Positions 1 to 64,000 of a stretch of DNA of 64,000 nucleotides are shown here, one piece after another; within the stretch, counting starts at the first letter, position 1; every line of letters starts with the position of its first letter. Both the position numbers and the translations under genes were made by a program. Under the pieces are notes generated by a model. The model ran no database searches. It saw only the letters and a program-made list of their open reading frames with translations, and had not been told where the DNA came from. Source of the stretch: Sulfurifustis variabilis (GTDB taxonomy: Bacteria; Pseudomonadota; Gammaproteobacteria; Acidiferrobacterales; Sulfurifustaceae); assembly GCF_002355415.1 (NCBI RefSeq), contig NZ_AP014936.1, forward strand, positions 372,001-436,000. The letters run 5' to 3'.

Positions 1-80
1 TAACAATCCCCCCAGGGTTTGGGCGCTCGGCGGCGGGCCAGAACCGCTTCGCGCACGGTGTTGCGATGAGTGGTGGTCAT
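1..80 (-). CDS. Start of an unidentified protein, cut by the window edge
   Basis: An ATG at 78-80 on the minus strand opens 26 codons that run off the left edge without a stop. The predicted start is MTTTHRNTVREAVLARRRAP. It lies 37 bp downstream of the 70-residue protein and points the same way as pfp, so it could be the next gene of that operon. No clear ribosome binding site precedes it and too little is visible to name a family. Confidence 0.3.
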   Translation of the reverse strand, partial: MTTTHRNTVREAVLARRRAPKPWGDC

Positions 81-117
81 CGATCTACGAAATCATGGCT
101 GCTCGGGGCCGCCTTTT

Positions 118-330
118 CTATTTCTTGACCGCGAGCCCGCCCTCGAGGCGGGTCCCCGGCGCGAAGCCGAAGATCCGCTCGAGGCCGAGCTTGCGTATCA
201 GTTGGTCCACCGCCGCCTGGCCGTGCTCGCGAGTCACTTCAGCGAGAATCAGCTTGGCCGAGTTGGCGTTGTAGAACCCTCCGAAGTCCGCCTGCACCTT
301 GAGCAGCTCCCGGGCCTTCTCGAGGGTCAT
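118..330 (-). CDS. Small conserved-looking protein downstream of pfp (70 aa)
   Basis: The predicted 70-residue protein begins MTLEKARELLKVQADFGGFY and ends in a basic Lys-Lys. It has no signal peptide, membrane segment or cysteine motif and should be soluble and mostly helical. The ATG at 328-330 is only 11 bp after the pfp stop, so the two genes are almost certainly co-transcribed. A longer frame exists upstream but overlaps pfp and has shadow composition, so I start at this ATG. I do not recognise a named family. Its tight coupling to the PPi-dependent phosphofructokinase suggests, by inference only, a role linked to that enzyme. Confidence 0.7.
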   Translation of the reverse strand: MTLEKARELLKVQADFGGFYNANSAKLILAEVTREHGQAAVDQLIRKLGLERIFGFAPGTRLEGGLAVKK

Positions 331-341
331 GGTTCCCTTCG

Positions 342-1607
342 TTACACCTTGAACTCGGTCTTGAGCTTCTTCTTGACCGGGACGTTCTTCAGCCGCACGT
401 ACTGCGGCAGGCCGTCCTTGTACGGCGGGTAGTCCTCGCCCTTGATGAGCGGCTCGAGGTACTGGCGGCACTTCGCGGTGATGCCGAACCCGTCCGGGGT
501 GATGAAGTCCTTCGGCATCATCTTCTCGACGTTCGCGACCTTCGCGAGCGGCGCCATGGCGATCTTCCACTTGTAGGGCTTGCTCGAGACGCGCTGGATC
601 GCCGGCATGACGGCGTTGTTGCCCTTCACCGCGAACTCGACCCCAGCCTTGCCGACGGCGTAGGCCTGATCGACGTCGGCCTTGGACGCGATGTGGCGCG
701 CGGCGCGCTGCAGGTAGTCCGCGACGCCCCAGTGGTACTTGAGGTTCAGGCCTTCCTTGATCATGTTCGCGACCACCGGCGCCACGCCGCCGAGCTGCGC
801 GTGACCGAAGGCGTCGCGCAGACCCTGGTCCGACAGGAACTTCCCGTCCGGGCCTTTCACGCCTTCGGACACGACGACCGAGCAGTAGCCGTGCTTCTTC
901 ACGAGCTCGTCGACCCGCGCCAGGAACTTCTCCTTGTCGAAGGTGACCTCGGGAAAGAGGATGACGATCGGGATCTCGGTGTCCTTGGTCGAGGCGAGAC
1001 CGCCCGCGGCCGCGATCCAGCCGGCGTGGCGCCCCATCACCTCGAGCACGAACACCTTGGTCGAGGTCTTCGCCATCGAGGCGACGTCGAAGCTCGCCTC
1101 GCGCGTCGAGACGGCGATGTACTTCGCGACGCTGCCGAAGCCCGGGCAGTTGTCGGTGATCGGCAAATCGTTGTCGACGGTCTTCGGCACGTGCACCGCG
1201 ACGATGGGGTAGCCCATCTTCTCCGAGAGCTGCGACACCTTGAGGCAGGTGTCGGCCGAGTCGCCGCCGCCGTTATAGAAGAAGTAACCGATGTCGTGGG
1301 CCTTGAAGACCTCGATGAGTCGCTCGTACTGCGCGCGGTGCTCCTCGATGCTCTTCAGCTTGTAGCGGCAGGAGCCGAAGGCGCCGGACGGGGTGTGCTT
1401 GAGCGCGGCGATGGCGGAGGCCGATTCCCGGCTCGTGTCGATGAGGTCTTCGGTCAGCGCGCCGATGATGCCGTTGCGGCCGGCGTAGACCTTGCCGATC
1501 TTGTTCTTGTACTTGCGTGCCGTCTCGATCACGCCGCACGCGGAGGCGTTGATCACGGCGGTCACGCCGCCCGACTGGGCGTAAAAGGCGTTTTTCGTTT
1601 TGGGCAT
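342..1607 (-). CDS. pfp: Pyrophosphate-dependent 6-phosphofructokinase
   Basis: The 421-residue cytosolic enzyme phosphorylates fructose 6-phosphate with pyrophosphate, reversibly, at the main control point of glycolysis. Visible motifs are the phosphate-binding GGGDS (residues 113-117), PKTVDND (141-147) and MGRHAG (191-196). The lysine of PKTVDND is the family mark of PPi use; ATP-dependent enzymes have glycine there. The start at the ATG of MPKTKNAFYAQSGG, behind AAGGAT, gives normal family length, while the frame upstream is non-coding. It is the middle of three leftward genes (1646-2023 before it, 118-330 after it). A reversible PPi enzyme fits an autotroph or methylotroph that runs the step in both directions. 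Confidence 0.95.
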   Translation of the reverse strand: MPKTKNAFYAQSGGVTAVINASACGVIETARKYKNKIGKVYAGRNGIIGALTEDLIDTSRESASAIAALKHTPSGAFGSCRYKLKSIEEHRAQYERLIEVFKAHDIGYFFYNGGGDSADTCLKVSQLSEKMGYPIVAVHVPKTVDNDLPITDNCPGFGSVAKYIAVSTREASFDVASMAKTSTKVFVLEVMGRHAGWIAAAGGLASTKDTEIPIVILFPEVTFDKEKFLARVDELVKKHGYCSVVVSEGVKGPDGKFLSDQGLRDAFGHAQLGGVAPVVANMIKEGLNLKYHWGVADYLQRAARHIASKADVDQAYAVGKAGVEFAVKGNNAVMPAIQRVSSKPYKWKIAMAPLAKVANVEKMMPKDFITPDGFGITAKCRQYLEPLIKGEDYPPYKDGLPQYVRLKNVPVKKKLKTEFKV

Positions 1608-1645
1608 GGCGATCCTTGAAGAAAGGTTTCTTGGTGTGAAGCGAA

Positions 1646-2023
1646 TCAGTGCAGGTCTTTGCCCGTGCTGCCCGAGGCGATACCGGCCATGTCGCGCATG
1701 TGGTCCGTCTGGACCTGCAGGACCGTGGTGACGCACTCGCCGAGGTCGGGGTAGCTGTCATGCCCGGTGCCGAACTGCTGGTCGGGCTGGTAGAAGAAGA
1801 GGGGGCGGTAACGGCGCTCGCCCAGCTTCAGGATGACGAAGCTCACGCCGCGCTCGGACCAGTACAGGGCGGGGCACCAGGCGAGGTCGACGTCGGCGGG
1901 CTCGACGCACACCTCGACATCCGCCTGCTGGATCTCGATCTCCTTGCCATAGCGCCGGGCCAGGCGCTCCTGAACCGTGGACAGCTCGGTGGGGTCGAAA
2001 TCGGGTATCTTGTGCTCGCTCAT
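1646..2023 (-). CDS. Uncharacterised protein upstream of pfp (125 aa)
   Basis: This 125-residue soluble protein begins MSEHKIPDFDPTELSTVQER. It has no signal peptide or membrane helix. Three cysteines are scattered and form no metal motif, and the centre is rich in aromatic residues. It ends 38 bp before pfp on the same strand and probably opens that operon. A TAATCT box (2087-2092, minus strand) about 64 bp upstream could be its -10 element, but the -35 is weak. I do not recognise the family; no function is proposed beyond co-expression with pfp. Confidence 0.7.
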   Translation of the reverse strand: MSEHKIPDFDPTELSTVQERLARRYGKEIEIQQADVEVCVEPADVDLAWCPALYWSERGVSFVILKLGERRYRPLFFYQPDQQFGTGHDSYPDLGECVTTVLQVQTDHMRDMAGIASGSTGKDLH

Positions 2024-2166
2024 CGCGGGGCGAGATGCGTCTCGGTGGGCGTCCGCACGGCAGGGGTAGCCCGTTTGCAGCGCGCTAGATTAACCCAATA
2101 CCCAAAGCGCGGTCACGGAAAGATTAAATCGGGGAATAGGGGAGGTTTATGGAATCCCAAGAACCA

Positions 2167-2195
2167 TTGACGAGGCAAAGTCCAGACGGTACGTT
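2167..2195 (+). promoter_or_regulatory. Candidate sigma-70 promoter of adk
   Basis: TTGACG at 2167-2172 and TACGTT at 2190-2195 are separated by 17 bp, close to the sigma-70 consensus. They would start transcription about 65 bp before adk. A second A/T box, TATAAA at 2218-2223, is nearer the gene but lacks a good -35. Assigned by eye. Confidence 0.45.
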
Positions 2196-2266
2196 ACCGA
2201 AACCCTATTCCCAAGGGTATAAATGTTCCTCCCACCGCGGCCTGACCAGGGAAAAGCGAGAAAAAT

Positions 2267-3190
2267 ATGAGAATCGTGCTTCTGGGTGCGCCGGGTTCCG
2301 GCAAGGGAACCCAGGCCAAGTTACTGGTTGAAAAGTATAAAATCCCGCAAATCTCCACCGGCGACCTTCTGCGGGCGGCGGTCTCCGCCGGGACGGAACT
2401 CGGCAAGAAGGCCAAGGCCGCCATGGATGCCGGGCAGCTGGTTACCGACGACATCGTCCTCGGCATCATCCAGGAGCGGCTGTCGAAGCCGGACGCGAAG
2501 AGCGGCTTCATTCTGGACGGGTTCCCCCGCAACATCCCGCAGGCCCAGGCCCTCGACGCCATGCTCGCGCGCCTCGGCCAGCCGCTGCAGCTCGCCCTGC
2601 TCGTGGACGTCGACAGCGAGGTGCTGATGAAGCGGCTGACGGGCCGCCGGACCTGCAGCCAGTGCGGGGCGATCTACAACGTGTATTTCTCGCCGTCGAA
2701 GTCCTCCGGCAAATGCGACAAGTGCGGCGGCTCCCTGATGCAGCGCTCGGACGACAACGAGGAGACCGTACGCAACCGGCTGCGCGTGTACGAAGAGCAG
2801 ACCGCCCCGCTGGTTTCCTATTACAAGGCGCAGGGCAAGCTGCGCACCGTCCGCGGTGTCGGTTCGATCAACGATATCTTCAAGAACATCACGGACATCA
2901 TCGAGGCCCAGATACGTCCGCTCGCCGCAGTGATGGCGCAGGGCGCGGCCATGGGCGCGAAGGGCCGCGCCGCCCCGGCCAAGGCACCGGCGAAGCCGGC
3001 GGCCAAACCGGCCCCGAAGCCGGCCGCCAAGGCGTCTGCCTCCAAGGCCGCGGCTCCCAAGAAAGCGGCGAAGAAGGCACCGAAGAAGGCGGCGGCCAAG
3101 GCGGTGAAGAAGAAAGCCCCGAAGAAGGCGGCGAAGAAGGCGCCGAAGGCGAAGAGCAAGGCCAGGGCCAAGCCGAAGAAAACCAAGTAG
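2267..3190 (+). CDS. adk: Adenylate kinase with a lysine/alanine-rich C-terminal tail
   Basis: Adenylate kinase interconverts ATP plus AMP and two ADP in the cytosol. The P-loop GAPGSGKGT is at residues 7-15, DGFPR at 84-88, and the LID domain carries a four-cysteine zinc site (C130, C133, C150, C153). The catalytic part ends near residue 220, the usual length of a long-form bacterial Adk. About 80 further residues follow, built almost only of Lys, Ala and Pro in PAKKA/KKAPKKA-type repeats like AlgP or histone H1 tails. The reading frame is continuous and a terminator follows the stop directly, so the tail is part of the gene. A tail this basic should bind nucleic acid or polyanions such as polyphosphate; that role is inference. 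Confidence 0.95.
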   Translation: MRIVLLGAPGSGKGTQAKLLVEKYKIPQISTGDLLRAAVSAGTELGKKAKAAMDAGQLVTDDIVLGIIQERLSKPDAKSGFILDGFPRNIPQAQALDAMLARLGQPLQLALLVDVDSEVLMKRLTGRRTCSQCGAIYNVYFSPSKSSGKCDKCGGSLMQRSDDNEETVRNRLRVYEEQTAPLVSYYKAQGKLRTVRGVGSINDIFKNITDIIEAQIRPLAAVMAQGAAMGAKGRAAPAKAPAKPAAKPAPKPAAKASASKAAAPKKAAKKAPKKAAAKAVKKKAPKKAAKKAPKAKSKARAKPKKTK

Positions 3191-3195
3191 GATAG

Positions 3196-4279
<1,084 letters not shown>

Positions 4280-4281
<2 letters not shown>

Positions 4282-4346
4282 ATGCTGACGAGGTGCGCGC
4301 GAAGCGCGCGTCGCCAATTCAACATTCAGCATTGAGCATTCGACAT
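4280..4346 (+). repeat. Composite intergenic repeat: hairpin plus four tandem heptamers
   Basis: Directly after the hemB stop, AATGCTGA (4281-4288) is complementary to TCAGCATT (4326-4333). Between them lies a perfect hairpin, GCGCGC (4295-4300), loop GAA, GCGCGC (4304-4309). The right end is four tandem 7-bp units, TCAACAT, TCAGCAT, TGAGCAT and TCGACAT (4319-4346). The block ends 5 bp before rlmJ. It resembles a REP/MITE-type extragenic repeat; copy number cannot be judged from one window. Confidence 0.6.
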
Positions 4347-4351
4347 CTTCC

Positions 4352-5191
4352 TTGAACTACCGCCACGCCTTTCACGCCGGCAACTTCGCCGACGTGTTCA
4401 AGCATCTCGTCCTCGTCGCGCTGCTCGAAGCGCTCAAGCGCAAGGAGAAGGGTTTCGCGTACTTCGAGACGCACGCGGGCGCCGGCCGCTACGACCTGCG
4501 CGATCCGGCCGTGCAGAAGACGGCGGAGTACCGCGACGGCATCGGGCGACTCTGGCGGGCCGCCTCCGCCGATCCGCTGACGACCGCGTATCTCGCCGCC
4601 GTGCGCGGGGTGAACCGGGGGCCGGCCCTCCGGGTCTACCCGGGGTCGCCGCGTATTGCCCGCGCGCTCGTGCGTCCCCAGGACCGTCTCGGGCTCGCGG
4701 AGCGTGAACCGGGCGAGTGCGCGCGGCTCGCGCGCGAGTTCGCGCGCGACCGCCAGGTGCGCGTCGAGTGCGGCGACGGGTATGCGCGGCTCGATGCCTG
4801 GCTTCCGCCTCCGGAAGCCCGTGGCCTGGTGCTTCTCGATCCCCCGTACGAATCCGCCGGCGAGTGGCGAACGGTCGGCGAGGCCGTTGTCGCCGCCCAT
4901 CGGCGCTGGTCCACCGGCGTTTACGCCCTGTGGTACCCGCTCAAGGCGGGCGCGCCGGTAGCAAGGCTGAAGCAGGCGCTCGAAGCGAGCGGCGTGCGCC
5001 GGATCCTGGTGGCCGAGCTCGAAGTGTGGCCGAACGATACGCCCTTTCGGCTGAACGGATGCGGCATGGCGATGATCAACCCGCCGTGGCGGGTCGACGA
5101 GGAGCTCGAGCGCGCGCTCCCGCCGCTCTCCGGTCAATTGCGCCAGGGTCCGCGGGCGACGGCGCGGGTGGAGTGGCTGGTCCCGGAGTAG
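4352..5191 (+). CDS. rlmJ: 23S rRNA (adenine-2030-N6)-methyltransferase
   Basis: RlmJ methylates A2030 of 23S rRNA using S-adenosylmethionine. The N-terminus MNYRHAFHAGNFADVFKH is the family signature, and the DPPYE motif near residue 170 is the catalytic DPPY type of N6-adenine methylases. At 279 residues the length agrees with E. coli RlmJ (280). The start is a TTG at 4352-4354; no ATG or GTG gives the conserved N-terminus, and no Shine-Dalgarno sequence is visible between the heptamer repeat and the start, so translation may be weak. The next gene, yggX, converges on it. Confidence 0.92.
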   Translation: MNYRHAFHAGNFADVFKHLVLVALLEALKRKEKGFAYFETHAGAGRYDLRDPAVQKTAEYRDGIGRLWRAASADPLTTAYLAAVRGVNRGPALRVYPGSPRIARALVRPQDRLGLAEREPGECARLAREFARDRQVRVECGDGYARLDAWLPPPEARGLVLLDPPYESAGEWRTVGEAVVAAHRRWSTGVYALWYPLKAGAPVARLKQALEASGVRRILVAELEVWPNDTPFRLNGCGMAMINPPWRVDEELERALPPLSGQLRQGPRATARVEWLVPE

Positions 5192-5201
5192 GGCGAATCG
5201 C

Positions 5202-5486
5202 CTATTTCTTCTGGCCCGGTGGGCGGAAACCTTCCGGCAGCTGCCCCAGTTCCCCTTCGCCGAACAGAAAGCCCACCATGTGGCGCTCGATGACCTCGAT
5301 CGAGCCGGGATCGGCCGTGCTCAGCCGGTTCTCGTTGATGATCGTCGCAAGCCGCTCGAGCCACTTGCGCCAGCCCTCGCGCGAAACCTGCTCGTAGATC
5401 CGCTGGCCGAGCAGGCCCGGATGCGGGGGCCGGTCGAGGCCTTCGGCCTCGCGCTTCAACACCTGGCAGTAAACCGTGCGCGGCAT
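5202..5486 (-). CDS. yggX: Probable Fe(2+)-trafficking protein / oxidative damage protection protein
   Basis: The 94-residue protein has the YggX pattern: N-terminal MPRTVYCQVLKREAEGLDRP with the single conserved cysteine, then GWRKWLERLATIINENRL and HMVGFLFGE. YggX is a small cytosolic protein that protects Fe-S enzymes from oxidative damage and is thought to handle labile iron. Its stop lies 10 bp from that of rlmJ (convergent) and its start is 94 bp from the divergent A-type Fe-S carrier gene, a sensible iron-related pairing. Confidence 0.93.
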   Translation of the reverse strand: MPRTVYCQVLKREAEGLDRPPHPGLLGQRIYEQVSREGWRKWLERLATIINENRLSTADPGSIEVIERHMVGFLFGEGELGQLPEGFRPPGQKK

Positions 5487-5580
5487 GGCATAAATTCCCG
5501 GTAGAACACGGCGGGTGGAAAAATCAGGGGCGGATCAGTAGGGTAAGGATTATCCGCGTGCGAATTTGGGGGAGCAAGCC

Positions 5581-5958
5581 ATGAGCGCCACCGCCGAGCA
5601 ACTGGAGTACATACGCAGCCTCTCGCAGGACGATCTGCGCCTGACGCCCGCCGCCGAGGCGAAATTCGCCGAGCTGCTCGCCGACGCCGACCCGGAGCTC
5701 AGCGTGATCCGGTTGTTCGTCACGGGAGGAGGCTGTGGCGGCATGAGCTACGGGATGACCTACGGCGAGGGCACGACCGCGTACGACACCGTGCGCGAGG
5801 GCCCCGGTTATCGCCTGGCGGTGGATGCGGTCGCGCTGAGCTTCCTGCGCGGCGCGCAGATCGACTTCGCGAACGACAACTTCGTGTTCCAGGACGTCTT
5901 CCAGAGCGTCGGCGGCAGCGGCCTGTGCGGCGGTTGCGCCGGCGGCCGCGGCTTCTAG
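5581..5958 (+). CDS. A-type iron-sulfur cluster carrier (HesB/IscA/ErpA family), unusual cysteine spacing
   Basis: The 125-residue protein has the Fe-S biogenesis fold of IscA/ErpA: LTPAAEAKFAELL, then IRLFVTGGGCGGMSYGM with the first conserved cysteine. IscA and ErpA end in a C-x-C motif (CGCG). Here the C-terminus is GSGLCGGCAGGRGF, that is C-x2-C. The start is ATG 5581, behind GGGGGAG; an upstream TTG is less likely. The next gene begins 10 bp after the stop, so the two are probably co-transcribed. It may deliver clusters to apo-proteins, but the altered spacing leaves the target open. Confidence 0.85.
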   Translation: MSATAEQLEYIRSLSQDDLRLTPAAEAKFAELLADADPELSVIRLFVTGGGCGGMSYGMTYGEGTTAYDTVREGPGYRLAVDAVALSFLRGAQIDFANDNFVFQDVFQSVGGSGLCGGCAGGRGF

Positions 5959-5968
5959 CAGGCGGGTC

Positions 5969-7243
5969 GTGACGCCCGCACCCACGCGCGGCGAACGACC
6001 GCGCGTGCTCGTGATCGCCCCGCACGCGAGCTACCGCACGGCTCCCTTCATCGCCGCCGCGCACGGACTCGAAGCGGAGGTGCTCGTCGCCTCCGAAGGC
6101 CGGCACTCGGTCGTGAGCAGCTACGCCGACGGCCTGCACCTCGACCTCGGCGACCCGGACCGGGCTCTCGAGCGCATCCTCGTCGAGTCCGCGCGCCGTC
6201 CCTTCGCCGGCGTCGTCGGGACCGACGACGCGACGACCGAGCTCGCCGCGCGCGCGGCAGGCGCCCTGGGCCTTCCGCACAACCCGCCGGAAGCGGTGAG
6301 ACGCGCGCGCCGCAAGGATCTCGCGCGCGCCCGGCTGGCGGAGGCGGGCGTGCCGGTTCCCCGCCACTGGCGCATCGATCTCGCGGCGCCGCTCGCTGTC
6401 CAGGCCGACGCCGTCCGCTACCCGTGCGTGCTGAAGCCGATCGCGATGAGCGCGAGCCGCGGCGTGATCCGCGTCGACGATCCCGCGCAGTTTCTCGCCG
6501 CCTGCGCGCGTATCGCGCGCATCGTGCGCGACGAGCCGGAGCCGGACGCGCGCCGCTATCTGCTCGCCGAGACCTTCATCCCGGGTTTCGAGGTCGCGGT
6601 CGAGGGCATGCTGCGGGCGGGGCGCCTGGAAATCCTCGCGGTCTTCGACAAGCCGGACCCCCTCGACGGGCCGTATTTCGAGGAAACGTACTACGTGACA
6701 CCGTCGCGACTGGCGCTTGAGCAGCGGGACGAGTTGCACGCGCGCGTCGCGCAGGCGTGCGCCGCCTACGGCCTCCGGGAGGGGCCGATCCATGCCGAGT
6801 GCCGGATCAACGCCCAGGGCGTCTGGATTCTCGAGACGGCCGCGCGGACGATCGGCGGACTGTGCGCCCGCCTGATGCGCGTGGGAACCGGCTACGGGCT
6901 CGAGGAGATCGTGCTGGCGCACGCGATGGGCCGCACCATCGCGCGTCGAGCCGAAGACGGGGCCGCGGGCGTCCTCATGATTCCGATCCCGAGGGCCGGG
7001 GTCCTGCGCAGGGTGGAGGGCCTGACCGCCGCGGGCCGGGTGCGCCATATCGAGGAGGTCGTCATCGCCGTGCGGGAGGGCTACGAGCTGGTGCCGCTGC
7101 CCGAGGGCGCGAGTTACCTCGGCTTCGTCTACGCGCGCGCGCCGACCCCCGCGCTCGTCGAGGCCGCCCTGCGCGAGGCCCACGCCTGTCTGCGCGTCGT
7201 CGTCGCACCCCTCTTTCGCCCGGTGTTGGCCGGCACCGGCTGA
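5969..7243 (+). CDS. ATP-grasp carboxylate-amine/thiol ligase
   Basis: The 424-residue cytosolic protein has the ATP-grasp order: a pre-ATP-grasp domain (residues about 10-110) starting RVLVIAPHASYRTAPF, an ATP-binding region with YPCVLKPIAMSASRGV (about 150-166) and IPGFEVAVEGML, and the Mg2+-binding GPIHAECRIN and ILETAARTIGG near 275-300. The C-terminal 110 residues resemble the extra domain of carboxylase-like and amino-acid ligases. Such enzymes join a carboxylate to an amine through an acyl phosphate. The start is GTG 5969, coupled to the Fe-S carrier gene 10 bp upstream. The substrate cannot be deduced. Confidence 0.8.
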   Translation: MTPAPTRGERPRVLVIAPHASYRTAPFIAAAHGLEAEVLVASEGRHSVVSSYADGLHLDLGDPDRALERILVESARRPFAGVVGTDDATTELAARAAGALGLPHNPPEAVRRARRKDLARARLAEAGVPVPRHWRIDLAAPLAVQADAVRYPCVLKPIAMSASRGVIRVDDPAQFLAACARIARIVRDEPEPDARRYLLAETFIPGFEVAVEGMLRAGRLEILAVFDKPDPLDGPYFEETYYVTPSRLALEQRDELHARVAQACAAYGLREGPIHAECRINAQGVWILETAARTIGGLCARLMRVGTGYGLEEIVLAHAMGRTIARRAEDGAAGVLMIPIPRAGVLRRVEGLTAAGRVRHIEEVVIAVREGYELVPLPEGASYLGFVYARAPTPALVEAALREAHACLRVVVAPLFRPVLAGTG

Positions 7244-7331
7244 GCGGCGCATGCCGGCCGGTTAAAAGGCACCCGAGCGGCATGGATATTGCAAAAAATC
7301 CACACGCATCCCGATCCGGCACCCTGGCCCG

Positions 7332-9722
7332 ATGCACCTGCACCGACGTCTTCAGCACTCCGGTCATTTCGTCATCGCGGGGTTCGTCCTCGTGCTGGCG
7401 CTCATGCTCGCCCTCGCGGTGGCGAGCGTGGTGCACATCAAGACGATCAACGCCCACATGGAGCGGATCGCCGAGCGGCACATCGTCGAGATGGACGCCC
7501 TGCAGTCGATGCGCAACATCGTGCGCGAGCGCTCGCTCAGCATCTACGCGATGTTCCTGAACGAGGACCTGTTTCAGCGCCAGGAGGAATACCTCCGGTT
7601 CACGAACCTGGCCGGCGAGTTCATCGGTCAGCGGAAGCGCTACGAAGCGATCAATCCCTGCCGTCTCGCCCGTGCCGATAACGACGTGGTGTGCGCGAAG
7701 GAGCTCGAGCTCTACGGCCAGATCCTCGCCCTCATCCGTCGCTCGCAGCCGCTTCAGATGGAGCTCGCCGAGCGAATCGCCCGGGACGACGTCGAAGGCG
7801 TCAGGATCGACCTGGTGCACCACGACATGCCGCTCGAGAAGGAGATACTCTCGCTGTTCGACCGCTTGATCGCCGAGGAGCGCGCCGCCGTCGAGGCCTC
7901 CATCGCCCGCGCGCAGGAGGAGTACCGCACCACGGTCCGCACCACGACGCAGCTCGGATTCTTCATGCTCCTGCTCGGCGTCAGCACGGCCGCTTACGTG
8001 ATCACGCGCACCCGCCGCATCGAACGCGACCTTCACCGCCAGAAGGAGCGGGCGGAGGTCACGCTGCGCTCGGTCGGCGACGGCGTGATCACGGCCGACG
8101 AAACGGGCGACGTGCTGTACCTCAACCCCGTCGCCGAGGAGCTGACCGGCTGGCGCCTGGACGAGGCACGCGGGCGCCCGCTTCGCGAGATCTACCGCAT
8201 CGTCGACGAGGCCACGCGCAAGCCGCTCGAGCACCCGGCCATGCTCGGGTGTCTCGATGCGCGGCTCCTCGGCCCGCGCCACACGCTGCTCCTGCGCCGG
8301 GACGGGACGGAGTACGCCGTGGAGGACACGGCCGCCCCGTTACGCGCCCTCGACGGCGCCATGAGCGGCGCCGTGCTCGTGTTCCGCGACGTCACGCGGT
8401 CGCGGGGAATGGAACGGCTCCTCTCGTGGCAGGCGAGTCACGACAGCCTGACCGGCCTCGTCAACCGACGCGAGTTCGAGCTCCTGCTCGAGCGCCTGAT
8501 CCGCAACGCGCGGGAGCAGGGCAAGTCTCACGTGCTGCTCTATCTCGACCTCGACCAGTTCAAGCTCGTGAACGACACCTGCGGCCACGTGGCGGGCGAC
8601 GAGCTGCTTTGCCAGCTTGCGGCGATGCTCACGCCGCTGGTGCGCGCGAGCGACACGCTCGCCCGGCTGGGCGGCGACGAGTTCGGCGTGCTGCTCGAGG
8701 GTTGCTCGATCGACCAGGCGTTGCCGCTCGCGGAAAAGCTGCGTCAGGCGATCGCCGATTTCCGCTTTGCCTGGCACGACAAGAGCTTTCGCGTCGGCGT
8801 GTCGGTGGGGATCGCGGCCATCGACGGGAACAGCCGCGGCGCCGGGGACGTCCTGAGCGCGGCGGACGCCGCCTGCTACATCGCGAAGGACAAGGGGCGG
8901 AACCGCATCTGGGTCCATCAGGCGAACGACGCGGAGGTCACGCGCCGGGAAGGCGAGATGCGCTGGGTGGCGGAAATCAACCGTGCGTTCGACGAGGACC
9001 GCTTTCTCCTCTACGTGCAGCGTATCCTGCCGCTCAAGGAGAGCGCGGCCGAAGCGCCCTATCACGAGGTCCTCATCCGCCTCGTGCAGCCGGACGGGGA
9101 GGTGGTGCTGCCGATGGCGTTCATTCCCGCGGCCGAGCGTTATGGGCTCATGTCCGCGATCGACCGCTGGGTGATCGCCCGCACGTTCGCCTGGCTGGAA
9201 GAGCACCCGCGGGCCGGCAACCTCGCCATTAATCTGTCCAGCCAGTCGCTCGGGGACGAGCGGCTGCTGGCGCACGTCGAGAACGCGCTGACGGCGGACG
9301 CCATCGATCCGCGCCGCATCTGCTTCGAGATCACGGAGACCGCGGCGATCGCCAACTGGCAGCGGGCCGGTGCCTTCGTGGGGAAGCTGCGTGCGCGAGG
9401 GTGCCGGTTTGCGCTCGACGATTTCGGCAGCGGCATGTCTTCCTTCGAGTACCTCAAGCATCTCGCCGTCGATTTCATAAAGATCGACGGCGCGTTCGTG
9501 CGCGACATGTCGCGCGATCCGCTCGACCGGGCGATGGTGGAGTCGATCAACCACATCGGGCACGTGCTCGGGAAGCGCACGATCGCCGAGTACGTGGAGA
9601 ACGCCGAGGCGCTCGAGGAGCTCCGTCGCCTGGGCGTGGACTACGCGCAGGGCGACGGCCTCCACGCGCCGGAGCCGCTCGAGGTCGTGGGTCTGCGGCG
9701 CCGGTTCGTCTCCGCCTCCTAG
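7332..9722 (+). CDS. Membrane-bound PAS-GGDEF-EAL cyclic-di-GMP protein
   Basis: The 796-residue inner-membrane protein has one helix at about 12-34, a roughly 170-residue periplasmic, probably helical sensor region, a second helix at about 206-222, then PAS (about 240-360), GGDEF and EAL domains. The cyclase site RLGGDEF (near 445) is intact. In the EAL domain the signature is EVL rather than EAL (near 578), but the NLSSQSL, EITETA, DDFGSG and KIDG metal/base motifs are present and the end reads YAQGDGLHAPEPLE. It may make c-di-GMP, degrade it, or both. It converges on rsmE with a 4-bp overlap of the stop regions. No Shine-Dalgarno sequence is evident at ATG 7332. Confidence 0.92.
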   Translation: MHLHRRLQHSGHFVIAGFVLVLALMLALAVASVVHIKTINAHMERIAERHIVEMDALQSMRNIVRERSLSIYAMFLNEDLFQRQEEYLRFTNLAGEFIGQRKRYEAINPCRLARADNDVVCAKELELYGQILALIRRSQPLQMELAERIARDDVEGVRIDLVHHDMPLEKEILSLFDRLIAEERAAVEASIARAQEEYRTTVRTTTQLGFFMLLLGVSTAAYVITRTRRIERDLHRQKERAEVTLRSVGDGVITADETGDVLYLNPVAEELTGWRLDEARGRPLREIYRIVDEATRKPLEHPAMLGCLDARLLGPRHTLLLRRDGTEYAVEDTAAPLRALDGAMSGAVLVFRDVTRSRGMERLLSWQASHDSLTGLVNRREFELLLERLIRNAREQGKSHVLLYLDLDQFKLVNDTCGHVAGDELLCQLAAMLTPLVRASDTLARLGGDEFGVLLEGCSIDQALPLAEKLRQAIADFRFAWHDKSFRVGVSVGIAAIDGNSRGAGDVLSAADAACYIAKDKGRNRIWVHQANDAEVTRREGEMRWVAEINRAFDEDRFLLYVQRILPLKESAAEAPYHEVLIRLVQPDGEVVLPMAFIPAAERYGLMSAIDRWVIARTFAWLEEHPRAGNLAINLSSQSLGDERLLAHVENALTADAIDPRRICFEITETAAIANWQRAGAFVGKLRARGCRFALDDFGSGMSSFEYLKHLAVDFIKIDGAFVRDMSRDPLDRAMVESINHIGHVLGKRTIAEYVENAEALEELRRLGVDYAQGDGLHAPEPLEVVGLRRRFVSAS

Positions 9723-10456
9723 CCGGCGCCGACCGTCAGCGCGGCGAGCAGCGCCACGGCCGCCGTCTCGATGCGCAGGATGCGCGGGCCGAGTGTGACG
9801 ATCTCGGCTCCGCGTGCGCGCAGATGTTCGATCTCTCCCTCGGTGAACCCGCCCTCCGGACCGACGAATAACGCATGTGTTTCGGCGTCGGACGCCGTCG
9901 GCGGCCGCGCGCCCGGGTCGGGATGCGCGACCAGCAGACGCGCGCGCTCGGTTGCGGCGTGCCCGGCCGCCGTGCCGATATCGAGGGGCGGGGCGAGCTC
10001 GGGGAGATGAGCCCGCCGGCTCTGCTTGCACGCTTCGATGCAAATGCGCTTCCACCGCTCGGGAACCGCCGAACGGGGTTCGACCGCCGCACGAGCGCAT
10101 GTGAGCGGCGTGAACCGACTCACGCCCAGCTGAGTCGCCATGTCGAGCAGAACGCTCGCGCGGTCCCCTTTGGGTAGTGCCGTGTAGAGCAGGGTGCGCG
10201 GCCGAGGAGGGGGCGCAAGGACGCGCTGGTAGACCTCGACTTCGATCTCGCGCCCCCGGGCGCGGATCGAAAGCAGCCGGGCGCGCGCCACCCGGCCGCG
10301 CCCGTCGAAGAGCGCAAGCGCATCGCCCTCGCGCAGGCGCTGCACGGCCGACGCGTGGTGCGCCTCGTCGCCCGTCACCGTCAGACGCGCTCCGTCCCCG
10401 AGGTCCGGCACGTAGAAGAACGGTTCGCGCACCGAAGGACAGTCCGCCCGGTTCAC
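9719..10456 (-). CDS. rsmE: 16S rRNA (uracil-1498-N3)-methyltransferase
   Basis: RsmE is a SPOUT-class methylase of U1498 in 16S rRNA. The 245-residue product has the N-terminal PUA-like part (FFYVPDL, HHASAVQRLREGD), ALPKGDRASVLLDMATQLGV, and the C-terminal knot motif LFVGPEGGFTEGEIE with LGPRILRIETAA. The start is a GTG at 10454-10456 whose last bases overlap the rsmJ stop (GTGA), giving translational coupling and the standard family length. The long frame further upstream only overlaps rsmJ out of frame. Confidence 0.93.
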   Translation of the reverse strand: MNRADCPSVREPFFYVPDLGDGARLTVTGDEAHHASAVQRLREGDALALFDGRGRVARARLLSIRARGREIEVEVYQRVLAPPPRPRTLLYTALPKGDRASVLLDMATQLGVSRFTPLTCARAAVEPRSAVPERWKRICIEACKQSRRAHLPELAPPLDIGTAAGHAATERARLLVAHPDPGARPPTASDAETHALFVGPEGGFTEGEIEHLRARGAEIVTLGPRILRIETAAVALLAALTVGAG

Positions 10457-11235
10457 GACGCGCGCGCCGTCCGATAGACGTCGTAGCGCACGAGCTTGCC
10501 CGAGTACGACATGGTCGGGTGGGGAACGAGGGGCGGCGCGTCGTCGGGTCGCTTGACGACGACCCGTTCGGTGGCGGTTTCGCGGGCGGCCTCGAAGAGC
10601 TCGTGCGCGTCCGGGCCGGCGCCGACGAGCAGTCGCAGGAGCCGCATCTCCTTCCGCGCCGCCGAGGACGATCGGCGCTTCATGGGGAACATGGGATCGA
10701 GGTAGACGACCTCGGGGCGCGGACGAAGGGAGCACAGGACGACGGCGGCGTCGCCCGGGACCAGCTCCACGGTGCCCGGCTCCAGCGCGCCGGATCGAAC
10801 GGCCCGGCCCAGGACGCCTTCCAGGAGCGTCGCGACCACCGGGTCGCGCTCGATCGCGACGATGCGACGGCCGGCCCAGGCCAGGTGGACCGCGTCCCGA
10901 CCCAGACCGGCGGTGGCGTCGACCACGCGCCGCGGGCCCGCACCAACGGCACGCACCAGCGGGTCGCGGCCGGCGCTGGCCCGGTAACGGCGGCGTTCTT
11001 CGGGGGTGTAATCGACGGCGAGCCGCGTGCGTGTCGCCGGCTCGAGCAGCGAGAAATACCCGTTCTCAGGGATGATCAGGAGGTTCGCCGTCGCGCCCTC
11101 CCCGAGGAGCGGCAGGCGCAATCGCGCGGCGAGGTCCGAAGCGGTCCGCCGCTCCGCCGGTCCGGCATCGCGGCCGGCGGCGACCGCGATCGGGAAAACC
11201 ACGGCGGGTGCGCGAGCGGCGGCCTTCGGCGGCAT
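10453..11235 (-). CDS. rsmJ: 16S rRNA (guanine-1516-N2)-methyltransferase
   Basis: RsmJ methylates G1516 of 16S rRNA. The 260-residue protein has the SAM-binding motif VVDATAGLGRDAVHLA (near 110-125), IVAIERDPVVATLLE, and VVYLDPMFPMKRRSS, which match the family. Its stop overlaps the rsmE start by 4 bp, so two small-subunit rRNA methylases form an operon. This pairing is not the E. coli order. Length is slightly above the E. coli protein (250). Confidence 0.93.
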   Translation of the reverse strand: MPPKAAARAPAVVFPIAVAAGRDAGPAERRTASDLAARLRLPLLGEGATANLLIIPENGYFSLLEPATRTRLAVDYTPEERRRYRASAGRDPLVRAVGAGPRRVVDATAGLGRDAVHLAWAGRRIVAIERDPVVATLLEGVLGRAVRSGALEPGTVELVPGDAAVVLCSLRPRPEVVYLDPMFPMKRRSSSAARKEMRLLRLLVGAGPDAHELFEAARETATERVVVKRPDDAPPLVPHPTMSYSGKLVRYDVYRTARAS

Positions 11236-11276
11236 GCCGCAAGGATAACACCGCCCGTCGCGGACGGGGATTCGAT

Positions 11277-11792
11277 TCAGGGAAACGGGCGCGGGATCGT
11301 CGCATCGAAGCCGCGCATGTCAGCATCGGGGTGATGCTTCTTGATGGCGTGCGACACCTCGTCGGCCCGCCCGCCAGGCACATCGACGATCATCAGGACC
11401 TTGCCGCGCGCGATCTCGTCCTTGAAGCGTTCGAGGTGCGTGTTTGGCGTGCTGGTCCCGATCATGCCCGAGGCCCAGGCCCCCATCACCGCGCCGAGGA
11501 GAGCGAGGGCGAGGACCACGGCAAAGCCGAGATCCAGACCGGCCGGCTGGAAGGTCATGACGAGGAAGCCGACGACCGCCCCGGTCGCACCACCGACGAT
11601 GAGTCCGAGCCCGGCGCCGTGCAGCGCGTCGGTCTTCTCGAGAATCGCGGCCTCCGGCAGATCACCGAGCTGCGTCCCTTCCCTCGCCATGACCTTGATG
11701 TGCCGCTCCTCGATCCGGGCGAGCAGCAGTTCCTTGAAGACCGCCCTGGCCCGCTTCACGTCCGGAAGCAGAAAGTACATGCGCCGCCGCAT
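11277..11792 (-). CDS. DUF1269-type membrane protein with glycine-rich hairpin
   Basis: The 171-residue protein starts MRRRMYFLLPDVKRARAVFK, a soluble part of about 60 residues. Two glycine/alanine-rich hydrophobic stretches follow (about 63-83 and 88-110), then a soluble tail with KVLMIVDVPGGRADEV. This is the layout of DUF1269 proteins, whose function is unknown and which are sometimes linked to stress. A strong AAGGAGGG lies 5-6 bp before the ATG. It follows typA on the same strand after 67 bp that hold only a short hairpin without a T-tract. Confidence 0.8.
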   Translation of the reverse strand: MRRRMYFLLPDVKRARAVFKELLLARIEERHIKVMAREGTQLGDLPEAAILEKTDALHGAGLGLIVGGATGAVVGFLVMTFQPAGLDLGFAVVLALALLGAVMGAWASGMIGTSTPNTHLERFKDEIARGKVLMIVDVPGGRADEVSHAIKKHHPDADMRGFDATIPRPFP

Positions 11793-11859
11793 AAGACCCT
11801 CCTTGTCAGCGGGGCATGGCCCGCTCGTTACTGTTCGACTCCGGGTCTTCGGGCGAAGT

Positions 11860-13677
<1,818 letters not shown>

Positions 13678-13700
13678 GGAAGTGGAATCTCTCCTGCTCC

Positions 13701-13739
13701 CCTCTCCCGCTCGCGGGAGAGGGACGGGGTGAGGGTTTT
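13701..13739. repeat. Palindromic extragenic repeat in the typA leader
   Basis: CCTCTCCCGC (13701-13710) and GCGGGAGAGG (13713-13722) form a perfect 10-bp stem with a 2-nt gap, followed by GACGGGGTGAGGG. This type of gggagaggg...ggggtgaggg unit is a common intergenic repeat in proteobacteria. It lies 24 bp from the typA ATG, so the stem would be in the mRNA leader. A second short palindrome, CCCGCC-GT-GGCGGG, lies near 13798-13811. Confidence 0.6.
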
Positions 13740-13844
13740 CATGCCCTCGGTTAAGTCCTGCCGCCCGGACGCAGCGCTCACCCGCCTTCTGTTAGTCCCG
13801 CCGTGGCGGGAGGGGGAGGCGAGGCCGCACTCGGCAATCCATGG

Positions 13845-13919
13845 CCTTTACGACACCTGTGCGTCCTGCACGTCCCCGAGGCGCGTTTCGCGCGCACTCG
13901 CCCGTGTCGGGGCCAAAGG
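13845..13919 (-). other. Predicted folded element immediately 3' of the group II intron
   Basis: Nested complementarity is visible: CCTTT (13845-13849) with AAAGG (13915-13919), CGACAC (13851-13856) with GTGTCG (13904-13909), GTGC (13859-13862) with GCAC (13868-13871), and GAG-GCGCG (13878-13885) with CGCGC...CTC (13889-13899). Together they make a long stem with two inner hairpins. It is not a tRNA. In the typA transcript it would be the start of the 3' exon. Confidence 0.35.
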
Positions 13920-13958
13920 TGGCTTGGCGGGAGGGGTCGCCCCCTCCCGCCCGCCTCA

Positions 13959-13992
13959 GAACCGTACGTGCGAGTTTCCCCGCATACGGCTC
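13959..13992 (-). ncRNA. Group II intron domain V (catalytic hairpin)
   Basis: Read on the minus strand, the 34 nt begin GAGCCGTATGCGGGG, have a GAAA tetraloop, and close with CTCGCACGTACGGTTC. This is the standard length and hairpin shape of domain V. The two arms pair along their full length apart from the 2-nt bulge typical of the domain. Confidence 0.9.
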
Positions 13993-14110
13993 CAAGCTGA
14001 TGCCTGTGTCGCTTGGGTTAAAAAAAGTGCGGCACTTTATCAGCGCCCGGCCGAGATTGCCAGCCGGGGGTACTCCTGAAATGGCGTTTCCGCCGGTACG
14101 TCCAATAGCG

Positions 14111-15802
14111 TCAGGTGTACTCGACGCGATGTATCACGTCATGACAGTGCCGATGGACCAGTTTCGTGTTGGTCAGGCTATTGTTCTGCCTGTCGCGATC
14201 CACATGATGGATTTCCTGTGGGTCGTTCCAGTACAGGATGCCTTGGCACCGCGCACAACGGTTTTCCTGCTTGGCTCTGAGCCGCGCCCGCCGAGGCGAC
14301 CGACTGTTCTGGATAGCTCGCGCCGTCCAGTAAGCCGTGTCTCCATCGAAAAGCGAGCGGTCACCGACTACCTTCACGTGCCGGACGATGTCCGTGTCGG
14401 CATGTTTATATAGCGTGAGCTTCCCCACACTGAACGCCCAGCGCGTTTCACGCGACCAGTACCTGGTGAAGGCCCAGTTACCGGTCTTGTTGGGGTGTCG
14501 GTGCCTGCCCCAGCATCGCAGCAGCCAGTGAAGCTCGTTGTCCAGCTTCGAGAAGGTCTGCTTCGAGACGACGTGCCGGTAATAGTTCGACCAACCCCGA
14601 ATGCGGGGGTTGAGCGCCTTGATCACCTGCTCCTGCGTCGCTCCTCTTAGTGTCCTGAGAAGCTCGGCAAGCTTGTCCCGATGACGCTGGGTGCCCTTCG
14701 CGGAAGGCTTGATCAGCAGTTTTCGTCCTCTGCCTGATTTCAACACGTAGTGCCGCACGTTGAACCCGAGGAAGTCGAACCCCGGAGGGTGACTTTCCAG
14801 CGTATTCTGCGTGTGCACGACACGCGTCTTCTCGGGCTTGAGTTCGAGCCCCACCGATTTCAGCCATTCCTCGATGCACTGTTTTGCCTTCATCACGATG
14901 TTCAACGACTCGTGAATCACTACGAAATCGTCGGCGTAGCGAATGATGGACAGAGAAGCGAGGAGCCTGTCCCGACCGCCTTTCTGACCTTTGGCGGCGC
15001 TATACCGCTTCAGATCTTCGAGCAATCGTGACTTCGTCTCCAGTTCCATGCCATGCAAGGCGATGTTCGCGAGCAGAGGGCTGATTACTCCACCCTGCGG
15101 CGTGCCACCGTTCGCTGGCACGAATACCTCTCCATCCATCGCCCCGGCTCTGAGCCATGCCCGGATTTGTCCGAGCATCTTGCCCTTGAGCCGAAGCTTG
15201 GCGAGCAGTGCATCATGCGCGATGCGATCGAAGCAGGCCGAGATATCGGCGTCCAGCACGTGGGCCGTTTTCTTGGCCAACGCACGGAAGATCGCTCCGA
15301 CCGCATCATGGGCGCTGCGTCCCGGTCTGAAACCGTATGAGTTCGGCTCGAAACGAGCCTCCCACTCCGGTTCCAGCGCGAGTTTCATCAGCGCCTGTGT
15401 CGCACGGTCCCGCATGGTAGGGATACCAAGGGGACGTTTCTCTTGCTTACCGGGTTTCGGAATCCAGACACGGCGAACCGCGCTGGCCCGATACCGGAGC
15501 TTGAGACGTTGGGCTAACTTCAACCGCTCCGTCGGGTCTAGCTCAGCCACACCGTCCACCCCGGGCGATCGCTTGCCCGAGTTGTCCTGCGTGACCTGCC
15601 TGACCGCCAGAAGCTTTGCAGAGTACGAACGGATCAAAAGCTGTTGAAGCTTTCTGACACGCTCGATGTCATCGCGTCGCGCTGCCTGATAGATGCGCAC
15701 TTGGAGTCGGTCGACGTAGGCTCGAATGGATTTCCAGTCGAGTTGTTCCCATGCCTCCCGTGTACCGACAGAACGCCCTGCGGCGTCCTGTGTCACGGTC
15801 AC
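14111..15802 (-). CDS. ltrA: Group II intron reverse transcriptase/maturase with HNH endonuclease
   Basis: The 563-residue protein helps the intron RNA splice and copies it into DNA targets. RT blocks are complete: VRRVWIPKPGKQEKRPLG, FRPGRSAHDAV, GTPQGGVISPLLANI and the catalytic YADD (near 288). The maturase domain X follows (about 400-480), and the C-terminus has an HNH nuclease with CARC, EIHHVDRD, N and HRHCHDVIH (about 514-558). No key residue is missing. Two GTG starts are possible: 15802, or 15796, which sits 7 nt behind AGGAG and is better spaced. Base composition is lower in GC than neighbouring genes, in line with transfer. Confidence 0.95.
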   Translation of the reverse strand: MTVTQDAAGRSVGTREAWEQLDWKSIRAYVDRLQVRIYQAARRDDIERVRKLQQLLIRSYSAKLLAVRQVTQDNSGKRSPGVDGVAELDPTERLKLAQRLKLRYRASAVRRVWIPKPGKQEKRPLGIPTMRDRATQALMKLALEPEWEARFEPNSYGFRPGRSAHDAVGAIFRALAKKTAHVLDADISACFDRIAHDALLAKLRLKGKMLGQIRAWLRAGAMDGEVFVPANGGTPQGGVISPLLANIALHGMELETKSRLLEDLKRYSAAKGQKGGRDRLLASLSIIRYADDFVVIHESLNIVMKAKQCIEEWLKSVGLELKPEKTRVVHTQNTLESHPPGFDFLGFNVRHYVLKSGRGRKLLIKPSAKGTQRHRDKLAELLRTLRGATQEQVIKALNPRIRGWSNYYRHVVSKQTFSKLDNELHWLLRCWGRHRHPNKTGNWAFTRYWSRETRWAFSVGKLTLYKHADTDIVRHVKVVGDRSLFDGDTAYWTARAIQNSRSPRRARLRAKQENRCARCQGILYWNDPQEIHHVDRDRQNNSLTNTKLVHRHCHDVIHRVEYT

Positions 15803-16641
15803 TCTCCTGTTTGCAGTACCTATCGAGGATCATCGCTTGGGGTCCGTCTGCCCGTCTGGTGTTGCTGGACGTTCCGGTTATGAGCCGGATATCTCGGGCA
15901 TTACCCCGAGCGTTCCGCTTCTGACCCCATCCTTCCAACTGACTGGCATGAGGGCTGACTAGGCCCCGCTCCATGTACCGCCGGAGAGCCAGCAAGTGGT
16001 TACCCCGTTCGATCTGTCCTAGTTGCGTTGCCGTTAGGTGGCAGCTTTACGCCGATGGCTCCGAGACATACTGCCGATTAGCCTACATCGGCATTCGGGT
16101 GCGCCACGTGCCGTTTTGGCTAGGGTGTGATACTGCCAGCCTCTTTCACCCAGTAATGCTTACGACGCTTCGAACGCTGCTTTCTTGCGTCACCATTGGC
16201 AACTTCGCTTAGGTGGGATGCTCGCGTAGGCTCGCGGAGGTCCACCGTTCTCAGCCGCTTCACACCCAGACGGAAGTCAGGTCTGCGCATGGGCTGAGGC
16301 CGTCACCGCTATGTCAGCGGGAAGGGAATTGCACCCTCTAGGCACAGATGCATGGTTGTCGGCTTTGAGGCCTCGCGTCCCATTCTTTGAGACACAGGCG
16401 GGCGCGACACGAGAGCGGAGGACTCCGCATGCTCGCTGGCACACACCTGATTGAGGACTCAACCTGGTGTGTACCAGGATTTCACCACTCGCCCGTATTG
16501 CGGCGAGTGACCGAGGCAATCCCCTCGGTTGGCTTGTTTCGCTGGCTCTTTTATTGCGCTCCAACTAGCGCTTTGTGTCCCACCACGGGGACACTGGGCC
16601 GTCAAGCCCACGCCGACCCCTTCGGGTCGCACAGGCCGCGC

Positions 16642-16647
16642 ATTATA
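16642..16647 (-). promoter_or_regulatory. TATAAT -10 box just upstream of the intron (candidate typA promoter)
   Basis: A perfect TATAAT lies on the minus strand between hslO and the intron. The -35 at 17-bp spacing (GCGGCT) is poor. Transcription would begin around 16635, about 3 nt before the GTGCG of the intron. A GGCGGC/GCCGCC hairpin with a 7-nt loop (16653-16671) begins at the hslO stop but has no T-tract after it. Confidence 0.45.
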
Positions 16648-16670
16648 CACGTGGCGGCGAGAAAAGCCGC

Positions 16671-17552
16671 CTACTGGCGGGTGGTGGGGATATCGGCCGG
16701 AGCGAGTGCGGCGAAGAGGCCCGCTGCATCTACGGCGTCAAATGCATAGTGCGAGCCGCAGAATTCGCAGTCCACGTCGATCTTGCCCTGCTCCTGAAGG
16801 ATCGAGTCCACCTCCCCGGGGCCGAGCATCCGCAGCACGGCCTCGACCCGTTCCCGCGAGCACGAGCAGCGAAAGCTCATCGGCTTGCGGGAAAACAGGC
16901 GGATGTCCTCCTCGTGGTAGAGCCGGCGCAGGATCTCGCGCACCGGGAGCGCCAGGAGCTCGCCGCGGGTGAGGGTGGCGCCCAGGTGCACGGCGCGCGC
17001 CCACATGTCCGGGTCCTCGTGACCTCCCTGGGGGAGCTTCTGCAGCAGCATGCCCGCCGCCTGGTCGGGACCGGCCGCGAGCCAAAGGCGGGTGTCGAGC
17101 TGTTCCGACTGCGCGAAGTAGTGCTCGAGCGCCTCGGCGACGCTGTCGCCCTCGATGGCGACGATGCCCTGGTAGCGCTCGCGCGAGCCCTCCGGATCGA
17201 TGGTCATGGCGAAGCGCCCGTCACCGACCATCGCACGGAAGGAGCCGGCGGGCACGTCCCCCTGCCATTGCGCGATCGCCCGCATCGCTCCGCCGCCCGT
17301 GCACTCCACCACGAGCAGGCCGATCGGTCCGTTGCCCTGCACCTGCATGATCAGGCGGCCGTCGAACTTGATGGTGGCGGCGAGCAGCGCGGCCGCGGCC
17401 ATGAACTCGCCGAGCAGGTCGCGCACGACGGGGGGATAGTCGCGGCGGTCGAGCACGGCGCGATAGGTCGAATCCAGGCGCACGATTTCGCCGCGGATGG
17501 GGGCCCCCTCGAAGACGAAGCGCTGGAGCGAGTCCTGCAGGCGAAGCGACAT
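16671..17552 (-). CDS. hslO: Redox-regulated molecular chaperone Hsp33
   Basis: Hsp33 is a cytosolic holdase activated when oxidants release zinc from its C-terminal cysteines. The 293-residue protein keeps the four-cysteine set: C-x-C in CSCSRERV (near 228-230) and C-x2-C in CEFC (near 261-264). The N-terminal chaperone domain begins MSLRLQDSLQRFVFEG, which fixes the start at 17552; the long frame upstream is a shadow of sixA. It is divergent from sixA across 91 bp. Confidence 0.95.
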   Translation of the reverse strand: MSLRLQDSLQRFVFEGAPIRGEIVRLDSTYRAVLDRRDYPPVVRDLLGEFMAAAALLAATIKFDGRLIMQVQGNGPIGLLVVECTGGGAMRAIAQWQGDVPAGSFRAMVGDGRFAMTIDPEGSRERYQGIVAIEGDSVAEALEHYFAQSEQLDTRLWLAAGPDQAAGMLLQKLPQGGHEDPDMWARAVHLGATLTRGELLALPVREILRRLYHEEDIRLFSRKPMSFRCSCSRERVEAVLRMLGPGEVDSILQEQGKIDVDCEFCGSHYAFDAVDAAGLFAALAPADIPTTRQ

Positions 17553-17627
17553 GACGTACCCTAAGGCTTCCGTCCCCGGCTTTAGTTCCGCGACGCGCGG
17601 CGTCACGCGGACACCGCCTCTATTCAT

Positions 17628-17633
17628 TATACT
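17628..17633 (+). promoter_or_regulatory. Candidate -10 box of the sixA operon
   Basis: TATACT lies 10 bp before the sixA ATG. The -35 region is GC-rich and weak (ACGCGG at 17-bp spacing). Transcription would begin about 3-5 nt before the ATG, so the mRNA may be nearly leaderless; no Shine-Dalgarno sequence is seen. No PhoB box was found here. Confidence 0.35.
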
Positions 17634-17643
17634 AGTCGACGCC

Positions 17644-18150
17644 ATGCGCCTTCTCATCGTCCGACATGCCAAGGCCGAGGAGCGCGAAATCCACGCCGCG
17701 ACCGGCGCGCCGGACGCCGAGCGGCCGCTGACCGAGGCGGGCCGAAAGAGCGCGCGGAAGATCGGCCGCGCGCTGAAGGACATTCTTCCGCGCATCGACG
17801 TGCTCGCCTCGAGCCCGTTCGTACGGGCGCACGAGACGGCGCGACTGATCGCGCGGGAGTATCGCAGGCTCGACGTCGTCGCGTTGCCGGCGCTGACGCC
17901 GGGGGTCTCCGGGAAAACCGTCCTCGCCTGGCTCCAGGAGCAAGCCGAGGACGCCACCGTGGCCATGGTCGGGCACGAACCGGACCTCGGCCGGCTGGGA
18001 AGCTGGCTGCTCACGGGGCGTGATCAGGCGTTCCTCACGATCAAGAAAGGCGGCGCCTGCCTGCTCGACTTTCCCGAAGCGCCGTCGCCGGGCCATGGGC
18101 AGCTCGCATGGCTGCTTGCGCCGGCGCAGCTGCGCCGGCTCGGCGCATGA
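17644..18150 (+). CDS. sixA: Phosphohistidine phosphatase SixA family
   Basis: SixA belongs to the histidine phosphatase (RHG) superfamily and in E. coli removes phosphate from a histidine of phosphotransfer proteins. The 168-residue protein begins MRLLIVRHAKAEE with the catalytic RHA(K) motif. It has SSPFVRAHETARLIA and VGHEPDLG, the second catalytic histidine region. Its stop overlaps the start of the CHAD gene (ATGA, 18147-18150), and that gene overlaps ppx, so three genes are translationally coupled. The natural substrate here is unknown; the polyphosphate context is discussed in the findings. Confidence 0.93.
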   Translation: MRLLIVRHAKAEEREIHAATGAPDAERPLTEAGRKSARKIGRALKDILPRIDVLASSPFVRAHETARLIAREYRRLDVVALPALTPGVSGKTVLAWLQEQAEDATVAMVGHEPDLGRLGSWLLTGRDQAFLTIKKGGACLLDFPEAPSPGHGQLAWLLAPAQLRRLGA

Positions 18151-19160
18151 TCGGGACGCCTGTCGATGCGGGTGCGCGCGCGGTGGCGGCGCGCACGGCC
18201 CTGCGGCATCTCCTCGCGGCGAAAGCGGCAGGCAAGCGACTGAAGAACGGGGACGATACCGAGGCGCTGCACGACGCGCGGGTGGCGCTGCGGCGGTTGC
18301 GCAGCGTTCTTCGCGCCTACGCGTCATGCATGGAAGATGCGGCCCCGAAGAGGATCCGTCGTCGCCTGCGCGCGCTCGGCCGGGCGACCGCCGCCGCCCG
18401 CGACACCGAGGTGCAGTTCGCCTGGGTCGCGGGCCTCGAACGCAAGACCCCGCCGGAGCAGGCCGCCTGCGGCTGGCTTCAAACGCGCCTTGGCGTGCGT
18501 CGCGATGCCGCTTACCGTGCAATGCGCTCTAATTTTCGCTCGGAATTGGCGGCGCTCGAGAAGGATCTGCGGCCGCGGCTCGCGAAAGCGCAGCGCGCGG
18601 ATCGACGCGGCGTCGCCTACGGAGCGGCGACCGGGCGTTTCCTGCTCGCGCACGTGGCCGATCTCGAGACACGGCTGCGCTCCATAGAGGGAGCGGGCGA
18701 TCGCGTCGGGCTGCACCGCGCGCGGATCGCCGGGAAGCGGCTGCGCTACCTGCTCGAGCCGCTCGCCGAATTCGAGCCGGCCACGGCCGGACCGCTGGCG
18801 GAGATGAAGCGGTTCCAGGACTGTCTGGGTCAGCTGGGGGACGCTCATGTTCGCACCGGTGAGCTCGAGCGTGCGGCGGGGGACGTGGCGCTGCGGTGGG
18901 CCCCGGCCGCCGTGCGGTCGCTCGTGACGAGCGGCAGCGACCGGCAGGCCGACCCCGACGTGCTCGTCGGCCTGTTCGCCCTTGCGCTCCGGACCCGCGC
19001 AGAGGTCGAGGCGGGATACCGCGCCTTCCGGGAGCGCTATCTCGACTCGGTAACCTGGCTCGCCCCGTTGGGTCAGCTTGCCCGCCGGCTGCAGGAGGCC
19101 CCTGCCGTTCCCCGCCGGGAACCATCCAAGCCGGCGAAAACGCCCGCCCGCTCCGGCTGA
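18147..19160 (+). CDS. CHAD-domain protein (predicted polyphosphate-binding)
   Basis: CHAD domains are all-helical bundles with two repeats rich in conserved histidine, lysine and arginine, shown in several proteins to bind inorganic polyphosphate. Here the first repeat has EALHDARVALRRLRSVLRAY (near 38-57) and the second LHRARIAGKRLRYLLEPLAE (near 190-209). At 337 residues the protein is CHAD alone; the CYTH triphosphatase domain often fused to it is absent. The start at ATG 18147 overlaps the sixA stop by 4 bp and its stop shares one base with the ppx start (TGATG). Confidence 0.92.
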   Translation: MIGTPVDAGARAVAARTALRHLLAAKAAGKRLKNGDDTEALHDARVALRRLRSVLRAYASCMEDAAPKRIRRRLRALGRATAAARDTEVQFAWVAGLERKTPPEQAACGWLQTRLGVRRDAAYRAMRSNFRSELAALEKDLRPRLAKAQRADRRGVAYGAATGRFLLAHVADLETRLRSIEGAGDRVGLHRARIAGKRLRYLLEPLAEFEPATAGPLAEMKRFQDCLGQLGDAHVRTGELERAAGDVALRWAPAAVRSLVTSGSDRQADPDVLVGLFALALRTRAEVEAGYRAFRERYLDSVTWLAPLGQLARRLQEAPAVPRREPSKPAKTPARSG

Positions 19161-20713
19161 TGGAGACCCCGCGCGACGCCAGGACCGGAGCGTCGGCTGC
19201 CGCGCGCGTCGTGCCGCTGCGCCTGCCTCGCGCCGCGCAAACGGTCGCCGCGATAGATCTCGGGTCGAACAGCTTTCACATGATCGTCGCCCGAATCCTG
19301 AATGGGCAGCTGCACGTGCTCGACCGCCTTCAGGAGATGGTGCGGCTCGCGGCCGGGCTCGACGAACGCGGCCGGCTGGACAAGGCCTCGCAGCGTCGCG
19401 CACTCGAGTGTCTCGAGCGGTTCGGCCAGCGCGTCCGCGGCCTGCCGGCGAAGAACCTGCGGGTCGTGGGTACGAACACCCTGCGCCGCGCCCGCAACGC
19501 GTCGAAGTTTCTCGCTGCGGCGGAACGCTCGCTCGGTCATCCGATCGAGGTCATTTCGGGGCAGGAAGAGGCTCGGCTCATCTACCTCGGCGTCGCCCAC
19601 AATCTGCCGAACGACGCGAACCGGCGTCTCGTTCTCGATATCGGCGGAGGCAGCACCGAGCTCATCGTCGGCGAGCGCTTCGAGCCCGTGGCGACCGAAA
19701 GCCTGCACATGGGTTGCGTGAGCATGAGTCTCGCTCACTTTCCCCGAGGCGCGATCACGCCGCGAGGCTGGAAGCGGGCGCACACGGCGGCGCTCCTCGA
19801 GTTGCAGCCCGTCGAGTCGCCCTTGCGAGCGCTTGGCTGGCGCTCGGTCTTCGGCGCCTCGGGGACGGTGCGCGCGATCGGCGCCGCGGCCCGCGCCATC
19901 GGGTCGGGCGACGCCGGTATCACGCTGTCCGCCCTGTACGAGCTGCGCGACCGCGTCCTGGCGTCGGGGCACGTGCGGCGGCTCAGGCTTGCGGGGGTAA
20001 GCATCGAACGGGCCCCGGTTCTTCCCGGCGGGCTCGCGATCCTGGTCGCCGCGTTCGAGGCGCTCGGCATCGAGCGCCTCGACGTGGCCGACGGGGCGCT
20101 GCGCGAGGGCCTCCTCCACGATCTCCTCGGGCGGCTCGGCAGCCGCGACGTGCGCGCGCGGACGACCCAGGCGCTGTGCGCGCGCTATCACGTCGATACC
20201 GCGCAGTCGGAGCGCGTGGAGCGGACGGTCCGGACCCTGCTTGGGCAGCTGCAGGAGGAAGGGGGGCTGAACGAGGAGGAAGTGCACCTTCTCTGCTGGG
20301 CTGCGCGGCTCCACGAGATCGGGCTTGCGATCGCCCACACCAAGTACCACCGGCATGGCGCCTATCTGATCGAGCACTCCGACCTGCCCGGCTTCTCCTT
20401 CCAGGAGCAGCGTCTGCTCGCGGCACTCGTACGCGGGCACCGTCGGCGCTTCCCGCGCCCGCTGTTCGAGGAAATGCCGCGCGCCCAGGCGCGCGGCGCC
20501 CGCCGGGCCTGCTTGTTGCTCCGCCTGGCGGTCCTGCTCAACCGTGCCCGCACGGATGTCGAGCTTCCGCGGCTCAGGCTCGAAATGGAGAAGAAGACGC
20601 TGCGGATCCGGTTCCCGCGTGCCTGGCTCGCGCGGCATCCGCTCACGCGCGCCGACCTTGCGGTGGAGGCGCGTTACCTGCGGGCCGCCGGAATGCGGTT
20701 GGAGTTCGAATGA
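19160..20713 (+). CDS. ppx: Exopolyphosphatase (Ppx/GppA family)
   Basis: PPX hydrolyses terminal phosphates from polyphosphate; the related GppA removes phosphate from pppGpp. The 517-residue protein has the actin-like ATPase fold motifs AAIDLGSNSFHMIVARI (near 35-50), DIGGGSTELIVG, and FGASGTVRAIGAAA. A C-terminal HD-like domain follows (about 310-517) with LLCWAARLHEIGLAIAH. The start is ATG 19160, overlapping the CHAD stop by 1 bp. It converges on ppk1 across 57 bp. Polyphosphate as substrate fits the neighbours. Confidence 0.94.
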   Translation: METPRDARTGASAAARVVPLRLPRAAQTVAAIDLGSNSFHMIVARILNGQLHVLDRLQEMVRLAAGLDERGRLDKASQRRALECLERFGQRVRGLPAKNLRVVGTNTLRRARNASKFLAAAERSLGHPIEVISGQEEARLIYLGVAHNLPNDANRRLVLDIGGGSTELIVGERFEPVATESLHMGCVSMSLAHFPRGAITPRGWKRAHTAALLELQPVESPLRALGWRSVFGASGTVRAIGAAARAIGSGDAGITLSALYELRDRVLASGHVRRLRLAGVSIERAPVLPGGLAILVAAFEALGIERLDVADGALREGLLHDLLGRLGSRDVRARTTQALCARYHVDTAQSERVERTVRTLLGQLQEEGGLNEEEVHLLCWAARLHEIGLAIAHTKYHRHGAYLIEHSDLPGFSFQEQRLLAALVRGHRRRFPRPLFEEMPRAQARGARRACLLLRLAVLLNRARTDVELPRLRLEMEKKTLRIRFPRAWLARHPLTRADLAVEARYLRAAGMRLEFE

Positions 20714-20770
20714 ACCGCGCGGGATGCCGAACGGCCCGCGCGAGGGTCGTTCAATTCGGTGCCTTCCGGT

Positions 20771-22870
20771 TCAGGAAGCCGCTCCCTCGGTCAACGACTT
20801 GAGCAGGGTCTCCTGCGCGGAAAACGCCGGCTGGCCGCCCGGCGAGAGCCGACGGTACGTGCCGTCGGGCTCGAGCACCCACGCCTGGGCGTTGTCCGCG
20901 AGGTAGTTGCTGAGCGCTTCCTTGACGACGCGCGCGCGGAGCAGCTTGTCCTCGATCGGAAAGGCCAGCTCCACGCGCCGGTAGAAATTGCGCTCCATCC
21001 AGTCGGCGCTCGCGCAGTACACCTCCTCCTGCCCCTGGTTGTGGAACCAGTAGACGCGGGTGTGCTCGAGGAAACGGCCGACGATGGAGCGCACCTGGAT
21101 GCGCTCGGAGACTCCGGGTACGCCCGGGCGCAGGCAGCAGATGCCGCGGACGATGAGGTCGATGCGCACGCCTGCCTGCGAAGCGGCGTACAGCGCCTGA
21201 ATGATCGGGGGATCCACGAGCGCATTCAGCTTCGCCATGATGCGGGCCGGGCGGCCCTGCCGCGCGTGCTCGGCCTCCCGCTCGATCTTGGCGAGCAACT
21301 CCTTCTGCAGCGAGAAGGGCGCCTGCAGCAGCTTCTTGAGTTTGCTGACCCGACCGATGCTCGTGAGCTGCAGGAACAGCTTGTGGACGTCCTCGCCGAT
21401 CGCCGGGTCGCGCGTGAAGAGGCCGTAGTCCGTGTAGAGCCGCGCGGTGCGGTCGTGGTAGTTCCCGGTGCCGAGGTGTACGTAGTGCCGCAGACGCCCG
21501 TTCTCCCGGCGCACCGCCAGGATGATCTTGGCGTGGGTCTTGAATCCGACGACCCCGTAGACGACGTGGGCCCCGGCCTCCTGGAGCCTGGAGGCGAGGC
21601 TGATGTTCGCCTCCTCGTCGAAACGCGCCCGCAGCTCGACGACGACCGTCACCTCCTTGCCTGCGCGCGCCGCCTCCACCAGCGCGTCCACGATCGCGGA
21701 TTTCGCACCCGTGCGGTAAAGCGTCTGCTTGATCGCGAGCACCTGCGGATCGGCCGCCGCCTGGCGCACGAAGTCGACCACCGGCGCGAACGACTCGAAC
21801 GGATGATGCAGCAGCACGTCCCCTTGCGCGATCGTCGCAAAAAGGCTTTTGCTGCCCGCGAGCCGCTGGGGAAGCCTCGGCACGAACGCCGGAAACTTCA
21901 GGTCCGGTCGATCGACCAAATCGGGAATCGCCATCAGGCGGTTCAGGTTCACGGGGCCGTTCACCGTGTAGACGTCGTCGGCGGAAAGCTCGAAGCGGTT
22001 CATCAGGTACGCCGCGACGTCCGCGGGGGCGTTGTCGGCCACCTCCACGCGCACCGCGTCACCGTAACGCCGGGAGGGGAGCTCGCCTTCGACCGCGCGC
22101 AGCAGGTCTCCCACCTCCTCCTCGTCCACGAAGAGCTCCGAGTTGCGGGTGACCCGAAACTGGTAGCAGCCGGTCACGTCCATGCCCGGGAACAGGTCGT
22201 TGACGTGAGTGTGAATGATGGACGACAGAAACACGTAATCGTGGGGCCCGCTCCCGGCCTCCGGAGCCAGCTGGATGAGCCGCGGAAGCGCGCGCGGTGC
22301 CTGTACGACCGCGATGCCTCCCCGGCGCCCGAACGCGTCGCGGCCCTTGAGGGAGACGATGAAGTTCAGGCTCTTGTTCAGGATCTGCGGGAAGGGGTGG
22401 GCCGGGTCGAGCGCGAGCGGGCTCAGGACCGGCAGCAGCTCCTGCTCGAAGTAGCTCCGTACCCAGGTCTCCTGCTCGGGGTTCCACTCCGTGCGCCGCA
22501 CGAACCGGATTTGCTCGCGCTCGAGCAGCGGGATCAGGACCTCGTTCAGTACCCGGTATTGCTCCTCGACCAGCCGGTGGGCCTCTTCGCTGATTCGCCT
22601 CAGCACTTCCGCCGGACTCATGTTGTCCGGTCCCGCCTGCACCGAACCCGACACGACTTCCTGTTGGAGGCGCGCGACGCGGATCTCGAAGAACTCGTCC
22701 AGATTCGTGCTGGAAATGCAGAGGAAGCGCAGCCGCTCGAGCAGCGGTACGGTCCCGTCCTTTGCCTGCTCGAGGACCCGCCGGTTGAAGGCGAGCATCG
22801 AAAGCTCGCGGTTGAGGTAGAGCTCGGGCTGGCGGAACGGTTCGAGCGGTTTGAGTTCCGCGGTGCTCAT
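20771..22870 (-). CDS. ppk1: Polyphosphate kinase 1
   Basis: PPK1 makes polyphosphate from ATP through a phosphohistidine intermediate. The 699-residue protein has the four family domains. The autophosphorylated histidine is in VVGFKTHAKIILA and the second conserved histidine in GRFLEHTRVYWFH. I use ATG 22870 (MSTAELKPLEPF); an in-frame TTG 15 bp upstream is less likely. It follows a thioredoxin gene by 86 bp and lies at the downstream end of a leftward array that begins with phoB. No PhoB box precedes it. Confidence 0.96.
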   Translation of the reverse strand: MSTAELKPLEPFRQPELYLNRELSMLAFNRRVLEQAKDGTVPLLERLRFLCISSTNLDEFFEIRVARLQQEVVSGSVQAGPDNMSPAEVLRRISEEAHRLVEEQYRVLNEVLIPLLEREQIRFVRRTEWNPEQETWVRSYFEQELLPVLSPLALDPAHPFPQILNKSLNFIVSLKGRDAFGRRGGIAVVQAPRALPRLIQLAPEAGSGPHDYVFLSSIIHTHVNDLFPGMDVTGCYQFRVTRNSELFVDEEEVGDLLRAVEGELPSRRYGDAVRVEVADNAPADVAAYLMNRFELSADDVYTVNGPVNLNRLMAIPDLVDRPDLKFPAFVPRLPQRLAGSKSLFATIAQGDVLLHHPFESFAPVVDFVRQAAADPQVLAIKQTLYRTGAKSAIVDALVEAARAGKEVTVVVELRARFDEEANISLASRLQEAGAHVVYGVVGFKTHAKIILAVRRENGRLRHYVHLGTGNYHDRTARLYTDYGLFTRDPAIGEDVHKLFLQLTSIGRVSKLKKLLQAPFSLQKELLAKIEREAEHARQGRPARIMAKLNALVDPPIIQALYAASQAGVRIDLIVRGICCLRPGVPGVSERIQVRSIVGRFLEHTRVYWFHNQGQEEVYCASADWMERNFYRRVELAFPIEDKLLRARVVKEALSNYLADNAQAWVLEPDGTYRRLSPGGQPAFSAQETLLKSLTEGAAS

Positions 22871-22956
22871 CGAGGTGGCGTGCAATCGCTGGGTACGATG
22901 ACGCCAGTGTACAACGCCGTCCCTGGCCGAATTATGACTCTCCTAGTTTCAGGGCC

Positions 22957-23346
22957 TTAGGCCGATTCACCCGACCCGGAAGCGTTTTTCTCCTCCTCGG
23001 CGACCTGACGACGCACCTCGTCCATGTCCAGGGCGAGGGTTTTTTCGACGACCTGCTCGAGCGCGCTCTGCGGCAGCGCGCCCGGCTGCGCAAAGAGGAT
23101 GATCCGCTCGCGGAAGATCATGAGCGTCGGGATGGAGCGTATCTGGAAGGCGGCCGCGAGCGCCTGTTGCTCCTCCGTGTTGACCTTGGCGAACACCACG
23201 TCGGGATACTTTTCCGATACCGCTTCGTAGGCTGGCGCGAAGGAGCGGCACGGTCCGCACCATGGCGCCCAGAAGTCCACGAAGACGACGGCATTGTCGT
23301 CGATGAGAGAGCGGAAGTTGGCTTCGGTGACCTCGATGGTGGCCAT
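22957..23346 (-). CDS. Thioredoxin-family protein
   Basis: The 129-residue protein is a thioredoxin with the active site WCGPC in VVFVDFWAPWCGPCRSF (near 20-36) and the cis-proline segment SIPTLMIFR. Beyond the thioredoxin fold it has an acidic, charged tail of about 20 residues. There is no signal peptide, so it acts in the cytosol. It lies between phoU and ppk1 on the same strand and may supply reducing power to enzymes such as the thioredoxin-linked arsenate reductase encoded nearby; that link is inference. Confidence 0.9.
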   Translation of the reverse strand: MATIEVTEANFRSLIDDNAVVFVDFWAPWCGPCRSFAPAYEAVSEKYPDVVFAKVNTEEQQALAAAFQIRSIPTLMIFRERIILFAQPGALPQSALEQVVEKTLALDMDEVRRQVAEEEKNASGSGESA

Positions 23347-23390
23347 GCGGTATTCCTCGGCCCGGGCCGGGCGGCTGGTAAAAGGCCGGG

Positions 23391-23396
23391 ATTATA
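23391..23396 (-). promoter_or_regulatory. Candidate TATAAT promoter of the thioredoxin-ppk1 unit
   Basis: A TATAAT on the minus strand lies 44 bp before the thioredoxin ATG; the -35 is poor. Just upstream a hairpin CGCCGGA/TCCGGCG (23408-23414 with 23423-23429) follows the phoU stop and may mark the end of the pst-phoU transcript, although it lacks a T-tract. Confidence 0.4.
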
Positions 23397-23439
23397 CAGA
23401 GGCGGCGCGCCGGAAGGACCCCTCCGGCGGGGCGGGGAT

Positions 23440-24165
23440 CTACAGTCCTTCCCGTTCGCGCCCGAGAATTTCCTTCTCGACCTGCTCCAGGCTCGTGTGC
23501 CGGACGTCCTTGCCCTTGACCAGAAAGATGATGTACTCGCAGATGTTGCGGGCATGATCGCCGATGCGCTCGAGCGCGCGGGCGGCCCATATGACGTTGA
23601 GCGAGCGCGAAATGGTCCGGGGATCTTCCATCATGAAGGTGATCATCTGCCGCATCACGCCTTCGTACTTCTGGTCGATCTTCCGGTCCTCGCGCGCGAT
23701 GCGCACCGCCGCCTCGATGTCCACGCGCGCGAAGGCGTCGAGGGCGTCGTGCAGCATCTGGCGCACGGAGTTGCCGAGGCCCTGGATCTCCGCGTAGTTG
23801 TTCTTGGGCCGCTCCTCCGCCGCGAGCCGGACTGCCATGCGGGCGATCTTTTCCGCCTCGTCGCCGATACGTTCCAGGTCGGTGATCGTCTTGATCACGG
23901 CGACCACGAGCCGGAGGTCGCTCGCGGCCGGCTGGCGCCGGGCGATAATCTGGGAGCACTCCTCGTCGATGGTCACCTCGAGGCTGTTGACCTTCGTGTC
24001 GTCCAGGACCACGGCCTCGCCCAGGGCCACGTCACCCGTGACCAGCGCCGTGATCGCCTGCTCGATCTGCTGTTCCACCAGTCCGCCCATCTCCAGGACC
24101 TTCGAGCGGATGTCCTCGAGCTCGGCGTTGTACTGCTGGTAGATGTGCGTGTACATGGGTTCCAT
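23440..24165 (-). CDS. phoU: Phosphate-signalling protein PhoU
   Basis: PhoU is a cytosolic helical protein that links PstSCAB to PhoR and keeps the Pho regulon off when phosphate is plentiful. The 241-residue length is standard. Its duplicated three-helix bundles show the repeated motif types LRLVVAVIKTITDLERIGDEA and ARALERIGDHARNICE. The start at ATG 24165 follows AGGAG by 6 bp. It is 20 bp after pstB and ends the pst operon. Confidence 0.96.
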   Translation of the reverse strand: MEPMYTHIYQQYNAELEDIRSKVLEMGGLVEQQIEQAITALVTGDVALGEAVVLDDTKVNSLEVTIDEECSQIIARRQPAASDLRLVVAVIKTITDLERIGDEAEKIARMAVRLAAEERPKNNYAEIQGLGNSVRQMLHDALDAFARVDIEAAVRIAREDRKIDQKYEGVMRQMITFMMEDPRTISRSLNVIWAARALERIGDHARNICEYIIFLVKGKDVRHTSLEQVEKEILGREREGL

Positions 24166-24185
24166 CGCTGTCTCCTGCCGGGCCG

Positions 24186-25049
<864 letters not shown>

Positions 25050-25060
25050 GGGGACCTCGT

Positions 25061-25990
25061 CTACCATTTTATGCGTTTCCGGTAACGGTACCGGATGATG
25101 ATGGCGATCGCGTTCATCGCCAGGGTCATCACGATGAGCACGAGCCCGGCCGCCGCGGCGTTCTCGTGGAACGCCGACTGCGGGCGGGAGATCCAGTTGA
25201 ACATCTGGATCGGCATCACCGTGAACGGGGCGAACAGCCAGTCGAGCGAGACGAACGGAAATTCGCTCTTGACCGGAGAGGGCGGCAGAAAGGCGATGAA
25301 GGTGAGCGCCCCGATGGTGATGATCGGCGCCGTCTCGCCTATCGCGCGGGCGAGCCCGATGATCACGCCGGTGAGGATTCCGCCGGTCGAGTAGGGCAGG
25401 ACGTGGTCGCGCACGGTCTGCCATTTCGTCGCGCCGAGCGCGTAGGCGCCCTCGCGGATCGCCCCGGGAATCGCGCGGATCGCCTCGCGCGTCGCCACGA
25501 TGACGACCGGCAGAATGAGGAGCGCGAGCGTCAATCCGGCCGAGAGAATGCTTTGTCCGAAATCGAGCGCGTAGACGAACAGCCCGAGCGCGAGCAGGCC
25601 GTAGACGATCGACGGCACGCCGGCGAGGTTCGTGACGTTGATCTCGATGAGGTCCGTGAGCCAGTTGCGCCTGGCGTACTCCTCGAGATAGATGCCCGCC
25701 GCGATGCCAAGCGGTACCGCGGCCAACATCGTGACCAGCATGACGAGGGAGCTGCCCACCCAGGCCGAAAGGATGCCCGCCTGCGCGGCCCGGCGCGACG
25801 GAAACGAGGTAAAGAATTCCGGCGTCAGGCGATGATAGCCGTCGAGGAACATGTCGAGGATAAGCGCCAGCAGCGTGACGACGCCGACCAGCATTGCGAG
25901 CAGCCCCACGATCGCGAAGAGATGGTCCCAGCGCTTGTGCGCCGCGATGAGCGCGCGGATCTCTCGCACATGGTTCGCTTCCGTCGCCAT
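25061..25990 (-). CDS. pstA: Phosphate ABC transporter permease PstA
   Basis: PstA forms half of the inner-membrane channel. The 309-residue product has six hydrophobic segments and the permease signature region around [20 protein letters not shown]. The start ATG (25988-25990) shares one base with the pstC stop (TGATG), so the permeases are translationally coupled. The frame that runs far upstream of this ATG is a shadow of pstC. Confidence 0.96.
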
Positions 25991-26916
25991 CAGTACACCT
26001 CGCGGTAGCGGCGCCGCATCACGTGACCGATGATGTTGAAAAAGAGAGTCATCAGCATGAGGACCAGGCCGGCGGCGAAGATGCTCTGGTACTCGAGGCT
26101 CCCGTGCGGGAGGTCGCCGAGCGCCACCTGCACGATGTAGGCCGTGATGGTCGCCGCGGGCTCGGCTGGGTTCCAGGTGAGGTTGGGCTGCTGTCCGGCG
26201 GCGATCGCCACGATCATGGTCTCTCCGACCGCGCGGGAGATACCGAGGATGTAGGCGGCGACGATGCCCGAGACGGCGGCCGGTGTCACGACGAACACCG
26301 CCGTCTGGAACCGGGTTGCGCCCATGGCGTAGGATCCCTCCCGGATCTGCATCGGCACGGCCCGCATCGCGTCCTCGCTGAGCGAGCTCACGTACGGGAT
26401 GATCATGATGCCGATGACGATGCCGGCCGAGAGCATGTTGAAGCCGGGGAGATCCGGGTAGATCTTCTGCAGCAGCGGCGTCACGAGCAGCAGGGCGAAG
26501 TAACCGTAAACCACGGTCGGAACGCCCCCGAGCATCTCGAGCATCGGTTTGATCGTCTCCCGGACCCGGTGCGGGGCGAACTCGCTCAGGTAAATCGCAG
26601 TGATGGTCCCGAGGGGCACCGCGACCAGCAGGCCCACGGCGGTGGTGACCAGCGTGCCGGCGACGAGGGGCAGGATGCCATAGCGCTTGATGGAAAAGAG
26701 CGGTGTCCACTCCGTATCGGTGAGAAAATCCCAAAGCGAGACGTGCGCGAAGAAGCCGAGGGACTCGTATATCAGGATCACGACGATGGCGATGGTGACG
26801 GCCACCGCAGAGAACGCCGAGACGAAGAGGAGCGCCTGGATCAGGCGCTCCGCGATGTGGCGGCGGGCCTGGTAGGCGAATCGCGAGGGGGCCGATCTGG
26901 GATTCACGGAGCGCAT
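25990..26916 (-). CDS. pstC: Phosphate ABC transporter permease PstC
   Basis: PstC is the partner permease; it has six membrane segments and [20 protein letters not shown] as the cytoplasmic loop that contacts PstB. Two ATGs are in frame, 26937 and 26916. The PhoB box upstream predicts a -10 hexamer (TACCAT) that overlaps the first ATG, so transcripts from it would start downstream of that codon. I therefore prefer 26916 ([13 protein letters not shown]), which gives 308 residues. Neither ATG has a clear Shine-Dalgarno sequence. It opens the pstC-pstA-pstB-phoU unit. Confidence 0.94.
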
Positions 26917-26935
26917 CCGATGAACGGAAGGTGCC

Positions 26936-26969
26936 ATGGTAGGGCCGCTTTATGACACTTCTGTGACAC
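26936..26969 (-). promoter_or_regulatory. PhoB box and -10 element of pstCAB-phoU
   Basis: On the minus strand GTGTCAC (26969-26963) and GTGTCAT (26958-26952) are direct repeats exactly 11 bp apart, matching the PhoB half-site CTGTCAT. Ten bases after the second half-site is TACCAT (26941-26936), the expected place for a PhoB-dependent -10 element. It gives pstC its own phosphate-controlled promoter, after the pstS terminator. Confidence 0.8.
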
Positions 26970-27019
26970 CGGGCCGCGGGCAGCGCTTCTCTGCAACACT
27001 ACCGACCCCCCGACCGGGC

Positions 27020-27050
27020 GACAACAAAAAAGGGGTGCCGAAGCACCCCC
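27020..27050 (-). terminator. Rho-independent terminator after pstS
   Basis: On the minus strand GGGGTGC, a TTCG tetraloop, GCACCCC and then TTTTTTG form a textbook terminator about 27 bp after the pstS stop. It should end most pstS transcripts before pstC. Confidence 0.92.
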
Positions 27051-27076
27051 GAACCACCACGAAAAATCCTCGACGC

Positions 27077-28084
27077 TCAGAGCTTGGCTTCCCGCTTGAG
27101 GAGCTCGTCTATCTTCAGCCCGACTTCGGCCTCGCCGCCGAACACCGTGCCGACCTTCTTGGCCTTCAGGTGGCTGGCCGCCATCTTGTAGGCATTGGCA
27201 GGCAGCGGCACGTACCCCACTTCCTCGATCAGTGGCGTCGCCTGGGTCAGGTAGTATTCGACGAACTGCCTGACTTCCGGTTTTTCGAGCGATTTCGTGC
27301 TGACATATATAAAGATCGGCCGCGAGAGCGGTGAGTAACTGCCGTTCTCCACCGACTCGATGGAGGGCAGCACCGGCTTACCCGCGGGGTTCACGATCGG
27401 GACGGCCTTCAACCGTTTCTGGTTTTCCAGGTAGTAAGCGAAGCCGAAGTACCCGAGGGCGTACCTGTCGCTCGATACGCCCTGCACGAGCACGTTGTCG
27501 TCCTCGCTCGCCGTGAAATCGCCCCGCGACGCCTTGGACTTGCCGGTCACCGCCTCGGTGAAGTAGTCGAAGGTGCCGGAGTCCGCGCCCGGACCGAAGA
27601 GCTTGATCTCGGCGTCAGGCCACTTCGGATTCACCTGATTCCATTTAGTGATCTTGCCCTGCGCCTCCGGCTCCCAGATCTTCTTGAGCTCGGCGACCGT
27701 CATTTGCTTTATCCAGTCGTTCTTCGGGTTGACCACCACGGTGAGGGCGTCGTACGCGACGGGCAGCTCGATATACTGAATACCCGCCGCCTTGCACGCG
27801 TCCATCTCTTTCTTGAGGATCGGGCGCGAGGCGTCCGAAATATCGATCTCGCCGCGGCAGAACTTCTTGAAGCCGCCGCCGGTCCCGGACACGCCCACGG
27901 TCACGTTCACACCGCGATTGGCCTTCTGGAACTCCTCGGCGACGGCCTCGGTGATCGGGTACACGGTGGACGAGCCGTCGATCTGGACGATCCTGCTGGC
28001 GGCCAGGATCGGGCCCGTCGTACCGAGCGTGCCGGCGACCAGGGCGGCGACGCCGAGACCCGCCAGCGTGCGTTTCGGATTCAT
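27077..28084 (-). CDS. pstS: Periplasmic phosphate-binding protein PstS
   Basis: PstS captures phosphate in the periplasm for PstCAB. The 335-residue precursor has a signal peptide (about residues 1-29, cut after ILAA) and begins the mature protein with [27 protein letters not shown] and [17 protein letters not shown] supply the phosphate-binding loops. Three PhoB half-sites lie upstream and a strong terminator follows, so it is transcribed separately from, and probably more than, the permease genes. Confidence 0.95.
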
Positions 28085-28127
28085 GGATTACCTCCGGAAT
28101 GGATGTGGGTGCATTTCAGTGCCCGCT

Positions 28128-28173
28128 CACTATCTCAGCGCAACATGACAGATCGGTGAATCGGAAATGACCG
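28128..28173 (-). promoter_or_regulatory. Extended PhoB box of pstS
   Basis: Minus-strand half-sites CGGTCAT (28173-28167), GATTCAC (28162-28156) and CTGTCAT (28151-28145) are spaced exactly 11 bp apart; a weaker CGCTGAG at 28140 keeps the phase. GATAGT (28133-28128) lies where the -10 element is expected. The pstS ATG is 44 bp further on. Confidence 0.75.
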
Positions 28174-28235
28174 TGTGATGACGGCCAGGCCCGCGGTGAT
28201 TGCGCCGGGTCCTGGCGTCTCGCGCCTGGAGGCGG

Positions 28236-28679
28236 TCAGCGCAAGCGGTAGGAGGCGTGACAAGCCACGCACTGGCGGGTGAGCTCCGCGAGCGCGTTCA
28301 GCGCCGGCCGCATTTCGCCTGTCACTTGTGCCTCCTGCGCCACGCGTGCGAACCGGCTGGCGGAGCGGTGCATGGCGGTGCCGATGTCCTGCATCGGCTT
28401 GGGCATCAATGGCGCCATGTGCGACGCGCCGTGACTATGGAGCGAGCTCATGCCGATACGGTTCTCGGCGATCTCGGCTGCCTGCTCGAACCTGCCGCCG
28501 GCGAGCGCCGCCTGGATCTCGCCCATGGCGGCGAGGTGGTCGCGCATGTTGGCGAGCATGTGCTCCTGCATCGGGGCGGGCATCTGCACGAGCTCGCGCC
28601 CTTGGACCGCGTATGTCCACATCGGGACGACGATTGCGAGGGCCATGGAGGCGACAAAGACCAGGTTGCGCATTTTCAT
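28236..28679 (-). CDS. Small membrane-anchored c-type cytochrome (c'-like, C-terminal CVACH)
   Basis: The 147-residue protein has an N-terminal hydrophobic segment (about 5-25, [19 protein letters not shown]) that acts as signal or anchor. A helical region rich in methionine and histidine follows, and a single haem-binding CVACH is nine residues from the end. A haem site at the extreme C-terminus is the layout of cytochrome c'-type four-helix proteins. The ATG at 28679 is one of several possible starts (28709, 28673). It lies between acr3 and pstS on the same strand, and the 3' part of the acr3 frame overlaps it out of frame. Its redox partner is unknown. Confidence 0.75.
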   Translation of the reverse strand: MKMRNLVFVASMALAIVVPMWTYAVQGRELVQMPAPMQEHMLANMRDHLAAMGEIQAALAGGRFEQAAEIAENRIGMSSLHSHGASHMAPLMPKPMQDIGTAMHRSASRFARVAQEAQVTGEMRPALNALAELTRQCVACHASYRLR

Positions 28680-29838
28680 CTCGATCGGGATGGCGTTGAA
28701 GAAGGTCACCGCGCGCAGGCGCGTGGATGGCCGCCGGGCAGCACTGCGCGTAGCCGGGTACTCCAGGTCGCCGCTCGTACCAGTCGCGTGTCCGGTTGAC
28801 GATGTTCGCGACGGCGAGCATGACCGGGACTTCGACGAGTACGCCCACGACGGTGGCGAGCGCCGCGCCGGAGGCGAAGCCGAAGAGGGCGATCGCGGTC
28901 GCCACGGCGAGCTCGAAGAAGTTGCTGGCGCCGATCAGCGCCGAAGGACCGGCCACGCAGTGCGGCGAGCGCAGCCCCCGGTTCAGCAGATAGGCGAGAC
29001 CGGAGTTGAAGATCACCTGAAGGAGGATCGGAACAGCGAGCAGCAGGATCACGAGCGGCTGCCCGAGGATCTGTCCGCCCTGGAAACCGAAGAGCAGCAC
29101 GAGCGTCGCCAGCAGCGCCGCGAGCGAGACCGGTCCGAGGGACCGGATCACGCGCGCGAGCCGGGCCCTGCCATCCGGCCGCCTCAGGATCGACCGGCGC
29201 ACGAGGTGCGCGGCGGCAAGCGGCGCCGCGATGTAGAGCCCGACGGACAGAAGCAGCGTGTCCCACGGCACGACGATGGCCGTCATGCCGAGGAGCAGGG
29301 CCACGATCGGCGCGAACGCGAACACCATGATCACGTCGTTCAGCGCCACTTGGGTGAGGGTGAAGTGCGGCTCACCGCGCGTCAGGTGGCTCCAGACGAA
29401 CACCATGGCGGTGCAGGGTGCGGCAGCGAGCAGAATGAGGCCCGCGATGTAGGAGTCGATCTGATCCGCAGGCAGCCACGGCCGGAAAAGCGTGCCGATG
29501 AAAAGCCAGCCGAGGAGGGCCATCGAGAAAGGCTTCACGCCCCAGTTCACGAGCAGCGTCACTCCGATGCCTTTCCAGTGCGCGGTCACGCGGCGCAGCA
29601 CCGCGAAGTCCACCTTGAGGAGCATCGGGAAGATCATGAGCCAGATGAGGGCGGCAACCGGCAGGTTGATGCGGGCGACTTCGATCTGTCCGACGGCCTG
29701 GAACGCCGGCGCGAACAGGCGTCCGAGCGCGATGCCGGCGACGACGCACAACAACACCCACGCCGTGAGGTAGCGCTCGAATACGCCGAGCTGCGCGCCG
29801 GCCGGCTGTTTCCCCGTCGTTTCGCATTGGGCGCTCAT
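28435..29838 (-). CDS. acr3: Arsenite efflux transporter ACR3, 3' end probably frameshifted
   Basis: ACR3 exports arsenite across the inner membrane. Ten hydrophobic segments are visible, with the family motifs [18 protein letters not shown] and [21 protein letters not shown] plus [10 protein letters not shown]. Homologous proteins end shortly after a segment like [10 protein letters not shown], near residue 360 here. This frame instead runs on for about 100 residues of Arg/Pro/Ala-rich sequence that is a shadow of the cytochrome gene. A +1 shift would meet TGA at 28706-28708. So a one-base change near 28710-28760 (real or assembly error) may have removed the native stop. The ATG at 29838 overlaps the arsC stop by 4 bp (ATGA). 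Confidence 0.88.
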
Positions 29839-30287
29839 CGTTCCTCCTCGCTGGCCGCCATCATCTTGAGGCCGCCGATCATGCCCTCGATTTCCGCGCG
29901 TATCTGGTCCCGCACGGCGCGGAACTTGGCCATGATCTGGTCTTCGCTGCCCGTCGCCTTCGCCGGGTCCTCGAACGGCATGTGCTTCTTTCTCACGTGC
30001 GGCGGCAACACCGGGCAGTGCTCGTCCGCGTGGCCGCAGACGGTGACGACGAGGTCGGCCCATTCGAGCATCTGCGGCGTCACGCGCGTCGATTCCTGGC
30101 GCGAGATATCGACGCCCGCCTCGTGCATCACCGCGATCGCGCGCGGATTCTTCCCGTGCGCTTCGATGCCGGCGGACTGCGCTTCCAGCCACGCGCCGCC
30201 CAGGCGGTTCGCCCACCCTTCGGCCATCTGCGACCGGCAGGAGTTGCCGGTGCAGAGAAAAAGCACGCGCGCCTTGCGCTTGTACAT
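29835..30287 (-). CDS. arsC: Arsenate reductase, thioredoxin-linked (LMW phosphatase fold)
   Basis: ArsC reduces arsenate to arsenite for export. The 150-residue protein starts [20 protein letters not shown] with the P-loop C-x5-R of low-molecular-weight phosphatases. It carries the two further redox cysteines in [13 protein letters not shown], which places it in the thioredoxin-coupled class. The start at 30287 removes a shadow extension. It is 5 bp after the ATP-grasp gene and overlaps acr3, so the operon is tightly coupled. A thioredoxin gene lies 6.5 kb downstream on the same strand. Confidence 0.94.
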
Positions 30288-30292
30288 GATTG

Positions 30293-31615
30293 CTAGTCCT
30301 GTCCGCAGCGTTGCGGGTTCGGAATGGCAGTGAGTGCCGGCGTTACGACGAACGCCGGGGCGAAGCCGCCACCCGTCGTCCGGAAGTTGGTCGTCTGCCC
30401 CTGATAGAGCCGCGCCGCAAGAAGCTGCACCTCGCCGTCGTACACGTAATTGCGTACGTCGAATTTGAGAGGCGCTTCGCCGTCGGGCACTCGCCGCTCG
30501 GTGGGCGGTATCAGCGCCTGCGCGACGTAATCTCCACGCCGGATCTCGTCCCAGACCCGGCGCGTGAGCTTGTCGCCCCGATAGGCCGCGCGGCTGCCGA
30601 AGCCCGCGGCCGGCTTGAAGAAGAGCCGCCGACGGGCGGCCCACAGCGCGTCCGCGTCCGCTTCGTTCACGAGCACCGTCTCGGCGATTCCTCGCCTGAG
30701 CGTCCGAAGGCTCTCCTCGTTGACGCCCCAGGACTTCAGCCGGGCCGCATCGGTCAGGAGCGCAAGGTTGCGCTTGTCCGCGTAGAGCGCGTGTGTCCGC
30801 GGGTGCGGCGTGACGACGACGGCGCCGGCGAAGTAGGCATCGCGCAACGCCGCATGCTCCGGCTGGTCGAAGTAAAAATCGGTCACGCGGTTGTAAACGA
30901 GGTCGATGGGCTCATCGCCGTATCGGAGCGCGCCGTCGCGGAAAGTCAGCTCGCCGGCGTCCGCGACTACCGTTTCAAACCCGGCGCCCTGGAAAAGGCG
31001 CTCGAACAGCAGGAACTCGGGATACAGGTACTGCACCGCCGGAGCGTCATCGACGATGGCGACGCGCCGCAATGGGGTATTGCCGCGTTGCAGACGCCAC
31101 TCCCTGGTAAACATGTCGAGGAAGGCGGCCTCGAGCGCCCCGGGACGCGGCCCGCTCAGCAGCGGCTCGATATCGGCACAGCAGGCGCGGTGCGCACCGG
31201 TCAGGACGACATTCAGCAGCGGCCCGCCGGCGTTGGTGTTGATCTCGATGAGGCGCGGCCCGTCGGCCCCCAGATGGAAGTCGTACCCGAGGAATGCCCC
31301 CCGCGGACCCCACTCGGGCCGCGCGACCGCGGGCGCCCGAGCGAGCACCGCGTCCCGGTAGGCGGGCAGCGCGACGACGGATTCGATCGCCCGGATTACG
31401 CGCGACATGTGCCCGACCTCGTCCGGGGTCAGGAACACGGCCGTCGAGGCGAACAGGTGCGGCCGATCCACCGCCAGATCGCGGATGCGCGGGTCCGCCA
31501 GCGCGGCCTCGAGCTGGAGCCAGAGCTGTTTGGGATCGACCATGCGGCAGGCGCAACCGGCGTTAAGCGCGCCGGCCAGCTGGCTTTGGTCGATCACCGG
31601 CGGCACAGTCGACAT
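30293..31615 (-). CDS. ATP-grasp-type enzyme inside the ars operon (440 aa)
   Basis: The second gene of the ars operon encodes a soluble 440-residue protein of no recognised named family. Its centre has [14 protein letters not shown] (near 120-135), the Mg2+-binding EIN pattern of ATP-grasp enzymes. Later segments are [18 protein letters not shown] (near 335) and the C-terminal [20 protein letters not shown] with [15 protein letters not shown]. The order suggests a permuted ATP-grasp or glutathionylspermidine-synthase-like fold. Cysteine clusters GCAC (near 20-23) and CC (near 145) might bind arsenite. It starts 17 bp after arsR and ends 5 bp before arsC. A ligase making a thiol or peptide adduct for arsenic handling is possible but unproven. 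Confidence 0.75.
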
Positions 31616-31631
31616 GACTCCAATTTCTCCT

Positions 31632-31985
31632 TCACGCGCAGCAGCGCGACGGCGGCCGGTTCGGCGCGCGCCGTATCGCCCGACGATCCTTGACGAACGG
31701 CGCCTTTCCGCCGTTGTGGGTGGCGGTCTTTCCGAGCACTTCCCGGGCCCAAGCGGGGAGATCGGGGTTGATCCGGTAATGGACCCAAAGTCCCTCGCGG
31801 CGATCGACCACGATCTCGTTCTCGCGCAGCAGCGCCAGATGCCGGGAAATCTTCGGTTGCGGCTGTTCGAGCGCGTGGGTCAACTCGCACACACAGAGTT
31901 CTTGCTCGGTGGTGAGGAGCAGCAGCAGTCGCAGCCGCGTCTCATCGGACAGAGCGGTGAACAGGGTGAGGGGGTCGAGGGTCAT
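31632..31985 (-). CDS. arsR: Arsenite-responsive repressor ArsR
   Basis: ArsR represses the ars operon until arsenite binds its cysteines. The 117-residue winged-helix protein has the metal-binding motif ELCVCEL (near 29-35) and the DNA-recognition helix region PQPKISRHLALLRENEIV. It ends in Cys-Cys-Ala, which may add a further thiol ligand. The ATG lies 7 bp after a strong -10 element, so its mRNA is predicted to be leaderless. It heads arsR-(ATP-grasp)-arsC-acr3. Confidence 0.95.
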   Translation of the reverse strand: MTLDPLTLFTALSDETRLRLLLLLTTEQELCVCELTHALEQPQPKISRHLALLRENEIVVDRREGLWVHYRINPDLPAWAREVLGKTATHNGGKAPFVKDRRAIRRAPNRPPSRCCA

Positions 31986-31991
31986 GCGGCA

Positions 31992-32019
31992 AATATACGC
32001 GCGTGGTATATATGTGCAA
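31992..32019 (-). promoter_or_regulatory. ars promoter with overlapping A/T-rich operator
   Basis: On the minus strand TTGCAC (32019-32014) and TATATT (31997-31992) are 16 bp apart. The interval holds the inverted repeat ATATAC (31993-31998) / GTATAT (32006-32011), and further ATATAT runs flank the -35, as expected for an ArsR operator that blocks RNA polymerase. Transcription should start at about 31985, the A of the arsR ATG. Confidence 0.65.
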
Positions 32020-32118
32020 GCGAATATATTACAGCGGCAGGCCGCCCAGAGCGGGGAATGGGCGCGTCAGCGCCCGACGCCGAGGTGACGAACCCGTTAC
32101 GGTGGGACGAGGGCCCGG

Positions 32119-33438
32119 CTAAGCGGGCGTCGCGCGCGCGGGGATTTCGGCGCGGATGACGCGGCTGCCGGGAAACACGCACGTGAACACGCTGCCCTGG
32201 CCGAGCTCGCTCGCGATGCGGAGCTCCGCGTCGTGCCGGAGGAGTACGTGCTTCACGATCGAGAGGCCGAGGCCGGTGCCGCCGGAGGCGCGCGAGCGCG
32301 CCGTATCGACGCGGTAGAAACGCTCGGTGAGGTGAGGAATGTGCTCGGGCGCGATACCCTCGCCGGTGTCTTCGACCGAGAACTTCGCGCCTTCGCGGTC
32401 GGCGACCCAGCGGAGGCGGATGGCGCCGCCCTTCGCCGTGTGACGGACGGCGTTGTTGACGAGGTTCGAGAATGCGCTGTGCAGCTCGTCCCGGCTCCCG
32501 AGCAGCGAGAGATCCGGCTGCGCCTCGAGGGTAATCGCGTGGTTGCCCGCGCTCAGGAGTTCGGCCTGCTCCCTGAGGCCCGCGAGCAGGGCGGGCACGT
32601 CGACCGGCTCTTCCCGCGTGCGCGGCGCAGTTTCGAGCCGTGACAGCGTGAGCAGATCGTTGACCAGCCGCTGCATGCGCGTGGCCTGCTCATGCATCGT
32701 GGCGAAGTGCTGGCGCAGGCTTTCGGGGAGCTCGGCTTCCATGCCGTGCAGCGTCTCCAGGTAACCGCTCAGCACCGTGAGCGGGGTGCGTAGCTCGTGC
32801 GAGGCGTTGGCGACGAAGGTCCGTCGCATCTGCTCCAGTTGGACCACGCGCGTCACGTCGCGGGCGAGGATAAGCTTCTGGCTCGCCCCGAAAGGTATGA
32901 CCTGAACCTGTAATGTGACGTCGAGGTTCGACGGCGAGGGCATCTCGAAGGGCTCGGAGTAGTCGCCGCCCTGGTAATAGCGCGTGAAGTCGGGATCGCG
33001 CAGGAGGTTGGAAAGTCGCATACCGGCATCGCGCGGGAAATGGATGCCGAGCAGGCGGCGCGCCGCCGAGTTGGCCCATTCGATCTCGCCGTGCTGCGCC
33101 ATGATGACCACCGCGTCCGGCATCACCGCGGCCGCGCTCTGGAACCGTTCGATCATCCCCGTGAGCCGGTCCTCTCTCTGGCCGCTCTGCCGAACCAGCT
33201 TGCGGATCTCCTTGAAGACGTCGCCCCACAACCCTTCCGCCTCCGGTACCTCCTCACCCCGTCGTCGGTTCAGGAGCCAGCGGTGCAGCAGGTGGAGCTG
33301 TCGCAGATTGGCACCGATATAGAGGATGAGCCCGGCGGCGGCGCCCAGAAACGGGCGTCCGAGAATGAGTCCGAGCAACAGGCCGCCGGCCACGATTGTG
33401 ACGATGACCCAAAACTCACGCCAGACGCTCGGGTGCAC
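32119..33438 (-). CDS. phoR: Phosphate-regulon sensor kinase PhoR
   Basis: PhoR is the inner-membrane histidine kinase that phosphorylates PhoB under phosphate limitation. The 439-residue protein has two short N-terminal membrane segments (about 10-45), a PAS domain (about 95-200), the phospho-acceptor helix FVANASHELRTPLTVLSGYL with the H-box histidine, and an ATPase domain with N-box NLVNNAVRHT, EDTGEGIAPEHI and GGTGLGLSIVKHV. It starts 7 bp after phoB. The next gene on the strand is arsR. Confidence 0.96.
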   Translation of the reverse strand: MHPSVWREFWVIVTIVAGGLLLGLILGRPFLGAAAGLILYIGANLRQLHLLHRWLLNRRRGEEVPEAEGLWGDVFKEIRKLVRQSGQREDRLTGMIERFQSAAAVMPDAVVIMAQHGEIEWANSAARRLLGIHFPRDAGMRLSNLLRDPDFTRYYQGGDYSEPFEMPSPSNLDVTLQVQVIPFGASQKLILARDVTRVVQLEQMRRTFVANASHELRTPLTVLSGYLETLHGMEAELPESLRQHFATMHEQATRMQRLVNDLLTLSRLETAPRTREEPVDVPALLAGLREQAELLSAGNHAITLEAQPDLSLLGSRDELHSAFSNLVNNAVRHTAKGGAIRLRWVADREGAKFSVEDTGEGIAPEHIPHLTERFYRVDTARSRASGGTGLGLSIVKHVLLRHDAELRIASELGQGSVFTCVFPGSRVIRAEIPARATPA

Positions 33439-33445
33439 GCGCGCC

Positions 33446-34135
33446 TCAGGCTTGGGCCGAGAAGCGGTAACCCGCCCCGCGCACCGTCTGGATGAGCCGG
33501 TCGTGCCCCGTCGGCGTCAGCGCCTTGCGAAGGCGGCGGATGTGTACGTCGACAGTCCGTTCTTCCACATAGACGTTCTCGCCCCAAACGCCGTTCAACA
33601 GACGCTCGCGGCTGTGAACCCGCTCCGGATGGGTCATGAAGAAGTGCAGCAGGCGAAACTCCGTCGGACCGACTTCGACCGCCTGTCCGTGCGCGGTGAC
33701 CCGGTGTGTGACGGGGTCGATCGAAAGCCCGTCCGTCTCGACCGCGACCTCGGTGGCGTGTGGGGTGGTGCGGCGCAGCAGCGCCTTGATGCGCGCGAGC
33801 AGCTCGCGCGGCGAGAACGGCTTCGTAACGTAGTCGTCCGCACCGCTGTCGAGTCCCCGTACCTTGTCCTCCTCCTCGACGCGTGCCGTCAGCATCACGA
33901 TCGGGATGCGGCTGGTGAGTTTCTCGTGACGCAGGCGCCGTGCGTACTCCATGCCGCTTACGCCGGGCATCATCCAGTCCAGGAGGATCAGGTCGGGCAT
34001 GTCCGCCAGGATCTTGTGCCGGGCCTCGTTGGCGTCGGACGCTTCGATGCACTGGTATCCCGCCTGGTTCAGCGCCAGGCAGACCATCTGGCGGATCGCG
34101 GGCTCGTCGTCGACAATCAGGATCTTCGCAGGCAT
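33446..34135 (-). CDS. phoB: Phosphate-regulon response regulator PhoB
   Basis: PhoB activates Pho promoters by binding 11-bp direct repeats such as those found upstream of pstS and pstC. The 229-residue protein (standard length) has a receiver domain with the acidic pocket DDE and phospho-acceptor aspartate in [10 protein letters not shown], conserved threonine in MLTAR and lysine in YVTKPFSP. An OmpR-type winged helix follows, ending with [13 protein letters not shown] and VRGAGYRFS. The start at ATG 34135 removes 23 upstream codons that have no family match. Confidence 0.96.
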
Positions 34136-34174
34136 GAGGGAACCGGGAGAAGGCCTTCGATGCCGAGGCATTTC

Positions 34175-34192
34175 ATACCATAAATATGACAT
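34175..34192 (-). promoter_or_regulatory. Weak PhoB box upstream of phoB (possible autoregulation)
   Basis: On the minus strand ATGTCAT (34192-34186) is followed 11 bp later by ATGGTAT (34181-34175). The first half-site is good and the second has three mismatches to CTGTCAT. The place, about 40 bp before the phoB ATG, suits autoregulation as known for E. coli phoBR. Confidence 0.4.
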
Positions 34193-34287
34193 TTTGGTTA
34201 CCATTACGCGCTCGTTGCGGACCGGTATTTCCTACGAAGCGGTATATTTCGCGGAATCCCGCGAGCGGCACACAGGGCCCCAGGCGC

Positions 34288-34668
34288 ATGCGCAAGAACA
34301 CCATTCGACCGACCGATATCAAGCTTCACCAGAAGTCCCGAGTGCTGGAAGTCGCCTTCGAGGACGGCTCCCGCTTCAGCCTCCCCTGCGAGTACCTTCG
34401 CGTCTACTCGCCCTCGGCCGAGGTGCGCGGCCACGGTCCGGGGCAGGAGGTGTTGCAGGTCGGCAAGGAGAACGTGAACATCACCAACATCGAGCCGGTC
34501 GGCACGTATGCCGTCTGTCTGCACTTCGACGACGGGCACAGCACGGGCATTTATTCATGGGACTGGCTCTATCATCTGGGCACCGATTTCGACGAGCTCT
34601 GGGCGCAGTACCTGGAGCGCCTCGAGAAGGCCGGCCACAAGCGGAAGCCGGCGCCGGCCGCCGGTTGA
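34288..34668 (+). CDS. DUF971 protein (gamma-butyrobetaine hydroxylase-like N-terminal domain)
   Basis: The 126-residue protein matches DUF971: [35 protein letters not shown], a [19 protein letters not shown] segment and WDWLYHLG. This small domain also forms the N-terminus of gamma-butyrobetaine hydroxylase and occurs alone in many proteobacteria, often beside hslVU or ubiE; its role is not settled. The start at ATG 34288 matches family length. It ends 5 bp before ubiE and heads the ubi operon. It is divergent from phoB. Confidence 0.88.
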
Positions 34669-34673
34669 AGAAC

Positions 34674-35423
34674 ATGAGCGGGCCCGAGGACACGACCCAC
34701 TTCGGTTTTCGCGAGGTGCCGACCGGCGCCAAGCGCGGACTCGTGGCCGACGTGTTCCGCTCGGTTGCCACGCGCTACGACCTGATGAACGACCTGATGT
34801 CGCTCGGGATCCATCGCTTCTGGAAACAGTTCGCGATCGGGGCGGGTGCGATCCGGCGGGGTCACCGGGTGCTCGATCTGGCGGGCGGCACCGGCGACCT
34901 CGCGGCCCGGATTGCCGAGCGCGTGGGGCCGCAGGGTCAGGTGGTGCTCGCCGACATCAACGACGCCATGCTCGAGGTCGGTCGCGCGCGCCTCGCCGAC
35001 CGCGGCATCGCGGGTAACGTGGAGTTCGTCCGCGCCGACGCCGAGTGCCTCCCCTTTCCGTCCGATTACTTCGACCGCATTACCATCGCCTTCGGACTGC
35101 GTAACGTGACCCATATCGACCGCGCACTGCGTTCTATGTACCGCGTGCTCAAGCCCGGCGGTTGCGCGCTCGTGCTCGAGTTTTCGCGGCCGCGAGAGGC
35201 CCTGCGCGCGCTCTACGACGCGTACTCGTTCAATGTGCTTCCGTTCCTCGGTCGCATCGTGGCGGGCGATGAGGGGAGCTATCGTTATCTCGCGGAGTCG
35301 ATACGCCGGCACCCGGACCAGGAGCGGTTGCGGGGGATGATGGCCGAAGCGGGGTTCGAGCGCGTGCGCTATCACAACCTGAGTGGCGGCATCGTCGCGC
35401 TGCACAAGGGTTACAAGCTTTAG
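34674..35423 (+). CDS. ubiE: Ubiquinone/menaquinone C-methyltransferase UbiE
   Basis: UbiE adds the C2 methyl group in ubiquinone (and menaquinone) synthesis with S-adenosylmethionine. The 249-residue protein has [20 protein letters not shown], the SAM-binding [15 protein letters not shown] and the family motif [17 protein letters not shown]. The start ATG is 5 bp after DUF971; ubiJ follows after 2 bp, so the genes are one operon. Confidence 0.96.
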
Positions 35424-35425
35424 GT

Positions 35426-36040
35426 GTGGACGAGGGTTCTCCCGGGCGTGCCGCGATCCTGATCGAGGAGATCATCGATCGCCTGCTCGAGCTCGATCCG
35501 GAGACGCGCGAGCGCCTCACGAGCCTCGATGGCAAGGTCATCTGCCTCGAGCTGGCCGCCGACACGGAGCCTCTGCGCCTCTATATCGTGCCCGACAAGG
35601 CCGGGGTGCGGCTTCGGCGGGCGTATCCCGGCCTGCCCGACGTCACGATTGCCGGGACCCCGGCCGTCTTCCTTCGTCAGCTGACCGGACCCGCGGTCTC
35701 GGCCGAGCTCAAGATCCGTGGCGATGTCGACCTCGGCAGTCGCTTCCAGCGCGCCGTTTCCGGTTTCGCACCCGACTGGGAGGAGGGTTTGGCGCGGGTG
35801 GTGGGCGATTTCCCCGCTCGTCAGATTGGCAACGTCACCCGGGCCCTGGTCGATTTCGGGCGACGCGCCGTGCGCACCCTCGGACAGGACACCGCCGAGT
35901 ACCTTCTGGAGGAAGGACTCGTCGCGGCGCCGCGCGCGCGTGTACAGGCGTTTCTCAACGAGGTGGATAAGCTGCGCATGGATGTCGACCGGCTCGAGAA
36001 GCGGCTCGAGCGACTGACTGACCTGGCCCGCGATGCTTAA
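35426..36040 (+). CDS. ubiJ: Ubiquinone biosynthesis accessory factor UbiJ
   Basis: UbiJ has an SCP2 lipid-binding domain and helps organise the soluble ubiquinone-synthesis complex. The 204-residue protein has an SCP2 fold region (about 30-115) with GDVDLGSRFQRAV, and a C-terminal coiled-coil (about 165-200) rich in charged leucine repeats. It starts with GTG at 35426 directly after ubiE and its last 8 bp overlap ubiB. Confidence 0.92.
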   Translation: MDEGSPGRAAILIEEIIDRLLELDPETRERLTSLDGKVICLELAADTEPLRLYIVPDKAGVRLRRAYPGLPDVTIAGTPAVFLRQLTGPAVSAELKIRGDVDLGSRFQRAVSGFAPDWEEGLARVVGDFPARQIGNVTRALVDFGRRAVRTLGQDTAEYLLEEGLVAAPRARVQAFLNEVDKLRMDVDRLEKRLERLTDLARDA

Positions 36041-37691
36041 ACCTCGCGAACTCGGTCGCCTGGCGCGCATCACGCGCATCTTCGTCAAGCACGATCTCGA
36101 CGAGTTCGTTACCGCGCTGCACCTGTTCCGGCCGTACCGGCTGATCCTCCGGCTCATGCCCTGGCGCTTGATGCGCGGACGCCCGGCGCCTCGCGGCGTA
36201 CGCCTGCGCGAGGCCCTCGAGGAGCTTGGCCCGGTGTTCGTCAAGTTCGGTCAGGTTCTGTCGACGCGCCCGGACCTGCTTCCCGAGGACATCGCCGAGG
36301 AGCTGGCGAAACTGCAGGACCAGGTGCCCCCCTTCCCGGGCAGGGAGGCCGCGCGGATCGTGGAAGAGGCGCTCGCCGCGCCGATCACCGAGCGCTTCGC
36401 GAGCTTCGATTCAGAGCCGATTGCCTCGGCCTCGGTCGCGCAGGTGCACATCGCGCGCCTTGGTGACGGGACGGAGGTGGCGGTGAAGGTGCTGCGGCCC
36501 GGGATCGAGTCGGTGATCGAGCGGGACGTGGAGCTCCTTTACGTCGTGGCGCGCCTGGCGCATCGCTACCTGCCGGACGGGCCGCGGCTCAGGCCCGTCG
36601 AAGTGGTGGACCAGTTCAGGCGAACCATTCGGCACGAACTGGACCTCCGGCGGGAAGCGGCGAATGCGTCGCAGCTGCGCGCCAACTTCGCCGGCTCCGA
36701 TTTACTCTACGTGCCCAAGATCTACTGGGATCTCACGCGCCGGGACGTCATGGTCATGGAGAGGATCCACGGCATCCCGATCAGCAATGTCGAGGCGCTA
36801 CGGCAGGCGGGGGTCGATCTGCGCCGTCTTGCGCACAACGGAGTCGAGATATTCTTTACCCAGGCGTTCCGGGACGGTTTCTTTCACGCCGACATGCATC
36901 CCGGGAACATCTTCGTCTCGACCGACGGCCAGTACCGCGCGGTCGACTTCGGCATCATGGGTTCGCTCGGCGAGGAGGATAAGCGGTATCTGGCCGAGAA
37001 CTTCATCGCCTTCTTCAACCGCGATTATCGGGCCGTGGCCGAAGCGCATCTGCGCGCCGGCTGGGTGCCCGCGGACACGCCGGTCGGGGAGTTCGAGGCG
37101 GCAATACGGGCGGTATGCGAGCCGATCTTCGCGCGCCCGTTGCGGGACATCTCCTTCGGCCGGCTGCTGCTGCAACTCTTCCAGACGGCGCGGCAGTTCA
37201 ACATGGAGATCCAGCCGCAGCTCGTCCTCCTTCAGAAGACGCTGTTCAACATCGAGGGTCTCGGCCGGCGGCTCTACCCCGATCTCGATCTGTGGGTGAC
37301 GGCGAAACCTTACCTGGAGAACTGGGCTCGTGATCACCTGGGTCCGCGAGCGCTTTTCCGGGTGCTGCGCCAGGAGTTGCCGAAATGGTGGGAGTGGTTG
37401 CCGCGGATGCCCGGACTGGTGCACGACACGCTCGCCAGGGCACGCGACGGCGAACTGGAACTCGAATGGAAATCCGCCGAAATACGGCAACTGCGGCAGC
37501 AAATGCGCCGAAGTCAGCAGCGCATGTACTGGACCGTGGCGGGCAGCGGCCTGCTCGTATCGGCCGCCGTGATCTGGACTGTGGGAGGTTATCCTTTGGG
37601 TGACGTGACGTTGGGGGGCCTGTTCGGGAGCGCCTTGGCCGCAACAGGGGTCTTTTTCCTATGGCGAGGCCGACCGACCACCGGTGCCTGA
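36033..37691 (+). CDS. ubiB: Ubiquinone biosynthesis kinase-like protein UbiB
   Basis: UbiB is an atypical kinase/ATPase of the ADCK family needed for ubiquinone synthesis. The 552-residue protein has the KxGQ motif in FVKFGQVLSTRPDLLP, the alanine-rich nucleotide loop ASASVAQVH, VAVKVLRPG with the conserved lysine, FHADMHPGN and AVDFGIMG. Two C-terminal hydrophobic segments (about 507-548) anchor it to the membrane. It is the last gene of DUF971-ubiE-ubiJ-ubiB. Confidence 0.96.
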   Translation: MLKPRELGRLARITRIFVKHDLDEFVTALHLFRPYRLILRLMPWRLMRGRPAPRGVRLREALEELGPVFVKFGQVLSTRPDLLPEDIAEELAKLQDQVPPFPGREAARIVEEALAAPITERFASFDSEPIASASVAQVHIARLGDGTEVAVKVLRPGIESVIERDVELLYVVARLAHRYLPDGPRLRPVEVVDQFRRTIRHELDLRREAANASQLRANFAGSDLLYVPKIYWDLTRRDVMVMERIHGIPISNVEALRQAGVDLRRLAHNGVEIFFTQAFRDGFFHADMHPGNIFVSTDGQYRAVDFGIMGSLGEEDKRYLAENFIAFFNRDYRAVAEAHLRAGWVPADTPVGEFEAAIRAVCEPIFARPLRDISFGRLLLQLFQTARQFNMEIQPQLVLLQKTLFNIEGLGRRLYPDLDLWVTAKPYLENWARDHLGPRALFRVLRQELPKWWEWLPRMPGLVHDTLARARDGELELEWKSAEIRQLRQQMRRSQQRMYWTVAGSGLLVSAAVIWTVGGYPLGDVTLGGLFGSALAATGVFFLWRGRPTTGA

Positions 37692-37776
37692 CGAACGGGC
37701 GACCCTCGGCGTGGCCCGTACTGTGGCAGTTGTGCTACGATAATTGCTTAAAAGACACAGTCGCCGCGCTATTGCC

Positions 37777-38667
37777 ATGAAGCGCCTAAAATTCGCCGTC
37801 GCCGCAGCGAGCCTCGTGTGCCTCGCCCCCGCGGCCGCCCTCGGCGCCGGAAAATTCACCTGGTTCGACGAGATGCCGGCGCGCGACAGCCTGGGGCTCG
37901 TGCGTACTCCGACTCCGCTCCTCGCCAAGGATACCCGAATCGCCTTCGGCGTCGACGCGTTCCAGTCGCTGGCCCCCAGCGCGCTCGTCGACGGTCCCGG
38001 GGTCCACGACCCGGGAAACAGCCTGCGACTCTATGGCGAAGTGGGTCGCAGGGCTGACCTGCTCTATGCGCCGCTCGCCAACATCGATCGCATCGGTGGT
38101 CACGCTCCGGGCATGTTCGAATCCCATTCGAGCCGGCTCGCCGGCTTCGGCGTGAAGTGGCAGCATCGCCTCGACGCCTCGAGTTCGCTTGCCCTGTCTG
38201 CCGGTTACAGCGAGTCCGCCTGGGAATACCGGCCGGCGCTCAACCTCGACGTGTACGACACGCGGGCGGCACTCTCGTGGACCAGCATCGGCTCGAGCAG
38301 CTTCCGTCCGGGCATCACCGGCAGCGTTTTCGTCGGCGATGAGACCGTGCGGGACGAGGCATATCAGCGCCTGGGTCGCCGGTACTACGGCTTCGCCGTC
38401 GGGGGTCAAGTGACCGTGTTCCAGGAGCACACGCCGTACCTGTCGTTCCGTCATCGACGGAACTTCGAGAGCGCCTTCGACGACCCGGCCGTACCGCTCT
38501 ATCACGACGAGGAGCGTTCGCTCCTTTCGGCCGGCTGGAAGTGGCAGGTTCAGTCGAACTGGAGCCTGCAGGCGGAGGCGACGTACGGGCTGAACGGAAG
38601 CGCCATCGACCCTTACGCGCCCGATCGTAGCCGCTTCTTCTTCGGCACGCGGTTCGATTTCCGATAG
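37777..38667 (+). CDS. Putative outer-membrane beta-barrel protein (296 aa)
   Basis: The precursor has a signal peptide (residues 1-24, ending AALGA) and then alternating polar/aromatic strands such as LAGFGVKWQHRLD, LALSAGYSESAWEYRPAL and LLSAGWKWQVQSNWSLQAEATYG, typical of a small outer-membrane barrel. It ends FGTRFDFR, with the aromatic two residues before the end rather than last. I do not recognise the family. An extended -10-like TGCTACGAT lies at 37733-37741 with no clear -35. It stands alone between ubiB and a convergent GNAT gene. Confidence 0.65.
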   Translation: MKRLKFAVAAASLVCLAPAAALGAGKFTWFDEMPARDSLGLVRTPTPLLAKDTRIAFGVDAFQSLAPSALVDGPGVHDPGNSLRLYGEVGRRADLLYAPLANIDRIGGHAPGMFESHSSRLAGFGVKWQHRLDASSSLALSAGYSESAWEYRPALNLDVYDTRAALSWTSIGSSSFRPGITGSVFVGDETVRDEAYQRLGRRYYGFAVGGQVTVFQEHTPYLSFRHRRNFESAFDDPAVPLYHDEERSLLSAGWKWQVQSNWSLQAEATYGLNGSAIDPYAPDRSRFFFGTRFDFR

Positions 38668-38685
38668 CACCCGGCTTCCCGCGGG

Positions 38686-39162
38686 TTAATTCGATTCCCC
38701 CCAGTCCAGCCGTTTCGTGAAGTTGGCGGTGTGTACACGCTCTTCGTACCCCAGGCTGGGGTAGAAGCCCCGCTTGTAGGACTCCCGTTCGCGGCTGTTC
38801 AGTACGCTGATGCGGAAGCAGCGCCGTTTGACCGCCTCTGCCTCCATGGCCGCCATCAATGCCGTACCCACGCCGCGCCCGCGCGCGGCTTCCGTCACGA
38901 AAAGTTCTGATACGAGCATTTCCCGCCCGGCGAAGAGCAGATACGTGACGATCTCTCCGTGCACGTAGCCAGCGACGTCTCCGTTAAGCTCCGCGACCAG
39001 GAGTAAAGCGTTCTCTTCCTCGGTGAGGGTCGTCAGGCGACTGCGCAGCGTGCTGCCATCCGCATGGAAGGCAGGATTCCAGCCCAGCTCTCGGTGCAGC
39101 TGCATGATGGCCTCGATGTCGGTCGTCCGCAGCGGTCGAAGATGGATCTTGGCTTCGTTCAT
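38686..39162 (-). CDS. GNAT-family N-acetyltransferase
   Basis: The 158-residue protein has the GNAT pattern: IHLRPLRTTDIEAIMQLH at the N-terminus, LFVTEAARGRGVGTALM as the acetyl-CoA-binding Q/RxxGxG/A loop (near 90-106), and a YKRGFYPSLGYEER end. It acetylates an unknown substrate. It is followed upstream by about 155 bp with no recognisable gene and lies leftward like the yibQ cluster. Confidence 0.88.
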   Translation of the reverse strand: MNEAKIHLRPLRTTDIEAIMQLHRELGWNPAFHADGSTLRSRLTTLTEEENALLLVAELNGDVAGYVHGEIVTYLLFAGREMLVSELFVTEAARGRGVGTALMAAMEAEAVKRRCFRISVLNSRERESYKRGFYPSLGYEERVHTANFTKRLDWGESN

Positions 39163-39317
39163 CGTTTACTCCCTTGTCTCCTCATGATCTTGGGCTCAAT
39201 ACATCAATGCCAGTTCGCACTGTCGGTTGATCGTGCCTCCATCCACCGTGCTCTTCGGCAGCGGCAAAGCGGAGGGGCGTTGCGCTGTTCGAGCGCGGGC
39301 GACCATGCGAGCAAGGA

Positions 39318-40166
39318 TCACATTCCGGCGCCGGCGATACGTGAATCTTCGGCACGCGGCTTCTGTCGCAGCTTCAGCAGGTCGGTCAATCGCACGACCC
39401 TGGCGTTGTCGCGCGCGATCGTAGGCAGCCATTGTTCAAGCACGGCCAGGGTGCGAGGGTGGGGGTGACCGATGGCGATCGCGAAGCCGTTGCGACGTGC
39501 GATCGCCACGGTCTCGTCGAGCCGTGCGCGAATCGCCTTGTCGCTCGGCTCGTTATCGAGAAAGACGTTTCGCGCGAGCACCGGGACGCCGTGCTCCGCC
39601 GCAACGCGAGCAGCAACGCTGTGGGGGCTCGTGCGGGAGTCAACGAAGAAAAGATTACCGCGGTTCCGCAGCGCCTCCATCAGCAGCCGCATCGCCACAG
39701 GTTCTTGGGTGAGGCGGCTGCCCATGTGGTTGTTGACCCCAACGGCATGCGGGACGGTAACGAGATCGTAGGCGAGCGTGTAGAGGAACTCCCGGGCCGG
39801 CATGACGGCGTCCAGCACGCCCGGCCCGGGGGGTTCGTCCGTCAATGGCTCCATCGGCAGATGCAGCAGGACCTCCTTGCCGCCGGCATGTGCCTCGCGA
39901 GCGAGCCGATCCGCGTGCGTGGTGTGCGGAAGGATTGCGCACGCGACGGGAGCCGGGAGGGCGACCGCCCGCCTGCCTTCCCGAAGGCTGTTGCCCAGAT
40001 CGTCGATGATGATGCTGAGATAGGCTGTCGGAAGACCGGCGCCTGACTCGGCACCGGCCGTTGGCACCGTCAGTGCGCCGGAAAGACAGGTCGCCAGGGC
40101 GACCCGGGTGAGTGCGCCCAAAAAGCCAACCGCACCGCGCTTGGCCCGGCGCGGTGCGACGGTCAT
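39318..40166 (-). CDS. yibQ: Divergent polysaccharide deacetylase family protein (YibQ)
   Basis: YibQ-type proteins share the NodB-like barrel of polysaccharide deacetylases and are exported; their substrate is unknown, and the link with EnvC suggests cell-wall or envelope work. The 282-residue precursor has a hydrophobic signal (about 12-35), then LSIIIDDLGNSLREGRRAV, LLHLPMEPL, HMGSRLTQEP and AIAIGHPHPRTLAVL. It starts 13 bp after ctpA. In E. coli the order is gpmM-envC-yibQ; here ctpA is placed between. Confidence 0.9.
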   Translation of the reverse strand: MTVAPRRAKRGAVGFLGALTRVALATCLSGALTVPTAGAESGAGLPTAYLSIIIDDLGNSLREGRRAVALPAPVACAILPHTTHADRLAREAHAGGKEVLLHLPMEPLTDEPPGPGVLDAVMPAREFLYTLAYDLVTVPHAVGVNNHMGSRLTQEPVAMRLLMEALRNRGNLFFVDSRTSPHSVAARVAAEHGVPVLARNVFLDNEPSDKAIRARLDETVAIARRNGFAIAIGHPHPRTLAVLEQWLPTIARDNARVVRLTDLLKLRQKPRAEDSRIAGAGM

Positions 40167-40179
40167 CCGCGTTCCGCCC

Positions 40180-41505
40180 TCAGTTTCTGGCCTTGAAGAT
40201 GGCGATACCCTTGAGGAGATTGAGAGCCTCCTGAAGCTGGTAATCCTCTTCGGCGGAAGGAATGGTCTTGCCGTCCTGCTCGGCCGGCTTCGGCACCTCG
40301 ATGGCCTTTTCGGGCGCAGCGCCGCTTTCCAGGTGACGCGCGAGATCCGCTTCCTTGAGGCGACCCGTGGTGTCGTTCTTGGTGATCTTCGCCTCCTCGG
40401 TGAGGATGTCCGGCGCGATTCCCGCGGCCTGTATGGAGCGCCCATCGGGCGTGTAATACCGCGCGGTCGTGATCTTGAGCGCGGCCCCGTTGCTCACCGG
40501 GACGATCGTCTGGACCGAGCCCTTGCCGAAGGTCTTGGTCCCCATGACGATGGCCCGCTTGTGATCCTGCAGCGCCCCCGCGACGATCTCGGAAGCCGAT
40601 GCCGACCCCCCGTTCACCAGCACCACCATAGGCGCTCCACGAAGGACATCACCCGGCGCGGCCGAGAACTTGAGCTTCGAGTCCGCAACCCGTCCTTCCG
40701 TGTAGACGATCAGCCCCTTCTCGAGGAAAGCGTCGCTCACGCCCACGGCGGCGTTCAGCACGCCTCCGGGGTTGTTTCGCAAGTCCAGGATCAACCCCTT
40801 GAGCGGTCCCTTGTTCTCGCTCTCGAGCCTTTGGAGTGCCGCCGTCACGGCCTTCGGCGTCGCCGACTGGAACTGGGTGACACGCAGGTAGCCGTATCCG
40901 GGATCGAGCAGGCGGCTCTTCACGCTTTGGATCTTGATGACGGCGCGTGTGACCGTGAACTTGAGTGGCTTTGTCTGTCCCTCGCGCACCACCGTGAGGA
41001 CGATCTCTGATCCAGGTTTGCCCCGCATCAGACGCACGGCTTCCGTCAACGTCATTCCTTTCACGGCCTTCTCGTCGAGCCGGATGATGAGGTCGCCGGT
41101 CTTGAGCCCGGCTGCCGCCGCCGGCGTGTCCTCGATGGGCGCCACGACCTTCACGAACCCGTTTTCCATCGTGACCTCGATGCCCAGCCCGCCGAACTGG
41201 CCCTCCGTCTCGATCCGCACGTCGCGAAAGCTGTCGGCATCGAGGTAGCTGGAGTGAGGATCAAGGCCGGCGAGCATGCCCTGTATGGAGTCCTCGAGCA
41301 GCTTCTTGTCCTCGACCGGCTCGACGTAATCGCTCTTGATGCGCGCAAAAACCTCGGTGAAGGTGCGCAGCTCGTCCACGGGCAACGGCGACAGCGCCTC
41401 CCGGGCCTGCTCGCGCTCAGCGAGCACGGTCATGTCCAGCGCGATGCCCGCGCCGACGAAGATGCCGAGCAGGAGGACCAGGGTATAGCGTGCTGCGGAT
41501 TTCAT
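40180..41505 (-). CDS. ctpA: Carboxy-terminal processing protease (S41 family)
   Basis: CtpA-type proteases act in the periplasm, often on cell-wall hydrolases. The 441-residue protein has an N-terminal membrane anchor (about 5-25), a PDZ domain (about 85-165, with GGLGIEVTMENGFVKVV and LKTGDLIIRLD) and the catalytic serine/lysine pair in NGGSASASEIVAGAL (serine) and GTKTFGKGSVQ (lysine). It is 46 bp after envC, an EnvC-like activator being a plausible neighbour in cell-wall control. Confidence 0.95.
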   Translation of the reverse strand: MKSAARYTLVLLLGIFVGAGIALDMTVLAEREQAREALSPLPVDELRTFTEVFARIKSDYVEPVEDKKLLEDSIQGMLAGLDPHSSYLDADSFRDVRIETEGQFGGLGIEVTMENGFVKVVAPIEDTPAAAAGLKTGDLIIRLDEKAVKGMTLTEAVRLMRGKPGSEIVLTVVREGQTKPLKFTVTRAVIKIQSVKSRLLDPGYGYLRVTQFQSATPKAVTAALQRLESENKGPLKGLILDLRNNPGGVLNAAVGVSDAFLEKGLIVYTEGRVADSKLKFSAAPGDVLRGAPMVVLVNGGSASASEIVAGALQDHKRAIVMGTKTFGKGSVQTIVPVSNGAALKITTARYYTPDGRSIQAAGIAPDILTEEAKITKNDTTGRLKEADLARHLESGAAPEKAIEVPKPAEQDGKTIPSAEEDYQLQEALNLLKGIAIFKARN

Positions 41506-41551
41506 GCGTAGCTCCAACCTCTGGAGCCCTCCGAAAGCGGAGGGCTCGGGA

Positions 41552-42739
41552 TCAACGGCGGGCGCGGGTCGCGCGTCCGGTGGCGCACCAGTGCAGGGGA
41601 TCGTGGGGTAAGCCGTTGTGGCGAATCTCGAAATACACACCAGTACCCGGGGCGTCTCCGGTGCTTCCGACGGTCGCGATCGGCTGCCCCGTTTCCACCC
41701 AGTCCCCGACCTTCCGATACAGGGTCTGGTTATGCCCGTATAACGTCATATAGCCATCCCCGTGGTCGAGAATCAAGAGCAGCCCGAAACCACGCAACCA
41801 GTCGGCGTATGCGACTCGGCCTCGTGAAACCGCGTGGATCGTCTGCCCTTCTTTGCCGTTCAGAAACACGCCGCGCCAGTGCAGGTCACCGATTCCGCGC
41901 GGTTCCCCGAACCGCGCGGAGATGCGCCCCTCGATCGGCAGGGGGAGCCGCCCCTTGAGAGCGGAAAAGCGCACCTGTTTGCCCGGCCCGGGGACCGATA
42001 CGTCCGGCAAGTATCGCTTGATCTCACTGAGCAAACGCTCCAGCCGCTCCTCGTCGGCTCGGAGGCGCGCGATTTCGCGCGTGCGATCGCGCACCTCCCG
42101 GTTCAAGCTCGCGAGCACCTCGCCTCGCCGCGCCCGTGTTTCCTCGAGGGAGCGCTTTTCGTTTGCCTGGGTCTCGCGCAGTACCGACATGGCTTCGCGG
42201 CGTTCGCGCACCTCCTCTTCGAGCGCAGCCAGTCGCTCCAGCGAGCCGCGTATCTCTTCGATTCGCTCCAGGCGGGCGGCGTTGAAGTAACGGTAATAGG
42301 CGGCGACGCGAGCGGCCGCCGCCGGCTGCTCCTGGTTGAGCATCATTTTCAGGTAAGGCTGCCGCCCCATTGCGTACGCCGCCCGCAGCTGGGACTCGAG
42401 GACCGAGGTCTGTTGTTGCAGACGTTGGCGCTCCTTCTCGGCGCGGCGCTGTAGCGCCTGGAGAGCCTGATTGTCTTGCGCCAAGCGCGCATCCATCTCG
42501 CGGAGCGACCGCAATAGCGCATCGATTCGGCGCTCGTGAGCCTGAAGCTCCTCGCGCACGTGGTCGCGCCGCCCGCGGGTTTCGTTGAGGTCGCGCTGGA
42601 GAGCCTGGATTTGGACGCGCAAACGCTCGAGCTGAGCTTCGTGCGCGTCGGACGCGACCGTGCTGCTTGCCGCGAGCAGCAGGAGCACGCCGGCGGCAAG
42701 CAGGCTAGGCGCGTTGCTCGATCGTCTTCGGTCGCTCAC
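41552..42739 (-). CDS. envC: Murein hydrolase activator EnvC
   Basis: EnvC is a periplasmic coiled-coil protein that activates amidases at the division septum. The 395-residue precursor has a signal peptide (1-29), a long coiled coil (about 31-250) and a C-terminal LytM/M23 domain (about 275-385). As usual for EnvC, the LytM zinc ligands are degenerate (GDLHWRGVFL in place of the HxxxD motif, then GHNQTL), so it should not cut peptidoglycan itself. Its first 35 bp overlap the 3' end of gpmI. Confidence 0.95.
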   Translation of the reverse strand: MSDRRRSSNAPSLLAAGVLLLLAASSTVASDAHEAQLERLRVQIQALQRDLNETRGRRDHVREELQAHERRIDALLRSLREMDARLAQDNQALQALQRRAEKERQRLQQQTSVLESQLRAAYAMGRQPYLKMMLNQEQPAAAARVAAYYRYFNAARLERIEEIRGSLERLAALEEEVRERREAMSVLRETQANEKRSLEETRARRGEVLASLNREVRDRTREIARLRADEERLERLLSEIKRYLPDVSVPGPGKQVRFSALKGRLPLPIEGRISARFGEPRGIGDLHWRGVFLNGKEGQTIHAVSRGRVAYADWLRGFGLLLILDHGDGYMTLYGHNQTLYRKVGDWVETGQPIATVGSTGDAPGTGVYFEIRHNGLPHDPLHWCATGRATRARR

Positions 42740-44285
42740 TCCGCAGCTCGACGAGCGGTCGGCCGCTCATCTCGGTCGGGATAGGCACGCCCATGAGGTG
42801 CAGCAGCGTCGGCGCGATGTCCTCGAGCGCACCCGTTTTCGCCAAGTCGGCGGGACGCCCGACGTAAAGGAGCGGTACGGGATTGGTCGTATGCGCCGTG
42901 TGGGGCTGGCCCGTCTCGAAGTCGAACATCTGCTCTGCGTTGCCGTGATCCGCAGTGATCAAAAGCTCCCCGCCCGCGGCTGTCGCCGCCTCGGCGATCC
43001 TGCCGAGGCAACCGTCCACGGCCTCGATCGCGCGCACGGTGGCCTCGAAATCGCCCGTGTGGCCGACCATGTCGGGGTTCGCGAAGTTGCAGACGATCAC
43101 GTCGTAGCCATTGCGCCCGATCGCTTTCACGACCTCGTCTGCCACCGTGTAGGCACTCATCTCCGGCTTGAGGTTGTAGGTCGGCACGTCGGTCGGAGAA
43201 GGAACGAGAATGCGGTCTTCGAACTCGTAGGGTGTCTCGACCCCGCCGTTGAAGAAGAAAGTCACATGGGCGTACTTCTCGGTCTCCGCGACGCGAAGCT
43301 GGCGCTTGCCGAGCGAGGCGAGGTAGGCGCCCATGACGTTACGGAGCCGTTCGGGCGGGAAGGCGACGGGCACGTGAAATTCCGAGTTGTACTCCGTAAG
43401 GCTCACGAACGCGGCGATCTTCGGGTTCGCCTCGCGCTCGAAGGCGTCGAAGTGGCGTTCGATGAACGGTCGCGTGATCTGGCGCGCGCGGTCGGAGCGG
43501 AAGTTCATGAAAACGATCACGTCTCCGTCCCGGACGCACGCCGGCGCGCCGTCGACCGGCGCAATGACCGTCGCCTGCACAAACTCGTCGGTTTCTCCCC
43601 GGGCATACGCTTGTTCGAGGGCCTCGGTGGCGGAGGGTGCGCGGTGCGCCGCCTTGCCCCGCGTCATCATGTCGTAAGCGGCCTGTATGCGCGGCCAGCG
43701 ATGATCGCGGTCCATGGCGTAGTGGCGGCCGATGATCGACGCGAAGCGGCCGGCCGCGAGCGCGGCAAACTTCGCTTCCATGGCCCGAATGGAAGCGGCG
43801 GCGCTTTGTGGCGGGGTGTCCCGTCCGTCGAGAAATGCGTGCAGGAAGATCTCTTTGGCTCCCCGTCGGGCGGCGAGCTCGATCATGGCGTGGATGTGGT
43901 CCTCATGGCTGTGCACTCCGCCCGGAGACAGCAGGCCCATGAGATGTATGGCCCGCCCCGACTTGACCGCGAGGTCGACCGCATCGGTGAGTGTCTTATT
44001 ATTAAAGAAGGTGCCTGTCAGGATCGCCCGGTTGATGCGGGTATATTCCTGGTACACCACCCGGCCGGCGCCGAGGTTCAGGTGGCCCACCTCCGAGTTG
44101 CCCATCTGGGTCGCCGGCAGTCCCACGGCCGCTTCGGATGCCTGGATGAGTGTGTGCGGGTAGTCGTGCCAGAGACGGTCCCAGACCGGTTTGCTGGCCG
44201 CGGCGATGGCATTGTACTGGGTGTCCTGCCGGTGGCCCCAGCCGTCCATAATGATGAGGATCAGGGGCTTAGGGGAAAAAGACAT
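42705..44285 (-). CDS. gpmI: 2,3-bisphosphoglycerate-independent phosphoglycerate mutase
   Basis: GpmI interconverts 3- and 2-phosphoglycerate using two Mn2+ ions. The 526-residue enzyme has IIMDGWGHRQDTQYNAI, the catalytic serine in MGNSEVGHLNLGAGR, HGGVHSHEDHIHAM-type metal region (here SPGGVHSHEDHIHAM), and ITADHGNAEQM near the C-terminus. The start at ATG 44285 gives family length; 41 codons upstream are unsupported. It is divergent from the ArsR-family gene. Confidence 0.95.
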   Translation of the reverse strand: MSFSPKPLILIIMDGWGHRQDTQYNAIAAASKPVWDRLWHDYPHTLIQASEAAVGLPATQMGNSEVGHLNLGAGRVVYQEYTRINRAILTGTFFNNKTLTDAVDLAVKSGRAIHLMGLLSPGGVHSHEDHIHAMIELAARRGAKEIFLHAFLDGRDTPPQSAAASIRAMEAKFAALAAGRFASIIGRHYAMDRDHRWPRIQAAYDMMTRGKAAHRAPSATEALEQAYARGETDEFVQATVIAPVDGAPACVRDGDVIVFMNFRSDRARQITRPFIERHFDAFEREANPKIAAFVSLTEYNSEFHVPVAFPPERLRNVMGAYLASLGKRQLRVAETEKYAHVTFFFNGGVETPYEFEDRILVPSPTDVPTYNLKPEMSAYTVADEVVKAIGRNGYDVIVCNFANPDMVGHTGDFEATVRAIEAVDGCLGRIAEAATAAGGELLITADHGNAEQMFDFETGQPHTAHTTNPVPLLYVGRPADLAKTGALEDIAPTLLHLMGVPIPTEMSGRPLVELRSERPKTIEQRA

Positions 44286-44326
44286 GCGGAAATCCCGAAA
44301 CGCGTTATTCGTCTTTTCAAACTCCT

Positions 44327-44340
44327 TATAATTGTATAAT
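44327..44340 (+). promoter_or_regulatory. A/T-rich promoter region between gpmI and the ArsR-family gene
   Basis: Two consensus -10 boxes, TATAAT at 44327-44332 and TATAAT at 44335-44340, lie in a short A/T-rich island between divergent genes. The second overlaps the most upstream ATG of the ArsR-family frame, which argues that translation starts further in. No near-consensus -35 was seen. Confidence 0.5.
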
Positions 44341-44413
44341 GTTTTGTGAATGCGGGGCAGCGGCCATGCAGCCGGGAAATTGCCCGAATTCGATGAAGCA
44401 CGAGGCACACAAC

Positions 44414-44755
44414 ATGAGCGTCACCGCCGAAAACCTTCAACAGCAGGTCGAGCTGATCACCCGGGAAGAAGACATCCATCATGCCGCCCGCTCCCTCAAG
44501 GCGATGGCCCACCCACTGCGGCTCAAGATCCTGTGCCTGCTCGGCAGCACGAGCGAGTTCAGCGTGCAGGACATCGTCGAGCAGGTCGGCACCTCGCAAA
44601 GCAACATCTCACAGCATCTCTCGATCCTGCGCGACAAGGAGATCCTCGCCTCCCGCAAGGATGCGAACAAGGTGTACTACCGGATCGGCGATCCCAAGAT
44701 TCTCAAGCTCATCGGTGCGCTGCGCGACGCCTTCTGCAGCGCCAATCGCACGTAG
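44414..44755 (+). CDS. ArsR-family dithiol regulator, SqrR/BigR-like (predicted persulfide sensor)
   Basis: This winged-helix protein has SLKAMAHPLRLKILCLLG, VGTSQSNISQHLSILRDKEI as recognition helix and NKVYYRI as the wing. It lacks the ELCVCDL metal motif. With the start at ATG 44414 it has 113 residues and only two cysteines, C41 (in KILC) and C108 (in RDAFC). SqrR of Rhodobacter has its redox pair at C41 and C107, so the layout matches a persulfide sensor. In-frame starts also exist at 44339 and 44393; the first overlaps a -10 box. Rhodanese and glutaredoxin genes follow on the same strand. Confidence 0.8.
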   Translation: MSVTAENLQQQVELITREEDIHHAARSLKAMAHPLRLKILCLLGSTSEFSVQDIVEQVGTSQSNISQHLSILRDKEILASRKDANKVYYRIGDPKILKLIGALRDAFCSANRT

Positions 44756-44822
44756 TCATCTTTTTCGGTCAGTCCTGCGGCGGCTTCGGTAAAAGGCCGC
44801 CGCGTTCCTGCGGCATGTCTTC

Positions 44823-45233
44823 ATGCAGTTCGTCATCAACAATTGGTACCTGTTTCTCGCGCTCGCCGTCATCCTGGCGATGCTCATCGGCCCGACGCTC
44901 TCGCAGCGCCGATACGGCATCAAGAGCGTGAACCCCGCGGAAGCGATTCTCCTGATCAACCGCGAAGCGGCCGTCGTGGTCGACGTGTGCGAGCCGAACG
45001 AGTACGCCGCCGGTCACATCCCGGGCGCGCTCAGCGTGCCGCTTTCCGGCTTCGAAAAGCACCTCAAACCTCTTGAAAAACACAGAAAAAAGCCCGTGGT
45101 CGTGGCATGCCGCAGCGGCAACCGATCGCTGCGCGGCGCGGTGACGCTCCGCAAGCAGGGTTTCGAAAAGGTGTATTCGCTTGCGGGCGGGCTGGTCGCG
45201 TGGCAGCGCGACAACCTGCCGCTCGAGAAGTAG
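44823..45233 (+). CDS. yibN: Membrane-anchored rhodanese (YibN)
   Basis: The 136-residue protein has an N-terminal membrane helix (about 7-25) and a rhodanese domain (about 38-132) with VVDVCEPNEYAAGHIPGA and the active-site loop CRSGNR, which carries a persulfide on its cysteine. Rhodaneses move sulfane sulfur. It starts 67 bp after the ArsR-family regulator and is 2 bp before grxC. The order yibN-grxC-secB-gpsA equals that of E. coli. Confidence 0.94.
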   Translation: MQFVINNWYLFLALAVILAMLIGPTLSQRRYGIKSVNPAEAILLINREAAVVVDVCEPNEYAAGHIPGALSVPLSGFEKHLKPLEKHRKKPVVVACRSGNRSLRGAVTLRKQGFEKVYSLAGGLVAWQRDNLPLEK

Positions 45234-45235
45234 GA

Positions 45236-45508
45236 ATGCCGAAGATCGTGATGTACGCCACGCGGGCCTGCCCGTATTGCCGCATGGCGGACATGCTCTT
45301 TCAGAAGAAGGGCGTGGTGGTGGAACGCATCCAGATAGACGATGCGCCCGATCTGCGCATCGAGATGACGCGGCTGAGCGGCCGCACGACGGTCCCTCAG
45401 ATCTTCATCAACGGACGGCACGTCGGCGGTTACACGGATCTCGCGTCGCTGGACCGGGCCGGTACCCTCGACGCACTGCTTCGATCAGACCAAGCTGCAG
45501 GCGGATGA
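45236..45508 (+). CDS. grxC: Glutaredoxin 3
   Basis: GrxC is a glutathione-dependent thiol reductase. The 90-residue protein has the dithiol active site ACPYC (near 10-14), TVPQIFINGRHVGGY with the cis-proline and glutathione-binding glycine pair. It starts 2 bp after yibN and its stop is 1 bp before the secB ATG, so the genes are tightly coupled. Confidence 0.95.
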   Translation: MPKIVMYATRACPYCRMADMLFQKKGVVVERIQIDDAPDLRIEMTRLSGRTTVPQIFINGRHVGGYTDLASLDRAGTLDALLRSDQAAGG

Positions 45509-45509
45509 C

Positions 45510-45980
45510 ATGACCGAGAACGGACAGACACAGGGCGCGCGGTTCGCGCTCGAGCGGATTTACATCAAGGATATTTCCTACGAGGCGCCCGCTGTCCCTC
45601 GGGTCTTTTTCGAGCAGGCGAGCCCGCAGCTGGACGTCCAGCTCGGGATCTCGCACACGGCCTTCAGCGCGCAGGATGGTCTGTTCGAAGTGGTGCTCTC
45701 CGTCACGGCGTCGGCCAAGCAGCCGGAGCGCACGCTGTTTCTGGTCGAGGTACATCAAGCGGGAATATTCCGTGTGTCCGGCGTGTCGGGTGATGCGTTA
45801 TCGCGTACGCTGGAGATCAGCTGCCCGTCCATCCTGCTCCCTTTCGTTCGCGAGGCGGTCAACGACCTGGTGGGCAAGGGCGGTTTCCCGCAGCTCCTGA
45901 TCAATCCGATCAATTTCGAGGCGCTCTACGACCAGAAGCAGGCGACCTTGAAAGAACAGAAGGACCAGGTCAAACAATGA
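45510..45980 (+). CDS. secB: Protein-export chaperone SecB
   Basis: SecB is a cytosolic tetrameric chaperone that passes precursors to SecA. The 156-residue protein shows the family pattern FALERIYIKDISYEAP, VEVHQAGIFRVSG and the C-terminal PFVREAVNDLVGKGGFPQLLINPINF. It lies in the conserved yibN-grxC-secB-gpsA cluster; gpsA starts 58 bp later. Confidence 0.96.
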   Translation: MTENGQTQGARFALERIYIKDISYEAPAVPRVFFEQASPQLDVQLGISHTAFSAQDGLFEVVLSVTASAKQPERTLFLVEVHQAGIFRVSGVSGDALSRTLEISCPSILLPFVREAVNDLVGKGGFPQLLINPINFEALYDQKQATLKEQKDQVKQ

Positions 45981-46038
45981 GGGCGCACCAGACGTCCGTG
46001 CGATCCTTCCCAAGCAGTCGGTTCCGCTAAAAGAAAGG

Positions 46039-47037
46039 ATGACGCGGACGAAGCCGACGATAGCGGTCTTGGGCGCGGGCGCCTGGGGAACCGCGCTCGC
46101 GGTGCTGCTCTCTCGTAACGGTCTCGGGGTCAGAGTGTGGGGGCACGACCCCGCGCACGTCGAGCGGCTTCGTCGCAAACGGCTCAATCCGGCGCTCCCC
46201 GGCATCCGTCTGCCCGAGTCCATCGAGTTCAGCGCGGATCTCTCCGTCGTCGCCGGCGGTGTGCGCGCGTTCCTGGTCGCCGTTCCCAGCCACGCCTTCC
46301 GCGTGTCCCTCGAAGGCCTGAAGGTGAGCCTCGCGCCGGACGGAATCGTTGCGTGGGCGAGCAAGGGTTTCGAGCCGGGCTCAGGGAAGCTGCTCGCCAC
46401 CGTGATGGACGAAGTGCTCGGCCGACGGCCGCGTGCCATCGTGTCGGGTCCCACCTTCGCGATCGAGGTTGCCCGCGGACTCCCCGCCGCCCTGACCGTC
46501 GCCTCCGAAGACCCGGTGGTTGCCCGCACCGTATGCGAGTGGCTGCGCAACGACCGCCTGCGTGTCTATACGAGTGAGGACGTCACCGGCGTGCAACTGG
46601 GCGGCGCGATCAAGAACGTAATCGCCATTGCGGCCGGCATCAGCGACGGTCTCGGTTTCGGCGCCAATGCGCGCGCAGCGCTGATCACGCGCGGACTCGC
46701 CGAGCTTGCCCGCCTCGGGGTCGCGATGGGGGGCAGGAAGGAGACGTTCTGGGGGCTTGCCGGCGCGGGCGACCTCATCCTGACCTGCACGGACGACACC
46801 TCGCGCAACCGCCGCGTGGGCCTGGGTCTCGGTCGCGGAAAGAAGCTCGCCGATGTGCTGACCGAGATCGGGCAAGAGGCCGAAGGCGTGGCCACAGCCC
46901 GAGAGCTCTACCGGCTTGCGCACAAGCTCAATGTGGACATGCCGATCACCGAGCAGGTGTACCGGGTGCTCTACGAGGACGTTCCCTCGGTTACCGCCGT
47001 CGAAACGCTGTTCAAGCGCGAGCCGCGCGCAGAATAG
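46039..47037 (+). CDS. gpsA: Glycerol-3-phosphate dehydrogenase (NAD(P)+)
   Basis: GpsA makes sn-glycerol 3-phosphate from dihydroxyacetone phosphate for phospholipid synthesis. The 332-residue enzyme has the NAD(P)-binding GAGAWGTALAVLL (near 11-23), LGGAIKNVIAIAAGISDGLG with the catalytic lysine, and AGAGDLILTCTDDTSRNR. AAAGAAAGG (46030-46037) precedes the ATG very closely; a little upstream spacing looks tight but acceptable. It ends the rightward cluster and converges on the lipoprotein gene. Confidence 0.95.
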   Translation: MTRTKPTIAVLGAGAWGTALAVLLSRNGLGVRVWGHDPAHVERLRRKRLNPALPGIRLPESIEFSADLSVVAGGVRAFLVAVPSHAFRVSLEGLKVSLAPDGIVAWASKGFEPGSGKLLATVMDEVLGRRPRAIVSGPTFAIEVARGLPAALTVASEDPVVARTVCEWLRNDRLRVYTSEDVTGVQLGGAIKNVIAIAAGISDGLGFGANARAALITRGLAELARLGVAMGGRKETFWGLAGAGDLILTCTDDTSRNRRVGLGLGRGKKLADVLTEIGQEAEGVATARELYRLAHKLNVDMPITEQVYRVLYEDVPSVTAVETLFKREPRAE

Positions 47038-47093
47038 GTGCCAGAAGGGGGAGGGCTATTCCCGGCCCTGCGCCTTTGCTCCCCGGGATCTTC

Positions 47094-47534
47094 TCAGCGT
47101 TGTTCCGCGAGCTCCTCGGCCTTCGCAAAGGCAGCCTCGGCGCCACGATGATCGCCGGTTTGTGCGCGGGCCTGGCCGATGACCCGCCAGTTTTCCGCGC
47201 GCAGCCGTATGTTGTCTCCGGCGAGCGTGTTCGACTTGGTGGCGAGCTGAATCGCCTGCGTGGCCTGGTTCTGCTCGAGCCGCACGCGCGCGAGCTCGTG
47301 CCACAAGGAGGCGTTTCGGGGCTCGATGCGCAGCGCTCTCTCCAGGCTGGCCGCGGCGCTGTCAAAACGACCGGTTGCCGCATCGCGGTGCGCGGAGTCG
47401 AGCAGCGCGACGACCGCGCTGTTGTCGGAGGCCGGAGGCGGTTCCGCGTCGGTATCGGGACGGAAATCGGGCAAGGTTGCGCAGCCCGCGATGATCGCGA
47501 GCAACGGGAAAACCAGAATACGCGCGCTTTTCAT
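47094..47534 (-). CDS. lpoP: TPR lipoprotein next to PBP1b (LpoP-like activator)
   Basis: The 146-residue precursor has a lipoprotein signal ending IIAGC (lipobox cysteine near 17), a proline-rich linker and tetratricopeptide repeats (about 45-146) such as ALRIEPRNASLWHELARVRL and QARAQTGDHRGAEAAFAKAE. In Pseudomonas the TPR lipoprotein LpoP, encoded beside ponB, activates PBP1b. Here the start ATG overlaps the mrcB stop by 4 bp (47531-47534), the same pairing. The function is assigned by this context and layout. Confidence 0.8.
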   Translation of the reverse strand: MKSARILVFPLLAIIAGCATLPDFRPDTDAEPPPASDNSAVVALLDSAHRDAATGRFDSAAASLERALRIEPRNASLWHELARVRLEQNQATQAIQLATKSNTLAGDNIRLRAENWRVIGQARAQTGDHRGAEAAFAKAEELAEQR

Positions 47535-49825
47535 CGCTCCAGCAACCTCCGGAACCATCCTTTCAACGCCTTCGCCGGCGTCCCGGCGGCGCAGGGCGCC
47601 GTTTCGACGGGGGCGGAACCACGGATGAAAGGTAGCTCAATGCCGGCGCAGCCGCTATCGGCGCGCAACCGGGTGTCGGGGTCGATAGCGACCATCTCGA
47701 TGTTCTCCGGAGCGGCGGGGACGAGCGGTTCCGGATCGAGCCGCGCCATCATGTCTCCCCAGACGGTCAGCGCGCCGCTCGCGCCGGTGAGCCCGGCCGG
47801 CTGGTTGTCATCGCGACCGACCCAGACAACGGCGAGCCGATCACCGGTGAACCCGGCAAACCAGCTGTCGCGCAGGTCGTTGGTGGTTCCGGTCTTGCCG
47901 GCGACGTCGAGCTCCGCAGCGAGATAACGCGAGAGGCCCGTGCCGGTGCCCGCACGCACGGCGTGCTGAAGAGCGGTGGTGAGCAGGTACACCGCCCCGG
48001 GATCAGCTGCCTGCTCGACGGCGATGCCGTAGCGCTTGAGCGGCTCTCCTTGAGGAGTCATGACCTCCCGAATGGCACGCAGCGGGGTCCGGAAGCCGCC
48101 GCTCGCGATCGTTTGATACATCTGGGTCACCTCAAAGGGCGTCAGCGTGACGCTCCCGAGCAGCGTGGAACCGTAAGGGGGCAGGGCGCGTTCGACCCCC
48201 AGGCGGCGCGCCTGATCGACCACCTCCGGCACGCCGAGGCTAAGGCCGAGGCGCGCGGCGGAGACGTTGTAGGACTCGGCGAGGGCAGTCCGCAGATCCA
48301 CCTCACCGTGGAACTCGCGGTCATAGTTCTGCGGTGTCCACTCGTCGATGCCCGGCTCCTTCCAGCTCAGCGGACTGTCGTCGAGCGGCGTTACGAGCGT
48401 GTACTTCTCGGGGCGCGACAGCGCCGCGAGGTACACCGCGGGCTTGATCACCGAGCCCACCTGCCGCTCCGCGTCGAGTGCGCGGTTGAAACCCTCGAAG
48501 CGGGCATTCCGCCCGCCGACGAGGCCGAGGATCTCGCCGTGCTCCGTGCTCGTCACGATCACCGCACCCTCGAGCGAGCCGGCCGGGAGACGGCGCTGCT
48601 TCTCGAGTGCGCCGAGCCGGCTCGTCAGCGACTTCTCGGCGGCTCGCTGCGTTCGGGGGTCGAGCGTGGTGAAGATCAGCAGTCCCTCAGAGCGGAGGTC
48701 GCTCTCCGAGTAATCGCGACGCAGCTGACGGTGCACCAGTCCGAGGAACGCGGGATAAGGGGACGTGCCGACCGGCGCCTTTGCCGTCACCTCGAGCGGC
48801 GCGGCCTTCGCACGCAGGTAATCGGCCGTCGTGATGACACCTCGCTCTGCGAGCTCGGCCAGCACGAGGTTCCGTCGTTCGAGTGCGCGCTTCGGATTCC
48901 GCCGAGGATCGTAATAGGACGGTCCCTTGACGAGGCCGACCAGCAGCGCCGCCTGCGTCAGCGAAATGTGGGGTAGCGGGCGGTCGAAGTAATGCTGCGC
49001 GGCGAGCCCAAAGCCGTGGATCGCGCGACTGCCGTCCTGACCGAGGTAGATCTCGTTGAGGTACGCCTCGAGGATCTCGTCCTTTCCGTAGTGCGCGTCG
49101 AGCAGCAGCGCCATGAGCGCCTCGTTCAGCTTGCGCGACAGGGTGCGCTCGGCGCTCAAGTAGAAGTTTTTGACGAGCTGCTGCGTCAGCGTGCTACCGC
49201 CCTGCACCGCGTCCCCGGCGCGCACGTTGGCGAGCAGCGCACGCGCGATCCCGCGCGGGTCTACGCCGTGGTGCTGGTAGAACTTGCGGTCCTCGATGGC
49301 GAGTAGCGCCTTGACCAGTACCGGCGGTACCTCGTCGAGCTTCACCAGCACCCGGTCTTCGTTGTGGGCCGGGTAGATCCCGCCGATCAGCAACGGATCC
49401 AGTCGCGCGATAGGGATGCTCCTCCCTTCCGGATCCTCGAGCGCGGCGACCCGGTCGCCGTCGAACGTGAGGCGTACGTGCATCGCCGGCTGCGGACCGT
49501 CCCAGAACGTGAACGGCCGCGTCACGATCTCGAAGGCGTCGCGCGTTCGCTGGAACGTTCCCGGCTCGCCGGATGTGCCGCTTCGGTAGCCAAGGGCCAC
49601 CAGCTCCTCGCCGAGATCGACCGCGGACAGGTGTCGGCCCGGATAGATTTCGAGCGGGCTTGCGTAGACGCGCGCGGGCAACGCCCACCGCTTGCCCTCG
49701 AAATGCGAGCGCACGGTGAAATCCAGGTAGATCGTGTAAAGACCGAAAAGAAGTCCCAGAGCGGCGAGGACGAGAAGAACTCGCCTCGAGCGGGAAGGGC
49801 GTGCGGGACGACGGCGGCCAGTCAC
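47531..49825 (-). CDS. mrcB: Bifunctional penicillin-binding protein 1b
   Basis: PBP1b polymerises and cross-links peptidoglycan. The 764-residue protein has one N-terminal membrane helix (about 15-35), a UB2H-like region, a GT51 glycosyltransferase domain with catalytic glutamate in AIEDRKFYQHHGVD (near 177), and a transpeptidase domain with SxxK in GSVIKPAVY (near 458), SYN, and KTGT (near 640). All catalytic motifs are intact. Its stop overlaps the LpoP-like lipoprotein start. Confidence 0.96.
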   Translation of the reverse strand: MTGRRRPARPSRSRRVLLVLAALGLLFGLYTIYLDFTVRSHFEGKRWALPARVYASPLEIYPGRHLSAVDLGEELVALGYRSGTSGEPGTFQRTRDAFEIVTRPFTFWDGPQPAMHVRLTFDGDRVAALEDPEGRSIPIARLDPLLIGGIYPAHNEDRVLVKLDEVPPVLVKALLAIEDRKFYQHHGVDPRGIARALLANVRAGDAVQGGSTLTQQLVKNFYLSAERTLSRKLNEALMALLLDAHYGKDEILEAYLNEIYLGQDGSRAIHGFGLAAQHYFDRPLPHISLTQAALLVGLVKGPSYYDPRRNPKRALERRNLVLAELAERGVITTADYLRAKAAPLEVTAKAPVGTSPYPAFLGLVHRQLRRDYSESDLRSEGLLIFTTLDPRTQRAAEKSLTSRLGALEKQRRLPAGSLEGAVIVTSTEHGEILGLVGGRNARFEGFNRALDAERQVGSVIKPAVYLAALSRPEKYTLVTPLDDSPLSWKEPGIDEWTPQNYDREFHGEVDLRTALAESYNVSAARLGLSLGVPEVVDQARRLGVERALPPYGSTLLGSVTLTPFEVTQMYQTIASGGFRTPLRAIREVMTPQGEPLKRYGIAVEQAADPGAVYLLTTALQHAVRAGTGTGLSRYLAAELDVAGKTGTTNDLRDSWFAGFTGDRLAVVWVGRDDNQPAGLTGASGALTVWGDMMARLDPEPLVPAAPENIEMVAIDPDTRLRADSGCAGIELPFIRGSAPVETAPCAAGTPAKALKGWFRRLLER

Positions 49826-49908
49826 GGGAATTTGGTGTTGTGAGCCTGCGACGTGAACGGGCGGGCCCGCTCATTATAACGATCTTGGCTTCCCGGCCGA
49901 CACCGCGT

Positions 49909-50388
49909 TCAGCCGCCCGTCGGTCCCTCGGCGCCGCCGAAACCCAGCTGGCGCCAGGCCTCGTACACGGCGATCGCCACGACGTTCGCCAGATTGAGGC
50001 TCCGGTTGCCGGGTCGCAGCGGCAGCCGCACGCGATGATCGGCCGGCACGGCTTCCAGCACGCACGCCGGCAGGCCGCGCGTCTCGGGTCCGAAGAGGAG
50101 CGCGTCGCCGGGCGCGTAGGCGACCTCGGTGTATATTCTGCTGGCGCGCGTTGTGAACGCCAGTATACGAGGCGGCTCGATACACGCCCGGAACGCATCG
50201 AGGCTCACGTGCGTACGCACCTCCGCGATGGCGCGGTAATCGAGTCCCGCCCGCCGGACCTCGCGATCGTCCAGGCTGAATCCCAGCGGTCGAATGAGAT
50301 GCAAGCGCGAACCCGTGTTGGCGCACAGACGAATGACGTTGCCGGTGTTCGGCGGGATTTCCGGCTCGTACAGCACGACATCGAGCAT
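49909..50388 (-). CDS. trmL: tRNA (cytidine/uridine-34-2'-O)-methyltransferase
   Basis: TrmL is a minimal SPOUT methylase that modifies the wobble base of tRNA-Leu. The 159-residue protein starts MLDVVLYEPEIPPNTGNVIR, with ANTGSRLHLIRPLGF, LLFGPETRGLP and RLPLRPGNRSLNLANVVAIAVYEAWRQ forming the knot. The start at 50388 removes a shadow extension. It is divergent from the Wzy-like gene across 65 bp. Confidence 0.95.
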   Translation of the reverse strand: MLDVVLYEPEIPPNTGNVIRLCANTGSRLHLIRPLGFSLDDREVRRAGLDYRAIAEVRTHVSLDAFRACIEPPRILAFTTRASRIYTEVAYAPGDALLFGPETRGLPACVLEAVPADHRVRLPLRPGNRSLNLANVVAIAVYEAWRQLGFGGAEGPTGG

Positions 50389-50453
50389 TGGCGGATGCGA
50401 TTCGGCGCGGTCTACATTGTGGTGAGAGCATTCTAAGCGATGGCGCGAAGACC

Positions 50454-52409
50454 ATGACGAGGGAAAGTCGCACATTCCGGCCCCCGGCGGGCGCGGTTGC
50501 CATAGTGGGGGCGCTCGGTCTCGCTGTTTTCTTTCACGGCCCGCAGATCGTGCTTCTCGCCGGCGCGCAGATGCTAATCGTGCTTTGGCTTGCGCTTTCG
50601 CTGTTGCGCCGGCAGGAAGGCCTTCGCGCGCCCGCGGATGCGATTACGGTCACACTCACGTGTTTCCTGGCATGGCTCGCGCTCTCGCTTTCCTGGAGCC
50701 CCGTGCCGGCCCTCTCCATGATGACCTTCTGGTGGGTGGGCGCCCTGGGTCTGTCTTACTGGGCCTGCACCGTTTCGCCGGAGCGGGAGCGCGTCTGGCA
50801 ATGGGCATCCGGGTTCGCGTTCCTGGGCGCCGTCGCGCTTTGCGGGATGGCGCTCGTGCAGCTCATCGTTTACAAACAGCCGCCGCGCGCGAGCTTCATC
50901 AACATCCATTCGTTCGCGGCGATGCTCGTGTTGATCGCGCTTCCGGCCACGGCCCGCTGGCTCGCGGAATTGCGGACAGGCCGCCGTCTCCCTGTCGCTG
51001 CGCTCGGTGCCGGCCTCTTTCTGCTTTTCTTCACGATCGCAACGACCCAGGGGCGAGGAACCACCGTCAGTCTGTTTCTCGGTATGGGGGTACTCGCCGT
51101 CCTCACGTACCGCCAGGTCGCGCGGACGCATCTGGCGGGCGTCGCCGGGCTTGCGATCGGAGCTTACCTTTGCGCGGATCTGCTCACGCGCGGCGCCGTC
51201 GGCACCAGGATATCCACGCTGGCCGATCCGGCCATCGCGGCGCTCCCGCGAATGCTCATCTGGAAGGGCTCCTTCCAGATGGCGCTGGACCATTGGTGGT
51301 TGGGGACCGGTCTCGGCACCTACTATCTCATCTGGCCACGGTACCGCGATCCGACCGACGCCAGCCTCGGTTTTTTCGCCCACAACGACTACCTGCATCT
51401 CTGGATAGAAGGGGGCCTGGCCGCCCCGCTCGTGCTGCTTGCCCTGTACGTTGCCGTGCTCGTCGGCCTGATCCGTTTTCGCAAGCGCGCGCCGGACCCG
51501 CTGCCGTCAATCGAGTCGGCCGGACTCTTCGGAGGGCTGCTCGCGATCGCCGCGCACAGCATGCTCGATTTCAACCTGTATGTGTTGCCGATCTCGATAC
51601 TGGCCGGTCTCGTTCTCGCCCGGTATCGGGCACTGATCGGGATGAACCCCCACGCGGTTCACGGCGCTGTCTCGTCCGGGTTGTTCCGCCGTCCCGCGGT
51701 ATTCCGGCTGGCCGTCGGGGTCGCCGCGCTGCTTTCGCTCGCCTACCTGGCCGCTTTGGGTACCTCCGACTATTTCTACGGCCGCGGCCTCGCGCTCGCT
51801 CGCAGCGGCGATTTCGCGGCCGCCGGCGAATCCTACGCGTGGGCGGGACGGCTGAACGGACGCGACGACAGAGTCATGCTGGCCCACGCCGACCTCTATC
51901 GCCACGTCGTCGCCCGGACGCCCGCCGACGCTCCCGAGCGCCCCGTGCTGTACCGCGCGGCGTTGTCTCTGCTCGACGAGGCGCAATCCGCCAATCCCCT
52001 TCGCGCCACGGTTCATGCCCTCCGCGCGCGTCTCTACCATGAGAATCCGTCGCTGACCGGACCCTCCTGGCGGACGGCGGCGATGCAGGAGTATCAACGC
52101 GCGCTGGCGCTCGATCCGCGCCTCTTCAAGACGCGCCACGCGTACGCGCGCCTGTTGCTGGACGCAGGCGATCGCTCCGCCGGACGGCGAGTGCTGGAGG
52201 ACGGTATTCGCCACTGGTACGTCCCGAATCCGGCACTGGTGCCGCTTTACGAGACGACGGCCCGACTCCGGCGCGAGGCCGGGGACGCGAAAGGCGCCGT
52301 CGAGATGGAGGACCGTGTCCGCGACTTGAGTGCCCGGCTCGCCCGGCTCGCTCCCGTCCGTCCCGCCGCCCCGGACAGGGAGCCGCGGATGGCGGCCACC
52401 ATGCCGTAG
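50454..52409 (+). CDS. O-antigen ligase/PglL-like membrane protein with C-terminal TPR region
   Basis: The 651-residue protein has about 10-12 hydrophobic segments in its first 440 residues and a Wzy_C-type loop with ARTHLAG and WWLGTGLGTYYLIWPRYRD, FFAHNDYLHLWIEGG. The last 200 residues are soluble helical repeats resembling TPRs (ALARSGDFAAAGESYAWAGR, YQRALALDPRLFKTRHAYAR). This is the layout of Wzy polymerases, WaaL ligases and PglL/PilO-type oligosaccharyltransferases. Because it lies directly before the pilus genes, pilin glycosylation is a reasonable guess. The start at ATG 50454 is chosen because the region upstream overlaps the trmL start. Confidence 0.82.
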   Translation: MTRESRTFRPPAGAVAIVGALGLAVFFHGPQIVLLAGAQMLIVLWLALSLLRRQEGLRAPADAITVTLTCFLAWLALSLSWSPVPALSMMTFWWVGALGLSYWACTVSPERERVWQWASGFAFLGAVALCGMALVQLIVYKQPPRASFINIHSFAAMLVLIALPATARWLAELRTGRRLPVAALGAGLFLLFFTIATTQGRGTTVSLFLGMGVLAVLTYRQVARTHLAGVAGLAIGAYLCADLLTRGAVGTRISTLADPAIAALPRMLIWKGSFQMALDHWWLGTGLGTYYLIWPRYRDPTDASLGFFAHNDYLHLWIEGGLAAPLVLLALYVAVLVGLIRFRKRAPDPLPSIESAGLFGGLLAIAAHSMLDFNLYVLPISILAGLVLARYRALIGMNPHAVHGAVSSGLFRRPAVFRLAVGVAALLSLAYLAALGTSDYFYGRGLALARSGDFAAAGESYAWAGRLNGRDDRVMLAHADLYRHVVARTPADAPERPVLYRAALSLLDEAQSANPLRATVHALRARLYHENPSLTGPSWRTAAMQEYQRALALDPRLFKTRHAYARLLLDAGDRSAGRRVLEDGIRHWYVPNPALVPLYETTARLRREAGDAKGAVEMEDRVRDLSARLARLAPVRPAAPDREPRMAATMP

Positions 52410-52549
52410 TCCGTGGCCTGATCCTTGCTATCCCTTGGGTGGAGGTTGCCCCGCTGCAGTGCGGCTGGCGGCCGGGTCGTCGTGGTCTACAGTTAGGGTT
52501 AGTTCTTCAGGTAGTACATGAATAATCCAGTCTAATCGAGGACTTGCGT

Positions 52550-54271
52550 ATGGCGCAGGCCGCCGCCGAACGTCCGAAACGGATCCGTATCGGGGACCTG
52601 CTGATCGCCCACAAGGTGATCTCGCAGGAGCAACTCGACACTGCGCTCGCCGAACAGAAGAAAAGCGGGCGCAAGCTCGGTCGCGTGCTCGTCGAGAACG
52701 GCTTCCTCACCGAGGAACAGCTCCTCGCGTTTCTCGCCGAGCAGCTGAAGATCCCCTACATCGATCTCCGGCGCTTCCACTACAAGCCCGAGACGGCGCG
52801 CCTCATCCCCGAAACGCTCGCACGCCGGTTCCGGGCGATCTCGCTTCAGGACACGCGCGAGGGCGTGCTCGTCGGCCTCGCCGATCCGACCGACATCTTC
52901 GCCTACGACGAGCTGTCGCGTGCGCTGCGGCGCCCGCTGCGGCTCGCCGTCGTGAAGGAGGCCGACCTCCTTCAGACGATCGACCGGGTGTACCGACGGA
53001 CCGAGGAGATCAGCGGCCTCGCGCTCGAGCTGGAACAGGAACTGTCGTCGTTCAGCGTGGATCTCGGGGAATTGGCGGCCTCGGAGGGGTTGACGGACGC
53101 GCCGGTCGTCAAGCTGCTGCAGAGCATTTTCGAGGACGCGGTGCAGGTGAACGCCTCGGACATTCACATCGAGCCCGACGAGCGGGAGCTGCGCATCCGC
53201 TTCAGGCTGGACGGAGTGCTGCGCGTGCAGACGACGGCCGATCGGCGCATCGCCGGCGCGCTGGTGTCCCGGATCAAGCTCATGGCCGGGCTCGACATAT
53301 CGGAAAAGAGGCTGCCCCAGGACGGTCGCTTCAACGTCCGCGTGCACGAGAACAAGGCGGTGGATGTCCGTATCTCGACCATGCCCGTGCAGCACGGCGA
53401 GTCGGTGGTCATGCGCCTTTTGAACCAGCTCACGGGCATCCTGAAGCTCGAGCACATCGGGATGCCCGCGCCCGTGCTCAAGCGCTTCCGCGAGCTGATT
53501 CACACCCCGACGGGAATGGTGCTCGTGACCGGTCCGACCGGCAGTGGAAAGACCACCACGCTCTACGGCGCGCTCAGCGAGCTCAACCGCCCCGAGTTCA
53601 AGATTCTCACGGTCGAGGATCCGGTCGAATACCGGCTCCCGGGCATCAGCCAGGTGCAGGTGAACCCGAAGATCGACCTGAGCTTCGCCCGCGTGCTGCG
53701 ATCCATGCTGCGACAGGACCCGGACATCATCCTCGTGGGCGAGATGCGAGATCAGGAAACGGCGGAGATCGGCCTGCGGGCGGCCATGACCGGTCACTTG
53801 GTGCTGTCGACGCTGCATACGAACGATGCCGTCTCCACCGCCCTGCGCCTGATCGACATGGGCGTCGCGCCCTACATGGTCGCGGCATCGCTGCGCGGCA
53901 TCGTCTCGCAGCGGCTGCTGCGCCGGATATGCGAAACCTGCGCCGAGCCGCACGAGCTCGACCCGGCGACGAAGACGGTGCTGCGGGAAGAGGTCGGCGA
54001 CGGCGCCGACCGGCTCACGTTTCGCCGCGGCGCCGGCTGCAGCCACTGCAACGGGACCGGCTACCAGGGGCGCATCGGGGTGTTCGAGTTCCTCGAGATG
54101 GACGACACGCTCGCCCGCGCGCTGCACTCCGGCAGCCCGCTCGACTTCGTGGAGGCGGCGCGCCGGCAGCCCGGCTACCAGAACCTGCGCCGCAGCGCGA
54201 TCGCTCTCGCGGCACAGGGACACACGACGATGGCGCAGGTCATGCGCGCGACTTTCGGGCTCGAAGACTAG
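52550..54271 (+). CDS. mshE: MSH-pilus extension ATPase MshE, c-di-GMP-binding
   Basis: MshE drives pilus extension and is activated by c-di-GMP. The 573-residue protein begins with two tandem MshEN motifs, RIGDLLIAHKVISQEQL (near 13-29) and KLGRVLVENGFLTEEQL (near 43-59), each of the RLGxxL...LxxQ type that holds c-di-GMP. The GspE ATPase follows: Walker A GPTGSGKTT (near 327), Asp box, and LVGEMRDQETAEIGLRAAMTGH. A zinc four-cysteine site is CETC/CSHC (near 462-500). ATG 52550 is preferred to a TTG two codons upstream. No clear promoter was seen in the 140 bp before it. Confidence 0.95.
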   Translation: MAQAAAERPKRIRIGDLLIAHKVISQEQLDTALAEQKKSGRKLGRVLVENGFLTEEQLLAFLAEQLKIPYIDLRRFHYKPETARLIPETLARRFRAISLQDTREGVLVGLADPTDIFAYDELSRALRRPLRLAVVKEADLLQTIDRVYRRTEEISGLALELEQELSSFSVDLGELAASEGLTDAPVVKLLQSIFEDAVQVNASDIHIEPDERELRIRFRLDGVLRVQTTADRRIAGALVSRIKLMAGLDISEKRLPQDGRFNVRVHENKAVDVRISTMPVQHGESVVMRLLNQLTGILKLEHIGMPAPVLKRFRELIHTPTGMVLVTGPTGSGKTTTLYGALSELNRPEFKILTVEDPVEYRLPGISQVQVNPKIDLSFARVLRSMLRQDPDIILVGEMRDQETAEIGLRAAMTGHLVLSTLHTNDAVSTALRLIDMGVAPYMVAASLRGIVSQRLLRRICETCAEPHELDPATKTVLREEVGDGADRLTFRRGAGCSHCNGTGYQGRIGVFEFLEMDDTLARALHSGSPLDFVEAARRQPGYQNLRRSAIALAAQGHTTMAQVMRATFGLED

Positions 54272-54276
54272 CGGCG

Positions 54277-55509
54277 ATGGCGCTCTTCCAGTACCGCGGG
54301 CGCAACCAGCGCGGCGAGGCCGTGAGCGGCCGGATCGAGGCGGCCAGCACCGACGCGGTCGCCGACCAGCTGTTCAACAGCGGCGTAATACCGATCGATA
54401 TCCTGCCTACGGACATCAGCCGAGATGTCGTCGGCGGGCTTCGTGCCCTCACGTTCCGGCTGACCGAGAACCGCGTCGGGCTGGACGACCTCATCTTCTT
54501 CTGCCGGCAGATGCACACGCTGCTCAAGGCCGGGGTCCCGATCCTGCAAGCGCTGCGCGGCCTGCGCGAGACCACCCGGAACCCCGCGCTCGCACGCGTC
54601 ATCGGCCGTATCGGCGAGAGCCTCGACGCCGGGTTCGACCTCACGACCGCCATCGGCCGCCACCCGGACGTCTTTCCGCCGCTGTTCGGGAGCATGGTCC
54701 AGGTCGGCGAAACGACGGGCGGTCTCCCCGAGAGCTTCCAGCAGCTGGGGCGCTACCTCGAACGGGAGAAGGAAACGCGCGATCGCGTCAGGCAGGCGGT
54801 CCGCTACCCGGTCATCGTCCTCTGCGCGATTGCCGCCGCGCTGTTCATCATCAACATCTTCGTTATCCCCGCGTTCGCCAACGTCTACGCCGGCTTTCGC
54901 GCCGAGCTTCCCGCGATCACGCGGATGCTGGTCGCGATATCCGATGTCTTTGCGCGTCATTGGCACTGGATGCTGGCCGGAGCCGCTGCTCTGGCCGTGG
55001 CGCTTCGCGTGCACCTGAAGACGCCGGAAGGGCGTTACCGGTGGGACAGGATCAAGCTACGGCTTCCCATCGTCGGGTCGATCTTTCGCTACGCCGCGCT
55101 CGCGCGGTTCTCGCGCTCCCTCTCGATCGCGCTGCGCGCCGGCGTCCCGCTGGTGCAGGCCTTCACGGTGGTCAGCCGGTCGGTCGGCAACGACTTCATC
55201 GGGCAGCGCGTCCTGCAGATGCGCGACGGCATCGAGCGCGGAGAGACGATCACGCGTACCGCGATCGCGACGTCCATGTTTCCGGCGCTCGTGCTCCAGA
55301 TGTTGTCCGTGGGAGAGGAGACCGGTGCGGTCGACGGCCTGCTCGGCGAGGTCGCCGATTACTACGACCGCGAGGTCGACTACGCGCTCAAGGGCCTGAG
55401 CGCCGCGCTCGAGCCCATCCTGCTCGTGGCGGTGGGCATCATGGTGCTGATACTCGCCCTCGGTGTCTTCTTGCCGATGTGGGACCTGGCGAAGGCCGCC
55501 CGCGGCTGA
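54277..55509 (+). CDS. mshG: MSH-pilus inner-membrane platform protein MshG (PilC/GspF family)
   Basis: MshG is the polytopic platform on which pilins are assembled. The 410-residue protein has the duplicated GspF domain, FCRQMHTLLKAGVPILQALR and ARFSRSLSIALRAGVPLVQAF, each followed by membrane helices near 170-195, 215-240 and 375-400. It begins 5 bp after the mshE stop. Confidence 0.95.
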   Translation: MALFQYRGRNQRGEAVSGRIEAASTDAVADQLFNSGVIPIDILPTDISRDVVGGLRALTFRLTENRVGLDDLIFFCRQMHTLLKAGVPILQALRGLRETTRNPALARVIGRIGESLDAGFDLTTAIGRHPDVFPPLFGSMVQVGETTGGLPESFQQLGRYLEREKETRDRVRQAVRYPVIVLCAIAAALFIINIFVIPAFANVYAGFRAELPAITRMLVAISDVFARHWHWMLAGAAALAVALRVHLKTPEGRYRWDRIKLRLPIVGSIFRYAALARFSRSLSIALRAGVPLVQAFTVVSRSVGNDFIGQRVLQMRDGIERGETITRTAIATSMFPALVLQMLSVGEETGAVDGLLGEVADYYDREVDYALKGLSAALEPILLVAVGIMVLILALGVFLPMWDLAKAARG

Positions 55510-55570
55510 CGACGGCCGGCTTCGAAACTGGAAAAGAACAAAACCGTAACCTACTGTTCGATAGGCCTGC

Positions 55571-56149
55571 ATGCACATTTACGGGTGGCGAGAAAGCACG
55601 GCCGGCAGCCGGGGCAGGACCGCCGGTGAAAGCCGGGAGAGGGGTTTCTCGCTGCTCGAGATGGTGATCGTCGTATGCGCGATCGCGCTGCTCGCCCTCC
55701 TCGCCATCGACCGCTTATGGGCGATGCGCGTGGACGCCGAGCGCGTTGCAATGGAGCAGGTGGCGGGCAGCCTTCGAAGCGCGCTTGGCATAAAGGTTGC
55801 AAATCACCTTGCCAAGGGCGATATGAGCGGCCTCCGGGCCCTGGAGGGCAGCAATCCGATGGATCGGCTGTCCGAGTTGCCCCAGAACTATCTGGGCGCA
55901 CTCGCGGATCCGGACCCCGCCAGCGTCGCCGCCGGCTCCTGGTACTTCGACCTCGCGTCGCGGACGCTCGTCTACCGGGTGCGCAACGAGGATTACTTTT
56001 CGAGCAGTCTCGGCCCTCCCGCGCGGGCGCGGTTCGCGATCAGGCTCGTGTACGAGGACAGGAATCGGAACGGCAGGTTCGACCAGGCAGTGGACGGCCT
56101 GGAGGGCGTGCGGTTCGCGGCACTGGAGTCGTACGAGTGGACGAATTGA
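55571..56149 (+). CDS. Type IV pseudopilin (MshB/MshF position)
   Basis: The 192-residue prepilin has a prepilin-peptidase site in RERG^FSLLEM and one hydrophobic helix after it. The leader before the cleavage site is 25 residues, long for the family, and no inner start codon is available. The body has few repeats and one short acidic stretch DRNRNGRFD that could bind calcium. Position between mshG and the major pilin is that of mshF/mshB in Vibrio. It is probably a minor pilin. Confidence 0.8.
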   Translation: MHIYGWRESTAGSRGRTAGESRERGFSLLEMVIVVCAIALLALLAIDRLWAMRVDAERVAMEQVAGSLRSALGIKVANHLAKGDMSGLRALEGSNPMDRLSELPQNYLGALADPDPASVAAGSWYFDLASRTLVYRVRNEDYFSSSLGPPARARFAIRLVYEDRNRNGRFDQAVDGLEGVRFAALESYEWTN

Positions 56150-56213
56150 GGACGAAGGACCGATCAAGAACGGTTTTTTGTACAACGCGGTTGAGTTGAA
56201 GAGGAGAAAGAGC

Positions 56214-56585
56214 ATGAACACGCAGCAGGGTGGTTTTACGTTGATCGAGCTGGTGATGGTGATCGTCATTCTGGCGATCCTCGCGGTCACCGCCGTTCCC
56301 CGGTTCGTCGATCTGAGCACGGACGCCGAGCAGGCGGCCGTCGCCGGTGTCGCCGGTGCGCTGGGTTCGGCCTCGGCCATCAATTACGGCTCGCGCAAGG
56401 CCAACAGCGCGAACGGCGTGGCCGTCGCCAACTGCACCGATGTGGCGAACGCCCTGCAGGGCGGTCTGCACGCCGACTACACGATCACCGCCGGCGCCAT
56501 CGCCAACGACGCGACGGCGAGCTGCACGGTGACCCACACGCCGTCGGGCGAGACCTCGACGTTCGTCGGCCACGGCATCACCTAA
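56214..56585 (+). CDS. mshA: Major MSH-type pilin MshA
   Basis: The 123-residue prepilin has a short leader MNTQQGG, a cleavage site before FTLIELVMVIVILAILAV with the conserved glutamate at +5, and a small C-terminal domain with one pair of cysteines (in ANCTDV and ASCTVT) expected to form the pilin disulfide. A strong GAGGAG Shine-Dalgarno precedes the ATG by 8 bp, and a strong hairpin with T-tract follows the gene, both signs of an abundantly expressed structural subunit. Confidence 0.9.
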   Translation: MNTQQGGFTLIELVMVIVILAILAVTAVPRFVDLSTDAEQAAVAGVAGALGSASAINYGSRKANSANGVAVANCTDVANALQGGLHADYTITAGAIANDATASCTVTHTPSGETSTFVGHGIT

Positions 56586-56608
56586 GCCACGCTGTCTTCT
56601 GTGCCCGC

Positions 56609-56648
56609 GCGGACGCCTGTGGCCTCTCCAGGCGTCCGCTTCGGTTTT
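56609..56648 (+). terminator. Terminator/attenuator after the pilin gene
   Basis: GCGGACGCCTG (56609-56619) and CAGGCGTCCGC (56629-56639) form a perfect 11-bp stem with a 9-nt loop, followed by TTCGGTTTT. It ends 4 bp before the ATG of the next pseudopilin gene, so read-through must reach mshC-D-O-P. It should make the pilin transcript much more abundant than the downstream genes. Confidence 0.8.
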
Positions 56649-56651
56649 GCG

Positions 56652-57131
56652 ATGGCCCGCGCCCGCACCCACCGGAGCCCGCCGGCCGGTTTCACGCTGG
56701 TCGAGCTCGTCGTCATCCTGCTCATCATCTCCATCATCGCGGTCTACGCCGCCGTCACCACCCCCTCGAATGCCGAAGCCACGCTCTCGCAGCAGGCACA
56801 CCTCCTCGCGCGGCACCTCCGGCACGCGCAGACGCTCGCGATGACCTGGGGGCGGCCGCTTCGCCTGACGGCGGGCGGTGGCGCTTACGCCGTGTCGTGC
56901 GTCACCGCCGGAGCGGCGCCCTGCGATGCGAGTCCGGTCACCGACCCGGCGACCCGCGCGCCCTTCAGCGTCGGCCTCGCCTACGGCGTGACCGTATCCG
57001 GGGCGACGGTCGATTTCGACGTTCACGGGCGGCCGAGCGCCGGCGCGACCTTCACGCTCTCCGGTGCCGGCGCGACCGATCGCACGGTCGCCCTCAGCGT
57101 CCTCACGGGGTTCGTCGCGGTAACGCCATGA
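56652..57131 (+). CDS. mshC: Type IV pseudopilin MshC-like (GspH/FimT family)
   Basis: The 159-residue prepilin has the site PPAG^FTLVELVVILL with a 13-residue leader and a GspH/FimT-like body (LLARHLRHAQTLAMTWGRPL). Two cysteines lie in AVSCVTAGAAPCDAS. It is a minor pilin. It starts just behind the attenuator and overlaps the next gene by 4 bp (ATGA). Confidence 0.85.
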   Translation: MARARTHRSPPAGFTLVELVVILLIISIIAVYAAVTTPSNAEATLSQQAHLLARHLRHAQTLAMTWGRPLRLTAGGGAYAVSCVTAGAAPCDASPVTDPATRAPFSVGLAYGVTVSGATVDFDVHGRPSAGATFTLSGAGATDRTVALSVLTGFVAVTP

Positions 57132-57517
57132 AGCGCGGGCGCGGCTTCTCCCTGATCGAGCTCGTCATCATCATCGTCGTGCTGAGCCTCGGCCTGGTCG
57201 GGCTCACCGCGCTCTTCGGTCAAACGGTCGGTTCGGTGGACACGAACGACCGGATCGGCGTGGCCGCGCAGGCGGCGCAACGTTGCGCCGAGCACGTACT
57301 GGCCCGCCGGCGCGTGGATTCGGCGGTCGGCTATGCCGGGGTCGCCTCCGGGTTGTGCGCGGCTCTCCCCGCCTACGCCGGCTTCACCGCGACGGATTCC
57401 GTCGTCGCCTACGCCGGCGCAGGCTGCCCGGGTGGCGCCAACTGCAAACAGGTCACGGTGACGGCGAGCGACGGGTCGACCAGCCGGAGCCTCCATCTGC
57501 TGGTGGTGGATTACTGA
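57128..57517 (+). CDS. mshD: Type IV pseudopilin MshD-like
   Basis: The 129-residue prepilin starts MKRGRG^FSLIELVIIIVVLS with a 6-residue leader. The body has four cysteines (QRCAEH, GLCAAL, AGCPGG, ANCKQV), suggesting two disulfides. The position after mshC and before mshO matches the MSH order. Its start overlaps the mshC stop and its stop shares a base with the mshO start (TGATG). Confidence 0.85.
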   Translation: MKRGRGFSLIELVIIIVVLSLGLVGLTALFGQTVGSVDTNDRIGVAAQAAQRCAEHVLARRRVDSAVGYAGVASGLCAALPAYAGFTATDSVVAYAGAGCPGGANCKQVTVTASDGSTSRSLHLLVVDY

Positions 57518-58071
57518 TGCCCGCCTCCTTCGAACCCATCGGGCGCTGCCGGCGGACGGCGGGTTTCACGCTCGTGGAACTGGTCATGACGCTGATCATC
57601 CTGGGCGTCCTTGCCGCCGTGGCGGCGCCGATCCTGTTCGGCGGATTCCGCGTGTTCAGCGTCAGCACCGCGGACCTGCACACCCTGGACAAGCTGCGGT
57701 ACGCGACCGAGCGCATGGCCCGAGAGCTGCGCGAGGTGCAGCACACGGGCGTGTCGTACGTACTGGCGATGGCCGGGGCGACGACGTCGAGCGTGACCTT
57801 CACCAAGAACGACGGGACCGTCGTCACCCTGAACGGCAGCGCCCCGCCCGCGCTCACGCTGACCTACGCGGGCGTCGGCGTCGCCACGCTCACCGATCAG
57901 GTGGCCGCCGGCGGCGCCCTCTTCACCGGCTACGCGATCGACGGGGTGACGACCACCAACGATCCGGCGCAGATCGCCTTCGTGGAGATCACGCTGTCGC
58001 TGCAGCGCCCGCCCGACAACGTCACCACCTTCTCGCAGCGCACGCGGGTAGCGCTGCGCAACCAGCCATGA
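57517..58071 (+). CDS. mshO: Type IV pseudopilin MshO-like (PilW/GspJ type)
   Basis: The 184-residue prepilin has a 16-residue leader, the site RRTAG^FTLVELVMTLIIL, and a body with LRYATERMARELREVQHTG, typical of GspJ/PilW minor pilins. It is translationally coupled on both sides (1-bp overlap before it and a 4-bp overlap after it). Confidence 0.85.
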   Translation: MPASFEPIGRCRRTAGFTLVELVMTLIILGVLAAVAAPILFGGFRVFSVSTADLHTLDKLRYATERMARELREVQHTGVSYVLAMAGATTSSVTFTKNDGTVVTLNGSAPPALTLTYAGVGVATLTDQVAAGGALFTGYAIDGVTTTNDPAQIAFVEITLSLQRPPDNVTTFSQRTRVALRNQP

Positions 58072-59114
58072 AGGTCATGCGCGAACGGCTGCGGCGCGCC
58101 CAGCGGGGCGCGGCGACGCTGCTCGCCGTGATCCTGCTCATCACCGTCATCGCGTTCTCGCTGCTGGTCGCCGTGCTGTACGCGAGCTCCAGCGTCAACG
58201 ACGCGCTGCAGCAGGACGACAGCATCGCGGCGCTGTTTCTCGCCGAAAGCGCCCTCGAGCACGCGAGCCAGGTATACGCGGGAAGCGGGACCTGCGACGC
58301 GGCGGGCGTGGGCGTGCCGGTCGGCACCCCCGCCTTCGGGCGCGGGAGCTTCCAGATCGTGAGCGCCGCGCCGGCGGGCGCGTTGTGCACCGTGCAGACG
58401 AGGGGGCTCGTCGGCTCGGCGAGGCGCACGATCACGGCGCAGTTGCGTTACGGGACACCGATCGCGCTCGACGCGACCTCCACCAGCACGACGAACTCGT
58501 GGGCGCACACCGTCGCTCCGGGTGGCGTCGACCGCCTCCTCGTCGTCGGCGTGTCGATGAACATCCGCAATAACCCGTTCATCCAGGTGACGGGAGTGAC
58601 CTACGGAGGGCAGAACCTCGTGCGCGAGCTCAGCCAGAGGCGCGGCATCGACGTCCGTACCGAGATCTGGTACCTGGTCGATCCCCCCACGGGCGCCGCC
58701 AACGTCGTCCTGACCCTGTCGGCGGCGCCGAATCGACTGGCCGCGGGTGCCGTCTCGTTCACCGGAGTCGACCAGACGACGCCGATCGAGGCCTCGGCTA
58801 CCGCTCAGGGCGGCAACAGCACCCCCAGCGTCGCGGTCACGACGCTGACGAACGGCGCCTGGCTGGTGGATTCCCTGGCCGTCAGGCGCAACGTGGTCGC
58901 GGCCCCGTCGGCCGCGCAGACGGCGCTCTGGAACTTCGCTTCCGGCAACGGCGGGAACGGCGTGCAGGGGGCGGGGTCGTTTCGGGGCCCGCTCACCCCG
59001 GCCGGCCCGTACACGATGAGCTGGACCCTGAACAACAACCGGTCGTGGGTGATCGGGGTGATCGCCATACGACCGGCGGGCAGCGTGAAAGTGGTCAGTT
59101 GGCAGGAATCTTGA
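58068..59114 (+). CDS. mshP: MshP/PilX-like minor pilus protein fused to an extracellular domain
   Basis: The first 100 residues follow the MshP/PilX layout: RRAQRGAATLLAVILLITVIA hydrophobic helix without a G^FTLIE site, then a helical stalk with FLAESALEHASQVYA. MshP proteins usually end near 130-150 residues. This one has 348. The extra 220 residues form a beta-rich region (NSWAHTVAPGGVDRLLVVGV, VTGVTYGGQNLV, TEIWYLVDPP, AGAVSFTGVDQTTP, SWVIGVIAIRP) like secreted jelly-roll/lectin-like domains seen in environmental bacteria. It would lie at the pilus tip and could bind a surface or sugar; that is inference. Confidence 0.82.
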   Translation: MKVMRERLRRAQRGAATLLAVILLITVIAFSLLVAVLYASSSVNDALQQDDSIAALFLAESALEHASQVYAGSGTCDAAGVGVPVGTPAFGRGSFQIVSAAPAGALCTVQTRGLVGSARRTITAQLRYGTPIALDATSTSTTNSWAHTVAPGGVDRLLVVGVSMNIRNNPFIQVTGVTYGGQNLVRELSQRRGIDVRTEIWYLVDPPTGAANVVLTLSAAPNRLAAGAVSFTGVDQTTPIEASATAQGGNSTPSVAVTTLTNGAWLVDSLAVRRNVVAAPSAAQTALWNFASGNGGNGVQGAGSFRGPLTPAGPYTMSWTLNNNRSWVIGVIAIRPAGSVKVVSWQES

Positions 59115-59194
59115 AGACTTTCCTTCAGGGCATCCCGGCCCTCGGGCCCGATACCAGAAATACAGGACAGACAAGCTGTTAGTGCACGAAATTC

Positions 59195-59203
59195 TGCTAT
59201 TAC
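59195..59203 (+). promoter_or_regulatory. Candidate extended -10 promoter before mshI
   Basis: TGCTATTAC resembles an extended -10 element (TGnTATAAT) in an A/T-rich stretch of the 133-bp gap between mshP and mshI. The -35 is not evident. It would give the I-PilN-J-K-L-M group its own transcript. Confidence 0.35.
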
Positions 59204-59247
59204 TTAACTAGCTCTCCCAGGGAGGGGCAAATTCAGGGGAAATCAAC

Positions 59248-60189
59248 GTGTTTTCGCTGTTTGCGAAGAAGAATGGCGGCTCGGATCTCACCGGGATCGG
59301 CATAGACCCGGACGGCGTCTGCCTCGCCACCGTTTCTCATGCGCCGGGACGACGGCCGCGCCTGACCGCCTGCGACTTCCGGCCGTTCGACGGCGCGACC
59401 GAAGGCCGGGCGCGGCTGCTCGCGCGCGTCAGCGCCGAGCATCGGCTCAAGCGGGCACGCTGCACCACGGTGCTCAACGAAGAGGATTACAAGCTGCTCC
59501 TGACCGCCGCTCCCGACGTGCCGGCCCAGGAGCTGCGGGCGGCGCTGCGCTGGCGAATCAAGGACCTGATCGATTTTCACATCAACGACGCCACGATCGA
59601 CGTCTTCGACCTTCCCGTCGAGCAGGCGCGCGGTACGCCGCGCGAGATGTACGTGGTGGCGGCGCGCAACCAGGCGATCCAGCAGCGCGTGGAGTGCCTG
59701 CAGGAAGCGGGTATTTCGCTCGACGTAGTCGACATTCGCGAGCTCTGCCAGCGCAACGTCGCGGCGCTCCTGCCCGAGGACGCGAATGGCGTCGTACTGC
59801 TGTCTCTTCAGGCGCGGACGGGGTTGCTGACGCTGACCCGGCATGGGCTGCTGTATCTCGCGCGTCCGCTTGCCGTCGGGCTCGAGGCGTTGCGCCGCGA
59901 CGAAACGCGAGACGACTGTCTGGGGCAGATCGCGCTCGAGGTGCAACGCTCGCTCGATTACTACGAGAGCCATTTCCGGCAGCCTCCGATCCGGCACCTG
60001 GTCGTCGCCCCTCTCGGCGAGCCCGTGTACGGACTGACCGATCATCTGGCCGGGAACCTGAACACCCAGGTTGCCGAGCTGGACATGCACGCGATCGTCG
60101 AGTGCGACCCCACGATCCCGCCCGAATGGCAGGCGCGGTGCCTGCCTGCCCTCGGCGCCGCGTTGCGCCAGGAGGTCCGGGCGCTGTGA
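59248..60189 (+). CDS. mshI: MshI (PilM-like) pilus assembly protein
   Basis: The 313-residue protein has the actin-like PilM/MshI layout: a short N-terminal FSLFAKKNG, then GIGIDPDGVCLATVS, CTTVLNEEDYKLLL, and LRWRIKDLIDFHINDATIDVFDLP. It links the platform with the inner-membrane PilN/PilO-type proteins. It begins with GTG at 59248 behind AGGGGA and overlaps the next gene by 4 bp (GTGA). Confidence 0.9.
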   Translation: MFSLFAKKNGGSDLTGIGIDPDGVCLATVSHAPGRRPRLTACDFRPFDGATEGRARLLARVSAEHRLKRARCTTVLNEEDYKLLLTAAPDVPAQELRAALRWRIKDLIDFHINDATIDVFDLPVEQARGTPREMYVVAARNQAIQQRVECLQEAGISLDVVDIRELCQRNVAALLPEDANGVVLLSLQARTGLLTLTRHGLLYLARPLAVGLEALRRDETRDDCLGQIALEVQRSLDYYESHFRQPPIRHLVVAPLGEPVYGLTDHLAGNLNTQVAELDMHAIVECDPTIPPEWQARCLPALGAALRQEVRAL

Positions 60190-60842
60190 TCAGCCAGCAG
60201 GTCAACCTCTATCATCCGATCTTCCGCAAGCAGGAGAAGCGTTTCTCCGCGCGTGCGATGGTTCAGGCCGTGCTCGTGGTGCTGGCCGGCATCGTGCTGA
60301 TGTACGGCTACGCTTGGTGGCAGGTCGGCTCGCTGCGAAGCGAGCTCGCTCGAGCGGAACGGGACCGAGCCGCGGCCGCGCAGCGCCTGGAGGCGCTCAA
60401 TACCCGGGTCGCCGGACGACGCGCGGACGCCGTGCTCGAGCAGGAGCGGCGCGATCTCGAGCTGCGACTGGCAGCGCGCGAGCAGATTCAGGCGCTGCTG
60501 GCCCGCGAGACGCTCGGCGACCAGCAGGGCACGTCGCGCTATTTCGCCGCTCTCGCCCGCCAGAGCCTGTCCGGGCTCTGGCTCACGGGCTTCACCATCA
60601 CCGGAGGCGGCGATTCGCTCACGCTTACCGGCCGCGCCACGCGTCCCGAGCTGCTCCCCGAGTACCTCGAGCGCCTGTCCGGCGAGCAGGCGCTCGCCGG
60701 CAAGCGCTTCGAGGTGTTCCAGATGCAGCGGCCGGACCGGACCACGAAGAGCGGCGCCTCGCATCCGGCCGACTACGTCGAGTTCACGGTCAAGACGACG
60801 GGCGAGGTTACGGATTCGCCGCCCGCGGGGGGCCGGTCATGA
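60186..60842 (+). CDS. PilN-like inner-membrane pilus assembly protein (MshI2 position)
   Basis: The 218-residue protein starts QQVNLYHPIFRKQEKRFSAR, the PilN motif QxNLY that contacts the PilM-like partner. A single membrane helix (about 25-48), a coiled coil (about 50-100) and a ferredoxin-like periplasmic domain follow. It starts with GTG overlapping the mshI stop; a long upstream frame is a shadow of mshI. Confidence 0.88.
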   Translation: MISQQVNLYHPIFRKQEKRFSARAMVQAVLVVLAGIVLMYGYAWWQVGSLRSELARAERDRAAAAQRLEALNTRVAGRRADAVLEQERRDLELRLAAREQIQALLARETLGDQQGTSRYFAALARQSLSGLWLTGFTITGGGDSLTLTGRATRPELLPEYLERLSGEQALAGKRFEVFQMQRPDRTTKSGASHPADYVEFTVKTTGEVTDSPPAGGRS

Positions 60843-61549
60843 CGAGCCAACTGGCCGGGTTCAGGCACTTTCTCGAGCGGGTCGACGGCCTGGAATTGCG
60901 CGAGCGCGCGCTGATGTTCACGGCCGTCCTCGGCGTCCTGTTCGTCCTCGCCGCGAACGCGCTCTTTCCGGGCTTGCAGAAGGAACAGAAGCGGCTCGAG
61001 GGCGAGTTGCAGGCGAAGCGAGAGCAGACACGCGTATTGAACGCCGAGGTGGAGAAGGCCGCGGCGGCGTATGCCGAGGACGCGGATGCCCGCAACCGTG
61101 CGCGCATCGCCGAGCTCCAGGCGCGGCTGCGCGCGCTGGATACCACGGCCGCGCAGCAGGCGCGCAGCCTCGTCAGCCCCCGGGAAATGCCGCGGTTGGT
61201 GCGGCAGGTGCTGACGCGCAACCGCGCGCTGCAGCTGGTCGAGCTGGTGAACCTGCCTCCCGAACCGCTCCTCGAGCCGTCGAAAACAGCGGTTGTCGCG
61301 CCCGCCGGCGCCGATGCGCGCCCGACGCCCGTCGCGAGAACGGCGGCTCCTGTCCTGTATCGCCACGGGATGCGTGTACGGGTGAAGGGACGCTATCCGG
61401 AGCTCGCGAGCTACCTTCATGCGCTCGAGTCGCTGCCTTGGAAGGTGTTCTGGGGCGAGGTCGGCCTGCGTGCGGAGAACTACCCGCTTTCCGAGCTGAC
61501 CCTCGTTATCTACACACTGGGGCCGGAAGAGGCATGGATCGGCGTGTGA
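60839..61549 (+). CDS. mshJ: MshJ (PilO-like) pilus assembly protein
   Basis: The 236-residue protein has one N-terminal membrane helix (about 26-42), a long coiled coil (about 45-105) and a C-terminal domain with the PilO/GspM-like GRYPELASYLHALESLPWKVFWGEV. It pairs with the PilN-like protein in the inner-membrane alignment complex. It overlaps the PilN-like gene by 4 bp (ATGA). Confidence 0.9.
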   Translation: MTSQLAGFRHFLERVDGLELRERALMFTAVLGVLFVLAANALFPGLQKEQKRLEGELQAKREQTRVLNAEVEKAAAAYAEDADARNRARIAELQARLRALDTTAAQQARSLVSPREMPRLVRQVLTRNRALQLVELVNLPPEPLLEPSKTAVVAPAGADARPTPVARTAAPVLYRHGMRVRVKGRYPELASYLHALESLPWKVFWGEVGLRAENYPLSELTLVIYTLGPEEAWIGV

Positions 61550-61591
61550 GCCGCGATTTTTGCCTGGCACGATAATTGTAGAGACTGCGGT

Positions 61592-61921
61592 ATGCGCTTC
61601 ATTTTATTGATGCTGCTCTCGCTTTCGGCCGCTGCCGCTGCAACGGCCGGAGCGGGGTCGTTCGAGCAGCTGCCCGACCCCACGCGCCCGCATGCACAGC
61701 GGTCGGAGAGCGCGTTGCCGCGCGCGAGCCAGGGCCTGGCGTACACGCAGGTCGGTCCTGCCGGACGCGTGGCGGTCATCGACGGCCGTCGGGTCCGGGA
61801 AGGCGACCGGGTGAGCGGCGGCGAGGTCGTCGCCATCGGGCCATTCCAAGTGGTGCTCCGCGAGGGCGGCCGCGAGACCGTGCTGCGGCTGATGCCCGAG
61901 CTGCCGAGAGAACACAAATGA
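61592..61921 (+). CDS. mshK: MshK pilus assembly protein
   Basis: The 109-residue precursor has a signal peptide (about 1-20), then the MshK/PilP-type LPDPTRP motif, and a small beta domain with VAVIDGRRVREGDRV. It acts in the periplasm, linking the inner-membrane complex with the secretin. Its stop overlaps the mshL start by 4 bp (ATGA, 61918-61921). Confidence 0.88.
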   Translation: MRFILLMLLSLSAAAAATAGAGSFEQLPDPTRPHAQRSESALPRASQGLAYTQVGPAGRVAVIDGRRVREGDRVSGGEVVAIGPFQVVLREGGRETVLRLMPELPREHK

Positions 61922-63615
61922 GAATAATCGCCAAGCTCAGCACCTCATTGCTGACGGCCGGCATCCTCCTGACGGGCTGCCAAAGCGTTCCCCACAAGTG
62001 GTCCGACGAGGTTCAGTCGGAGATCGACGCCAGCCTCGCGACTGCGAAGCCGTCCGCGGTGCCGCCGGAAGTGAGCCAGGCGCTCGTGCCGCCGATCGAG
62101 ATTCAGCTCCCGGAAGGGGGCACGGTTCCGCTCGAGCCGCGCTTCGACCTCACGGTAAACAACACGCCGGCGAGACAGGTCTTCCTGGGCATCGTCGAAG
62201 GCACGCGCTACAGCATGGTGTTGAGCCCGGAGGTCAACGGGAGCATCACGCTGCACCTCAAGGAAGTCACCGTGCCCGAAGCCATGGAGGCGATCCGCCG
62301 GACATACGGCTACGCCTATCGCCGCGACGGCGCGCGCTTTCTGGTTTACGGCCGCGGCATGCAGACGCGCATCTTCCCGGTCAACTACCTCAACCTCACG
62401 CGCAAGGGCAAGTCGGACACCCGCGTGATCAACGGCGAGCTGACCCAGACGACGTCCCAGCGCCCCGACTCCGGGACCGGCAGCGGCACCGGCACGAGCT
62501 CCGGTCAGACGCGTACCCGCGTGCCGAGCATCCGCGTCGAAACCGACTCGCAAGCGGATTTCTGGAAGGACCTCAAGGAGACGCTCGGCGCGATCATCGG
62601 CAAGGAGGAGGGTCGGCAGATCGTCGTGAACCCGCAGACCGGCGTCGTCGTGGTGCGCGCCATGCCCGACGAGATGCGCATGGTGGAGGAGTACCTCGGC
62701 CTCACGCACGACACCGTCAACCGCCAGGTGGTGCTCGAGGCGAAAATCATCGACGTCGAGCTGAACGATCGTTTCCAGACCGGCATCAACTGGGCGCACA
62801 TCGCGGGCGACGTCACGCTCGGACAGGTGGGCGGCGGAACCATCTTGAACAACGGCGTCCTCGACCGGGCGAGCGAGATCGCCCGGAACGCGGGCAACCT
62901 CAATCCGGGAACCGCTTTCAGCGCGATCTCGGGCACCAACGCTTCGGCCTTCGGCGGCGTCTTCACGATCTCCGCCAGGACCGGCGATTTCGCGGCGTTC
63001 GTCGAGCTGCTCCAGACGCAGGGGAACGTCAAGGTGCTGTCGAGCCCCAGGGTGTCGACGGTCAACAACCAGAAGGCGGTCATCAAGGTCGGCGGCGAGG
63101 AGTTCTTCGTCACCGGCGTCACCAGCCAGCCGAGTACGGTCGGCCTGAGCACCGTATTCGTGCCGGAGGTGGAGCTCACCCCGTTCTTCTCGGGCATCGC
63201 CCTCGACGTGACGCCGCAGATCGACGCGAACGGCGCCGTCATCCTGCACATCCATCCCTCGGTGAGCGAAGTGGTGCAGCGCACCAAGGAGTTCGTCATC
63301 AGCGACCAGATCTTCAGCCTGCCGCTCGCCGCAAGCAGCATCCAGGAATCGGATAACGTCGTGCGCTCTCCGAGCGGGCAGATCATCGTCATCGGCGGGC
63401 TGATGAAGGAAGGCTCGACCAGCGACCACGCGTCCATCCCGCTGCTCGGCGACATTCCGATCGTGGGCAATCTCTTCAAGCACAAGCGCCTGACGCGAAT
63501 CAAGCGGGAGCTGGTGATCCTCCTCAAGCCGACGATCGTGAATTTCGCCGGGGAGTGGGACGAAGAGGTCAAGGGCGTACAGGAGCGCGTCAGGAAGATC
63601 CGCGTCGGTTCGTAG
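61918..63615 (+). CDS. mshL: MSH-pilus outer-membrane secretin MshL
   Basis: MshL forms the outer-membrane gate for the pilus. The 565-residue precursor is a lipoprotein (LTGC lipobox near 18-21). N-terminal secretin domains follow, including RQVFLGIVEGTRYSMVLSP, then a glycine/serine/threonine-rich linker near 183-198 and the secretin core VLSSPRVSTVNNQKAVIKVGG (near 375-395). The end is the family motif PLLGDIPIVGNLFKHKR. Confidence 0.96.
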   Translation: MRIIAKLSTSLLTAGILLTGCQSVPHKWSDEVQSEIDASLATAKPSAVPPEVSQALVPPIEIQLPEGGTVPLEPRFDLTVNNTPARQVFLGIVEGTRYSMVLSPEVNGSITLHLKEVTVPEAMEAIRRTYGYAYRRDGARFLVYGRGMQTRIFPVNYLNLTRKGKSDTRVINGELTQTTSQRPDSGTGSGTGTSSGQTRTRVPSIRVETDSQADFWKDLKETLGAIIGKEEGRQIVVNPQTGVVVVRAMPDEMRMVEEYLGLTHDTVNRQVVLEAKIIDVELNDRFQTGINWAHIAGDVTLGQVGGGTILNNGVLDRASEIARNAGNLNPGTAFSAISGTNASAFGGVFTISARTGDFAAFVELLQTQGNVKVLSSPRVSTVNNQKAVIKVGGEEFFVTGVTSQPSTVGLSTVFVPEVELTPFFSGIALDVTPQIDANGAVILHIHPSVSEVVQRTKEFVISDQIFSLPLAASSIQESDNVVRSPSGQIIVIGGLMKEGSTSDHASIPLLGDIPIVGNLFKHKRLTRIKRELVILLKPTIVNFAGEWDEEVKGVQERVRKIRVGS

Positions 63616-63625
63616 CGGAGCGACC

Positions 63626-64000
63626 ATGTACAACGAACACTTCGGACTGCGGGAGCTGCCCTTCGGCATCACGCCGGACACGAGCTTCTTCTTTCCCCAC
63701 TCGTCGCACCAGGAAGCGCTCAACACGCTGCTCGTCGCCGCGCGCACCGGCGAGGGGTTCATGAAGGTGGTCGGGGAGGTGGGGACCGGCAAGACGATGC
63801 TCTGCCGCAAGTTCCTCGACGCGCTCGACCGGGAGCACTTCGTCACCGCGTACATTCCGAATCCCTACCTCGGGCCGAACACGCTGCTCCTCGCCGTGGC
63901 CGAGGAGCTCGGCATTGCGAACCCGGAAGGCGTGAACCAGCACCTGCTCCTGAAGCTGATCACGAAGAGTCTGCTGGACAGCCACGTCGCGGGGCGGCGC
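63626..64000 (+). CDS. mshM: MshM AAA ATPase (ExeA-like), cut by the window edge
   Basis: The visible 125 residues start MYNEHFGLRELPFGITPD, the ExeA/MshM N-terminus, and include Walker A GEVGTGKT (near 50-57). These AAA proteins help place or assemble the secretin, often with a peptidoglycan-binding domain at the end, which would lie beyond the window. It starts 10 bp after mshL. Confidence 0.93.
   Translation, partial: MYNEHFGLRELPFGITPDTSFFFPHSSHQEALNTLLVAARTGEGFMKVVGEVGTGKTMLCRKFLDALDREHFVTAYIPNPYLGPNTLLLAVAEELGIANPEGVNQHLLLKLITKSLLDSHVAGRR

Follow-up and report, generated by a model that had tools for sequence, protein, structure and literature searches.

A predicted circularly permuted, glutathione-synthetase-like ATP-grasp ligase with CxC and CC pairs, encoded in an ars operon of Sulfurifustis variabilis

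Ligases with the circularly permuted ATP-grasp fold include the eukaryote-type glutathione and homoglutathione synthetases (PF03917), YgiC and Gss of E. coli, and Cp1B of E-64 biosynthesis; according to its authors, the folds closest to that of Cp1B are those of homoglutathione synthetase, YgiC and YjfC (PMC12568646). The usual bacterial glutathione synthetase is GshB (TIGR01380). Among the open-access matches listed for our searches (subscription papers fall mostly outside this scope), and as far as titles and the opening lines of abstracts show, we found no description of the family reported here. A search combining "ATP-grasp" and "arsenite" gave no paper about this gene by title or start of abstract, and one combining "arsenosugar" and "ATP-grasp" gave nothing; one "ATP-grasp domain-containing protein" is listed among metal-responsive genes in the accessible part of another study (PMC10092412).

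Gene order and position in the ars operon

The gene lies in a 64,000-nt stretch of the Sulfurifustis variabilis genome (NZ_AP014936.1, positions 372,001 to 436,000), which we call the window and in which local coordinates are numbered from its first base. The genome has a single copy of this gene, at 0.40 Mb. The features of the operon region are as follows (L and G numbers below are our designations for loci and genomes).

28435–29838, minus strand: acr3-type arsenite permease in an ORF longer than usual (PF01758, SBF, over residues 64–258 of 467)
29835–30287, minus strand: arsC, thioredoxin-type arsenate reductase (translation; TIGR02691 just over its cut-off)
30293–31615, minus strand: the gene reported here, a 440-residue ORF for a glutathione-synthetase-like, predicted circularly permuted ATP-grasp ligase with CxC and CC pairs
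31632–31985, minus strand: arsR, ArsR/SmtB repressor (PF01022, NF007528 and NF033788; NCBIfam models over cut-off)
31992–32030, no strand assigned: imperfect inverted repeat from a repeat search, a candidate ArsR operator

The order is thus arsR, ligase gene, arsC, SBF/Acr3-type permease, all on the minus strand. The end of arsR at 31632 and the ligase start at 31615 are separated by 16 bp, rather than the 17 bp given in the earlier note, and the distance of 5 bp that it gave between the ligase stop codon (30293–30295) and the arsC start (30287) was correct. Assignment of arsC by TIGR02691 was close (174.5 bits against a cut-off of 174.3, with the sequence taken from its fifth residue). Just upstream of arsR, the two arms of the inverted repeat (31992–32005 and 32017–32030) have 14 nt each and are 79% complementary. 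Since we found no sigma-70-like promoter within 28100–32200, we infer arsenite control of the operon from the presence of ArsR.

Two further observations concern the surroundings. The acr3-type ORF (28435–29838, minus strand) encodes 467 residues as against 344 in its relative in L069. A weakly cytochrome c'-like ORF in a different frame (28236–28709) overlaps with the end of the acr3-type ORF, and the usual acr3 stop may have been lost here. The ars operon is flanked by genes for phosphate transport (pst) and by a PhoB/PhoR-like pair, recognized by eye from ORF translations (25061–28084 and 32119–34204).

Predicted fold, conserved residues and sequence relatives

An AlphaFold2 model built from a 13-row alignment had a mean pLDDT of 84 and a pTM of 0.88. 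The first row of a Foldseek search with this model was human glutathione synthetase (E-value 9.7e-17, TM 0.62, 14% identity), followed by the yeast and plant glutathione synthetases, Cp1B and a Gss-like protein. With VIA-align, the highest Z was to E. coli YgiC (28.4), followed by plant homoglutathione synthetase (26.1), Gss (25.9) and human glutathione synthetase (25.2); the top 26 rows, with Z of 21.2–28.4 over 329–388 residues, place the model with the permuted ATP-grasp enzymes, and the match to E. coli GshB (1gsa) was well below these (Z 9.1 over 211 residues). The fold is therefore predicted to be a circularly permuted ATP-grasp of the glutathione synthetase/glutathionylspermidine synthetase class, which bears out the ATP-grasp-like enzyme read from the letters alone in the earlier note. 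Because YgiC, which carries a peptide-spermidine ligase annotation, has the highest Z, the fold leaves the second substrate unfixed.

The residues discussed below are encoded as follows, all on the minus strand.

31547–31555: CxC motif (C21, C23) of an LNxxCxC N-terminal extension, found in the long branch and in none of the 13 short-branch rows of alignment A2
31238–31246: E124-I-N126 metal-binding motif, its E and N identical in 38/38 rows and aligned with E134-F-N136 of PF03917 synthetases
31178–31183: CC motif (C145, C146), from the alignment
30887–30889: R243 of VYNR, which aligns with the VYLR arginine that is invariant among glutathione synthetases
30773–30775: K281, a candidate ATP-binding lysine, identical in 38/38 rows and opposite the TSK lysine of PF03917 enzymes
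30614–30616: K334, a second candidate ATP-binding lysine, identical in 38/38 rows and opposite the LKN lysine of PF03917 enzymes

Sixteen residues did not vary across the 38 aligned rows, window protein included: D112, H114, E124, N126, N128, D189, R243, D246, K281, K334, K384, D386, R388, R402, Q407 and N410. The unusual motif order that the earlier note had pointed out is thus real and invariant, with the metal motif (E124-x-N126, together with D112) N-terminal and the ATP lysines (K281, K334) C-terminal in every row, and since the fold matches rank the glutathione synthetase/Gss class at the top, we explain it as the circular permutation of that class.

The extra cysteine clusters noticed earlier likewise held up as conserved pairs within the window's branch. 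The window protein has five cysteines (21, 23, 145, 146 and 437), the first four of which are common to 20 of the 38 rows of A2. L047 has three of these four and L081 the CxC only; all four are missing from L008, L082 (G364), L093 (G003) and the 13 short-branch rows. Outside A2, L083 (G270) has neither CxC nor CC, and the CxC pattern match in L090 falls upstream of the start used. Separately, the plasmid copies L052, L053, L057 and L059 have a C-terminal extension with a common pattern; no Pfam family was over cut-off for this extension in L052, L053 and L059.

By sequence alone the window protein matched no Pfam and no NCBIfam family at E ≤ 10, and hence neither PF03917 nor TIGR01380 (GshB); we found no plausible relative in a single-protein search of PDB sequences and no relative in a search of the PDB with the profile A1. 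A link emerged when the 38-row profile was aligned by hhalign with a profile of eight PF03917 synthetases drawn from genomes of the same phylum (probability 97, E-value 1e-10, 371 columns, end to end). One of these eight, L114, matched the plant and yeast glutathione synthetases in the PDB with E-values of 3e-45 and 2e-43, respectively. In the hhalign alignment VYNR (R243) sits on VYLR (R269), whose arginine would correspond to a substrate arginine of human glutathione synthetase; profile homology and the VYxR arginine are both shared. Other matches were more diffuse. The best PDB sequence match of a short-branch profile was homoglutathione synthetase (E-value 0.0073), and PF03917 was not among the nine Pfam families matched by 17 short-branch members. 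Weak, sub-cut-off ATP-grasp matches were common among the relatives, e.g., 3 of 38 matched PRK12458, "glutathione synthetase" (best E-value 4e-4), and L034 of the short branch passed the ATP-grasp_3 cut-off by one bit (24.2 against 23.2). Against the single E. coli Gss and YgiC sequences the profile gave E-values of 0.039 and 0.073, respectively, in weak, local alignments that were in register at the metal motif.

A tree of 68 rows divided the family into a short branch (19 rows) and a long branch (49 rows) with support of 100/100. Most of the long branch has the N-terminal LNxxCxC and the internal CC. The window protein belongs to the long branch, where L048, L003 and L002 are its nearest neighbours but no small group around it is well supported.

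Occurrence alongside GshB, metal-resistance genes and arsenosugar genes

Among 398 genomes of the phylum, 128 had a homologue and 259 had GshB (counted at E ≤ 1e-70; 258 of these were over the TIGR01380 cut-off). The 128 genomes were assigned from identity and from the sequences opened as 113 short and 15 long, G003 being counted as short although in the tree it falls within the long branch, on a very long branch. We defined a Cys-less set of 115 genomes, i.e., the 113 short-set genomes, in about 20 of which the cysteine content was read from the sequence, plus G270 and G364. GshB was absent from 114 of these 115, the exception being G003, and present in 258 of the 283 other genomes sampled (Fisher p 1.7e-73, with kinship ignored and with GshB loss clustered in few lineages, so that the 115 genomes represent far fewer independent events). 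Only 25 genomes had neither a Cys-less copy nor GshB. Counted as absent were GshB-like proteins of ~195 bits in G006, G037 and G093, which are under the cut-off; G009, G017 and G044 (f40 genomes) have a GshB-like protein of ~74 bits. Besides G003, the genome of L008 combines GshB with a Cys-less copy.

GshA was found in all 30 of the Cys-less, GshB-less genomes checked for it (PF04107 in 27; PF08886 in G001, G270 and G364), and GshF was over cut-off in none of these 30, six of which (G270, G034, G105, G010, G093 and G006) had partial, sub-cut-off matches to its ATP-grasp half. By comparison, GshF was present in two (G110 and G358) of six tested genomes lacking both GshB and the ligase family. 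A PF03917 synthetase was found in 0 of the 115 Cys-less-set genomes and in 9 of the 398 overall, all nine with GshB. Because GshB is absent from nearly all of these genomes, GshA was present and GshF not found in the 30 checked, and PF03917 was found in none of the 115, the Cys-less set probably represents a non-orthologous glutathione synthetase. Our best clue to the reaction, presumably ligation of gamma-glutamylcysteine and glycine, is the way in which the set complements GshB.

The Cys-bearing copies behave otherwise, coexisting with GshB in 13/13 sampled genomes. GshB was also found in 13/13 named genomes behind L002–L010, L012 and L014–L016, a set that includes the Cys-less L008 and the remnant L016. 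The window genome has adjacent genes for a PF08886 GshA and for GshB at 3.537–3.539 Mb. No gshA or gshB was seen beside a homologue in any locus scanned.

We sought metal-resistance markers within 8.5 kb of the homologue in 49 non-redundant long-branch loci, 21 of them from plasmids (the window was excluded, and L011, L013, L067, L068, L080 and L084 were left out as redundant or broken). Copper markers occurred at 24 of the 49 loci (two or more at 18), arsenic markers at 4 and mercury markers at 2, giving 29 loci with any marker and 20 with none; the markers were picked from the plasmid loci themselves (those for arsenic also from the window), which makes the plasmid part of the count partly circular, and plasmid matches over-sample resistance islands. 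No such marker was found at 19 short-branch loci or in five control regions. We opened 23 of the 31 plasmid records with a homologue; among them are plasmids that have it in a copper-resistance region (Moraxella, Methylophaga, Caulobacter, Halomonas and Rhizobium) and pMR68, which has it in a mer region. In L004, L005, L006 and L083 the homologue lies between yoaA and mobB/moeA without a metal marker, and in L081 a small gene directly upstream of the homologue falls just short of the HTH_20 cut-off (26.8 bits against 27).

Looking for homologues beside arsR and arsC, as the earlier note had proposed, did turn up the arsR-X-arsC-acr3 order in one other locus, L002, and a 3' remnant of the ligase gene between arsR and arsC in L016, but the association is not consistent, arsenic markers being present at 4/49 loci as against 24/49 for copper. 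These counts, mercury (2/49) included, do not support an enzyme specific to ars operons, and we rejected an arsenic-only role on the strength of the copper neighbourhoods.

Other neighbours deserve mention. In the mer region of pMR68 the homologue lies beside a flavoprotein gene (L047:5233–5769) of PF02441, a family that includes cysteine-peptide decarboxylases. L046, L052, L070 and L073 have phosphoketolase-like genes no further than about 8 kb from the homologue, and in L046 a weak acetate kinase fragment directly follows it.

The short form has a different association. A homologue occurs in 65 f40 genomes, and in all 14 of those checked, by eye from coordinates, the short form directly precedes a TIGR04283 gene. 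We opened eight f40 loci (L096–L102 and L104), in which two clustered genes directly follow the short-branch gene; one representative of each was over cut-off for TIGR04283 and TIGR04282, respectively ("arsenosugar biosynthesis glycosyltransferase" is the NCBI label of both). The best TIGR04283 match lay beside the short-form gene in 0 of 13 other short-branch genomes. ArsS (TIGR04167) was found in 94 of 113 short-set genomes compared with 22 of 285 others; of the 15 long-form genomes, 4 have it. In the window genome ArsS and a TIGR04283 match, both over cut-off, lie within 6 kb of each other (G000:C1:2815577–2821451, locus L105), and the organism may make arsenosugars; this ArsS, at 2.82 Mb, is far from the ligase gene at 0.40 Mb. 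We treat the co-occurrence as a lead because ArsS is distributed over much the same lineages as the lack of GshB.

Proposed role, alternatives and comparison with known enzymes

The reading we favour, with a probability of about 0.58, is that the window protein is a ligase of the eukaryote-type class acting on gamma-glutamylcysteine and glycine or a similar amino acid, that its Cys-less cousins replace GshB, and that the window's branch is a mobile second copy beside GshB, in the window under ArsR control. It draws directly on the gene order, the predicted fold, the invariant catalytic-type residues, the complementarity with GshB and the neighbourhoods; on these we build a proposed substrate, product, regulation and cysteine role. 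Arsenite would free ArsR, and the ligase, ArsC and the exporter would then be made together. Most likely the ligase would join gamma-glutamylcysteine to glycine or a closely similar amino acid, spending ATP, and so would raise or protect a pool of gamma-glutamyl-cysteinyl thiols that would bind As(III). The CxC and CC pairs would probably bind a metalloid or soft metal, which would either act as a switch or let the enzyme stay active in the presence of metal. The earlier note had suggested an arsenic-binding thiol, peptide or conjugate as the product; a thiol peptide does seem most likely, but glutathione or a close analogue is likelier than anything specific to arsenic.

Since the hosts already have GshB, the second copy must be retained for its extra capacity, for the metal tolerance of this version or for a different third residue in its product. 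One paper describes the GshA step as rate-limiting (PMC10295655), and with GshB already present a second synthetase would accordingly be expected to raise glutathione little. Plain glutathione synthesis would be redundant in the 13/13 Cys-bearing genomes with GshB, which lends some weight to a different small thiol, made by adding Cys, Glu, beta-Ala or a second gamma-Glu-Cys to gamma-glutamylcysteine or glutathione and kept besides GshB as a better chelator. Homoglutathione synthetase being among the closest folds and the best short-branch sequence match speaks for the same idea, which we nevertheless consider unlikely: G270 and G364 have Cys-less copies from the long clade and lack GshB, which suggests that the family is able to make ordinary glutathione. 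A more elaborate and still more doubtful proposal would have the metal-island branch be a ligase switched on by Cu(I), Hg(II) or As(III) at a CxC/CC tetra-cysteine site and making a non-glutathione thiol (e.g., phytochelatin-like (gamma-Glu-Cys)n, or glutathione plus another residue), the Cys-less branch being an unnamed bacterial glutathione synthetase that replaces GshB.

That the protein might instead be a glutathionylspermidine or peptide-spermidine ligase like Gss or YgiC, with a polyamine conjugate as product, is suggested by the VIA-align scores of YgiC (the highest) and Gss and by the weak alignment that places D112, E124 and N126 opposite RMDF...YEYN in Gss. We judge this improbable, as it leaves the complementarity with GshB unexplained and as the PF03917 profile matched far better (1e-10) than the single Gss and YgiC sequences (0.039 and 0.073), although a profile against a single sequence is an unfair contest. 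The restriction of the four cysteines to 20/38 rows, with none in the 13 short-branch rows, and the soft-metal neighbourhoods of the long branch would also fit a long form that mainly binds metal, sequestering Cu(I), Hg(II) or As(III) at CxC and CC with catalysis secondary; a pure chelator would need none of the sixteen catalytic-type residues that are identical in 38/38 rows, and we regard this as quite improbable. Least probable of all, in our view, is a role in organoarsenical (arsenosugar) metabolism. The TIGR04283 gene adjoining the short form in all 14 f40 genomes checked and the frequency of ArsS in the short set speak for it, but this adjacency was absent from all 13 other short-branch genomes, ArsS occurs in only 4/15 long-form genomes and is remote from the gene in the window genome, and the co-occurrence shares its lineages with the lack of GshB.

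Should the favoured reading, a second synthetase in the window's branch and a GshB replacement in the Cys-less one, be right, it would close a gap in the glutathione pathway of those bacterial lineages in which GshA is present without a known synthetase, and resistance to copper, mercury and arsenic would gain a thiol-making enzyme among its components.

Compared with described enzymes, the window protein resembles Cp1B (9cjn) in being a predicted ligase of the same fold (Z 23.0); Cp1B differs as a fungal natural-product enzyme, with no link to metal resistance seen in the accessible portion of its paper (PMC12568646). E. coli YgiC and Gss share the fold, YgiC with the highest Z, and differ in that the sequence relation is weak and local. 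GshB likely catalyses the same or a similar reaction and is nearly mutually exclusive with the Cys-less set; it differs in domain order, in its low structural score and in the lack of a TIGR01380 match to the window protein. The eukaryote-type glutathione and homoglutathione synthetases (PF03917; 2hgs, 3kal) are alike in the permuted ATP-grasp order, the end-to-end profile match, Z of 25–26 and the EIN/EFN and VYxR motifs; unlike them, the window protein has no Pfam match, and its long branch carries the N-terminal LNxxCxC and the CC.
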